A DNA stretch of 42,192 nucleotides from Oscillospiraceae bacterium (lineage in GTDB: Bacteria > Bacillota > Clostridia > Oscillospirales > Ruminococcaceae). Both the position numbers and the translations under genes were made by a program. The notes beneath the pieces were generated by a model. That model saw nothing but the letters and a program-made list of their open reading frames with translations. It did no database searches and was not told the origin of the DNA. Location of the stretch: contig JAFUWN010000078.1 in the NCBI GenBank assembly GCA_017483465.1, forward strand, positions 1-42,192. Direction: 5' to 3'. This document shows positions 1 through 42,192 of this stretch, piece after piece; position 1 is the first letter of the stretch, and every line of letters starts with the position of its first letter.

Positions 1-267
1 GTATCGGATTCGGATTCAGACTCATAAGGATCTGTACTGGATTCAGATTCGGAAGTCTTGTCTGTATCGGATTCGGATTCAGATGTCTTGTCTGTATCAG
101 ATTCGGATTCAGATGTCTTGTCTGTATCGGATTCGGATTCAGACTCATAAGGATCTGTACTAGATTCAGATTCAGAAGTCTTGTCAGACTCGGATTCAGA
201 AGTCTTGTCAGATTCAGATTCGGAAGTCTTGTCAGATTCAGATTCGGAAGTCTTGTCTGTATCAGAT
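1..267 (-). repeat. Tandem repeats encoding TSESESD(TD)K units
   Basis: Imperfect direct repeats inside the coding region. Read on the minus strand they encode TSESESDK about four times, then SSTDPYESESESDTDK, then TSESESDTDK about three times, then SSTDPY again. There is thus a short 8-10 residue unit nested in a longer unit marked by SSTDPYESES. All units keep the frame. The repeats run off the window edge, so copy number is unknown. Confidence 0.9.
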
Positions 268-1862
268 TCTGTTTCTTCTACGTCTTTCAGTGTTACATAG
301 ATAATTCTCTTAACAGATAATGTACCTTCACCGTCCAGAGTATTGTAATCAGCGTTGCCGCTTAATTCAATCTTTTTTTCTGTTGTGATGGTATCAACTT
401 CTTTATCAGTAATACCGTCAGCCTTCAACAGGTCATTGAAATAAGTATAATAATAACTCAGATCATCCAGATCATCAGGCAGCAGGCATGTAGTAGTACC
501 ATCTGCAGCGGCATCAGAATAAGTTGCATCAAAAGTAACATCATAAGCCTGATTTACAATATCTGCAATATCGTCTGTTGTGATTGCCACTTCATAGCCC
601 TTTGTGTTGGCAACATTATTCAACTGGCGGAGAACCTCTGTGTACGCTTTTACGACAACGTTCTTATCCAGAAGCTCAGAAACTGTTTCCGGAATTTTGT
701 TGACTGCTTTGCCAGCTCTGCTGGTGTCAGAAGTTCTTGCATCAGCAGCATCCTGTGCTTTCTTGAGGACTTCATTATAATTTGCTCCTGTATAGGAAAC
801 AGTTACATTCTTGTCCAGTGCATTTTCTGCCTTTGTTTCATATTTATCAATCTTGCTCAGGGAGTTGTCAATAAATTCATCAATCTTTGTATCTACCAGT
901 TTTTCTGCACTTCTGAGTTTTGCGAGTTTATCCTGATAATCAGCATACTTGCTGTCATACTCAGCTTTCTTGTTGTCATATTCAGCTTTCTTCTGATTGT
1001 ATTCAGCTCTCTTAGCAGCAACATCAATGCCGGTTCTTTCAGCTTCTGTTAAAGCAGCATCTGCATCAGCTAAATTAGTTTCTGCTGTTTTCAACTGGCC
1101 GGCTGCATCTTCAAATTTCACTTCTGCATCAGCAGCCTGTGCTTCATACTGGCTGAACAGTTTTTCAGCAGTAGCTTTCAGTTCTTTTCTGTAAGCTTCA
1201 ATTTTGCTTTCCAGATAAGCCTGTGCCTCTTCCAGCGTTGTAATATTACCGGTATCGGTCGTAGCTGTTACTTTGTAAGAAACAGCCTCGTCGCTGTCAA
1301 GGGAAGTTGTATCTACAGTGATAACAACCTTAGCTTTAGCAGTGTCTAAAACATTAGAAGTAATGTCTTTCTTTAAATCTTCCTTATTAACAGCAGAATC
1401 CTGACTGATAATCATATCGGCAACTTTATTTTCCAGAATGTCTTTTTCAGCCTGTGTGAAAGCAACATCCAAGGTTAAAATAACATCTGTGCCGCTGACC
1501 TCAGCAGTAGCAGAAGCAGCACCCTTTACGATTTCAGTATACCATTTGTCACTGAAACGGCCAAACTGACTGAATAAAGCATCTGTATCAAGTTCCTGTA
1601 CAGTGCCATCAAGGGAGTTCAAGGCTGTGCGGAGTGACTGGTTCCATGTAGATTCTTTTTCGTAAACTGCATACTTGGTAACTTCTGTGATCGGAGATGC
1701 TTTGCTGTCTTCTACCGGAACATTCACAAATGTGTTAACATCGATTACATTTGTAACCGGCACTTTGTCTTCAGCGAAGGAAGCAAACAGAACGGTTTGT
1801 GACAAAGCAACCGGAACTGCAATTGCAGCAGCCATTGCTCTGTTCAGAAATGACTTCTTCAT
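1..1862 (-). CDS. Secreted coiled-coil protein with SES-rich repeat tail (3' end outside window)
   Basis: No recognised family. The reading frame is open for 620 codons from ATG 1862 to the window edge without a stop. It starts with a signal peptide (MKKSFLNRAMAAAIAVPVALS, then a hydrophobic stretch ending near ASFAED). A mixed globular part follows, with two regions ending in DVILTLDVAF and VVITVDTTSL. Residues about 215-330 are charged and Ala/Lys/Glu-rich with heptad-like runs (AEYNQKKAEYDNKKAEYDSK), so a coiled coil is likely. The last 90 visible residues are Ser/Glu/Asp/Thr repeats resembling the stalk of a cell-surface protein. The start has an AGAGAGG ribosome site about 8 nt upstream. 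A wall anchor or dockerin may lie beyond the edge, which would settle localisation. Export is well supported; function is unknown. Confidence 0.85.
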   Translation of the reverse strand, partial: MKKSFLNRAMAAAIAVPVALSQTVLFASFAEDKVPVTNVIDVNTFVNVPVEDSKASPITEVTKYAVYEKESTWNQSLRTALNSLDGTVQELDTDALFSQFGRFSDKWYTEIVKGAASATAEVSGTDVILTLDVAFTQAEKDILENKVADMIISQDSAVNKEDLKKDITSNVLDTAKAKVVITVDTTSLDSDEAVSYKVTATTDTGNITTLEEAQAYLESKIEAYRKELKATAEKLFSQYEAQAADAEVKFEDAAGQLKTAETNLADADAALTEAERTGIDVAAKRAEYNQKKAEYDNKKAEYDSKYADYQDKLAKLRSAEKLVDTKIDEFIDNSLSKIDKYETKAENALDKNVTVSYTGANYNEVLKKAQDAADARTSDTSRAGKAVNKIPETVSELLDKNVVVKAYTEVLRQLNNVANTKGYEVAITTDDIADIVNQAYDVTFDATYSDAAADGTTTCLLPDDLDDLSYYYTYFNDLLKADGITDKEVDTITTEKKIELSGNADYNTLDGEGTLSVKRIIYVTLKDVEETESDTDKTSESESDKTSESESDKTSESESDKTSESESSTDPYESESESDTDKTSESESDTDKTSESESDTDKTSESESSTDPYESESESD

Positions 1863-1981
1863 TGTTAGATTACCTCTCTCTTCTTTTGATTTTTTTTACA
1901 TTCTTCTGAAGCGGCACACAGCCGCACCTGCGAAACGCTTATGCACTGCACGGGCAGCACAGAAACGTTTTTATACTACAT

Positions 1982-2010
1982 ATTTTAGCACATTATTTTA
2001 AGATTGTCAA
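1982..2010 (-). promoter_or_regulatory. Sigma-A promoter of the SES-repeat protein gene, with structured 5' UTR
   Basis: On the minus strand, TTGACA (2005-2010) and TAAAAT (1982-1987) are 17 bp apart with TGC before the -10. Transcription should start near 1975, leaving about 110 nt of leader. That leader contains a perfect GCGGC/GCCGC hairpin (1911-1925) and further GC-rich complementarity around 1928-1970, richer in GC than the flanking spacer. No known riboswitch was recognised. Confidence 0.75.
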
Positions 2011-2143
2011 TCCCCTGAAATCATTTTCTTTTAAAATATTGTCGGAACAATCTTTATTTTTTTAGGGAAACTGCACAAATTCCCTGTATTTTATGACCGT
2101 TTCAGGCCATTTTTTCCATGATTGGAAGGACTTTTCAGCACGG

Positions 2144-2175
2144 CAGAGACGGACAGAAAAATCTGTCCGTCTCTG
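2144..2175 (-). terminator. Perfect 14-bp hairpin downstream of htrA
   Basis: CAGAGACGGACAGA and its reverse complement are separated by AAAA. It lies 43 bp beyond the htrA stop. No T-run follows on either strand, so it may be a 3'-end stabilising hairpin or a weak terminator rather than a classical intrinsic terminator. Confidence 0.5.
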
Positions 2176-2217
2176 TTCTGTAAGGAGAATATATATAAAT
2201 CTGGAACTTTCTGGTGA

Positions 2218-3657
2218 TTAATCTTCCTGGCGAACTTCCTGTAAAGTCAGCTGCACATCCATGGTTTCGCCTGCACGGAAGACGGTGATTTTGATGGTAT
2301 CCCCTGCATTATACTGATTCTTGACTTCATTGAGTGTATCCATATCTGTAATTTCAGTATCTTCTACGGCTGTGATGACATCGCCCTGACGAATGCCGGC
2401 ATCATAAGCGGCACTGCCGTCAGTTACACTGTAGACGAACACACCCTGCGGCATATTGAGGCGTTCTGCATCGGATTCTGTCACAGTCACACCGGTAATA
2501 CCAAACTGTGGACGGCCGGTGACATAGCCGTTGCTGATTAAGTCTTCGATAATTTCTTTTGCATCTGTGATCGGGATGGCGAAGCCGAGGCCTTCTACGC
2601 TGGCACTGCCGTAAGTGGAGGACATTTTTGCCGAGTTAATGCCGATTACCTGACCATAGCCGTTCAGCAGAGGGCCGCCGGAGTTGCCGGAGTTGATAGC
2701 GGCATCTGTCTGAATCAGAGTCATATCTTTTTCATTGATTGTCACTTCACGGTTCAGAGCCGAAACAATACCGCAGGTAACAGTATTCTGGAGTTCAAAT
2801 CCCAGCGGATTGCCGATTGCAACTACCATTTCACCGACTCTCAGATCATCACTGTTGCCGAATTCAGCAGGTGTCAGGCCTGTGGCATCGATTTTCAGAA
2901 CAGCGAGATCGGTTTCAAGATCATAGCCGACAATCTGTGCTTCATATTCTGTTTCGGCATCATCAGCCATTACTACGCTGACACTGACAGCCTTACCGCA
3001 TTTATATTCTGATTCATTATCATAGATACAATGTGCATTTGTAATGATATAGCCGTCTTCTGACATTACAATACCGGTGCCGGTGCCGGTCATCTGCTGG
3101 GTCTGACCGCCGCTGTTTCCGCCGCCGTAGCTGTAGAAGCCGAAGCCCCAGTAGCTCTGTGCCGAAGAAGTATATTCAAATTTTGCACTGATACCCACTA
3201 CAGAAGGCATTGCCTTTTCTGCAATATCCGGAATGCTGAGTGCATTTTCCGGAGCGGCCATATTAATCCAGTTAGCTGTAGAATTTGCGGAAGCACTGGA
3301 AGAAGCAGTACTGCTGGAAGAAGCTTCCGAAGAAATGCTGCTGCTTGTCAGACTGCTTGCATCACGGGTAATTTCGGCATCGCTTTCGGAAGAAGTCCAG
3401 GTAGAATCTCCTTTTCCGAACAGTTTATACATTTCGACAGAAGATACAGAGACGATAGCCAGAGCTGCGACAGCTGCAACAAATTTCAGGAATTTCTTAC
3501 CGCCGCTGTTCTTATTGCGGTTCTGATTCGGGTCAGAATTGAAATTTCCATAATTACTGTCGATCGGAGCATCATAGAAATTATTATAATCCGGCTCATT
3601 ATTCTGGGCATTGCGATACATATCCTCATAATTGTTTCTGTTATTGTTTTCTAACAT
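2218..3657 (-). CDS. htrA: Membrane-anchored HtrA/DegP-type serine protease with PDZ domain
   Basis: Envelope quality-control protease of 479 residues. A hydrophilic Asn-rich cytoplasmic tail (1-53) precedes one membrane segment (about 55-75) and a Ser-rich linker (90-125). The trypsin-like domain shows the catalytic triad: His209 in TNAHC, Asp250 in LETDLAVLKI, and Ser326 in INSGNSGGPL. A C-terminal PDZ domain (about 385-475) contains the GVFVYSV and DVITAVEDTEI strands. ATG 3657 is chosen because AAAGGATT lies about 9 nt before it; an in-frame ATG at 3675 has this ribosome site inside its own coding sequence. It is monocistronic here. A second HtrA-like protease, at 17969, sits with a two-component system, so the roles may be split. 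The fold and the extracytoplasmic location are confident. Confidence 0.95.
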   Translation of the reverse strand: MLENNNRNNYEDMYRNAQNNEPDYNNFYDAPIDSNYGNFNSDPNQNRNKNSGGKKFLKFVAAVAALAIVSVSSVEMYKLFGKGDSTWTSSESDAEITRDASSLTSSSISSEASSSSTASSSASANSTANWINMAAPENALSIPDIAEKAMPSVVGISAKFEYTSSAQSYWGFGFYSYGGGNSGGQTQQMTGTGTGIVMSEDGYIITNAHCIYDNESEYKCGKAVSVSVVMADDAETEYEAQIVGYDLETDLAVLKIDATGLTPAEFGNSDDLRVGEMVVAIGNPLGFELQNTVTCGIVSALNREVTINEKDMTLIQTDAAINSGNSGGPLLNGYGQVIGINSAKMSSTYGSASVEGLGFAIPITDAKEIIEDLISNGYVTGRPQFGITGVTVTESDAERLNMPQGVFVYSVTDGSAAYDAGIRQGDVITAVEDTEITDMDTLNEVKNQYNAGDTIKITVFRAGETMDVQLTLQEVRQED

Positions 3658-3683
3658 AATATTCAATCCTTTCAATTTATGCT

Positions 3684-3730
3684 ATCAGCTTTCTGCTGAT
3701 GTATGTTTTTTGTTTACAATTATTATTATA
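3684..3730 (-). promoter_or_regulatory. Probable htrA promoter -10 and short UTR hairpin
   Basis: A TATAAT on the minus strand (3725-3730) lies about 70 bp upstream of the htrA start. No convincing -35 is seen at 16-18 bp, so the promoter may need an activator or another sigma factor. ATCAGC/GCTGAT (3684-3700) forms a 6-bp hairpin in the leader. Confidence 0.4.
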
Positions 3731-3814
3731 CTCCGGAATGTGATAATCTGATGACAAAAAATCAAACAGAACATGAAAGAATCGGGCAAACTATGAGGAA
3801 AATACATGTGAAAA

Positions 3815-3842
3815 AAGCAGTCTTTTCTGTGAAAGACTGCTT
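3815..3842 (-). terminator. Intrinsic terminator after the 264-residue protein gene
   Basis: AAGCAGTCTTT pairs with AAAGACTGCTT around a 6-nt loop. On the minus strand it is followed by a T-run and begins 6 bp after the stop codon at 3848. Confidence 0.85.
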
Positions 3843-3847
3843 GAAAT

Positions 3848-4642
3848 TCAGAAGTTTCCGGCTTTTGTATAAGAAATATAGAACCTTGTCCGGCAGTTTT
3901 CGTCTCCGGAAGCAGAACCGCCGTTTCCGAGCACCAGTAATTCTCCGTTGACAGCATGGCTGTTTTCAATTTCAACTGTTTTTTCCATACTGCCGATGCC
4001 GCTTCTGACAGCATCCGCAACAGAGGCAAACTCCGGAAAGTGATGAATCCACGGATGATCGGTTTTGGTATTCAGCCGGGGAATATCTGCATATTTCAGA
4101 TGATAATTGCCGCTGAACTGTTTTGAAAATCCGCCGCCGGCTGAAACATCCGTACCGCTGATATTAGCCTGTCCGCCTGCATGAAACGAGCTGTTTCCGG
4201 CTTTCAGGATACCGACTTCAAATTCTGCAAGAGCCATATATTCACGGATAAAGCCGACAATATCATTAAGCTGTTCATCAAGGATGAAACTTTCAAACCG
4301 TTCTGCACGAATCAGAAAATTTTCTTTCAGCGGATGGACATAATACAAGCCTTCCTGCCATGATTCATGCAGACAGTTTTTCCACTTTGTTTTTTTCTGG
4401 TTCAAATCATGAATATCCAAAATTGGCATATCGGATTCAATTTTTTCTTCTTTTTCCCCCAATATTTGCGATATTTTTTGCTGTCCAAATGAAAGCAACC
4501 CAGCGATTCCGAAAAAGCCCAACCCACTAAGTGTGGAAGTTGTATCCTCCTCTTCGAGCGTTACTCTTTCAATTAGCTTTATAGCTTCCACTCCGGGCAG
4601 TTCTTCTGTTTGAGTTACCATTACTGATGTAAGATTTTCCAT
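3848..4642 (-). CDS. Unrecognised 264-residue protein, cotranscribed with the SGNH gene
   Basis: No family recognised. There is no signal peptide at the N-terminus. A Gly-rich hydrophobic stretch (about 39-53, LSGLGFFGIAGLLSFG) could be a membrane-interacting segment. The middle is acidic and likely helical (LDEQLNDIVGFIREYMALAEF). A Gly/Ser-rich section follows (FHAGGQANISGTDVSAGGGF), then a Trp/His/Pro patch (DHPWIHHFPEF), and a Gly-rich end (LLVLGNGGSASGDENC). The start ATG 4642 has AAGGAG 10 nt upstream. The gene starts 23 bp after the dockerin SGNH gene with no terminator between, so the two are probably made from one transcript, and it ends at a clear terminator. A shared role at the cell surface is only inference, because this protein shows no export signal. 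Confidence 0.75.
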   Translation of the reverse strand: MENLTSVMVTQTEELPGVEAIKLIERVTLEEEDTTSTLSGLGFFGIAGLLSFGQQKISQILGEKEEKIESDMPILDIHDLNQKKTKWKNCLHESWQEGLYYVHPLKENFLIRAERFESFILDEQLNDIVGFIREYMALAEFEVGILKAGNSSFHAGGQANISGTDVSAGGGFSKQFSGNYHLKYADIPRLNTKTDHPWIHHFPEFASVADAVRSGIGSMEKTVEIENSHAVNGELLVLGNGGSASGDENCRTRFYISYTKAGNF

Positions 4643-4665
4643 AATTCATATTCTCCTTTTTAATA

Positions 4666-5880
4666 TTATTTTTCAAAAACAGGCTGAGTCGGGTCAGGAT
4701 CAGCGAGTTCTGCATCTGTGGGCTGAGTCGGGTCAGGGTCAGCAAGTTCTGTATCTGTCGGCTGGGTCGGGTCAGGGCCAGCTAATTCAACGGACTGTTT
4801 TTTTTTAAACTGATAGCTCTGTCCGGTGCCTTCATAAGCGGCATAAACCAGAATCTGTGCGGCATCGGCAGAATCCAGCATACCATCTTCATCCACATCT
4901 CCGCCCGTAATCTGATCTGCATTCAGAATCTCTTCTTTGCCGGAACCTGCATTTGCAGCATGAAGCAGAATCTGTGCGGCATCAGAAGCATCAATGACTT
5001 TATCATCCGTTACATCGCCCATTCTGGAAAGACCGCTCTGCTGAATAATCATTTCTGCAATTCTTGCATGACCGGCCGCTGTAGGATTCAGATCAAGCTG
5101 ATACAGATTCGTATATTCATAGGCTTTTCCTGCAAATTCTGCCGAAATGTCAGCTACAATACAGTTATCTGCTTCAGCGAACTGAGCAATATAAGTATTC
5201 AGTGCCTTATTCAATGTTGTTTTAGCAGGATTCATAATAGCACCATAAGCCGTCTGTCTTCTGGTAGAAAGCGTATCATAAAAATCAAGGGTATCAAGCA
5301 GATTATAATCCGTCTGCCATATAATTTCAGCCTGAGGATATTTAGAGAGTTCTGTATTGATCAGCTGGATATTTTCGGCCGCAGAATCCTGATTCTCACG
5401 GATAGCCGCAGCCATTTCATTGGCATAGGGCATCAGATCATTTTCATCTTTGAAGCCATAATCTTCGAGTTTGGCAGAAAATACATCTGTGAATTTTTCA
5501 AATCCGAATTTTGCCATAAAGCCTTTTGAAACTTCCAGGAAAGAATCCATAATATCATGTTCTCCGATATTAATCAGAATCACATCAGCCTGAGAAAGAG
5601 CCTCCTGCACCTGGGAATCAGAAAGACAGGTAAGCATATCACCTGTAGTATAATGAGCCTGTGCAAAATTCTGAATCTGGATATTGGTATAATCTTCCAA
5701 CAAATCGACATAAGAACTTTCATTTTCGGCAAGTCCTGCACCGGTTGCGATACTGTCACCAAGCACGACGATTTTCCGTACATGCTCTCCATGAGCTGTA
5801 AGAAGAACATTTTGTCCGGACACGATCAGCATAGCCGCAGAGAATACTGCAAGAGATTTCATATAGTTTTTCATAATCAT
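4666..5880 (-). CDS. Secreted SGNH/GDSL-fold protein with dockerin and DPTQPTD repeat tail
   Basis: An exported SGNH-hydrolase-fold protein of 404 residues. Signal peptide at 1-30. Block I is VVLGDSIATGAG (Ser43). Block III reads IGEHD (106-109), where the family has GxND. Block V reads LDLNPTAAGH (262-271), where the family has DxxHP, so the oxyanion Asn and catalytic His positions appear exchanged. A type I dockerin-like duplicated Ca-binding motif follows (about 287-350: GDVTDDKVIDASDAAQILLH and GGDVDEDGMLDSADAAQILV). The C-terminus has three ELADPDPTQPTD units. SGNH proteins with dockerins are usually carbohydrate or lipid esterases, but the changed residues make activity uncertain. GGAGG lies 4 nt before ATG 5880 and 10 nt before a second ATG at 5874, so either may be used. 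Confidence 0.9.
   Translation of the reverse strand: MIMKNYMKSLAVFSAAMLIVSGQNVLLTAHGEHVRKIVVLGDSIATGAGLAENESSYVDLLEDYTNIQIQNFAQAHYTTGDMLTCLSDSQVQEALSQADVILINIGEHDIMDSFLEVSKGFMAKFGFEKFTDVFSAKLEDYGFKDENDLMPYANEMAAAIRENQDSAAENIQLINTELSKYPQAEIIWQTDYNLLDTLDFYDTLSTRRQTAYGAIMNPAKTTLNKALNTYIAQFAEADNCIVADISAEFAGKAYEYTNLYQLDLNPTAAGHARIAEMIIQQSGLSRMGDVTDDKVIDASDAAQILLHAANAGSGKEEILNADQITGGDVDEDGMLDSADAAQILVYAAYEGTGQSYQFKKKQSVELAGPDPTQPTDTELADPDPTQPTDAELADPDPTQPVFEK
4682..4798 (-). repeat. Three 39-bp tandem repeats encoding ELADPDPTQPTD(A/T)
   Basis: Units begin at about 4682, 4721 and 4760 and keep the reading frame. They encode a Pro/Asp-rich tail after the dockerin. The first encoded copy is slightly diverged (AGPD), and the third ends in VFEK at the stop. 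Confidence 0.9.
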
Positions 5881-5925
5881 AGTTCCTCCATTTTATTTTT
5901 ATAGGCAAATATCTGTATCATTTTT

Positions 5926-5954
5926 ATTTTATCTCATTGCAAAATACTTGTCAA
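5926..5954 (-). promoter_or_regulatory. Sigma-A promoter of the SGNH gene
   Basis: TTGACA (5949-5954), 17-bp spacer, TAAAAT (5926-5931) on the minus strand, giving a leader of about 40 nt. It lies directly behind corA, which has no visible terminator, so read-through from corA is possible. Confidence 0.8.
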
Positions 5955-5980
5955 GAGAAAGTTTCTGCCAATCTTTGAAA

Positions 5981-6904
5981 TTATTTTTTTTGTTTCAGCA
6001 TGACATAGGAAACAACCAATGTAATCAGGACGGAAATCAATGTCGGGAACCAGGTATCCGGCACAGGCAGATGAGCCGTATTCATACCATAAAAACTAAA
6101 AATCATAGTTGGGATTGACATAATAATTGTAACTACAGTCAGCCGCCACATGACAATATTCAAATTATTGGAAATCACCGAGCCGAATGCCTCCACCATA
6201 CTGGAGATAATTCCGGAATAGATATTGCTCATCTCGATTGCCTGGCGGACTTCAATCAGGACATCTTCCAGCAAGTCCTGATCTTCGTCATACAGCTTGA
6301 TGGTTCTGCCTCTGAGCAGTTTTTCGATTGTCACTTCATTGGCTTTGAGTGAAGTAGAAAAATAAACCAGAGATTTTTCAAGTTCCAGCATCTGAATTAA
6401 CTCCTTGTTTTTCATAGCAGAACTTAATTTCTGTTCCATCACATAAGAAGTTTTATCAATCTGTTTCAAGTCTTGCAGATAGATGGCTGTAATTCTTAAC
6501 AATAACTGCATTACAAATCTGGTTTTCATCCGGGTCTGCACGCCCTTGACAACACCGTCAGCCATATCCTGCAGCACCTGATTTTGTTTCAGAGAAATCG
6601 TAAATACATAATCCTGTGTAATAATAATTCCCAAAGGAACTGTATAGAATAAAATCGTTTCTTCTGTCTGAATTTCTGACATTGCCGTATCGACAATAAT
6701 CAGAGTCTGGTCATCTTCCCTTTCGATACGGGAGGATTCTTCTTCGTCCAGAGAAGAACGCACGAAACCGCTGTCGAGGCCATAGCCTTCAATCAGCTGC
6801 TGCACTTCCTGAGCAGTCGGATCGACCACAGAAATCCAGCAGCCCGGAACAGGGCTTTCGAGAGAACGGACAAAATTATCCTGTGTCTGATAAAAATGAA
6901 TCAT
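5981..6904 (-). CDS. corA: CorA-family divalent cation (Mg2+) transporter
   Basis: CorA proteins are pentameric channels that import Mg2+ (some family members carry Co2+, Ni2+ or Zn2+). The 307-residue product has the long helical cytoplasmic domain, then two C-terminal membrane helices. The diagnostic GMN motif (FYGMN, residues 273-275) lies at the end of the first helix, followed by a short acidic loop (HLPVPD) and the second helix. ATG 6904 (MIHFYQTQ) is chosen because AAAGGCGG lies 11-14 nt upstream; an upstream in-frame ATG at 6958 would read through the leader hairpins. The gene is preceded by its own promoter, a 21-codon leader ORF and a set of competing hairpins, which strongly suggests regulation in the leader. 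The family is confident; the preferred ion is not proven. Confidence 0.95.
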   Translation of the reverse strand: MIHFYQTQDNFVRSLESPVPGCWISVVDPTAQEVQQLIEGYGLDSGFVRSSLDEEESSRIEREDDQTLIIVDTAMSEIQTEETILFYTVPLGIIITQDYVFTISLKQNQVLQDMADGVVKGVQTRMKTRFVMQLLLRITAIYLQDLKQIDKTSYVMEQKLSSAMKNKELIQMLELEKSLVYFSTSLKANEVTIEKLLRGRTIKLYDEDQDLLEDVLIEVRQAIEMSNIYSGIISSMVEAFGSVISNNLNIVMWRLTVVTIIMSIPTMIFSFYGMNTAHLPVPDTWFPTLISVLITLVVSYVMLKQKK

Positions 6905-6905
6905 A

Positions 6906-6969
6906 GAAAAAAATACCGCCTTTCTGACAGACGGTTTTTTTCTGTCAGCGTACAGCAAACACCGTCTGT
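6906..6969 (-). promoter_or_regulatory. corA leader attenuator: competing hairpins over the ribosome binding site
   Basis: Three pairings on the minus-strand RNA exclude one another. (a) ACAGACGGT (6961-6969, inside the leader ORF) pairs with ACCGTCTGT (6927-6935), 9 bp. (b) CTGACAGA (6941-6948, containing the leader stop) pairs with TCTGTCAG (6924-6931), 8 bp. (c) ACCGTCT (6929-6935) pairs with AGGCGGT (6915-6921), 7 bp with one G-U, followed by A and seven Ts (6907-6914). Structure (c) looks like an intrinsic terminator and also buries the corA ribosome site (6916-6923). Structures (a) and (b) free it. The pairings are read from the sequence; the switching is inferred. Confidence 0.65.
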
Positions 6970-7010
6970 ATATTGAAATATTCCGCTCGCCCGAACGGGT
7001 CTGTACTCAT
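6945..7010 (-). CDS. 21-codon leader peptide upstream of corA
   Basis: ATG 7008-7010 to TGA 6945-6947, encoding MSTDPFGRAEYF and then NIQTVFAVR. A strong ribosome site (GGAGGTGG) lies about 10 nt upstream, and the ORF begins about 45 nt after the predicted transcription start. It shows no signal peptide or membrane segment. Its interest is position: the last third of the ORF overlaps the 5' arms of two hairpins that compete with the corA terminator. Asp4-Pro5 is the type of early acidic-proline sequence that destabilises ribosomes at low Mg2+ in the enterobacterial MgtL leader. No sequence relation to MgtL is seen, so the parallel is inference. Confidence 0.65.
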   Translation of the reverse strand: MSTDPFGRAEYFNIQTVFAVR

Positions 7011-7063
7011 AATAAATTCCACCTCCGGAAAAAATAAGATTCTGATTTTTTTACAATACTTTT

Positions 7064-7092
7064 ATTATAGCAGATTTTTCCGGCAATAGCAA
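7064..7092 (-). promoter_or_regulatory. Promoter of the corA leader transcript
   Basis: TTGCTA (7087-7092), 17-bp spacer ending TGC, and TATAAT (7064-7069) on the minus strand. It has an extended -10 and places the start near 7057, upstream of the leader ORF. Confidence 0.8.
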
Positions 7093-7124
7093 GCATTTTT
7101 TCAAAATTCCGGAAAATACAGGAA

Positions 7125-7150
7125 AAATTCCCTGTCGGAACAGGGAATTT
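7125..7150 (-). terminator. Intrinsic terminator of the GH5 gene
   Basis: AAATTCCCTGT and ACAGGGAATTT form an 11-bp stem with a 4-nt loop, ending in a short T-run on the minus strand, 11 bp after the GH5 stop. Confidence 0.85.
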
Positions 7151-7161
7151 CTGCATAATAG

Positions 7162-9237
7162 TTATGAAATTGCTTTCTGAATGCCCTCGAGAATCTCCGG
7201 ATAATACCAGGAACAGTCCGAACGGTTCAGAATTCCATAGCTTCCTTCACCGGTTTCTGTATTATTATCCCAGATGAAGCAAGGGATTCCACGTTCTGCG
7301 GCAGTCTGAATATAAAATTCATAATAAGCGGCACGATCTTTGGGATTGCCTTTGTTTTCCGCACCGAATTCACCGATGATCACCGGCAGGCCTTTATCTA
7401 CAAAGCGTTCTTTCAGTATATCAAATTCATATTTCAGTTCTGCCTTGTCATCCGCTGTAAATTCTGTACTGTCCTTGAATTCATAGCTTGTAAATTTCCA
7501 GGGGGCATAATTATGAATAGAAAGAATCAGATTATCATCATCCGGAACAACAAGCCCATCAAGGGATTTTTCTGAAATAGAAGCCGCCTGTGTCGTGATG
7601 ACCAGTGTCCTCATACCGTTGTTTCCGCCGGATTTTCTGATTGTATCGACAAACGTCTGCAGCAGATGATTAATCACATCTCTTTCTTCCGCAGTACCGC
7701 CTGTCCATTCGTCCGTACTGTTGACAATGCGAGGTTCATTCAGACCTTCAAACAATAATTTTGTATCATAATTCTTGAATCTTTCGGCAATCTGTGACCA
7801 GATCTTAATATATTTCTCTGTGACTTCCTCTTCTTTATAATAAACCGGAGTCAGCCATGTATAATCATCATGATGCATATTCAGAATCGTATACAGATCA
7901 TTATCCATAGCATAGTCTACTACCTGCTGAACACGCTTGAGCCAGAGGCTGTCGATATTGCCTTCACTGTCAACATGATCTGTCCACGAAACCGGAATTC
8001 TGACAGCATTGAACCCGGCAGCTTTTACCGTATCAATCATCTGCTTTGTTGTTTTAGGGTTGCCCCATGCCGTTTCAAAATCCGTCACACTCCATGTGAT
8101 ATTATAGCAATCCAGAGAATTTCCCAGATTCCAGCCGACTTTGATATTTTTCACAATTTTCTGTGCATCATCATTCTGATAAGCCACCTGAATTTCTTCT
8201 GCCTCGGACAGACTGCCGACTGTTCCGCCTGCACCGTAGCTGTACCGGACTGTCATTTTATCCATTGTAATCTGCGGTGATTCGCTCCAGAAATAATGAA
8301 ATGCAATTTCCGTATCCTGCGGAATCTGCTCTTTAATCTGCTCCGGAATCAGCCATGTGACAGAAGCCTGTGAACTATCTGTTATGATCGAAAAAGTTTC
8401 GCTTTCAAACCAGTCATTCTCGCCCAGTTTAATACTGAATCCTGCATTCAGTTTGCCGAAAGCAGAATCTGCACTGACATCTGCTGTGACTAACTGCGGA
8501 ATGCCGTCTGTTTTCAGCAAGTCTTTCAACCGGAACGGCAATGAAGAATTGTCTTCATAATTCATCATCTGCCGGAGATCGAGAGCCGCTGTATTATCTA
8601 CAGGGATTTCCGCTCTCCGGGTATAACAGCAGGTGACATATTTTAAATTCACGTTTTCAACATCGCCCCACCAGTAGCCGATCTGAATTTTTCCTGTCGG
8701 ATTGATATGCTCCTGAATTTCGGCAGGCACATCCCACACAACTTTGACATAACTGCCGTCTGCCTGTACATTGAAATTATCAGACTGATACCAATAATCA
8801 TCTGTAGCGGCTTTGCAGGAAGCATCGACGGAAATACCGCATCCGCCCTGATAAGTTCCGATATTGCCGTCGGCTTCAAATTCAAAGACAAATTTCTGTA
8901 CAGTATCGCCTTCTGTCAGAAATTCCGTCAGAGAAATAGCATAAATCTTATTTGTATCATGATTCAGTACCACATCTGTATAATCTTTCTGTATGCCGGA
9001 CTGAAATGTAACAGTTTCTCTGGGGCTGACATGTTCTGTTGCAGGCGGTTCGGTTTCTGCGAGAGGTTCGGCCTGTATTTCTGTAGTTTGTTTTTCTGTT
9101 TCATTCTGTGATGTCTGTATCTGGCTGGAAGTATCTGCCTCTGTCTCTGCATCCTGTTTTTTTCCTGCACAGCCTGTCAGACATGCACAAGCTGTCAGGG
9201 CAGATACGATCAATGCCATAATTTTCCGGAATTTCAT
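7162..9237 (-). CDS. GH5 endoglucanase-type lipoprotein with two N-terminal beta modules
   Basis: Extracellular glycoside hydrolase of 691 residues that should cleave beta-1,4 glucans or related plant polysaccharides. The N-terminus is a lipoprotein signal with lipobox LTGC (Cys23), so it is held on the outer membrane face. A Thr/Glu/Gln-rich linker (26-72) follows, then two similar beta-rich modules (about 75-205 and 218-335) that are probably carbohydrate-binding. The GH5 barrel covers about 350-691: GWNLGNSLD (368-376), RIPVSW, NMHHDDYTW, acid/base Glu501 in FEGLNEPRI, and nucleophile Glu623 in IIGEFGAE. The motifs resemble GH5 subfamily 4, but the subfamily is not proven. AAGGAG lies about 9 nt before the ATG. 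It is monocistronic, with its own promoter and terminator. Unlike the two dockerin proteins in the window, it is lipid-anchored. Confidence 0.93.
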   Translation of the reverse strand: MKFRKIMALIVSALTACACLTGCAGKKQDAETEADTSSQIQTSQNETEKQTTEIQAEPLAETEPPATEHVSPRETVTFQSGIQKDYTDVVLNHDTNKIYAISLTEFLTEGDTVQKFVFEFEADGNIGTYQGGCGISVDASCKAATDDYWYQSDNFNVQADGSYVKVVWDVPAEIQEHINPTGKIQIGYWWGDVENVNLKYVTCCYTRRAEIPVDNTAALDLRQMMNYEDNSSLPFRLKDLLKTDGIPQLVTADVSADSAFGKLNAGFSIKLGENDWFESETFSIITDSSQASVTWLIPEQIKEQIPQDTEIAFHYFWSESPQITMDKMTVRYSYGAGGTVGSLSEAEEIQVAYQNDDAQKIVKNIKVGWNLGNSLDCYNITWSVTDFETAWGNPKTTKQMIDTVKAAGFNAVRIPVSWTDHVDSEGNIDSLWLKRVQQVVDYAMDNDLYTILNMHHDDYTWLTPVYYKEEEVTEKYIKIWSQIAERFKNYDTKLLFEGLNEPRIVNSTDEWTGGTAEERDVINHLLQTFVDTIRKSGGNNGMRTLVITTQAASISEKSLDGLVVPDDDNLILSIHNYAPWKFTSYEFKDSTEFTADDKAELKYEFDILKERFVDKGLPVIIGEFGAENKGNPKDRAAYYEFYIQTAAERGIPCFIWDNNTETGEGSYGILNRSDCSWYYPEILEGIQKAIS

Positions 9238-9272
9238 CGAAAAGTACTCCTTTCCCAGTATGAACTGACTTA

Positions 9273-9281
9273 ATTATATCA
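9273..9281 (-). promoter_or_regulatory. Extended -10 promoter of the GH5 gene
   Basis: TGATATAAT on the minus strand about 36 bp before the GH5 start. No good -35 is visible at the usual distance, which fits an extended -10 promoter or an activated one. Confidence 0.6.
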
Positions 9282-9428
9282 TATTTTTCATAGAATTTCC
9301 ACAGATATTTGAAAAAATCTGAATTTTTTCAATTTGCATAAAAAATGTTCACCCGATTTGTACAAAATGCAGAAATTTATAAAAACGCTATTTTTTTCAA
9401 AAATGATAGTGCTTTTTTATACAAAATA

Positions 9429-9437
9429 TGATATAAT
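9429..9437 (+). promoter_or_regulatory. Extended -10 promoter of the cytidylate-kinase-like operon
   Basis: TGATATAAT, the same nine bases as the divergent GH5 promoter. The -35 region is weak. The leader would be about 105 nt to ATG 9548. Confidence 0.6.
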
Positions 9438-9547
9438 AAATTCATGGTCTATTTTTTGATAAAACTGCATAGATTAGCAAAGCACAGCCGGTTCTTTCCA
9501 GAGAATCAGGCTGATTTTCAAAATTTGAATGAAGGAGAGTGTGTCAG

Positions 9548-10186
9548 ATGAAACACCCGATTATTACAATTGAAAGAGAATATGGCAGCGGCGGCAGCGT
9601 TGTCGGAAAAAGAGTTGCTGAAAAATTAGGCATTCCGTTCTATAATCACGAAATCCTGGAAATGGCTGCCGAACGCCTCGGCGTACCGGTCTCCAAACTT
9701 GAGGGAGCAGAAGAATCTTCTCCGAAAAGTTTCCTGTATACATTGCTGTTAAATTCCAATCCGGCTCGTACCATGGAAGACAATCTTCCTGTCTCGGATA
9801 AATTATACATCACAGAAACCCAGATTATCAGAGAACTTGCCGATCAGGGCAGCTGTGTCATTGTCGGCAGATGTGCCAACTGGATTCTGAGAGAAAATCC
9901 ATATCGCTACAGTGTGTTTATTTATGCTCCGAAAAGCTTCCGGCTTCAGTTTGCACAGCAGACCTATCAGGTCACGGAAAAAGAAATTGATACGCTTCTG
10001 CCGAAAATCGACAGCCGCCGTGAAAAATTCTATAATATCAATACCGGCGGTAACTGGCATGACAAAAACAATTATGCACTGTGTATCAATACCGGTTTTA
10101 TGGGCATTACCGGAGCAACCCACCTGATTTATCATACTGTCAGAGGCATTCCCGAACCCGATGCCCGTCAGGAAGAGGAAGAATAA
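9548..10186 (+). CDS. Cytidylate kinase-like family protein
   Basis: A 212-residue protein of the cytidylate-kinase-like family, P-loop proteins that are distant from true Cmk and whose substrate is mostly unknown. It begins IITIEREYGSGGSVVGKRVA; GSGGSVVGK is a P-loop-like motif near the N-terminus. VIVGRCANWIL (about 107-117) matches the conserved GRCA segment of this family, and a basic helix around DSRREKF fits the lid. AAGGAG lies about 10 nt before ATG 9548; an in-frame GTG at 9539 overlaps that site and is unlikely. It heads a run of closely spaced plus-strand genes ending in dpaAB. No link to sporulation is known for this family; the shared transcript is inferred from spacing. Confidence 0.85.
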   Translation: MKHPIITIEREYGSGGSVVGKRVAEKLGIPFYNHEILEMAAERLGVPVSKLEGAEESSPKSFLYTLLLNSNPARTMEDNLPVSDKLYITETQIIRELADQGSCVIVGRCANWILRENPYRYSVFIYAPKSFRLQFAQQTYQVTEKEIDTLLPKIDSRREKFYNINTGGNWHDKNNYALCINTGFMGITGATHLIYHTVRGIPEPDARQEEEE

Positions 10187-10188
10187 TC

Positions 10189-10662
10189 TTGCGAATTTCT
10201 TTTGATCTGGATGATACTCTGTTTATCAATCCGGACAAGACACCGGCCGAACCGGAATTAAAATTTCCGTTTTCGGCCTTATATCCGGACAGACTGCGAG
10301 CCGGAACAGTTTCTTTGATGCAATATCTGCATGACCACGGAATCGAAGTGTATATCTATACAACTTCGTTCCGGTCAGAAAGATATATCCGGAATCTGTT
10401 CCGGCATTATCATATTCAGATAGATGAAATCATCAACGGGGCAAGACATGCCCGTGAAGTGCAGGGGCAGAAAACAGAGCCTATGCCCTCGAAATATCCG
10501 TCACATTACAGAATAGACCTGCATATTGATGATGATAAATCCGTATCAGAAAACGGAAAATATTATGGCTTTCCTGTCTATCTGATTCAGGAAGATGACA
10601 TTCACTGGACAGAGAAAATTATCATACAAATTCAGAAACGAGGGAATTTTCATGAATCATGA
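10189..10662 (+). CDS. HAD-superfamily hydrolase-like protein
   Basis: A 157-residue protein starting at TTG 10189, two bases after the previous stop, with AGAGGAAG just upstream. HAD motif I is FDLDDTLF at residues 5-12, with both Asp residues of DxDxT present. Motif II is probably YIYTTSFRS, and the acidic motif IV is LHIDDDKS. The overall arrangement resembles small HAD phosphatases that lack a large cap domain. A longer reading using ATG 10081 would overlap the kinase-like gene by over 100 bp in another frame and is rejected. The substrate cannot be told. It is almost certainly translated with its neighbours. Confidence 0.8.
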   Translation: MRISFDLDDTLFINPDKTPAEPELKFPFSALYPDRLRAGTVSLMQYLHDHGIEVYIYTTSFRSERYIRNLFRHYHIQIDEIINGARHAREVQGQKTEPMPSKYPSHYRIDLHIDDDKSVSENGKYYGFPVYLIQEDDIHWTEKIIIQIQKRGNFHES

Positions 10663-10717
10663 TGATCATTCACAAAAATGCTGTTTCTGCATATTCTGCC
10701 ATAAAGGAGTGATGTAA
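10652..10717 (+). CDS. Possible 21-residue Cys/His-rich micro-ORF between the HAD gene and dpaA
   Basis: ATG 10652 lies inside the end of the HAD gene in another frame, with GAGGG 7 nt upstream. The ORF ends in TAA at 10715-10717, directly abutting the dpaA ATG. It encodes MNHDDHSQK followed by CCFCIFCHKG, so four Cys and three His fall in 21 residues, suggestive of metal binding. An ORF this short can arise by chance. What supports it is the ribosome site, the overlap with the upstream gene and the exact stop-start junction with dpaA. It may simply couple dpaA translation to the upstream gene. Confidence 0.4.
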   Translation: MNHDDHSQKCCFCIFCHKGVM

Positions 10718-11596
10718 ATGAAGAACCATAAAACTGTCATAGTAGCCGGCGGCGATCTGCGTTACGGATATACTGCCGCTGCTCTGGCTGAAAAATTTGA
10801 AACCTATGCTGTCGGTTTTACCCGTCAGATTATCCCCGATCAGGTGAATCTGATCGAATCTGCCGCCGATGGTCTGCCGATGTATGATATTCTCGTTCTG
10901 CCTATGCCCGTTTCTGATGACGGTGTACTGGTCAATGCTCCGTTCAGTCAGAGCAATCTGTCTTTGAAAGGCCTGATTTCCCGTCTTCGTCCCAATGCAG
11001 TCGTACTCGGCGGAAAATTCGGCAAATCCAAAGCTTTGTTTGAAGAAGCCGGAATCGAAACTGTCGATTACTTAGCCTGTGAAGAACTCAGTACCAGAAA
11101 TGCCGTTCCTACTGCTGAAGGTGCTGTTCAGATGATGCTCGAAGAAATGCCCTGCACGATCTACGGCAGTAAAGTATTGCTGTTAGGATTCGGCAGAATC
11201 GGAAGCCGGCTGGCTTATACACTTCATGCAATGGGTGCGGAAGTCACAGTTGCTGCCCGTGATGTCGTCAAAAGAGCACAGGCTGAAATGCTCGGCTGCC
11301 GGAGCATTCCGTTTACAGAACTTGAAACCTGTGCAGAACAGTTTGACGTCATCTGCAATACTGTTCCGGCAAAAGTGATCACAGAATCCGTACTTGAAAA
11401 AATCCGGGAAGATGCTCTGATTCTGGACTTAGCCTCAAAACCCGGCGGAATTGACTGGGATGCCGCTCAGAAACTCGGCAGACGGGTTGTCTGGGCATTA
11501 TCCCTCCCCGGAAAAACCGCACCGGTCACAGCCGGAGAAATCATTGCGAAAACTATTCTTCATATTCTGGAAGAAAGGAGGATGACTGATGCATGA
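10718..11596 (+). CDS. dpaA: Dipicolinate synthase subunit A
   Basis: DpaA (SpoVFA) is the dehydrogenase-like subunit of dipicolinate synthase, which oxidises dihydrodipicolinate to dipicolinic acid for the spore core. The 292-residue product has two Rossmann-type domains: IVAGGDLRYGYTAAAL near the N-terminus and the nucleotide site VLLLGFGRIGSRLA (about 153-166), followed by VTVAARD. The C-terminal segment LILDLASKPGGIDWDAA is typical of the subunit. GGAG lies 8 nt before the ATG. It overlaps dpaB by 8 bp, so the subunits are translationally coupled. Its presence argues that the organism can form spores or descends from a spore former. No sigma-G/K-type promoter was identified immediately upstream. 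Confidence 0.95.
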   Translation: MKNHKTVIVAGGDLRYGYTAAALAEKFETYAVGFTRQIIPDQVNLIESAADGLPMYDILVLPMPVSDDGVLVNAPFSQSNLSLKGLISRLRPNAVVLGGKFGKSKALFEEAGIETVDYLACEELSTRNAVPTAEGAVQMMLEEMPCTIYGSKVLLLGFGRIGSRLAYTLHAMGAEVTVAARDVVKRAQAEMLGCRSIPFTELETCAEQFDVICNTVPAKVITESVLEKIREDALILDLASKPGGIDWDAAQKLGRRVVWALSLPGKTAPVTAGEIIAKTILHILEERRMTDA

Positions 11597-12176
11597 TCTG
11601 GAAAATGTCCGGATAGGATTTGCAATGACAGGTTCTTTCTGCACATTCCGGCAGGCTTTCGCTCAGGCGGAATATCTCGTTTCCTGCGGAGCAGAACTGA
11701 TTCCTGTTATGTCATGGAATGCCGCCGGAATTTCAACGAGATTCGGTGAAGCGGCTGAAATGCGGGAACGTCTTGAAACGATTGCCGGAAGAAAAGTGAT
11801 CTGCAGTATTGAAGATGCCGAACCCATAGGCCCCAAACGTCTGACCGATATTATGCTTGTCGAGCCATGTACTTCCAATACAGCCGCTAAACTCGCATGG
11901 AGCATTACTGATACTCCGGTCACAATGGCAGTCAAATCGCATCTGAGAAGTCAACGGCCTGTTGTACTGGCACTTGCCTCGAATGACTCGCTTGCCGGAA
12001 CGCTGAAAAACCTGGGAATGCTCTCAAATGCCAAACACTATTATTTTGTTCCGCTCCGGCAGGATGATGCACAGAAAAAACCAAATTCTCTGGTTGCAGA
12101 TTTCACCCGGACAGCAGATACGCTCATCCATGCCCTGAACGGCATACAGGTACAGCCCTCCGTAATACAGATTTAA
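11589..12176 (+). CDS. dpaB: Dipicolinate synthase subunit B (flavoprotein)
   Basis: DpaB (SpoVFB) is the flavoprotein-fold partner of DpaA. The 195-residue product begins with VRIGFAMTGSFCTFRQAF, the typical flavoprotein entry, and contains IMLVEPCTSNTAAKLAWSITDTPVTMAVKSHLR, here named only by position about 95-127, which matches the conserved core. The end has NAKHYYFVPLRQDDAQKKPNS. GGAGG lies 7 nt before ATG 11589, inside the end of dpaA. The unit ends at the hairpin 12185-12213, shared with the convergent transporter gene. The assignment is secure from sequence and from pairing with dpaA. Confidence 0.94.
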   Translation: MHDLENVRIGFAMTGSFCTFRQAFAQAEYLVSCGAELIPVMSWNAAGISTRFGEAAEMRERLETIAGRKVICSIEDAEPIGPKRLTDIMLVEPCTSNTAAKLAWSITDTPVTMAVKSHLRSQRPVVLALASNDSLAGTLKNLGMLSNAKHYYFVPLRQDDAQKKPNSLVADFTRTADTLIHALNGIQVQPSVIQI

Positions 12177-12184
12177 AAATAAAA

Positions 12185-12213
12185 ATCCCTGTTTCCAGTC
12201 CGGAAACAGGGAT
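12185..12213 (-). terminator. Terminator between dpaB and the AI-2E-family transporter gene
   Basis: ATCCCTGTTTCC and its complement form a 12-bp stem with a 5-nt loop. A long T-run follows on the minus strand only, so it mainly ends the transporter transcript; it may also slow dpaB transcription. Confidence 0.85.
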
Positions 12214-12223
12214 CAGTCTATGC

Positions 12224-13402
12224 TTATTCTTCTGTTTCTTCCGGCATTTTCTCCGGAATCTGCTGTGTTTTTCTTGTTTCTTTTATCTTACAGAGCCAGG
12301 GCAGCAATCTTTCCTGATACAGCATATCAGCCACTGCTACTACCGGAATGGCAAGCAGAATTCCCAATATCCCGAACATCTTACCGCCAAGGATAATTGA
12401 TACCAGTGTCAGTACAGGAGATAACCCCAGCGAATTGCTGAACAGTTTCGGCTTGATCACATAGCCGTCCATTGCCTGTAAAATCACTGTGAAAATCAGA
12501 AAATACAGGGCATGTATCGGATTGGTCAGAAGCAGAAATACTATGCCCAGCACTCCGCCGATCAGAGGGCCGAATGTCGGCAGAAGATTGGTAATTCCTA
12601 CAATCAGAGAAATCAGTGTGATGTTCTCCATGCCTACAATCGCCATAAAAACCGAATTCGTCACACCGATAATGCAGGCATCCAGCAGACTGCATCCGAT
12701 ATACTGAATAAAAATTTTATTGCATTTAATCCAGAATTGATTTCCGGCTTCAATTTTCTCTTCTTCTATCACAGCGATGCGAAGCTGATACCATGCTCTT
12801 TTCATATTCTTCTTTGACATCATAAAATAAACTGCAATAATAAATCCAATAATAATATTAAATAAAGAAGAGCCAATATCTCCGATTTTTCCCATCACAG
12901 AACTCAGATTATTTTTCAGACTGCTGAAAAATGTTCCGATATACTGTGTAACAGGTGCCATGATCTGAGATTGGTCTATCTGGATTCCCTGTTTTATCAG
13001 CAGCTGACTCAGGTTATTGATCAGATTTTCTATATTTTTATAATAACTATTATAATTATTTATAATTCCTGTAATGCTTCCGGTAATCGCCGGAACTACC
13101 ATCAGAATCAACAATGTCAGAATCACAAGCACACAGCCTACTGTCAAAATCACGGAGCAGGCATGGCGACTCTCTTCTTTCCTGACTTTCTTAAAAAGAT
13201 GCTCTTCAAAATAATTCGATACCGGATTCATCAGATAACTAAAAATCAGGCCGATCACAATCGGAGAGAAAATTCCCCACAGAGAACCTATCCAGCTGAA
13301 AAATTCTCCGATATGTGCCAGCATCATATATAATACCACAGCAGAACAGGTCGCTATACTGTATGCCGCCCATTTTTGCTTTAACAATTCTTTGAGTTTC
13401 AT
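12224..13402 (-). CDS. AI-2E-family (PerM/YtvI-like) membrane transporter
   Basis: A 392-residue polytopic membrane protein of the AI-2E family. Members have been linked to autoinducer-2 export, Na+/H+ antiport or, as YtvI in Bacillus, to sporulation; the substrate cannot be read here. There are membrane segments at about 14-34, 36-58, 80-105, a long extracellular loop, and further segments from about 165 to 370. The signature region GITNLLPTFGPLIGGVLGIV is present in the last third, followed by DGYVIKPKLFSNSLGLSPV. The C-terminal tail is charged. The start ATG 13402 lies 38 bp from a perfect promoter -10 but has no strong ribosome site. The gene converges on dpaAB. Confidence 0.88.
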   Translation of the reverse strand: MKLKELLKQKWAAYSIATCSAVVLYMMLAHIGEFFSWIGSLWGIFSPIVIGLIFSYLMNPVSNYFEEHLFKKVRKEESRHACSVILTVGCVLVILTLLILMVVPAITGSITGIINNYNSYYKNIENLINNLSQLLIKQGIQIDQSQIMAPVTQYIGTFFSSLKNNLSSVMGKIGDIGSSLFNIIIGFIIAVYFMMSKKNMKRAWYQLRIAVIEEEKIEAGNQFWIKCNKIFIQYIGCSLLDACIIGVTNSVFMAIVGMENITLISLIVGITNLLPTFGPLIGGVLGIVFLLLTNPIHALYFLIFTVILQAMDGYVIKPKLFSNSLGLSPVLTLVSIILGGKMFGILGILLAIPVVAVADMLYQERLLPWLCKIKETRKTQQIPEKMPEETEE

Positions 13403-13440
13403 GTATTTTCCTCATTTTCAGCAAAATTTCTACATGATGT

Positions 13441-13469
13441 ATTATAGCACAAAATCCGGTATCTGTCAA
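13441..13469 (-). promoter_or_regulatory. Full-consensus sigma-A promoter of the AI-2E-family gene
   Basis: TTGACA (13464-13469), 17-bp spacer ending TGC, TATAAT (13441-13446) on the minus strand. It starts 10 bp after the groEL terminator. Confidence 0.9.
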
Positions 13470-13478
13470 GATAAAAAA

Positions 13479-13505
13479 CGTCCCGGCCGGAATACGGCCA
13501 GGACG
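13479..13505 (-). terminator. Intrinsic terminator of groES-groEL
   Basis: CGTCC-GGCCG stem with one internal mismatch and a 5-nt loop, followed by a T-run on the minus strand. It lies 33 bp after the groEL stop. Confidence 0.9.
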
Positions 13506-13538
13506 GATATTTTTTATTTTCTTCTGTATGATTCAGAA

Positions 13539-15173
<1,635 letters not shown>

Positions 15174-15193
15174 CTATCTATAATAAAAATAAA

Positions 15194-15531
<338 letters not shown>

Positions 15532-15535
15532 TTCT

Positions 15536-15563
15536 ATTTTACCAGCTTTCGCAAAAAAATCAA
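15536..15563 (-). promoter_or_regulatory. groES-groEL promoter
   Basis: TTGATT (15558-15563), 16-bp spacer, TAAAAT (15536-15541) on the minus strand. The start site falls within the CIRCE. Confidence 0.85.
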
Positions 15564-15680
15564 GTGTATTTTGAAATTTTCTGAAAAAATCAGCATTCCG
15601 CACAAATTTGTTGATAATTTTAATATAATCATTACAGATTTTTGCAATTCCCTGAAAATTGCCGGATTTTTTATTTTACA

Positions 15681-15729
15681 ATTTGTTCATAATTTATACA
15701 TATAATATTCATATAATCCATGAACAAAT
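15681..15729 (+). promoter_or_regulatory. Inverted repeat and direct TTCATA repeats before the response regulator gene
   Basis: ATTTGTTCAT (15681-15690) and ATGAACAAAT (15720-15729) form a perfect 10-bp inverted repeat with 29 bp between. TTCATA occurs at 15686-15691 and again at 15708-15713, 22 bp (two helical turns) apart, a pattern used by OmpR-family regulators. Candidate -10 boxes lie at 15701 and at about 15734. An autoregulatory site is inferred. Confidence 0.45.
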
Positions 15730-15808
15730 CATGTATAATTATTATGAGAGATTTTAATTTTTTTTAAAATTTCTGAAAAATTTTATTAAAAAAGGAGTGT
15801 CATGCTTT

Positions 15809-16507
15809 ATGGCTTTAGAAAAAGTATTGGTTGTCGATGACGATCAGAATATCTGTGACCTGCTCAGAATGTATCTCGAAAAAGAAGGCTACAGTGTTAT
15901 TATCTCCAATGACGGCAAAGAAGCCGTTGTCAAATTCAATGCACTCAATCCGGATATTGTGCTTCTGGATGTGATGCTTCCCTCTATGGACGGCAGAGGG
16001 GTCTGCCGTGAAATCCGGAAAAATTCCAACGTTCCGATTATTATGATTTCTGCCAAGAACGAAACGTTTGATAAAGTTCTTGGTCTGGAACTCGGTGCAG
16101 ATGACTATATCTCCAAACCGTTTGATGCCAAGGAAGTCATTGCAAGAATCAAGGCCGTGGCAAGGCGTATGGGTGCCAACAATGCCGAACCCGAAACAAA
16201 AGAAGTCCGCTATGATAAACTGGTTGTCAATATGACACGCTATGAACTCCGGGTCAATGACAAAGTTCTGGATACACCGCCGAAAGAACTGGAATTATTA
16301 TTCTATCTCGCTTCCAATCCGAATCATGTCTATACCCGTGACCAGCTTCTGGATGAAGTATGGGGCTTTGAATATTACGGCGACTCCAGAACAATTGATG
16401 TTCATATCAAGAGACTGCGTGAAAAGCTCGCTGATGTTTCTCCGCACTGGGCTTTGAAAACGGTCTGGGGTGTGGGCTATAAATTTGAAGCCGACGAAGA
16501 GTCCTGA
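15809..16507 (+). CDS. OmpR/PhoB-family response regulator
   Basis: A 232-residue transcription regulator with an N-terminal receiver domain (VLVVDDDQNICDLL; phosphoacceptor Asp54 in VLLDVML; conserved Thr/Ser and Lys in MISAKNE and DYISKPF) and a C-terminal winged helix (about 135-230, PPKELELLFYLASNPNHVYTR and SRTIDVHIKRLREKL). ATG 15809 follows AAAGGAG by about 12 nt; a GTG at 15797 directly abuts that site and is unlikely. The kinase gene starts 8 bp downstream and a secreted protease gene follows. The arrangement resembles CssRS and htrA of Bacillus subtilis, so envelope protein stress is a plausible signal (inference from gene order). Confidence 0.95.
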   Translation: MALEKVLVVDDDQNICDLLRMYLEKEGYSVIISNDGKEAVVKFNALNPDIVLLDVMLPSMDGRGVCREIRKNSNVPIIMISAKNETFDKVLGLELGADDYISKPFDAKEVIARIKAVARRMGANNAEPETKEVRYDKLVVNMTRYELRVNDKVLDTPPKELELLFYLASNPNHVYTRDQLLDEVWGFEYYGDSRTIDVHIKRLREKLADVSPHWALKTVWGVGYKFEADEES

Positions 16508-16514
16508 ATAAATT

Positions 16515-17957
16515 ATGAAATTATTCAATCCTCAGAAAAACAGTGCCATCTCACAAAGTTATCTGAAACTTTCCGGAGGGCTGCTGCTGTTCGGACTTCT
16601 TCTGACCGGTGTCATCATGATCTGCAGTGCCGTTGTCTCTTACCGTGAGACAATTGAAACGGCCATCCGGCAGAACTGCGATGCACTTGTCTCCAATATC
16701 AAAGAAGTCTATCATTCTCCGGCTGATATGCCCAGCACACAGATTCTGCGGCTTGTCCGGACTGCGGAGATGGAATATAACTATACTATGTTCGTCTATG
16801 ACGAAACGGGAAAAGAACTCTACCCCGGAAACAGCGGAGAAAACAATATTCTCACACCGGCGGTGCGTTCTTATCTCTCCAGAGATGATTTTATCCAGAT
16901 CGGCTATTATACTTCCGATGCCCAGGAAGCACAGATCTGCTGTGCCATCCGTTTTTATCTCGAAGCAGAAAACAGTGATGTCTCTCAGTATTATCTTGCG
17001 GCTGTCAGCAATGCCGGTATGGTGCAGGAATACAGCATGATGCTGACAAGAAATCTGATTCTCTGTCTGCTGGTTGTCACGCTGATTTTCATGTTTCTGT
17101 TTCATCTGGGAGCCGACAGGCTGGATCATCAGCTGGATGAAATTACCAAAACTGCCAATCAATATGCCGAAGGCGAATTTTCTGCCCGTGTTGATCTGCC
17201 GGAACAGGCAAATCTGTACTCGCTGGGCTGTACACTCAACAGAATGGCAGAATTTATTGAACAGAACGAAACCACAAGAAGAAATTTCGTCGCCAACGTT
17301 TCACATGAACTCCGCACTCCGATGACGACAATCGCAGGCTTTGCAGACGGTATTCTTGACGGCACAATCCCTCCGGCACAGCATAAGAAATACCTGAAAA
17401 TCATCACAGAGGAAATTCATCGCCTCAAGACCCTGGTACAGTCTATGCTGAATCTTACGAAATTTGAAGCCGGAGAAATGCAGATTCGTCTGTCAGAAGT
17501 CAATATTGCCGAATTATTAATCCGTACTGTGCTCATGTTTGAAAAACGCATTACTGACAAGCATGTGGATGTCGAAGGTCTGGAAGATGCGGCTATGAAA
17601 CTCCGGGCAGATGAAGATCTGATGTCTCAGGTGTTATATAATCTGATTGAAAATGCCGTTAAATTTGTGAATCAGGGCGGTGTGATCAGTTTTCAGCTCT
17701 ATACAGAAGACAAGACCGCTCATATCTGCATCAAGAACACCGGCGAAGGCCTTGCTGATGATGAACTCCCCCGTATTTTTGACAGATTCTATAAAACCGA
17801 TACTTCCCGGAGTGAAGACAAAACCGGCCTGGGTTTAGGCCTCTCTATCTCCCGGAAAATCGTACATCTGCATCAGGGTCATATTATCGTCAAGAGTGTG
17901 AAAGGCGAATATACTTCTTTTGAAGTCCAGATTCCGACAAACCTCAGCAATGAATAA
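16515..17957 (+). CDS. Membrane sensor histidine kinase
   Basis: A 480-residue sensor kinase, cognate to the preceding response regulator. Two membrane segments (about 20-42 and 180-200) enclose an extracytoplasmic sensor domain of about 135 residues. Next come a HAMP linker (200-255), the dimerisation/phosphotransfer helix with His264 in FVANVSHELRTPM, and the ATPase domain with the N box (NLIENAVKF), the G1/F boxes (IKNTGEGLADDELPRIFDRFYKTD, about 410-433) and the G2 box (GLGLGLSI). All catalytic motifs look intact. The stimulus is not evident; gene order with an HtrA protease suggests misfolded exported proteins. It ends 11 bp before the protease gene. Confidence 0.96.
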   Translation: MKLFNPQKNSAISQSYLKLSGGLLLFGLLLTGVIMICSAVVSYRETIETAIRQNCDALVSNIKEVYHSPADMPSTQILRLVRTAEMEYNYTMFVYDETGKELYPGNSGENNILTPAVRSYLSRDDFIQIGYYTSDAQEAQICCAIRFYLEAENSDVSQYYLAAVSNAGMVQEYSMMLTRNLILCLLVVTLIFMFLFHLGADRLDHQLDEITKTANQYAEGEFSARVDLPEQANLYSLGCTLNRMAEFIEQNETTRRNFVANVSHELRTPMTTIAGFADGILDGTIPPAQHKKYLKIITEEIHRLKTLVQSMLNLTKFEAGEMQIRLSEVNIAELLIRTVLMFEKRITDKHVDVEGLEDAAMKLRADEDLMSQVLYNLIENAVKFVNQGGVISFQLYTEDKTAHICIKNTGEGLADDELPRIFDRFYKTDTSRSEDKTGLGLGLSISRKIVHLHQGHIIVKSVKGEYTSFEVQIPTNLSNE

Positions 17958-17968
17958 AGGTGATTTGA

Positions 17969-19492
17969 ATGGAAGAAAATAATCTGCATCCGCATCCGCC
18001 CTCTGTTCCCGAACCGGAACAGCCGGCTGAACCTATTTCTGATATTCCGGAAGAACCTCAGATTCCAGAATCGCCGAAAACTCCGGAAACGCCGGCTTTC
18101 TCACAGCCTCAGCAGCAGCAGGTTCCGCCGCCGCCTGCAGCCGGTTATCCGCAGAATTACGGCTATCCGCAGCAGCCTCCGCCGCCGTATTACGGAAATC
18201 AGAATTATAATAATTATTACACACAGTTCCGGCCGCAGTATCAGCAGCCGATGTATTATCAATACCCTGCTTATCCGCAGAGTTATCCCCCGCCGCCGCA
18301 AAAGACCGTTCCTCAGACACCGCCCGCCAAGCCGCTGCCTATGAACCGGAAAATTTTTATTCTGTGCGTTGTCATGGCGGCTATGATTTTTCTGCTGTGT
18401 CTGTACTGCATGATTGCAGACGTTATGCACGGGGCACTGAATCCGGAAATTGCTTCCAACAAAGTCGTGCTGGAAATGCAGGAAAGACCTGATCTTGACC
18501 CTGAAGATGAAAATGTTACTGCCGATAAAGAATATACCGTCAGAGGTGTGGCCGAACTCGTCAAACCCTCTATCGTAGAAGTCTATGTCTATGATGAAAA
18601 TCATAATCTCAACGGTACAGGCTCCGGCATTATCATTTCCGAAGACGGCTATATCATTACCAATGCCCATGTCGTACAGGGAAACGATTATTCCGTTGCA
18701 CTTGATGACGAAAGTGAATATTCTGCTCAGCTGATCGGCAGCGATAACAAAACCGATCTCGCTGTTCTGAAAGTCAATGCTTCCGGCCTGACACCTGCTA
18801 TTCTGGGCAATTCTGACAAAACCTATGTCGGAGAGTCTGTTGTTGCAATCGGCAGTCCGGCCGGGCTTGCCAATTCTGTCACAAAAGGCATTATTTCTTC
18901 TAACAGCAGACAAATCCGCTCACAGAGCAGTAATTTCAAAATGGAATGCATTCAGACCGATGCTGCCATCAGCCCCGGAAATTCCGGCGGAGCACTTGTC
19001 AACATGTACGGACAGGTAATCGGTATCACTTCTTCTAAATATGCCTCACAGTATGAAGCCACTTATGAAGGCCTTGGCTTTGCCATCACAACCAACCAGG
19101 CTCTGCCTATCGTACAGGAATTAATTGAAAACGGCTATGTTTCAGGAAGATTCCGAATCGGTATTGTTTTTGTTCCTACAGACAATGCCTATGCCTCCGA
19201 ACAGTTTCAGGAAAAATTCGGCATGAGTATGCCGGAAGAACTTTCGCACTGTCTCTGGATTACAGAAATCAGCGAAGACTGTGACATTTCCCGTACAGAA
19301 CTGCGGGCAGATGATTTCATTCTGTCCATGAACGGTGAAAAAGTAACTGACTATGACAGTGTGCTGGAAGTTCTTGACGGCTGTAAGGGCGGTGACACGG
19401 TAACCGCTCACTGTGCAAGATGTGACAAGGGCAGAATCTCTTATTACGATATTGAATTCAAACTGGAAGAAGACAAATCCGGCAATTATTAA
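17969..19492 (+). CDS. Membrane-anchored HtrA-like serine protease, third gene of the two-component operon
   Basis: A 507-residue protease. The first 125 residues are a cytoplasmic tail rich in Pro, Gln and Tyr (QQQQVPPPPA, PPPPYYGNQNYNN), followed by one membrane segment (about 128-150). The trypsin-like domain has His234 (TNAHVV), Asp263 (NKTDLAVLKV) and Ser339 (ISPGNSGGAL). The C-terminal part (about 395-500) is PDZ-like but diverged from the PDZ of the other HtrA in the window (2218-3657); it has ELRADDFILSMNGEKV. AAAGGTG lies upstream of the ATG. As the last gene behind a response regulator and kinase, it is probably an effector of that system that degrades or refolds damaged proteins outside the membrane. 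A terminator follows directly. Confidence 0.94.
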   Translation: MEENNLHPHPPSVPEPEQPAEPISDIPEEPQIPESPKTPETPAFSQPQQQQVPPPPAAGYPQNYGYPQQPPPPYYGNQNYNNYYTQFRPQYQQPMYYQYPAYPQSYPPPPQKTVPQTPPAKPLPMNRKIFILCVVMAAMIFLLCLYCMIADVMHGALNPEIASNKVVLEMQERPDLDPEDENVTADKEYTVRGVAELVKPSIVEVYVYDENHNLNGTGSGIIISEDGYIITNAHVVQGNDYSVALDDESEYSAQLIGSDNKTDLAVLKVNASGLTPAILGNSDKTYVGESVVAIGSPAGLANSVTKGIISSNSRQIRSQSSNFKMECIQTDAAISPGNSGGALVNMYGQVIGITSSKYASQYEATYEGLGFAITTNQALPIVQELIENGYVSGRFRIGIVFVPTDNAYASEQFQEKFGMSMPEELSHCLWITEISEDCDISRTELRADDFILSMNGEKVTDYDSVLEVLDGCKGGDTVTAHCARCDKGRISYYDIEFKLEEDKSGNY

Positions 19493-19509
19493 TAAATCCG
19501 CATTTCTGC

Positions 19510-19535
19510 AATCCCCGTGTTTCTGCACGGGGATT
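19510..19535 (+). terminator. Terminator of the two-component/HtrA operon
   Basis: AATCCCCGTG pairs with CACGGGGATT around a 6-nt loop, followed by GTTGTTTTC, 18 bp after the stop codon. Confidence 0.85.
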
Positions 19536-19587
19536 GTTGTTTTCTACAAAAAAAGCAATATTTCTTATAAAAAATTTTCCGTTTTTA

Positions 19588-19616
19588 TTGACTTTTCTTT
19601 GAAAAAGCAGTATAAT
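19588..19616 (+). promoter_or_regulatory. Promoter of the EAL phosphodiesterase operon
   Basis: TTGACT (19588-19593), 17-bp spacer, TATAAT (19611-19616). The leader is about 90 nt. It contains CATGAGA/TCTCATG complementarity (from 19628 to about 19656). No c-di-GMP riboswitch motif was recognised. Confidence 0.85.
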
Positions 19617-19680
19617 AAAACTAACAGCATGAGATCCGTGCGGCCAGTTTTCTCATGTATTTTATAATTCAAGACAACAG

Positions 19681-19706
19681 AAGGAGGACACCGCTGCCGC
19701 CGGTGT
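19681..19706 (+). promoter_or_regulatory. Ribosome binding site separated from its start codon by a hairpin
   Basis: AAGGAGG (19681-19687) is 25 nt from ATG 19713, too far for normal use. The gap starts with a perfect hairpin, ACACCG (19688-19693) and CGGTGT (19701-19706) with a 7-nt loop. Folding it leaves an effective spacing of 6 nt. No in-frame start codon lies closer. Confidence 0.6.
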
Positions 19707-19712
19707 ATAACT

Positions 19713-22016
19713 ATGCAAAACAATAAAAATCTGATTCTCTGGGTAGAATTATTATTCGCTCTGCTTTCTCTGTGGGTACTGCTGATGGTGCCGTCTTATC
19801 CGGAATATGCTATGGCCGTGCTCCGTGTCTATATCCTGAGTATGATCGTCCTGACCGTTTCTCTGGTTCTTGTTGTCAGAAGATACCAGAGTCAGCACAG
19901 TTCTGTAGATATGAACCGTATTTTCGATATGGTGGACAGAATCGACACACCTGCCTTTATCTGGGCTTCTGATCTGTCCATGATGTACGGCAATCATGCT
20001 ATGAACGAACTGCTCGGTATTTCGGAAGACGACAACGGCACACATGCTCTTGAACTGAACCGTTTTTTTCATGATATCGGCCTTAGTCCGAAAGATGCCG
20101 CCGAAATCATGAGCAAAGGCACACTTTCTACCGGCATGGTGGCCAACGGACAAAAACATTATATCAACTGGTCTACTTCACTCATGATGCAGAATGATAT
20201 TGCTTCCCTGCATTTTTCCATCGGCTTTGAGACGACTGAACTGGAAGAAGCCAAACAATCCCTCAGCGAAAAAACAGAAACCCTTGCTATTTCTGAAAAC
20301 CGCTATGCTTTATCCATGAAGCTCTCCGGTGTAGGCTTTCTGCTGTGTGAAACCATCCACAACGGCTGCTATAATGAATACTATGTTTCCAAAGAAGCAC
20401 AGGAATTTCTCGGCATTACTTCCGATCATATCTCTTTTCATGAATTCCGTAAAAAAATCTATTCTGATGACAGATATAAATTTGATAACTATATCCGTGA
20501 ACTGGAACATCCCGACCCTGAGGCAGAACCTGTTCCCCGTGTGATGGAACTGCGTATTCATCATGAAATGGGCAAGCCTTTTGTCTGGTACGCCTATCAT
20601 TATCATGCCAATCTGGTTGACAGCAATAAAATTCCGATCGTCGGCGGTGCTTTAGTCAATATTTCTGAAGAAAAAGAAAAAGATGCCCTGCTGGAAAAAT
20701 ATGCCTATCAGGATGAAATTACAGAAATCTCGAACCGTAAAAAACTTATCGAATACGGAAAAGAATGCTATGCTGCTTATGAAAAAGAACATAAGCCCTA
20801 TTGGGTCATGGTTCTGGATATTGACCGTTTCCATCTGATCAACGATTCCTGCGGCTATGCCAGCGGCAATAAAGTTCTGAGAGAATTTGCTTCGATTCTG
20901 TCCAAATATCAGGATCAGGGCAAACAGGACAAACCCGGCCTTGCTGCCCGTCTGGGTGCGGATAATTTCGCTCTTCTGATGCATGACTATGAAGATGATG
21001 AACTCCCCAAGCATAAACTTGACTTAATCCGGAAAGATTTCGCAAAGCTTGAATCCGGCGAATTTGCTTCACTTTCGCTGACATGCTCCGCCGGTGTTGC
21101 CCATCTTCCCAGAGACGGCAAGACATTTGAAGAAGTCCTCGAACATGCCGAATTTGCCCTCACGATCTGCAAGGGCGAACTCTCTTATCTGATGGGCTAT
21201 GATGCAGAAATGCATCAGGAAATTCTTCATCAGGGCGAAATGGAAAAATCCCTTTCTGATGCCATTGAACAGCATCATCTTCAGCTTTATTATCAGCCGA
21301 AATTTGATCTGCATACAGAAAAAATTATGGGTGCAGAAGCTCTCATCCGCTGGATTAAGCCTGACGGTACTATGATTTCTCCGAACGTCTTTATCCCTGT
21401 TGCCGAAAAATCCGGCATGATCTCCGATATCAGCAATTTCGTACTTCGTGAAGCTTGTCAGCAGACAGGCCTGTGGCAGAAAGAAGGCCTCTCCCCGATT
21501 GTCATGTCGATCAATTTCGCTTCCGGCGATTTCTATCAGGCCAATGTCTGCGAAGTCGTTCAGCATGAGCTGGATTCTGCCGGACTTCAGCCGAAATATC
21601 TCGAACTGGAATTAACCGAACGTCTCGCACTCGGTGATATTAATTACACTATTGATCAGATGAATGCTCTCCGTGCAATGGGTGTTCTGCTGGCAATGGA
21701 TGACTTCGGAACCGGCTATTCTTCTCTGAGCTATATCCAGAGACTTCCCCTCACGCTCCTGAAACTCGACAGATCTTTTATTATCGAAATCGAAACAGAT
21801 TCTGTTGCTCAGGTAATTGTCTCAGCAGTCATTCAGATTGCAAAATCCATGAATATGGAAACCATTGCCGAGGGTGTCGAATACGAAGGACAATCCAAAA
21901 TTCTCAAAGATATGGGCTGTGACTATATCCAGGGCTATCTTTACGGAAAGCCCATGCCTGCCGCTGATTTCCGCAAACGACTTGAAATCAATACTTACGG
22001 AAAGGAAGTGTCCTGA
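19713..22016 (+). CDS. Membrane c-di-GMP phosphodiesterase (PAS-like, degenerate GGDEF, EAL)
   Basis: A 767-residue signalling protein. Two N-terminal membrane helices (about 7-27 and 34-56) are followed by two PAS-like regions (about 70-175 and 195-320), a GGDEF domain (about 325-500) and an EAL domain (about 510-760). The GGDEF signature is reduced to GADNF (415-419), so cyclase activity is unlikely; the domain may bind GTP or act as an allosteric part. The EAL domain keeps its key motifs: AEALIRW (Glu542), ELTERL, MDDFGTGYSSLSYI, LKLDRSFI, AEGVE and QGYLYGKPM. Net c-di-GMP hydrolysis is therefore expected. It is the first gene of a plus-strand run with the hemolysin III-like and pfk genes. 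Confidence 0.94.
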   Translation: MQNNKNLILWVELLFALLSLWVLLMVPSYPEYAMAVLRVYILSMIVLTVSLVLVVRRYQSQHSSVDMNRIFDMVDRIDTPAFIWASDLSMMYGNHAMNELLGISEDDNGTHALELNRFFHDIGLSPKDAAEIMSKGTLSTGMVANGQKHYINWSTSLMMQNDIASLHFSIGFETTELEEAKQSLSEKTETLAISENRYALSMKLSGVGFLLCETIHNGCYNEYYVSKEAQEFLGITSDHISFHEFRKKIYSDDRYKFDNYIRELEHPDPEAEPVPRVMELRIHHEMGKPFVWYAYHYHANLVDSNKIPIVGGALVNISEEKEKDALLEKYAYQDEITEISNRKKLIEYGKECYAAYEKEHKPYWVMVLDIDRFHLINDSCGYASGNKVLREFASILSKYQDQGKQDKPGLAARLGADNFALLMHDYEDDELPKHKLDLIRKDFAKLESGEFASLSLTCSAGVAHLPRDGKTFEEVLEHAEFALTICKGELSYLMGYDAEMHQEILHQGEMEKSLSDAIEQHHLQLYYQPKFDLHTEKIMGAEALIRWIKPDGTMISPNVFIPVAEKSGMISDISNFVLREACQQTGLWQKEGLSPIVMSINFASGDFYQANVCEVVQHELDSAGLQPKYLELELTERLALGDINYTIDQMNALRAMGVLLAMDDFGTGYSSLSYIQRLPLTLLKLDRSFIIEIETDSVAQVIVSAVIQIAKSMNMETIAEGVEYEGQSKILKDMGCDYIQGYLYGKPMPAADFRKRLEINTYGKEVS

Positions 22017-22018
22017 TT

Positions 22019-22678
22019 ATGACTACACAAAAATTAAACCCTGCTCCGGCCTATACCCTCGGAGAAGAAATTTTTAATTCCGTTTCACACGGCATCGGTG
22101 CATTACTGGCAATCGCCGGATGTGTTGTGCTGATCGTCTTCTGTGCGATGAACAGAGGTGCAAAAGAAATTGTTTCGGCTTCCATTTTCGGAGCCTCTAT
22201 GATTATTCTCTATACAATGTCTACGCTTTATCATGCTCTGACAAATCAAAAAGTAAAACGCATTTTCAGAATTTTCGATCATGATACGATCTTTTTATTA
22301 ATTGCCGGAACATACACCCCTTATGCTCTCTGCTGTATCAAACCGTTCTGGCTGGGAATTACCATTCTGTGTTCTATCTGGGCAGCAGCGGCTTTAGGCA
22401 TTACGCTGACTTCGATCAATCTCGAAAAATTCAGCAAGCTTTCTACTGTATGTTATGTCATCATGGGCTGGGCGATTGTCTTTGCGATCAAGCCTCTGTA
22501 TGAACAGCTTCCGCTGTTCAGTCTGGTTATGCTTGTTGCCGGCGGTCTGATGTATTCCGGCGGAGTCTATTTCTATAAGAAAAAAACTGTCAAATATTTT
22601 CATTCGATCTGGCATTTATTCGTTCTCGCCGGAACGGTCATGCATTTCTTCTCAGTGTTCTATGCAATCGCTTTTTAA
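22019..22678 (+). CDS. Hemolysin III / YqfA-like (PAQR family) membrane protein
   Basis: A 219-residue protein with about seven membrane segments. Family marks are EEIFNSVSHGIGALLAI near the N-terminus, STLYHALTNQKVKRIFRIFDHDTIFLLIAGTYTPY (about 72-106) and the C-terminal GTVMHFFSVFYAIAF. The conserved Ser/His/Asp residues of the PAQR fold (SxxxH, HxxxH) are present. Bacterial members are named after Bacillus cereus hemolysin III, but many probably act in membrane lipid or fluidity homeostasis. It begins two bases after the phosphodiesterase stop, so it is in the same transcript. Confidence 0.9.
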   Translation: MTTQKLNPAPAYTLGEEIFNSVSHGIGALLAIAGCVVLIVFCAMNRGAKEIVSASIFGASMIILYTMSTLYHALTNQKVKRIFRIFDHDTIFLLIAGTYTPYALCCIKPFWLGITILCSIWAAAALGITLTSINLEKFSKLSTVCYVIMGWAIVFAIKPLYEQLPLFSLVMLVAGGLMYSGGVYFYKKKTVKYFHSIWHLFVLAGTVMHFFSVFYAIAF

Positions 22679-23318
22679 ATGCAAAGTCTGCGGAAATACG
22701 AAACTGACAGAGCCTGACAAAAATTATCAGTATTTTCAGGATTACACTTACTGTCAGGCCGAATGGCTTGATATGACTCAGTCTCTTCCCGAACTGGAAA
22801 CAAATATTTTCTGGAGAAGTGATGAGATTCCTGAACCCGGCGAAAAAAGGATTCTTAAAGTCAGTCATCCGTTCTGCTGTGAACTGGGAAAGCAGTTCAA
22901 AACTCTTTTTCAGCCGGCCATGTCTTCGGTGAACGGTATCGGTGAACCGCCCGAAGAATTAGAACAGTCTGCAATTGTCACCTGTCAGCTTGATGAATTT
23001 CTGTCAAAAAATGACTTCTGTGCATGGATTTCAGTTACTGTCAAAGAAGTGATTCTACTCTCAGAATTATATCAATATTATCCTGCTCAGGTCAATCCGG
23101 ATTTATTTGCTCCGTTTACAACACATAATCCACATTCTGTACAGCTCTGTTCATTCACATGGAAAAACTGGGATTATGATTGCTGGACAATGCAGGGCGA
23201 TGTTGGAGAATGGAAATTATTTTTCACTGACCCATCCGGAAAAAAACATCTTCTGCTCCTCGGCTACTGGGGAAGCTGTGATGAAATTCTTTATATCGGC
23301 AATATTATTAAAAATTAA
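22662..23318 (+). CDS. Unrecognised 218-residue protein with N-terminal CxxC
   Basis: No family recognised. The ORF starts at ATG 22662, overlapping the end of the hemolysin III-like gene by 17 bp, and has no clear ribosome site, so translation is probably coupled. It begins MQSLFKCKVCGN; the CxxC looks like half of a zinc knuckle, but no second CxxC follows, only scattered Cys. The rest is Trp/Tyr-rich and mixed (SFTWKNWDYDCWTMQGDVGEW) with no signal peptide or membrane helix. It ends 29 bp before the phosphofructokinase start. Coding is supported by long uninterrupted frame and neighbour spacing. Confidence 0.7.
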   Translation: MQSLFKCKVCGNTKLTEPDKNYQYFQDYTYCQAEWLDMTQSLPELETNIFWRSDEIPEPGEKRILKVSHPFCCELGKQFKTLFQPAMSSVNGIGEPPEELEQSAIVTCQLDEFLSKNDFCAWISVTVKEVILLSELYQYYPAQVNPDLFAPFTTHNPHSVQLCSFTWKNWDYDCWTMQGDVGEWKLFFTDPSGKKHLLLLGYWGSCDEILYIGNIIKN

Positions 23319-23347
23319 TATATTATAAATCAAGGAGGAAACTCAAC

Positions 23348-24424
23348 ATGAAAAAACGTATCGGAATCTTAACCAGCGGCGGCGACTGCCCCGGCCTGAA
23401 TGCTACCATCAGAGGCGTTGTCAAAGCCTGCTATGAACGCTTCGGTGAAGACAATGTGCAGATTGTCGGTATCTCTAACGGCTATTACGGCCTGATTCAC
23501 GGCCTTTGCAGAGATATGCAGCCTTCGGAATTCTCCGGCATTCTTACGCAGGGCGGTACAATCTTAGGAACCAAACGTCAGCCGTTCAAGATGATGACTG
23601 TCATCGGAGAAGATAATATTGATAAAGTTCAGAGCATGATTGATACTTACAAGAAGCAGAAACTTGACTGTCTGCTGACTCTCGGCGGAAACGGCACACA
23701 TAAAACTTCTCATCTGCTGGCCCAGCACGGGCTGAATGTCATCGGTCTGCCAAAGACAATCGACAATGACCTCTATGGTACAGATGTTACTTTCGGCTTC
23801 CATACTGCTGTGGATATTGCTACAGATGCCCTTGACAGACTCCATACTACTGCCGCAAGCCATTCCAGAACAATTGTATGTGAAATCATGGGCAATAAAG
23901 CCGGCTGGCTGACACTCTATTCCGGTATCGCCGGCGGTGCTGATATTATCCTGCTTCCGGAAATTCCCTATGATATTGACAAAGTATGCGATGCGGTTGT
24001 AAAACGTGCCCAGAAAGGTAAGACTTTCTCGATCCTGGCCGTTGCAGAAGGTGTCAATAACAAAGAAATCGCCAAGCTCAAGAAAAAAGAACGTGAAAAA
24101 TATCATGCTGAAAACGGAAATGATACGGCAAGAATCGCCGCTCAGATTCAGTCCAGTACCGGTATTGAAGCCCGTGTCTGCGTTCCCGGCCATATGCTCA
24201 GAGGCGGTTCACCGAGTGCTTATGACAGACTGCTTGCGACACAGTTTGGCGTTCATGCCGCTAAACTCATTGCTGAAGAAAAATTCGGCCGGACAGTTGC
24301 CTATGTCAACGGTCAGGTCACTTCCAATAAGCTGGAAGATATCGCCGGCAAGAAAAAACTGGTTGACCCGAAAGGTCAGGAAGTTCAGACAGCCCGTGAT
24401 TTAGGAATTTCCTTCGGTGACTGA
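23348..24424 (+). CDS. pfkA: 6-phosphofructokinase, group III (mixed-substrate) type
   Basis: Phosphorylates fructose 6-phosphate in glycolysis. The 358-residue protein has ILTSGGDCPGLNA at the N-terminus, the diphosphate-site segment GGNGTH (113-118), the catalytic PKTIDND (135-141) and the substrate loop MGNKAGWL. Gly at the position of E. coli Gly104 fits ATP use, while Lys136 (E. coli Gly124 position) is a feature of PPi-dependent enzymes. This mix is typical of group III PFKs, so the phosphoryl donor cannot be decided from sequence. The AAGGAGG site lies 9-10 nt before the ATG. A terminator follows. It may be partly cotranscribed with the phosphodiesterase run; no separate promoter was identified in the 29-bp gap. 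Confidence 0.93.
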   Translation: MKKRIGILTSGGDCPGLNATIRGVVKACYERFGEDNVQIVGISNGYYGLIHGLCRDMQPSEFSGILTQGGTILGTKRQPFKMMTVIGEDNIDKVQSMIDTYKKQKLDCLLTLGGNGTHKTSHLLAQHGLNVIGLPKTIDNDLYGTDVTFGFHTAVDIATDALDRLHTTAASHSRTIVCEIMGNKAGWLTLYSGIAGGADIILLPEIPYDIDKVCDAVVKRAQKGKTFSILAVAEGVNNKEIAKLKKKEREKYHAENGNDTARIAAQIQSSTGIEARVCVPGHMLRGGSPSAYDRLLATQFGVHAAKLIAEEKFGRTVAYVNGQVTSNKLEDIAGKKKLVDPKGQEVQTARDLGISFGD

Positions 24425-24436
24425 TTTCATTTTTGC

Positions 24437-24470
24437 AAAAAACTTTCCGGACAAAATCTGGAAAGTTTTT
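24437..24470 (+). terminator. Terminator of the phosphofructokinase gene
   Basis: AAAACTTTCC pairs with GGAAAGTTTT, with a partly paired loop, followed by TATTTTTT. Confidence 0.85.
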
Positions 24471-24553
24471 ATTTTTTCCACACATTAGGATTATTATCCA
24501 TCTTTGCCAAAAAAAACAAATATTTTTGTCGTGAACGCACAATGAACGGACAG

Positions 24554-24582
24554 TTGACAAAATATGAAAAATATGCTATACT
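24554..24582 (+). promoter_or_regulatory. Promoter of the DegV-family gene
   Basis: TTGACA (24554-24559), 17-bp spacer ending TGC, TATACT (24577-24582). Confidence 0.85.
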
Positions 24583-24639
24583 TAAATAAGATTGTGACGT
24601 ATCTTTGTTGCATAATTTGACTTGAGAGGAGTTATTTTT

Positions 24640-25488
24640 GTGGAAGAAAAAATTGTGATTACTTATGACAGCGGTCTGGATATTGACCCTGAAATAGTAC
24701 AGAAATACGGCATTAAAAAACTGCCTGTTATTATCAAGTTCGGTGTAAACGAAGCCCTGGATGACGGCAGCGTTACACCGGAAGATATTATTGAATATTA
24801 TAATAAAGAAAACGATCTGGCTGTCACTTCTCCGCCGACCGTACAGGATTTATTCCGTTTCTTTACCAAATTTGCACATATGGGCTATACTGTGATTCAT
24901 ATTTCTACCTCTGCAAAACTTTCTTCTGCTTTTGACTATGCTACTTCTGCAGCAGAAAGTTTCAATAAAGTCCATATCGTGGACAGTAAGGCCTATTCCA
25001 TCGGCGGTATGCCTGTTGTACTCAAAGCCGCTGAGATGGCAGAAAAAAAATCATCAGCCGAAGATATTGTCAGAGCCTGCAAGGAAATCGCAGACAAAGT
25101 CAGAATGCATGTATTGATCAGCAATCTGAAATATATCCACTCCGGCGGACATATTAATATCGGTCAGAACCTGCTGCTTTCTGTGTTCGGCATGATGCCG
25201 ACTGTCTCTGTAGAAGACGGTTACTTCTATGTCAAGAAAAATTACAGAGGCAAACTGGACAAGGCTTCTCTTAAATTTATTGATGATATTCTCAAAAATG
25301 CCAAGAACGTCCAGAGAGATAATTTCTATCTGGGACATACCGGCATTTCCAGCGGAATTATTGAAGACTGCCGGAAAGAAATCAATCAGGTTTCTGATTT
25401 TGATCAGATCACTACCATTCAGTGCGGATGCAGTACTACAACACATTACGGTGACGGCGGTCTTCTGCTTGCATGGGTAGAAAAATAA
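24640..25488 (+). CDS. DegV-family (FakB-like) fatty-acid-binding protein
   Basis: DegV proteins bind a fatty acid and, as FakB, present it to the kinase FakA for entry into phospholipid synthesis. The 282-residue product has IVITYDSGLDIDPE at the start, the lipid-head-group segment HISTSAKLSSAF, VHIVDSKAYSIGGMPVVLKAA, and near the end FYLGHTGISSGIIEDCRKE. GTG 24640 is preferred because GAGGAG lies 8 nt upstream; a TTG 18 bp earlier is in frame but precedes the ribosome site. Monocistronic. No fakA is in the window, so the FakB role is family inference. Confidence 0.9.
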   Translation: MEEKIVITYDSGLDIDPEIVQKYGIKKLPVIIKFGVNEALDDGSVTPEDIIEYYNKENDLAVTSPPTVQDLFRFFTKFAHMGYTVIHISTSAKLSSAFDYATSAAESFNKVHIVDSKAYSIGGMPVVLKAAEMAEKKSSAEDIVRACKEIADKVRMHVLISNLKYIHSGGHINIGQNLLLSVFGMMPTVSVEDGYFYVKKNYRGKLDKASLKFIDDILKNAKNVQRDNFYLGHTGISSGIIEDCRKEINQVSDFDQITTIQCGCSTTTHYGDGGLLLAWVEK

Positions 25489-25502
25489 TAACTAAAAAAA
25501 TT

Positions 25503-25530
25503 CTCTCCGGAATTTCAAAATTCCGGAGAG
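25503..25530. terminator. Bidirectional terminator between degV and the DUF1846 gene
   Basis: CTCTCCGGAATT and AATTCCGGAGAG form a 12-bp stem. T-runs follow on the plus side, and an A-run before the stem gives a T-run on the minus side. Confidence 0.9.
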
Positions 25531-25546
25531 CTTTTATTTTTGAGAT

Positions 25547-27016
25547 TCAGGAAAATTTCGGCTCACAGGTCAGATTGACACCCAGCCGTTTGAAAATTCT
25601 TTCATCTACCGCCGAGAGAATCACTGTCGAATGTACTTCACAGCCCCAGAGTTTTGAAATCTGTTCCATTGCTTTTTTTGCATTCTCATCTGTTGTCGCA
25701 CAGATTGACAGAGCAAGCAGAGTTTCATCCGTATGCAGACGAGGATTCTGATTGCCTAAATGATCAGTTTTGAGGCTCTGAATCGGCTCGATGACATGCG
25801 GCGACATCAGCAGAACAGAATCTTCCAGGCCTGCAAAATGTTTCAGTGCATTGAGCAGCAAGGCCGAACATGCACCCAATAAATCAGAAGTTCTTCCGGT
25901 CAGAATTGTACCATCCGGAAGTTCCATTGCTGCTGCGGGTTCTCCGGTCTGTTTTTCTTTCTCCAGTGCAGGAGCAACTACATTTCTGTCAGCGGCTTTG
26001 ACTCCGGCCTGATTCATCAGCAGTTCGAGCTTATAAATTTCTTCTTCTGTCGAAGTGCCTTTTTTTCTGCCGCACAGTGCCGTATAATATCTTCTGATGA
26101 TTTCTTCTCTTGCCGCTTCGCAGACAACTGCATTGTCTACAATACAGTTTCCGGCCATATTGACTCCCATATCCGTTGGTGATTTATAGGGAGATTCACC
26201 TAGAATCCTGTCAAACATTGCATTCAGCACAGGGAAAATTTCAATATCACGGTTATAATTCACCGTTGTCTTGTTATAGGCTTCCAGATGAAACGGGTCA
26301 ATCATATTGACATCATTCAGATCAGAAGTCGCCGCTTCATAGGCAATATTCACCGGATGCCGCAAAGGCAGATTCCAGATCGGGAAAGTTTCAAATTTTG
26401 CATAGCCGGCATTCACACCCCGTTTATGCTCATGATAAATCTGTGAGAGACAGGTTGCCATTTTTCCGCTTCCGGGGCCGGGAGCTGTTACAACTACCAG
26501 TTTTCTGGATGTCTGAATATAGTCATTCCGGCCATAGCCTTCCTCACTCATGATCAGTTCCAGATTAGACGGATAGCCTTTGATGGAATAATGATGATAC
26601 ACTTTTACGCCCAGTGCTTCCAGACGGTTCTGGAACGCATCTGCTGTGGGCTGATGTTCGTATCTTGTCAATACTACACTGCTGACATACAGGCCGATTT
26701 TAGTAAAGATATGAAACAGTCTGATGACATCGACATCATACGTAATTCCCAGATCTCCACGGACTTTATTTTTCTCAATATCGCCTGCATTGATGACAAT
26801 GACAATTTCCGCTTCTTCTTTCAATTGCAGAAGCATTTGTAATTTGCTGTCCGGCTTGAATCCGGGCAGTACTCTGGAGGCATGATAATCATCAAACAGC
26901 TTTCCGCCGAACTCCAGATAGAGCTTATCTCCGAAATGAGCAATTCTCTCACGGATATGCTCCGACTGCATTTTCAAATACTTGTCATTATCGAAACCGA
27001 TTTTTCCTGAACTCAT
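25547..27016 (-). CDS. DUF1846 family protein
   Basis: A 489-residue cytosolic protein of the conserved DUF1846 family, widespread in Firmicutes, without an agreed function. Near residue 178 it has APGPGSGKMATCLSQ, a P-loop-like nucleotide-binding segment. Other conserved parts are VIVINAGDIEKNKVRGDLGITYD (positions 73-95) and YKSPTDMGVNMAGNCIVDN (about 277-295). Size and motif order match the family full length. AAGGGA lies about 9 nt before ATG 27016. It has its own promoter between it and pyrG and converges on degV. Confidence 0.88.
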   Translation of the reverse strand: MSSGKIGFDNDKYLKMQSEHIRERIAHFGDKLYLEFGGKLFDDYHASRVLPGFKPDSKLQMLLQLKEEAEIVIVINAGDIEKNKVRGDLGITYDVDVIRLFHIFTKIGLYVSSVVLTRYEHQPTADAFQNRLEALGVKVYHHYSIKGYPSNLELIMSEEGYGRNDYIQTSRKLVVVTAPGPGSGKMATCLSQIYHEHKRGVNAGYAKFETFPIWNLPLRHPVNIAYEAATSDLNDVNMIDPFHLEAYNKTTVNYNRDIEIFPVLNAMFDRILGESPYKSPTDMGVNMAGNCIVDNAVVCEAAREEIIRRYYTALCGRKKGTSTEEEIYKLELLMNQAGVKAADRNVVAPALEKEKQTGEPAAAMELPDGTILTGRTSDLLGACSALLLNALKHFAGLEDSVLLMSPHVIEPIQSLKTDHLGNQNPRLHTDETLLALSICATTDENAKKAMEQISKLWGCEVHSTVILSAVDERIFKRLGVNLTCEPKFS

Positions 27017-27055
27017 ATAGCAAAATCCCTTCTTAAAAAATTTTTCACATCTCTT

Positions 27056-27084
27056 ATCATAGCATAAATTCAGAAAAATTGCAA
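27056..27084 (-). promoter_or_regulatory. Promoter of the DUF1846 gene
   Basis: TTGCAA (27079-27084), 17-bp spacer ending TGC, TATGAT (27056-27061) on the minus strand, in the gap after pyrG. Confidence 0.75.
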
Positions 27085-27102
27085 TAGATAAGCAGGAAAA
27101 AA

Positions 27103-28810
<1,708 letters not shown>

Positions 28811-28834
28811 CCTCATTGCCTTTATTATGCGATT

Positions 28835-30088
28835 TTATGATCTTGCGGTATTCTGTTCGGGAATTCCGCCGTTCATATAGAAATTTTTCAGCAGCACCAG
28901 TGAACAGCCGCCGAGAAAATCTGTTTTTCCTTCTACACTGCTGCATACAAGATGTTCGGAAATATCATCACCGGCAAACTGTCTGACATATTTTTTAAAT
29001 ACTGCAAAGCCCTTTTCTGTCAGCTCGAAATGATGCAGTACGATCTGCTGTGCCTGAAAACAACAGACTAAATTATGCAGCAGCACACTCCAGTCCTGCA
29101 TAATATCATTGACAACCGTTTCACAGCGGCTGTCTCCCAGAGAAACCGCCTGATACATCTGGTCAAGTGTCACACGCTCGATATATCCGTCTGTAGCGGC
29201 ATATAAAAACGGGGTTCTTTCCCTGCTGTAGACTTCGGCAATTCTTGCCTGCATTGCCTGTATGGAAAGCTGTGCCCTGACCGAGCCGGCCGGATAGCCG
29301 TCCTGCTGCCGGCCGTTCGGACGGACAATACAGCGTTCTGTCAGATAGCTGTATGTCAGATAATCTTTCTCTACTTTTTCGGGTCTCAGCACAGCAATAT
29401 GAATATGACTGCCAAGATGCAGATACACCTGATTTGCACTTGCTGTCAGAGTTCCCCTTTGCAGATCGGCATTGGCCAGAGCCTGAAGCCAGACTGCATT
29501 GCCGCAGAATACAGGAGGCATCTGCGGAAATGCTGACAAGCCTTTAATCAATTCTGTAAAATCCAGAATACCGTCTTTATAAAATACCCGCATACGTCCG
29601 ATCATAATCGGCATTACGCCGACTCCAAGACCGAGCACATCATTTTTAGTCAGACAGCTGTCACTCATCATCTGTTCTGCCGAACTGATAATAAACTGAA
29701 TCATTTCTTTCCGGCTGGTATGCTCATTACAGACCAGACTAGCCTTATCCAGAATATCCATATGCATAGTACACAGGCCGACAGTCACTTCCTGTTCGCT
29801 GATGACTGCACCGAGTACAAATTTATAATTGGCATTGATATCCAGCAGAATTTTTCTTCTGCCTTTCGGAAGCCTGCTGTCCTGCTGATTCTGATAAGGA
29901 GCTTCACCGATTTCCATCAGGATGCCTTCCTCGATCATTGCATTTGTGATCTGTGTAATAGAAGCACGGGTAATCTGTAATTTCTGTGCCAGATCGACTC
30001 TGGAAACGGGGCCGGCCTCCCATATTGTGCGGAGCACCTGCATTCTGTTGATTCTTTTCAGGTCTAATTTACTGATTCCGCTCTGCAT
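28835..30088 (-). CDS. ROK-family (NagC/XylR-like) transcriptional regulator lacking the zinc motif
   Basis: A 417-residue protein with an N-terminal winged helix (about 8-70: LKRINRMQVLRTIWEAGPVSRVDLAQKL, given as positions 10-37) and a C-terminal ROK domain. The arrangement matches sugar-responsive repressors such as NagC and XylR. The ROK domain lacks the usual zinc-binding CxCGxxGCxE; the equivalent region reads CIVRPNGRQQDGYPAGS. The ATP loop DxGGTxxR of ROK kinases is also absent, so it is a regulator only, and its effector may differ from the standard sugars. AAAGGAA lies before the ATG. It has its own promoter and no adjacent sugar operon, so its target is unknown. Confidence 0.85.
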   Translation of the reverse strand: MQSGISKLDLKRINRMQVLRTIWEAGPVSRVDLAQKLQITRASITQITNAMIEEGILMEIGEAPYQNQQDSRLPKGRRKILLDINANYKFVLGAVISEQEVTVGLCTMHMDILDKASLVCNEHTSRKEMIQFIISSAEQMMSDSCLTKNDVLGLGVGVMPIMIGRMRVFYKDGILDFTELIKGLSAFPQMPPVFCGNAVWLQALANADLQRGTLTASANQVYLHLGSHIHIAVLRPEKVEKDYLTYSYLTERCIVRPNGRQQDGYPAGSVRAQLSIQAMQARIAEVYSRERTPFLYAATDGYIERVTLDQMYQAVSLGDSRCETVVNDIMQDWSVLLHNLVCCFQAQQIVLHHFELTEKGFAVFKKYVRQFAGDDISEHLVCSSVEGKTDFLGGCSLVLLKNFYMNGGIPEQNTARS

Positions 30089-30127
30089 AGTCTCGTTCCT
30101 TTCCCAGATGTTTTTTGTATTTTATTT

Positions 30128-30156
30128 ATTATAGCACATTCCTGAAAAAAAAGCAA
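30128..30156 (-). promoter_or_regulatory. Promoter of the ROK-family gene
   Basis: TTGCTT (30151-30156), 17-bp spacer ending TGC, TATAAT (30128-30133) on the minus strand. Confidence 0.8.
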
Positions 30157-30175
30157 GTGTGATTTTCTCAAAAAT

Positions 30176-30203
30176 ATTCCTCCCGAAAGGATCGGGAGGG
30201 AAT
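30176..30203 (-). terminator. Terminator of the FN3 surface protein gene
   Basis: ATTCCCTCCCGA pairs with TCGGGAGGAAT (one bulge) and is followed by ATTTTTG on the minus strand. Confidence 0.85.
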
Positions 30204-30229
30204 AAAAAACTATTTTTCTATTTTAAAAA

Positions 30230-31204
30230 TTAGTCTTTTTTCTTTTTCATAGCAGCGAGGCCTGCCAGCAGTGCGGCAGATGCTGCACCTGCAACAGCCG
30301 GGATATTAGCAGAATCGCCTGTTTTCGGAGATTCGGACTTATCAGACTTTGCAGCAGCCTTTGTAGCAGTTGTTTCTTTCTTGGAAGCTGCCTTTGTAGC
30401 AGTTGTTTCCTGTTTCATGCCGTTCATATAAACTGTCTTGGATGTACTCCAGGGGCCGTATACTCTTTCGCCGTTTACGATCTGGTATGCTCTGACTTTG
30501 ATTGTTTCTTTATAGGCAACAGAACCGGCTGTCTGATAGGATGTACCCTTTACATCAAACGGATAGGAAACCGGTGTGTCAAGATCAGAAGCATCCACAC
30601 TTGTTTTGTATACCTGATAACCGTCGGCACCTTCAACGGCATTCCAGGAAATCACAGCAGTTGTACCGTCGGCACCTTCTACGCTGGAAACTTTGAAATC
30701 ACCCAGAGAAGGAGCAGACAGCTTATCTGTTACTTTTTCTGTTGCAGTAGTAGCTTTGGCAGTTGTTGCAGCAGTTGTTGCTGTTGTCGTGGTTTCGCTG
30801 GAAATTTCGTCACCAGTAGCCAGTGTTTCTGTAGAGGAAACATCTTCGCTTTCCAGGCTTGTTTCATTTTCGGAATCAGCCTGTGTTTCGTCAGCAGTTT
30901 CTGAAGTTTCTACAGTTTCTGTGATGTAGCCGGATTCACCTACAACTTTGACTCTGGTAGTGGTAGCAGCCTGTGTTGTCTGCAGCGGTGCGGTTGTATA
31001 TGCAGTAGCAGTTGTGTATAATCTAGTAGTTGTGTCAGGAGCCTGTGTTTCTTCCGGTTCAGGAGCCTGTGTTTCTTCTTCTGCAGCAGATACATCAGCA
31101 CCTGCATCACCAGCATCAGCTTCTTCTGCACCGGCAGCAATTGCTGTCATGCTTGCAGCCATAGCAAATGCCATCAGGGCAGATACGATTTTTTTGTAAC
31201 TCAT
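30230..31204 (-). CDS. Wall-anchored-like surface protein with Thr-rich stalk and FN3 domain
   Basis: A 324-residue exported protein with a signal peptide (1-25, ending AIAAGAEE) and a long Thr/Ser/Glu/Ala-rich stalk (26-160). Next is a fibronectin type III domain (about 163-260, with ISWNAVEGADGYQVYK and IKVRAYQIVNGERVYGPWS), then a KETTATKAAxK repeat pair. It ends in a sorting-signal-like C-terminus: SPKTGD (292-297), a hydrophobic stretch, and KKKKD. Standard sortase substrates have LPxTG, so the first position is changed here; processing by a sortase is likely but not certain. AAGGAGG lies upstream of the ATG. The ligand of the FN3 domain is unknown. Confidence 0.88.
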   Translation of the reverse strand: MSYKKIVSALMAFAMAASMTAIAAGAEEADAGDAGADVSAAEEETQAPEPEETQAPDTTTRLYTTATAYTTAPLQTTQAATTTRVKVVGESGYITETVETSETADETQADSENETSLESEDVSSTETLATGDEISSETTTTATTAATTAKATTATEKVTDKLSAPSLGDFKVSSVEGADGTTAVISWNAVEGADGYQVYKTSVDASDLDTPVSYPFDVKGTSYQTAGSVAYKETIKVRAYQIVNGERVYGPWSTSKTVYMNGMKQETTATKAASKKETTATKAAAKSDKSESPKTGDSANIPAVAGAASAALLAGLAAMKKKKD

Positions 31205-31230
31205 AAAGTAATTCCTCCTTACTTATCATG

Positions 31231-31303
31231 CATACTAAGCTGAATTTTGAAATATTTTAGTATGTTTATCTAATATTATAGCAGACTTGACGGCAAATTA
31301 CAA
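31231..31303 (-). promoter_or_regulatory. Promoter and leader inverted repeat of the FN3 surface protein gene
   Basis: TTGTAA (31298-31303), 17-bp spacer ending TGC, TATAAT (31275-31280) on the minus strand. The 60-nt leader contains CATACTAA and TTAGTATG (31231-31238 and 31257-31264), an 8-bp inverted repeat, either a stabilising hairpin or an operator. Confidence 0.75.
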
Positions 31304-31383
31304 GACTTTTTTAGGCAAGAAACTCAAAATCCGGAAAAGATTGTGCTTTCTGCATAAAATTGAAGCCGGATTTTCTACATATT

Positions 31384-32301
31384 TCATAGTAAAAATTCGT
31401 AAATTACCATCATCAGGGGCATAGTTCCGATAGAAAATAAAGTTGTCACGCCGAATAATTCCGAAGCATAGGCCGCATTTCTATGATAATTCAGGCACTG
31501 CATCGTACAGATCGCCGCACTGGGAGCAGCAATCGCCGCAAGCACTGTCATTTCCACAGTCTTATCAAACGGGAATAACTTGAAAGCCAGAATTGTTACG
31601 ACCGGAATCAGCAATAATTTCAGAAAGCAGATATAAAATACTCTGGGTTTCTGAAAAGTTTTCCGTAAATCCGTCTGTATGATCGTAGCCCCTGCGACAA
31701 ACATCGCAAGCGGTGTATTCAGACTGCCGATTTCTTCAAACGTTTCTGCAATAACAGAGGGAAGCTCTATCCGGGCAAAAAACAGAATCATGCCGATGAT
31801 GATTGCAATAATCGCCGGCGATCTGAGAACTTTTCCCAGAGATTTCAGGGATTTTTCTCCGGACATCTGCATAACTCCGTGCGACCAGACCAAAGCATTG
31901 AACACCGTCAGGAATGCCGTCAGATAAAATACTCCGTCATAGCCGAACATTGCCATTACCAACGGAATCCCCATAAAGCCGCAGTTGGAATAAATACAGG
32001 AAAATCTTTCTATAACCGTTTCTCTTCCCTCTTGATTCCGGATACACAGATATGCAGCCGCCATTGCTATGACATAGGCAATCAGGGAAAGAATAAAAGT
32101 CCGGCCTAAATTCCGCACCAATTCGGGTTTATACTCTTTCTGATAGGCCATCAGAATCACAATCGGATTGACAACTTTCAGAACCAGACCGGAAACCTGA
32201 CTGACCGTTTCTTTGGATAATAAATTCAATTTAAAACATCCTGCTCCGACCAGTATCAGAATAAACATCATTACTGCCTGATGCAATACAATTTGAGCCA
32301 T
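31384..32301 (-). CDS. AEC (auxin efflux carrier) family transporter
   Basis: A 305-residue membrane protein of the AEC family, secondary carriers that in bacteria move malate, malonate or similar organic acids. About ten membrane helices are arranged as two inverted halves. Family features are LVLKVVNPIVILMAY, the SNCGFMGIPLVMAMFG segment (about 104-119), and in the second half LNTPLAMFVAGATI and AAPSAAICTMQCLNYHRN. GAGGTG lies before the ATG at 32301. The substrate is not readable from sequence. It has its own promoter. Confidence 0.9.
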   Translation of the reverse strand: MAQIVLHQAVMMFILILVGAGCFKLNLLSKETVSQVSGLVLKVVNPIVILMAYQKEYKPELVRNLGRTFILSLIAYVIAMAAAYLCIRNQEGRETVIERFSCIYSNCGFMGIPLVMAMFGYDGVFYLTAFLTVFNALVWSHGVMQMSGEKSLKSLGKVLRSPAIIAIIIGMILFFARIELPSVIAETFEEIGSLNTPLAMFVAGATIIQTDLRKTFQKPRVFYICFLKLLLIPVVTILAFKLFPFDKTVEMTVLAAIAAPSAAICTMQCLNYHRNAAYASELFGVTTLFSIGTMPLMMVIYEFLL

Positions 32302-32322
32302 ATCAAAAACACCTCAAGATTT

Positions 32323-32351
32323 ATCATAACATAAATTCAGACAAATTGCAA
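32323..32351 (-). promoter_or_regulatory. Promoter of the AEC transporter gene
   Basis: TTGCAA (32346-32351), 17-bp spacer, TATGAT (32323-32328) on the minus strand. It is nearly the same core as the DUF1846 promoter (TTGCAA, TATGAT and a shared CTGAATTTATG spacer). Confidence 0.75.
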
Positions 32352-32427
32352 TCCGATTCCGGAGTTTCGGAGATCAATACAGTTTTTTATTTTAAATATT
32401 AAAAAATCCGCACAAAAAAGAGAAACA

Positions 32428-33624
32428 TCACATTTTTTCCAGAATTTTGTCAAGAATCCGGTGAGCGGCTTCTTCTTTGGAAAGCATGGGGAGTTCGGTT
32501 TCTGAATCTTTCGTGATCAGAGTCAGAATATTCGTATCCGTTCCAAAGCCTGCTCCTTCTGTTCTGAGGCTGTTGGCACAGATCATGTCACAGTTTTTAG
32601 AAGCCAATTTTTTTCTGGAATTTTCAAGCACATGTTCCGTTTCCATAGAGAAACCGCATAAAAACTGTGATTCCGGCTTATGCTCACCGAGATATTTCAG
32701 AATATCCTGTGTACGTTTCAGATTAATGACTAATTCAGAATCAGAAGCTGATTTCTTGATTTTATTTTCTGCTGTCATGACGGGAGTATAATCCGCAACA
32801 GCGGCAGATTTAATAATAATATCCTGCTGATCTGATATTTTTATCACAGCTTCAAACATATCCTGAGCGGATTTCACTCTGATCAGATTGACGAACATCG
32901 GCGGAGCAATTTCCGTATGTCCGGCGACAACAGTCACTTCTGCTCCTCTGTGTACAGCGGCTCTGGCAACAGCGAAGCCCATTTTTCCGGTAGAATGATT
33001 GGTAATAAACCGGACAGGGTCAATGGCTTCCTGTGTAGCTCCGGCAGTAATGAGAATTTTCTTTCCGGTCAGATCTTTTTCATGAGTAATTTCTTTCAGA
33101 ATATATTCTAATAAAACGGATTCTTCCGGCATACGGCCGTCACCAATATCGCCATTGGCCAACATGCCTTTATCCGGTTTGATGATCTCATAGCCGAAAC
33201 GTTCCAATTTGGCAAGATTATCCTGTACAATCGGATTATGAAACATATTATGATTCATTGCCGGAGAGATCATTTTCTTACACGGACAGGCCATTACAGT
33301 AGTCGTCAGCATATCATCAGCGATGCCGTTCGCAATTTTTCCGATGACATTTGCAGATGCCGGAGCGATCATGACAAGATCAGCCTGTTTTGCAAGAGCG
33401 ACATGCTCTACACTGTACTGGAAATTTCTGTCAAACGTATCAATCAGACATTTATTTTCTGTCAGTGTTTCAAACGTAACAGGATTAATAAACTGTGTCG
33501 CATTCTGTGTCATCAGCACATGAACATTACAATGCAGTTTTTTGAGCATTCTTGCTAAGTTCGCAATTTTATAAGCGGCAATGCTTCCGGTCACACCGAG
33601 CAGGACAGTTTTATTTTTCAGCAT
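32428..33624 (-). CDS. coaBC: Bifunctional phosphopantothenoylcysteine decarboxylase/phosphopantothenate-cysteine ligase
   Basis: CoaBC carries two steps of coenzyme A synthesis: it joins 4'-phosphopantothenate to cysteine using CTP and then decarboxylates the product. The 398-residue protein has the FMN-binding CoaC domain first (VLLGVTGSIAAYKIANL, the His-containing YSVEHVALAKQADL, ASANVIGKIANGIADDML, PAMNHNMF). The CoaB ligase domain follows (LITAGATQEAIDPVRFITNHSTGKMG, about 195-220; AVADYTP; KIKK). ATG 33624 is chosen because AGAAGGG lies about 9 nt upstream; the ORF extends 36 codons further through the promoter. Monocistronic. Confidence 0.97.
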   Translation of the reverse strand: MLKNKTVLLGVTGSIAAYKIANLARMLKKLHCNVHVLMTQNATQFINPVTFETLTENKCLIDTFDRNFQYSVEHVALAKQADLVMIAPASANVIGKIANGIADDMLTTTVMACPCKKMISPAMNHNMFHNPIVQDNLAKLERFGYEIIKPDKGMLANGDIGDGRMPEESVLLEYILKEITHEKDLTGKKILITAGATQEAIDPVRFITNHSTGKMGFAVARAAVHRGAEVTVVAGHTEIAPPMFVNLIRVKSAQDMFEAVIKISDQQDIIIKSAAVADYTPVMTAENKIKKSASDSELVINLKRTQDILKYLGEHKPESQFLCGFSMETEHVLENSRKKLASKNCDMICANSLRTEGAGFGTDTNILTLITKDSETELPMLSKEEAAHRILDKILEKM

Positions 33625-33658
33625 GAAAAATACCCTTCTTTCTTGATTTTTTATTTTT

Positions 33659-33687
33659 ATTATAACACAGATCAGAAAAAAATGCAA
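33659..33687 (-). promoter_or_regulatory. Promoter of coaBC
   Basis: TTGCAT (33682-33687), 17-bp spacer, TATAAT (33659-33664) on the minus strand. Confidence 0.8.
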
Positions 33688-33714
33688 TCTCTGATATGTG
33701 ATAAAATAAAAAAA

Positions 33715-33738
33715 GTCCTCATGCATTCGCATGAGGAC
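33715..33738 (-). terminator. Intrinsic terminator of glnN
   Basis: GTCCTCATGC and GCATGAGGAC form a perfect 10-bp stem with a 4-nt loop, followed by seven Ts on the minus strand. Confidence 0.93.
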
Positions 33739-33750
33739 GGATGATTTTTA

Positions 33751-35841
33751 TTATACTGTGAACAGTAAATCCACATAGGACGGAATCGGCCATTCTTTGG
33801 AAGAAACATTAGTTTCCAGTTCATCTACCAGACAACGCAGATTCTGCATTGCAACAAAGACATCAGAACGGCAGAATTTCGCAGTTGCTTCGACCTGTTC
33901 GATACCCTGGGCGGCAATGACTTTCTCATCCAGAACACGAACCGCATCGGAGATTCCGGCAGTCAGTGCGGATAATCTGGAAGCATAGCCGACTTCAAAA
34001 GCATTGTCAATGCCGAGTTCTTTCTTGGCAAGTGCGGCATCACAGATATCTTTTGTGACTTTCACAGCCGCCGGAAGAATCTGCTTTCTGACCATATCCA
34101 GCATGGTAAGAGCTTCGATATTGATCACTTTGGAATAATTTTCGAGTAAAATTTCTGTTCTGGATTCCAGCTCAACTTTAGTATAGACTTTGAATTTCTC
34201 GAACATAGAAACATATTCCGGTCTTGTATAGAGCGGTACACAGTCGACTGTAGAAACCAGATTCGGCAGGCCACGGCGTTCAGCTTCGGCAATCCACTCA
34301 TCAGAATAGCCGTTGCCGTTGAAGATAATCTGCTTATGTTCCTTGATGGTTCTGACAAGCAGAGCTTTCAGAGCATTATTGAAATCATCTGCTTTTTCGA
34401 GTTCGTCTGCAAACTGGCTGAGTTCTTCTGCCATGATGGTATTCATGATCGTATTGGTACAGGAAATCGAATCCGCAGAACCGAGCATTCTGAATTCAAA
34501 TTTATTTCCTGTGAACGCAAACGGAGAAGTTCTGTTTCTGTCAGTCGTATCTTTCTTGAAATTCGGAAGAGCATCCACGCCGATGTCAAATTCCGCAGTA
34601 CTGGAGACATATTTCTTGCCGTTTTCGAGGGCTTCGATTACTTCTTCGAGTTCCGAGCCGATAAACATGGAAACAATCGCCGGAGGTGCTTCATTCGCAC
34701 CGAGTCTGTGATCATTGCCGGCTGATGCGGCTGATAATCTCAGCAGAGGTGCATATTCATGTACACCCTTGATAATTGCACACAGGAATGTTAAGAACTG
34801 CATATTTTCCTGAGGCGTATCACCGGGGTCAAGCAGGTTCTGACCGTCATTCGAGGACATTGACCAGTTATTGTGCTTGCCGGAACCGTTGATGCCTGCA
34901 AAGGGCTTTTCATGAAGTAAGCATACAAGGCCATGCTTCAGAGCGATTTTCTTCATGAGTTCCATTGTCAGCTGGTTATGATCGGCGGCAATATTGGAAG
35001 TCGTAAACACCGGAGCTAATTCATGCTGACCGGGAGCAACTTCGTTATGCTTTGTTTTGGCATAGATACCGAGCTTCCAGAGTTCTTTATCCAGATCTTT
35101 CATGAAGTCAGAAACTCTCTGCTTGATATTGCCGAAATAATGATCTTCCAGTTCCTGACCCTTCGGAGGCTTTGCACCGAACAAAGTACGGCCTGTGATG
35201 ACTAAATCTTCACGCTGATCATAATATTTCCTATCTACTAAGAAATATTCCTGTTCAGGGCCTACTGTCGTCACAACTCTGGTTGCCTTGGCATTGCCGA
35301 ACAGTTTCAGAATTCTGAGTGCCTGTTCATTGACGGCTTCCATCGAACGGAGCAGAGGGGTTTTCTTATCCAGAATTTCTCCGGTATAAGAACAGAATGC
35401 TGTCGGAATATATAACGAATCATCTTTGATAAATGCATCAGAAGTCGGGTCCCATGCAGTATAGCCTCTGGCTTCAAATGTTGCACGGAGTCCGCCGGAC
35501 GGAAACGAAGAAGCATCCGGTTCACCTTTGATCAGCTCTTTGCCGGAGAATTCCAGAATTGCCTGACCATGAGGAGCAGGAGAAATAAATGCATCATGCT
35601 TTTCGGCAGTGACACCGGTCATCGGCTGGAACCAGTGTGTATAGTGTGTCGCACCTTTTTCGATTGCCCAGTCTTTCATAGCATTTGCTACCACATCAGC
35701 CACTTCCGGATCGAGAGCGGTACCAAACTGCTTTGTCTTGACAACAGCCTTATAAGCATATTTCGGCAGTCTTTCTCTCATCACCACATCGTTGAAAACA
35801 TTGCAGCCAAAATATTCTGTTACTTTGGGATTCACCTGCAT
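33751..35841 (-). CDS. glnN: Glutamine synthetase type III
   Basis: Assimilates ammonium into glutamine using glutamate and ATP. The 696-residue size and motif order are those of the large GSIII class found in Bacteroides, cyanobacteria and Clostridia, not the 450-residue GSI. Visible motifs are [22 protein letters not shown] (about 112-133), [27 protein letters not shown], the glutamate/ATP site [15 protein letters not shown] and [18 protein letters not shown] 35841 has AAGGAGG 9 nt upstream. The frame stays open to an ATG at 35943, but that reading runs through the terminator-like leader and lacks a ribosome site. The leader suggests control by transcription attenuation; no glnB, amt or ANTAR gene is in the window. 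Confidence 0.98.
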
Positions 35842-35867
35842 GATAAAAAACCTCCTTAAAAATAAAA

Positions 35868-35946
35868 ACAATGGCGTTTCGGACAGACAGGACAAGCACA
35901 GTTTTTTTATTCTGTGTATGATTCTGCACATCCGAAACGCCATTGT
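35868..35946 (-). promoter_or_regulatory. glnN leader: 16-bp terminator with a competing hexaloop hairpin
   Basis: On the minus-strand RNA, ACAATGGCGTTTCGGA (35931-35946) is perfectly complementary to TCCGAAACGCCATTGT (35868-35883). The stem is followed by TTTTATTTTT and ends just before the glnN ribosome site, so it looks like a premature terminator. The 5' arm can instead form CGAAAC-AATGGC-GTTTCG (35933-35950), a 6-bp stem with a six-base loop that has A at position 1 and G at position 4, as in ANTAR-protein targets. The 47-nt loop region also holds CACAG/CTGTG. The second ANTAR hairpin is not evident. Confidence 0.6.
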
Positions 35947-35958
35947 TTCGTTTGCGTG

Positions 35959-36004
35959 ATCTTGTTTACAAGATTATCATACACTAAAAAAACAGATTTG
36001 TCAA
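35959..36004 (-). promoter_or_regulatory. glnN promoter with a palindrome at the transcription start
   Basis: TTGACA (35999-36004), 17-bp spacer, TATGAT (35976-35981) on the minus strand. Directly downstream, ATCTTGTTTACAAGAT (35959-35974) is a perfect 7-2-7 palindrome covering the expected start site (about 35969), a position that suits a repressor. Confidence 0.75.
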
Positions 36005-36054
36005 GCGATTTTCTGAATTTCGTCAGTTTGTCAGAAAAACGGGTATGTCCTCTT

Positions 36055-36094
36055 AAAAAAACAAAGCAGAACATCCAGATTGCTTTTGTTTTTT
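36055..36094. terminator. Imperfect terminator-like hairpin between divergent promoters
   Basis: AAAACAAAGCA and TGCTTTTGTTTT pair with one bulged base and are flanked by A and T runs, so it could work on either strand. Neither neighbouring gene transcribes towards it from its own promoter, so it could insulate the region or end an unnoticed short RNA. Confidence 0.4.
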
Positions 36095-36176
36095 AAGAAA
36101 ATCAAATTTTTCAGGCATATTCTGTGTTCTGACAGAAAAAATATAACAAGTCAGAAGAAAATTTCCGGGAAACATC

Positions 36177-36205
36177 TTGACTTTTATCTATTTTCATGGT
36201 ATAAT
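36177..36205 (+). promoter_or_regulatory. Strong promoter of the 129-residue protein gene
   Basis: TTGACT (36177-36182), 17-bp spacer, TATAAT (36200-36205). Confidence 0.88.
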
Positions 36206-36278
36206 AATCACATACGTTGAGAATTTCTGTATTTTCTGACGTAAAATATATTTTTTTATTAAAAGGAGATTAAGGACT

Positions 36279-36668
36279 ATGGCTCTGAATCTGGACACAA
36301 TCGATATTTATGAATTCGATTATAATGGAAATTCCATTGTTGTGGAAAATTCCGAACTCAAAGCGACTATCACACTGAAAATCAACGGTGAAGTCAAGGC
36401 AGAAGCAAAAGGCATTAAAGCAGTTACCGGTGTCGGTGCTCTGGAAGCAAAGCTTCCCTCCGGTGAAATCGTAAATGCTGCTATTCAGAAAATCAAGCTC
36501 GGCGACAGCGAATGCAAAGTAACTGTCAACGGTACAGCAATCGCACTGAAGAAGCAGTCTCACGATAAAAAAGACCTGGGCGAAGATGCAGCAAAAGCTG
36601 TAAAATCTACTGCTGACAAGGCTGCCGATGCAGCTAAATCTGCTGTTGATAAAATCAAGAACAAGTAA
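36279..36668 (+). CDS. Unrecognised small protein with beta-rich head and Lys/Ala helical tail
   Basis: No family recognised. The 129-residue product has an N-terminal part rich in alternating beta-type residues (SIVVENSELKATITLKINGEV, residues 14-34; CKVTVNGTAIALKKQ) and no signal peptide. Residues about 97-129 are a Lys/Ala/Asp repeat (AAKAVKSTADKAADAAKSAVDKIKNK, from 104) like the amphipathic helices of LEA-type or DNA-compacting proteins. One Cys is present. A near-consensus promoter, a two-part ribosome site (AAAAGGAG and AAGGAC) and a strong terminator suggest a single abundant transcript. Functions such as stress protection or nucleoid binding would be guesses. Confidence 0.8.
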   Translation: MALNLDTIDIYEFDYNGNSIVVENSELKATITLKINGEVKAEAKGIKAVTGVGALEAKLPSGEIVNAAIQKIKLGDSECKVTVNGTAIALKKQSHDKKDLGEDAAKAVKSTADKAADAAKSAVDKIKNK

Positions 36669-36675
36669 TTAAAAT

Positions 36676-36712
36676 GCCGTCTGGAATTTCCATTTTCTGG
36701 ACGGCTTTTTTT
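36676..36712 (+). terminator. Terminator of the 129-residue protein gene
   Basis: GCCGTC-tggaa pairs with ttctg-GACGGC and is followed by seven Ts, 8 bp after the stop codon. Confidence 0.9.
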
Positions 36713-36721
36713 GATCTTATT

Positions 36722-37231
36722 TCAGGAACTGTGGTACATGACCTGCTCGATTGACTTTCCGTGCCGTGTGGCATAATAGGCAATACAGAAAGCAGCCATC
36801 GGCAGGAAACTCAGGCATAGCAATACAATCAGGCCGGAAACCGGCAGAGTCAGAGCAGAAATATCTGTACTGAACATATTGCAGATATTCAGGAACGGAG
36901 CACATAATAATTTATAGCTCCTGTAAAATTCCGGCTGAAATATATTCTGTTTTGCTAAGAATAATACTACCCAGCAGATCAGAAACGGCAGACTGCTCAG
37001 AAAACCAAGCCCGAAAACCTGAATTTTTTTCAGATTGCTGTGCTGTTTCCGGTGCGTTTCTGCAATGCTGTACCCTGCCTGACCGCATAATCCGGCTAAG
37101 ATACCGCATGTGCATACAGAACAGAGCATTCTCAATAACAGATGCCCTGAAAATGATAAAGTTAAATTAATAAAAAGTGTCAGAATTTCGGCAAGAATCA
37201 GCGTACCGAAAATTTTCAGAACAGATTTCAT
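36722..37231 (-). CDS. Unrecognised four-helix membrane protein
   Basis: A 169-residue integral membrane protein of no recognised family. Hydrophobic segments lie at about 4-25, 30-50, 68-92 and 125-155, joined by short loops; SIAETHRKQHSNLKKIQ between the second and third is a basic, probably cytoplasmic, loop. The tail is ATRHGKSIEQVMYHSS. ATG 37231 is chosen because AAAGGTG lies about 8 nt upstream; the ORF extends 13 codons further without a site. It is divergent from the ferritin-like gene, with only about 60 bp between the start codons, so the two may share control through the palindrome there. Confidence 0.75.
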   Translation of the reverse strand: MKSVLKIFGTLILAEILTLFINLTLSFSGHLLLRMLCSVCTCGILAGLCGQAGYSIAETHRKQHSNLKKIQVFGLGFLSSLPFLICWVVLFLAKQNIFQPEFYRSYKLLCAPFLNICNMFSTDISALTLPVSGLIVLLCLSFLPMAAFCIAYYATRHGKSIEQVMYHSS

Positions 37232-37246
37232 AAAAACACCTTTCTG

Positions 37247-37277
37247 TGGTATACTATTTCTGATTTCCAATCAGAAA
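37247..37277 (+). promoter_or_regulatory. Extended -10 promoter and 21-bp palindrome before the ferritin-like gene
   Basis: TGGTATACT (37247-37255) is an extended -10; the -35 is weak (TTCATA at 37227). Immediately downstream, TTTCTGATT (37257-37265) and AATCAGAAA (37269-37277) form a perfect 9-bp inverted repeat with 3 bp between. It overlaps the expected start and runs into the ribosome site, so it could be an operator or a translation-control hairpin. It may serve both divergent genes. Confidence 0.6.
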
Positions 37278-37292
37278 AGGAGTGTGCTGAAT

Positions 37293-37736
37293 ATGGAAGA
37301 AGAAATCACCAGTCCGGTCGAGAATGTTCTCAACGGCTATTATAAAAACGCCGCTGTCGGTGCATCGGCTATTACCAGTCTGCTCGATACGGTTTCAGAC
37401 AGAAATTTCCGGAAAGAATTATTTTATCAGCGTGATTACTATGAGAGTCAGAAACAGAATCTGACTGCTCAGATGGCTGATTTATATCAGATTCCCGTCA
37501 AACAGGGAACACTTGCGAAATTCTGGACAGATGTCACAATCCGTATGAAGAAATTAAAGGGTCTGGATGTCCATCAGGCTGCCAAACTTATGGTAGAAGG
37601 CACTAACATGGGCATGATCCAGCTGCATCAGGTCATCAATGAAAACCCGGATATTCCTGATGAAATCCGTCAGCAGGGGAAGAAAATTCTTTCTCATGAA
37701 CGGGAATATCTGGACAGAATTACCCCCTATCTGTAA
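37293..37736 (+). CDS. Small all-helical, ferritin-like protein of unknown function
   Basis: A 147-residue cytosolic protein, apparently a four-helix bundle (SPVENVLNGYYKNAAVGASAITSLL, residues 6-30; NFRKELFYQRDYYESQKQNL; GTLAKFWTDVTIRMKKLKGL; DVHQAAKLMVEGTNMGMIQLHQVI), with a final helix LSHEREYLDRITPYL. Glu and His residues spaced as in ferritin-like proteins (EGTNMGMIQLH and HEREYL) suggest a possible metal site, but no signature is decisive. ATG 37293 follows AAAAGGAG by 10 nt. A 38-codon gene starts 36 bp downstream on the same transcript. The function is not known; the fold is inferred from helical pattern only. Confidence 0.75.
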   Translation: MEEEITSPVENVLNGYYKNAAVGASAITSLLDTVSDRNFRKELFYQRDYYESQKQNLTAQMADLYQIPVKQGTLAKFWTDVTIRMKKLKGLDVHQAAKLMVEGTNMGMIQLHQVINENPDIPDEIRQQGKKILSHEREYLDRITPYL

Positions 37737-37772
37737 TATCTGAAATTATTTAAATAAAAGGAGAGATACCTC

Positions 37773-37889
37773 ATGTCCAATACCGAACCGCCCGTTAAGA
37801 TTTATATCCCCCGTCCATCCGATTCCGAACGTCTGGCAATTCTCGCCCAAAGCGATGCTCCTGTCAGAATTTACACACCGGCGAAATAA
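37773..37889 (+). CDS. 38-residue small protein with an internal repeat
   Basis: ATG 37773 to TAA 37887-37889, with AAAAGGAG about 10 nt upstream, 36 bp behind the ferritin-like gene. The product opens MSNTEPPVKIYIPRP and closes APVRIYTPAK, so PPVKIYIPRP and APVRIYTPAK are two copies of one motif joined by a short acidic-helical linker (SDSERLAILAQSD). Neither a signal peptide nor a membrane helix is present. The transcript terminator overlaps the last codons. The repeated motif, the ribosome site and the exact fit to the terminator support a real gene. No family is recognised. Confidence 0.65.
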   Translation: MSNTEPPVKIYIPRPSDSERLAILAQSDAPVRIYTPAK

Positions 37890-37900
37890 CGCCGGTTTTA
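37877..37900 (+). terminator. Terminator overlapping the stop of the 38-codon gene
   Basis: ACCGGCG (37877-37883) and CGCCGGT (37890-37896) form a 7-bp stem with a 6-nt loop that contains the stop codon, followed by TTTTAC-type sequence. Confidence 0.75.
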
Positions 37901-37955
37901 CTTATTTTCAAACTAATTTCGTGTTAGGAAGATAAATCAGAATTTATGAAATCTA

Positions 37956-38228
37956 TCACATATTTGATAGTTTGTATATTAGGCAAAGTCTTAAAATAAA
38001 TATCAATATAAGTTCAATTCCCATAATTGGGACAGTGCTTTCTTTAAATGAGTCCCAATATTTTCCATTCGCTTTTAAACGGATAGATGTTATTAAAGAC
38101 ATAGCAATGATTGAAACAACGAAGAAAATTCCTCCGTCCAAAATTCCATTACCATGAATAAAATCAAACATCATGACAGCGAATAAAAAATAGCAAACAA
38201 GAGTAATAAAAAACGATATATTTTTCAT
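37956..38228 (-). CDS. Small unrecognised membrane protein
   Basis: A 90-residue protein with three hydrophobic segments (about 5-23, 29-48 and 65-86) and a short basic loop (RLKANGKYWDSF) between the second and third. AAGGTGA lies about 10 nt before ATG 38228. It is more AT-rich than its neighbours. It lies 31 bp downstream of the Fur-family gene, on the same strand and without a clear terminator between, so it may be cotranscribed with it. No family recognised. Confidence 0.6.
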   Translation of the reverse strand: MKNISFFITLVCYFLFAVMMFDFIHGNGILDGGIFFVVSIIAMSLITSIRLKANGKYWDSFKESTVPIMGIELILIFILRLCLIYKLSNM

Positions 38229-38259
38229 ATCCTAACTTCACCTTAAATTCCGATTTCTC

Positions 38260-38697
38260 TTAGCTTTCTGTTTCCTGGCTTTTTTTCCGGCATTCCTCAC
38301 AGATACCATAGAGAACAGTCTTTGACTGATCAATCTGAAACCCATGATGCTCCAGAATATGAGCTTCCAGCTCGCAAAGATGCTCGCATGTGACATGATA
38401 TAATTTTTCGCACTGCATACATTTCAGATGAAAATGTCTGTGACACTCTTCGGCCGTATCGGGCAGATATTCATAACAAGCTCCTGTCCGGCTGTCAATC
38501 GTATATTTCCGGATTGTTCCGTCATTGACAAGCTGATCGAGCTGTCTGTAAATTGTCGCTGTGCCGACTGTGGTACCGTTCTGATTCAGATGATGTGATA
38601 TCTCCTGTGCTGTAATATGCTGACTCGGATGAGAAATCAGATATTGCAGAATTTTTTCTTTCTGTTTGGTTTTATAGCCTCCGCCGTTTTGCTTCAT
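38260..38697 (-). CDS. Fur-family transcriptional regulator
   Basis: A 145-residue metal-dependent repressor of the Fur/Zur/PerR group. The winged helix (about 10-80) contains ISHHLNQNGTTVGTATIYRQL, residues 33-53. The dimer domain has ECHRHFHLKCMQCEKLYHV, with structural zinc Cys pairs Cys93-Cys96 and Cys133-Cys136 (CEEC). His-rich residues around 85-90 and 111-118 provide the sensing site. Sequence does not clearly separate Zur, Fur and PerR; the double CxxC fits any of them. ATG 38697 follows AAAGGAG by 8 nt; the ORF extends 23 codons upstream through the promoter. A palindrome over its own -10 suggests autoregulation. Confidence 0.93.
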   Translation of the reverse strand: MKQNGGGYKTKQKEKILQYLISHPSQHITAQEISHHLNQNGTTVGTATIYRQLDQLVNDGTIRKYTIDSRTGACYEYLPDTAEECHRHFHLKCMQCEKLYHVTCEHLCELEAHILEHHGFQIDQSKTVLYGICEECRKKSQETES

Positions 38698-38728
38698 ACA
38701 GAAGTCTCCTTTCTTCAAAAAAATAAAT

Positions 38729-38766
38729 ACTATCTTGATTGTAACATAGTTTTTTCTGTTTGTCAA
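38729..38766 (-). promoter_or_regulatory. Promoter of the Fur-family gene with overlapping palindrome
   Basis: TTGACA (38761-38766), 17-bp spacer, TACAAT (38738-38743) on the minus strand. ACTATGTT and AAGATAGT (38743-38750 and 38729-38736 in minus order) form an inverted repeat with 7 of 8 matches and a 6-bp centre that contains the -10, so a bound repressor would block the polymerase. Confidence 0.7.
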
Positions 38767-38769
38767 GAA

Positions 38770-38795
38770 AAAATCCCCTGAACACAGGGGATTTT
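38770..38795 (-). terminator. Terminator of the Ig-like/dockerin gene
   Basis: AAAATCCCCTG and CAGGGGATTTT form an 11-bp stem with a 4-nt loop and T-run. It is nearly the same sequence as the terminator at 40466-40491. Confidence 0.92.
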
Positions 38796-38808
38796 CTGTT
38801 AAAATCTG

Positions 38809-40395
38809 TTATTCCAGAGCCGTAACAAGTCCGACAATATATTTCATAATCGTCAGAGAATCCACGGAATCCGGTACATTATTCTTGTTTACATCAGCGG
38901 CCTTGATCTGTTCGGCTGACAGATTTTCTTTTCCGAGTACTGCTCTGTTAATGACAATCACATCCAGAATATTAATATTTCCGTCAAGATTTGCATCTCC
39001 GAGAAGCGATTCTGCCGAAGTAACGGTAATCTTTACAGAAATTGTCTTTCCGTTGTCGAGCATGGCATAAATATCAGCTATTCCGGCCTTGATTCCGGTA
39101 AGAGTTCCGTCAGCGGAAATATCAGCAATTTCCGTATCAGAAGACACCCATGTCACAGAGCCGTCATAACCGGAAATGCTCAGAACGGTGCTTTTTCCCT
39201 CCTGAATTGTCTGCTGTGCAGAGATTTCCGGCTGCTCTGAGGCCTTAACCGTAACTGTACAGGAAACTGTGACATCTCCGGCTTTTGCAGTAATTTCCGC
39301 TGTTCCGGCTGATACGGCTGTGATGATGCCGACTTCGTCTACTGTGACAACACTTTCATCGGAAGAACTCCATACAGCAATTTGATTATAGGCCAGATGA
39401 TTATTTTCCGAATATAATCCCAGCTGATATTGTGAACCTTTTTCGAGATTTAATTCTGTCTGATCAAGAGAATAATCATAGCTGACTTCGACAGGTGTTT
39501 CTACTCGCTGATCTCCGCAGACTGCATAGATGACAGCCGAGCCGTTTCCGACTGCTGTGACAACGCCGTCCTTGACAGTCGCAACCTTGGTATTGCTGGA
39601 GAGCCAGACAATATCTCCGTCATAATTGACATGGAGCGTAGCAGTTTCCGTATATTCTGTGAGTTTCAAGGACTGTTTTTCCTGTTCAGTTTCGGATTCT
39701 GCGATTGTTTCAGTTTCGATTTCTGTTTCAGTTACAAGTTCAGAATCAATGACTTCTACATTAAAAGTACCTGTACATCTGGAAAATTCTGATTTATCAG
39801 AATTAACAGAAATTGTAATAGGATAAATACCTGTTTTTTGATTATCGAATGCTGCCGTATCAATACGAAATTTGTAATCTGAATAAAAATTATCATCAAG
39901 TTCTGCCAGATCATATAAAGCCTTAGGAGTATAGGGACTTTCATTAGGGGCAATTGCTTTCACATACAATCCTGTCCAGTCAAGTTCTTCTCCGATATAA
40001 TAGGTAAGTTTTTGCGGAGGTGTCATCTCGAAAGCATTTTCTACTACTTGAATAGATACTTTTGCTGTCTGACCGTCATCTCCGGAAACAGTAATAGTAG
40101 CATTTCCCGGAGAAACTGCGATCAGATTGCCTTTTACAACATCAGGATCAGAAGATTCAAAACTCCAGCATCCCCAGCCATCACATACTCCCATCACAAT
40201 ACGTCCTGTATCTCCTACAGCCATTACTCCGGGATAAGAAGCAATTTCAAGCGGAGGATGCGACTCCATTACAGTTTCTTCATAGGTTTCATAAGCTTTG
40301 CAGACAGTTTGCTCCTGCGGATGAATTAGATATAATCCGCTGACTGCCAGCAGACAAAACCCGGAAAGCATTGCTGTCTGATACAAAATTTTCAT
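38809..40395 (-). CDS. Secreted multi-Ig-like-domain protein with C-terminal dockerin
   Basis: A 528-residue exported protein. The N-terminus has a hydrophobic signal (1-25). About five beta-sandwich modules follow: bacterial Ig-like (Big_2-type) domains at about 50-118, 240-310, 312-388 and 390-462, recognised by repeated WSSSD(ES)VVTVD and GxITAVSAGTAEITA patterns, and a Big_3-like module at about 118-215. A Glu/Thr linker (216-238, TETEIETETIAESETE) lies between. The C-terminus is a type I dockerin (about 463-528: LLGDANLDGNINILDVIVIN and ADVNKNNVPDSVDSLTIMKY). Docking to a cohesin-bearing scaffold is expected; there is no catalytic domain, so it may be structural or adhesive. AAGGAG lies 8 nt before the ATG. 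No cohesin is in the window. Confidence 0.92.
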   Translation of the reverse strand: MKILYQTAMLSGFCLLAVSGLYLIHPQEQTVCKAYETYEETVMESHPPLEIASYPGVMAVGDTGRIVMGVCDGWGCWSFESSDPDVVKGNLIAVSPGNATITVSGDDGQTAKVSIQVVENAFEMTPPQKLTYYIGEELDWTGLYVKAIAPNESPYTPKALYDLAELDDNFYSDYKFRIDTAAFDNQKTGIYPITISVNSDKSEFSRCTGTFNVEVIDSELVTETEIETETIAESETEQEKQSLKLTEYTETATLHVNYDGDIVWLSSNTKVATVKDGVVTAVGNGSAVIYAVCGDQRVETPVEVSYDYSLDQTELNLEKGSQYQLGLYSENNHLAYNQIAVWSSSDESVVTVDEVGIITAVSAGTAEITAKAGDVTVSCTVTVKASEQPEISAQQTIQEGKSTVLSISGYDGSVTWVSSDTEIADISADGTLTGIKAGIADIYAMLDNGKTISVKITVTSAESLLGDANLDGNINILDVIVINRAVLGKENLSAEQIKAADVNKNNVPDSVDSLTIMKYIVGLVTALE

Positions 40396-40433
40396 ACAAA
40401 CTTCTCCTTAAACTCAAAACGATATTTTACTTA

Positions 40434-40462
40434 ATTATAGCATAAGAAGCAAAATTTGTCAA
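40434..40462 (-). promoter_or_regulatory. Full-consensus promoter of the Ig-like/dockerin gene
   Basis: TTGACA (40457-40462), 17-bp spacer ending TGC, TATAAT (40434-40439) on the minus strand, immediately behind the terminator of the previous gene. Confidence 0.9.
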
Positions 40463-40465
40463 TAA

Positions 40466-40491
40466 AAAATCCCCTGAAAACAGGGGATTTT
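40466..40491 (-). terminator. Terminator of the zinc-ribbon protein gene
   Basis: AAAATCCCCTG and CAGGGGATTTT with an AAAA loop; T-run on the minus strand. Confidence 0.92.
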
Positions 40492-40502
40492 GAAATATCA
40501 GA

Positions 40503-40955
40503 TTAATAGCTCTTGATGCTGTCGGCACTGAAGAAGCTGTCGCTTTCGGTGAAATAATCATTGGTCTCCATCTGATTGCCGAATTCTTCCTCATCGTCAT
40601 CATCGAGCAGCTTGGCACCGCACACGCTGCAGAACTGGAATTTCTGATCAACTTCGGCATCGCACTTAGGACAGATCTTACAGCCACGGATGCTGTTAAG
40701 TTCTTTTCTCATCTGCATGATTCTTTTTCTTCTGGTATCCACGTCATCGCAGAGGACTTTCAGGACAGCACGGTCTTCGTCGGGATTTTTATAATATTTC
40801 TTGCCGATGTCTGCAAACACTTCTACGATACGTTCTTCCTCATAAAGAATCTTTCTTTTGAGATTGTTGACTTCTGCGGCATTCTTTGCATTTTCGCTGA
40901 CACCTCGGGTAGCATTATCGAACACACCGCCGATTGTCTCAAAGATATTTGGCAT
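40503..40955 (-). CDS. Zinc-ribbon protein with helical N-terminal region
   Basis: A 150-residue cytosolic protein of no named function. Residues about 18-95 are charged and helical, likely coiled coil (AAEVNNLKRKILYEEERIVEVF, positions 27-48; DVDTRRKRIMQMRKELNSIRG). They are followed by a four-Cys zinc ribbon (CPKCDAEV and CSVCGAKL, about 95-116) and a very acidic tail (DDDDEEEFGNQ). ATG 40955 is chosen because AGGAG lies 8 nt upstream; a GTG nine bases earlier overlaps that site. The arrangement resembles small zinc-ribbon proteins of Clostridia that bind partner proteins or RNA, but the role is unknown. It has its own promoter and terminator. Confidence 0.8.
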   Translation of the reverse strand: MPNIFETIGGVFDNATRGVSENAKNAAEVNNLKRKILYEEERIVEVFADIGKKYYKNPDEDRAVLKVLCDDVDTRRKRIMQMRKELNSIRGCKICPKCDAEVDQKFQFCSVCGAKLLDDDDEEEFGNQMETNDYFTESDSFFSADSIKSY

Positions 40956-40987
40956 AATACTCACTCCTGTAATAAAAATTAATTTGG

Positions 40988-41059
40988 ACTGATATATTGC
41001 AATATCAGTATCAAGATTGCTGTTACTTATATTTTATCATAAATCACAATAGTTGTCAA
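40988..41059 (-). promoter_or_regulatory. Promoter and leader hairpin of the zinc-ribbon gene
   Basis: TTGACA (41054-41059), 17-bp spacer, TAAAAT (41031-41036) on the minus strand. The leader contains a perfect 8-bp hairpin ACTGATAT/ATATCAGT (40988-41009) with a 6-nt loop. Confidence 0.8.
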
Positions 41060-41104
41060 GAGATTTCAAAAATTTTTTATGCTTCATACAAGAGAAAAGA
41101 GCAT

Positions 41105-42192
41105 TTATTCTTCGACAGGTTCAAAGCGAATGCGGATTTTCGGCATTTTTTCAAGGGTTGTATAAGTATTGAAAAGATCAGAAAGATCATTTTCACCGGA
41201 TGCCGGAGGAGCAAAGAGTTTCAGAGTCAGATCAGCAGAAGCCTCCAGAGGTGTTTCATAGAAAGCGGACATCAGATCAATACATTTTGCTTTCGGAGAT
41301 CTGTAAAACCATCTGCCGTTGAGTTCCATGATATAATTATTTTCATCTTCAAAATAGACTTCGCAGAAGACAGGATTTTTCTCAAAATGCAGAGGAATTG
41401 CGATTCCGTCCGCATCTTCGGAATTTCCCCAGCGGAGCTGTACGGGAAGCTGAAGTTCTTCACCCTGTGTCATTTCCGGTAAAAATCTTTTGGTATGAAT
41501 CAGATTTTTATAAGTCTGCAAAACAGGCTGAGCAATACCGACATCCGGATTATTGGGGTCTTCGATTTCGAGGCCGAGTCTGCCTCTGTCACGGAACTGA
41601 TAGAATGTAAAGGCCTTGAACCAGTCGGCGTTGTCTTCATCGAGAATATCGCAGAATTCCTGTACCATAGAGGCCTGATCATAAGCACCTGTGACATCGC
41701 CGTCAGCATTGAACTCTGACATGATCATCGGCTTTGCTTCTCCGTGATTGAGATACTGAAAGCGTTCAAAGCTGGCTTTTGTCATTTCGTAAATATCAAG
41801 GACTTTGCTTCTGCCGTGAGAATTTCCGCCGTGTTCTGCAATATCATAAGGCCAGCCCCAGTGCAGAGCCATATACTTATCAACCGACCAGATGTCAGCA
41901 GCCAGGAGTGTCTGTGCGAATTCTTCTTCTTTTTCGATTTTTCCGGTTTCCGGATTTTCCACACCGCCGATGCAGATGATTGTCTGTACATTCGGAGCCT
42001 GTTCTTTGATAATCTTAGAAGCTCTGACAAAGAAATCCGCAACTTCCTGATAGCTTGCCCGCTTGTTGAAACTGAACCAGTTTCCGGTTGCCTCGTGATT
42101 GATTCTCAGGAAGACACGTCCGAAAGTCCGCAGATCTTTGCCGACAGCAATCAGATGTTCATCCGAAACATGCGGATCAATCGTAAGAGTCA
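41105..42192 (-). CDS. Glycoside hydrolase, clan GH-A/GH26-like (5' end outside window)
   Basis: The C-terminal 361 residues of a larger protein; the frame is open to the window edge. The visible part starts TLTIDPHVSDEHL and contains FLRINHEATGNWFSFN, with a candidate acid/base Glu (fragment residue 33) in the HExxGxWF pattern seen in GH26 mannanases. A candidate nucleophile Glu lies in PMIMSEFNADGDVTGAYDQ. KYMALHWGWPYDIAEHGGNS and TFYQFRDRGRLGLE fit later barrel strands. The last 120 residues (from about 240) look like a beta-rich accessory module. A GTG at 41962 could be mistaken for a start, but coding clearly continues upstream. Substrate, export signal and any dockerin lie outside. GH26 is the best guess; related GH-A families are possible. 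Confidence 0.8.
   Translation of the reverse strand, partial: TLTIDPHVSDEHLIAVGKDLRTFGRVFLRINHEATGNWFSFNKRASYQEVADFFVRASKIIKEQAPNVQTIICIGGVENPETGKIEKEEEFAQTLLAADIWSVDKYMALHWGWPYDIAEHGGNSHGRSKVLDIYEMTKASFERFQYLNHGEAKPMIMSEFNADGDVTGAYDQASMVQEFCDILDEDNADWFKAFTFYQFRDRGRLGLEIEDPNNPDVGIAQPVLQTYKNLIHTKRFLPEMTQGEELQLPVQLRWGNSEDADGIAIPLHFEKNPVFCEVYFEDENNYIMELNGRWFYRSPKAKCIDLMSAFYETPLEASADLTLKLFAPPASGENDLSDLFNTYTTLEKMPKIRIRFEPVEE

Follow-up and report, generated by a model that had tools for sequence, protein, structure and literature searches.

A conserved Asp-Pro leader ORF ahead of corA in Ruminococcus-related Clostridia, a candidate leader-peptide switch of magnesium uptake

In Firmicutes, genes of Mg2+ transport can be regulated by a riboswitch in their 5' leader, the M-box (Mg2+) riboswitch. 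The window analysed here, a 42,192-nt stretch from an Oscillospiraceae bacterium (assembly GCA_017483465.1, contig JAFUWN010000078.1, positions 1 to 42,192), contains a gene for a CorA-family channel that is preceded by an ORF of only 21 codons. What does so small an ORF do ahead of a Mg2+ uptake gene? The M-box (RF00380) had no match in the window, its own genome or six relatives, and the same search finds the M-box in Bacillus subtilis and Lactococcus lactis. The M-box contains an aptamer, whereas the element here is an ORF of the translated type. Rfam at gathering scores returned nothing for the window and six relatives, so no known riboswitch family is indicated. The reading that we favor, with moderate confidence, is a cis-acting leader-peptide switch in which finishing the leader would turn corA off and early ribosome drop-off at Asp-Pro would turn it on.

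Read on the minus strand, the window has the leader ORF between a putative promoter (7092-7064) and corA (6904-5981), and the features of the locus are listed in Table 1. The original prediction described the ORF, its strong ribosome site and Asp4-Pro5 at coordinates that our minus-strand reading reproduces. Both pairings that it proposed are present, one of 9 bp (6969-6961 with 6935-6927; -12.9 kcal/mol as a bare helix) and one of 8 bp (6948-6941 with 6931-6924; -10.6 kcal/mol). A third hairpin (6935-6929 with 6921-6915; -10.0 kcal/mol) is likewise found where it was predicted; its 7 bp, one of them G-U, join ACCGTCT to AGGCGGT, and an A and a run of seven T (T7) come next. The putative promoter is no evidence by itself because the consensus scan found eight such sites in the region and 10.1 in shuffles. 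In the neighborhood, a 13-bp hairpin with a T-rich tail (7123-7152) is the likely terminator of the upstream minus-strand gene at 7162-9237. By eye, that gene encodes a 691-aa lipoprotein-like protein resembling a GH5-type cellulase, and 4666-5880 encodes an SGNH-type hydrolase with an apparent dockerin and a DPDPTQPTD tandem repeat near the C-terminus.

Table 1. Features of the corA leader region in the window.
Feature	Position	Strand	Basis
Putative promoter of the corA transcript: TTGCTA, 17 nt, TATAAT, with TG ahead of the second hexamer	7064..7092	-	Consensus scan
Leader ribosome site GGAGGT	7021..7026	-	Sequence; similar sites in relatives
Leader ORF MSTDPFGRAEYFNIQTVFAVR, 21 codons and TGA	6945..7010	-	ATG 7010, TGA 6947-6945
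Asp4-Pro5 codons GAC CCG, proposed drop-off site	6996..7001	-	Asp and Pro in 31/31 genus leaders
Gly7-Arg8 codons GGG CGA, rare-codon pair downstream of Asp-Pro	6987..6992	-	Codon counts
Arm 1 ACAGACGGT, inside the leader ORF, pairs with arm 2	6961..6969	-	9 bp; covariation in 18/31 genus leaders
Stop-codon region CTGACAGA, alternative 8-bp partner of 6931-6924 TCTGTCAG	6941..6948	-	Window sequence and energy
Arm 2 ACCGTCTGT, common to both alternative hairpins	6927..6935	-	Pairing tests across relatives
Arm 3 AAGGCGGT, the ribosome site of corA and second partner of arm 2	6915..6922	-	Pairing tests across relatives
T7 run 3' of the hairpin, resembling a terminator only in the nearest clade	6907..6913	-	Terminator scan, T-run counts
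corA, 307 aa, CorA-family Mg2+ channel, ATG 6904	5981..6904	-	Pfam PF01544, E 2.8e-46

Upstream regions of corA (up to 260 nt) were compared from 31 members of the genus and 115 further members of the order. The genus counts leave out a 32nd corA (G011), which is cut by a contig end and whose leader was seen in the pattern search described below. The 115 order regions remain after removal of three duplicates (L050, L057, L067) and of weak or partial CorA matches. An ORF starting Met-x-x-[Asp/Glu]-Pro behind a motif resembling a ribosome site precedes corA in all 31 genus relatives (L001-L031), and such a leader stands ahead of 66 of the 115 other corA genes of the order when ATG and GTG starts are allowed; TTG was also allowed later, which gives the 67 other leaders used below. 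By reading of the tables, the order-level leaders spread over at least 11 families, including the window's own. Outside this order but within the class, 19 of 61 corA upstream regions (nine families by reading) have the leader, often as M-D-x-D-P; this set covers part of the CorA matches and excludes L187 and L191, already counted in the order. The strict pattern is absent from 49/115 order-level and 42/61 class-level regions. The same test was positive in 5 of 3644 control segments and in none of 184 stretches that precede other long ORFs, both drawn from the fetched loci and the window and thus including related DNA. The predicted conservation of a short ORF with an early D/E-P is therefore borne out in the genus and in much of the order. 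Relatives are not independent samples, so the p values given below are guides only.

Pattern searches in genomes agree with this picture. A DNA pattern of ribosome site plus M-x-x-D-P matches once and only once in 23 of the 38 genus genomes, all 23 matches adjoin corA by coordinates, and the reversed control pattern has no match in the same 38 genomes. A longer leader pattern has 17 exact matches in 84,980 genomes, 16 of which adjoin corA, with 70-129 nt from the pattern start to the start of the CorA match; the remaining one (L158) has no CorA match within its 8 kb. One of the 16 (L164) has a CorA only 46% identical to that of the window, yet its leader begins MSTDPYGR. Named records with this kind of leader are metagenome-assembled genomes titled Ruminococcus, Oscillospiraceae, Clostridia or Clostridiales. 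A looser pattern gave 63 matches in 53 of 388 order genomes and was set aside as unspecific because only 21 of the 63 lie at corA by coordinates and its reversed control gave 13 matches by our count. The window's own genome has one MgtE match (G000:C107:27547-27939), and no D/E-P leader was found in the 3393-nt locus around it. Conservation across these sets indicates that the leader ORF is real.

Within the leader, conservation is concentrated at the start of the peptide. D4 and P5 are invariant in the 31 genus leaders, in which two Asp and three Pro codons are used (synonymous changes), and G7 and R8 are present in 30 and 28 of them, respectively. From residue 10 on, peptide sequence and length drift, so that at the peptide level selection acts mainly on the first nine or so residues, too few to fill the exit tunnel. 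A small functional protein was considered and rejected since good conservation ends after nine residues and the leaders differ in length. Order-level leaders mostly have one acidic residue, at position 4.

Codon choice just downstream of Asp-Pro is also unusual, a signature that the original prediction did not contain. In genus leaders, CGA makes up 28 of 33 Arg codons at positions 6-11 compared with 18/389 (4.6%) in 30 genus corA genes, and in the other leaders it makes up 46 of 79 compared with 3/202 (1.5%) in 23 corA genes. Gly at positions 6-9 is GGG in 25/30 cases in the genus (9.6% in corA) and in 18/40 in the other leaders (18.7% in corA). Ser at the same positions is AGT in 46/55 cases in the other leaders (6.5% in corA) and in 0/3 in the genus. 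Within the first 13 codons, AGT lies nearly always in the leader frame (20/20, 67/68, 19/20 and 17/20 in four sets), and CGA mostly does so in three sets (28/36, 50/79, 19/32) but not in the class set (5/13). Leaders with acidic or Pro N-termini were also picked by eye; in-frame CGA occurs in 18 of 21 such order-level leaders without strict D/E-P, and only 5 of 22 such class-level leaders, which keep Asp-Pro, have it. ARAGORN found Arg tRNA anticodons TCT, ACG, CCG and CCT in the window's genome and none with TCG, in a genome that is 95% complete and has 3 of 49 Rfam tRNA matches without an ARAGORN gene. Decoding of CGA by an inosine tRNA uses a weak inosine-adenosine pair, and CGA in this genome should therefore depend on that pair.

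These codons bear on an alternative in which the leader senses some other slowdown of early elongation, such as uncharged Arg tRNA for CGA, an antibiotic, polyamines, or EF-P or ABC-F activity, and not Mg2+ as such. Attenuation by Arg is kept as part of it. We regard this alternative as possible but rather doubtful. It would account for the enrichment of CGA, AGT and GGG in order-level leaders and for the in-frame CGA of leaders lacking strict D/E-P, whereas the position ahead of a Mg2+ channel gene and the class-level leaders that keep Asp-Pro mostly without in-frame CGA argue against it, and a single Arg codon would be a poor amino acid sensor.

Beyond about nine N-terminal residues, the comparisons indicate that the leader is conserved as RNA, without conservation of the peptide. 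Compared with dinucleotide shuffles, the stretch from codon 9 to the ribosome site of corA has the better fold (p < 0.05) in 23/31 genus and 46/67 other leaders, and this fold is as a rule a hairpin ending a few nucleotides ahead of the site; in the window alone, the upstream hairpin also beats shuffles (p 0.003). In L016, L021, L024 and L030, the leader overlaps corA and there is no notable hairpin between codon 9 and the corA site; these four are perhaps a minimal version of the switch. For the 9-bp helix of arm 1 and arm 2 (6961-6969 with 6927-6935), the arms were placed by hand in 18 of the 31 genus leaders (16 non-overlapping and two overlapping), with L015, L026 and the rest left out. 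In these 18, the covariation score is 0.379 compared with 0.190 (sd 0.025) in shuffles, and 19 cells are changed on both sides compared with 7.7; none of 500 shuffles did as well on either measure. Paired cells reach 88.9% compared with 78.8% in shuffles (0/500 as high), a percentage favored by the choice of leaders and placing of arms where pairing is present. Two of the five measures, pairs changed on both sides (331/500) and pair types (176/500), do not exceed shuffles. One column pair is paired in 18/18 leaders and uses all four Watson-Crick types (AU 8, GC 5, UA 4, CG 1). The covariation expected of this stem by the original prediction was thus found in the 18 leaders.

Across families, arm 2 is also predicted to pair with the ribosome site of corA. 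A first test over 32 nt upstream in the 31 genus leaders gave a Fisher p of 0.10 (6/31 below 0.05), and it was redone with arm 1 excluded because short leaders had arm 1 included. The new test took the 74 leaders whose codon 9 is separated from the corA site by 25-95 nt, 63 of which stop before corA and 11 of which overlap it. The 63 jointly give a Fisher p of 7e-18 (singly p < 0.05 in 23/63), none of 5000 permutations of ribosome-site partners pairs as well as the true ones, and in 58 of them the site pairing brings a gain of 2 kcal/mol or more and reuses four or more nucleotides of arm 2. In the 11 overlapping leaders, site pairing is not above chance (p 0.07, 2/11 below 0.05; 1004/5000 permutations), and six still show the reuse of arm 2. 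The 17 non-overlapping genus leaders taken alone are matched by 363/5000 permutations. For the window by itself, two tests put this pairing within chance (p 0.29 and 0.49). Covariation was also predicted for this stem (6929-6935 with 6915-6921) and failed to appear: within the genus there is none beyond shuffles, though 93.7% of cells are paired, because the site AAGGCGG hardly varies.

Leaders of the genus fall into two classes. The stop codon lies 17 to 50 nt ahead of corA in 17 leaders, and 14 of 31 overlap corA in another frame. The mutually exclusive pairings of the original prediction hold for leaders stopping before corA, taken together, and do not extend to the overlapping ones, whose second pairing is not above chance; in these, occlusion by the translating ribosome may replace it. 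The third hairpin had been proposed both to terminate transcription and to hide the corA ribosome site. A terminator fits the nearest clade, in which a T-run of at least five lies between the corA site and start (7/31 genus leaders, L001-L007), but not as a general feature since only 1 of 67 other leaders (L142) has one. A conserved G+C-rich hairpin with a T-run, as in attenuators with an intrinsic terminator, was not found. The rarity of the T-run makes hiding of the ribosome site the likelier common output.

Under transcription attenuation, the 6935-6915 hairpin and its T7 would form an intrinsic terminator, and the switch would control read-through into corA and not translation; we regard this account as unlikely. 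A terminator-like site is present in the window, an upstream A-run can extend its stem, and the seven nearest leaders share the T-run, whereas pairing with the ribosome site spans families. Stop-to-start distances of about 15-30 nt, or overlap, can allow reinitiation. Many leader stops lie about that far before the corA start and others overlap it, as expected if the leader delivered ribosomes to corA and its translation turned corA on. We judge such coupling improbable: a ribosome translating the whole leader would open arm 1 and so favor a hidden corA site, the hiding pairing exceeds chance where the leader ends ahead of corA but not where the two overlap, and CorL and MgtL, as precedents, work in the opposite direction. 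Chance or an annotation artifact would suit the whole leader RNA of the window, which alone is not unusually structured (z -1.12; 31/200 shuffles fold as well), and is made very unlikely by conservation across families of the order and class and at the level of codons.

The leader-peptide switch, as we favor it, combines these parts. Rare codons (GGG or AGT, and CGA) often come after the M-x-x-[D/E]-P start, the 3' part of the leader lies in or beside the hairpin of arms 1 and 2, and arm 2 can alternatively pair with the corA site. With enough Mg2+, the ribosome would complete the leader and cover arm 1, arm 2 would take the corA site, and corA would be off. In overlapping leaders, the ribosome would run over the corA start and physically cover the site, and in the window's clade the hairpin of arm 2 and the site, with its T-run, may also end transcription. 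In low Mg2+, a ribosome carrying a short Asp-Pro chain and slowed at the rare codons would drop off, arms 1 and 2 would pair first, and corA would be translated. The sensor would lie in the first nine codons and act while the exit tunnel is still unfilled, in line with the proposal made for MgtL, and one sensor would serve two wirings, the site-hiding pairing and the run over the corA start. The predicted outcome, a hidden corA site after read-through and a free one after early abort, fits the anatomy, with its mutually exclusive pairings and invariant Asp-Pro. Mg2+ as the trigger we infer from the gene, the MgtL-like position of Asp-Pro and the published leaders.

Folding models give the predicted direction on average. 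The models covered 83 leaders; 30 allowed folding with a ribosome placed at the stop codon, and the other 53 have the ribosome on or over the site, with access set to zero by assumption. Mean site accessibility in the 30 is 0.69 with arms 1 and 2 locked compared with 0.34 with the ribosome at the stop; the difference exceeds 0.3 in 17 and is reversed in five, where the site is more open with the ribosome at the stop. Free RNA of the window prefers the OFF fold (site open 0.03, or 0.33 with arms 1 and 2 locked), so the ON state needs arms 1 and 2 to pair first, during transcription.

A more specific version of the sensor can be offered tentatively; we think it possible, with less confidence than the switch itself. 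Mg2+ may be sensed by a short Asp-Pro chain together with a codon that is decoded weakly and lies in or beside the P site, either CGA (inosine tRNA) or AGT/GGG (wobble), whose weak codon-anticodon contact would promote peptidyl-tRNA drop-off as Mg2+ falls. Such a design would be a general one that has been used repeatedly, in clostridial corA leaders, in enterobacterial MgtL (CGA CGG AGA) and likely in CorL (AGT AGA). Its outputs would be interchangeable, either RNA pairing that hides the corA site or a leader that runs over the corA start.

The original prediction named MgtL as the precedent. The layout is indeed alike, but MgtL does not stand alone, since CorL before enterobacterial corA and MgtQ are also among the closest systems. 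In published accounts of MgtL, ribosomes drop off at EPDP in low Mg2+, and in its model complete translation means off, with a Rho-dependent output (PMC11282234). Like the clostridial leader, MgtL of E. coli and Salmonella is a short ORF with a strong ribosome site ahead of a Mg2+ importer gene. The E. coli peptide has an acidic-Pro motif at residues 2-5 with Asp4-Pro5 at the same residues, and basic residues and a CGA codon follow. A conserved early acidic/Pro motif and a position ahead of a Mg2+ uptake gene are therefore shared. Unlike the clostridial leader, MgtL precedes mgtA (a P-type ATPase), belongs to another phylum and acts through Rho. It also has more prolines (E2-P3-D4-P5), whereas clostridial leaders usually have one acidic residue and one or two Pro. 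Residues 2-5 of the window's leader contain a single acidic residue and a single Pro, not two acidic residues with Pro as in EPDP or DPEE-like motifs. In E. coli, DPEE is reported as the least motif that makes YFP clearly EttA-dependent (PMC11282234), so a leader with one Asp and one Pro should be weaker than the EPDP of MgtL.

CorL of Salmonella and E. coli is likewise a leader ORF before corA. Translation of E. coli corL is described as inversely related to corA expression, with two exclusive folds and Rho-dependent termination as the output (PMC11552253). E. coli ysgD (K-12 NC_000913.3 4001218-4001274; L240:719-775) reads LDTPSRYWLTILSSRINS with AGT AGA codons and is probably corL, judging from its UUG start and place. 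Like the clostridial leaders, it has an acidic residue and Pro near the start; its start resembles those of the order-level leaders LDSSPRLYRS (L147) and MDSGSPRLCY (L146). Unlike them, the E. coli ORF stops some 150 nt short of corA and has few acidic/Pro residues, and the relevant passages on CorL describe Rho-dependent termination and no hiding of the corA ribosome site (PMC11552253).

MgtQ, a uORF between mgtC and mgtB in Salmonella, has alternative stem-loops that are reported to hide the mgtB site (PMC8092293). The likeness lies in acidic N-terminal residues and in stem-loops that hide or free a downstream site at the level of translation; alternative stem-loops, one of them hiding the ribosome site, are present here as predicted pairing in the 63 non-overlapping leaders jointly. 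MgtQ differs in gene and sequence, in its four stem regions compared with three arms here, and in that a ribosome staying on stem 1 is described as favoring the ON fold (PMC8092293).

The original prediction knew of no such element for clostridial corA, and we likewise found none in open-licence full texts, a set outside which most subscription papers fall. By analogy, the clostridial leader appears to work like MgtL, CorL and MgtQ in layout, and it is a candidate member of the drop-off class. Ruminococcus-related gut bacteria have a tiny, strongly conserved gene before corA, at which ribosome drop-off in low Mg2+ would probably switch corA on. If so, control of Mg2+ uptake by early drop-off would be widespread in animal-gut Clostridia and no enterobacterial oddity. 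The conserved rare codons downstream of Asp-Pro may provide a handle on what makes N-terminal sequences shed ribosomes at low Mg2+, and the two output classes within one genus would be a case of the same sensor wired to different outputs.
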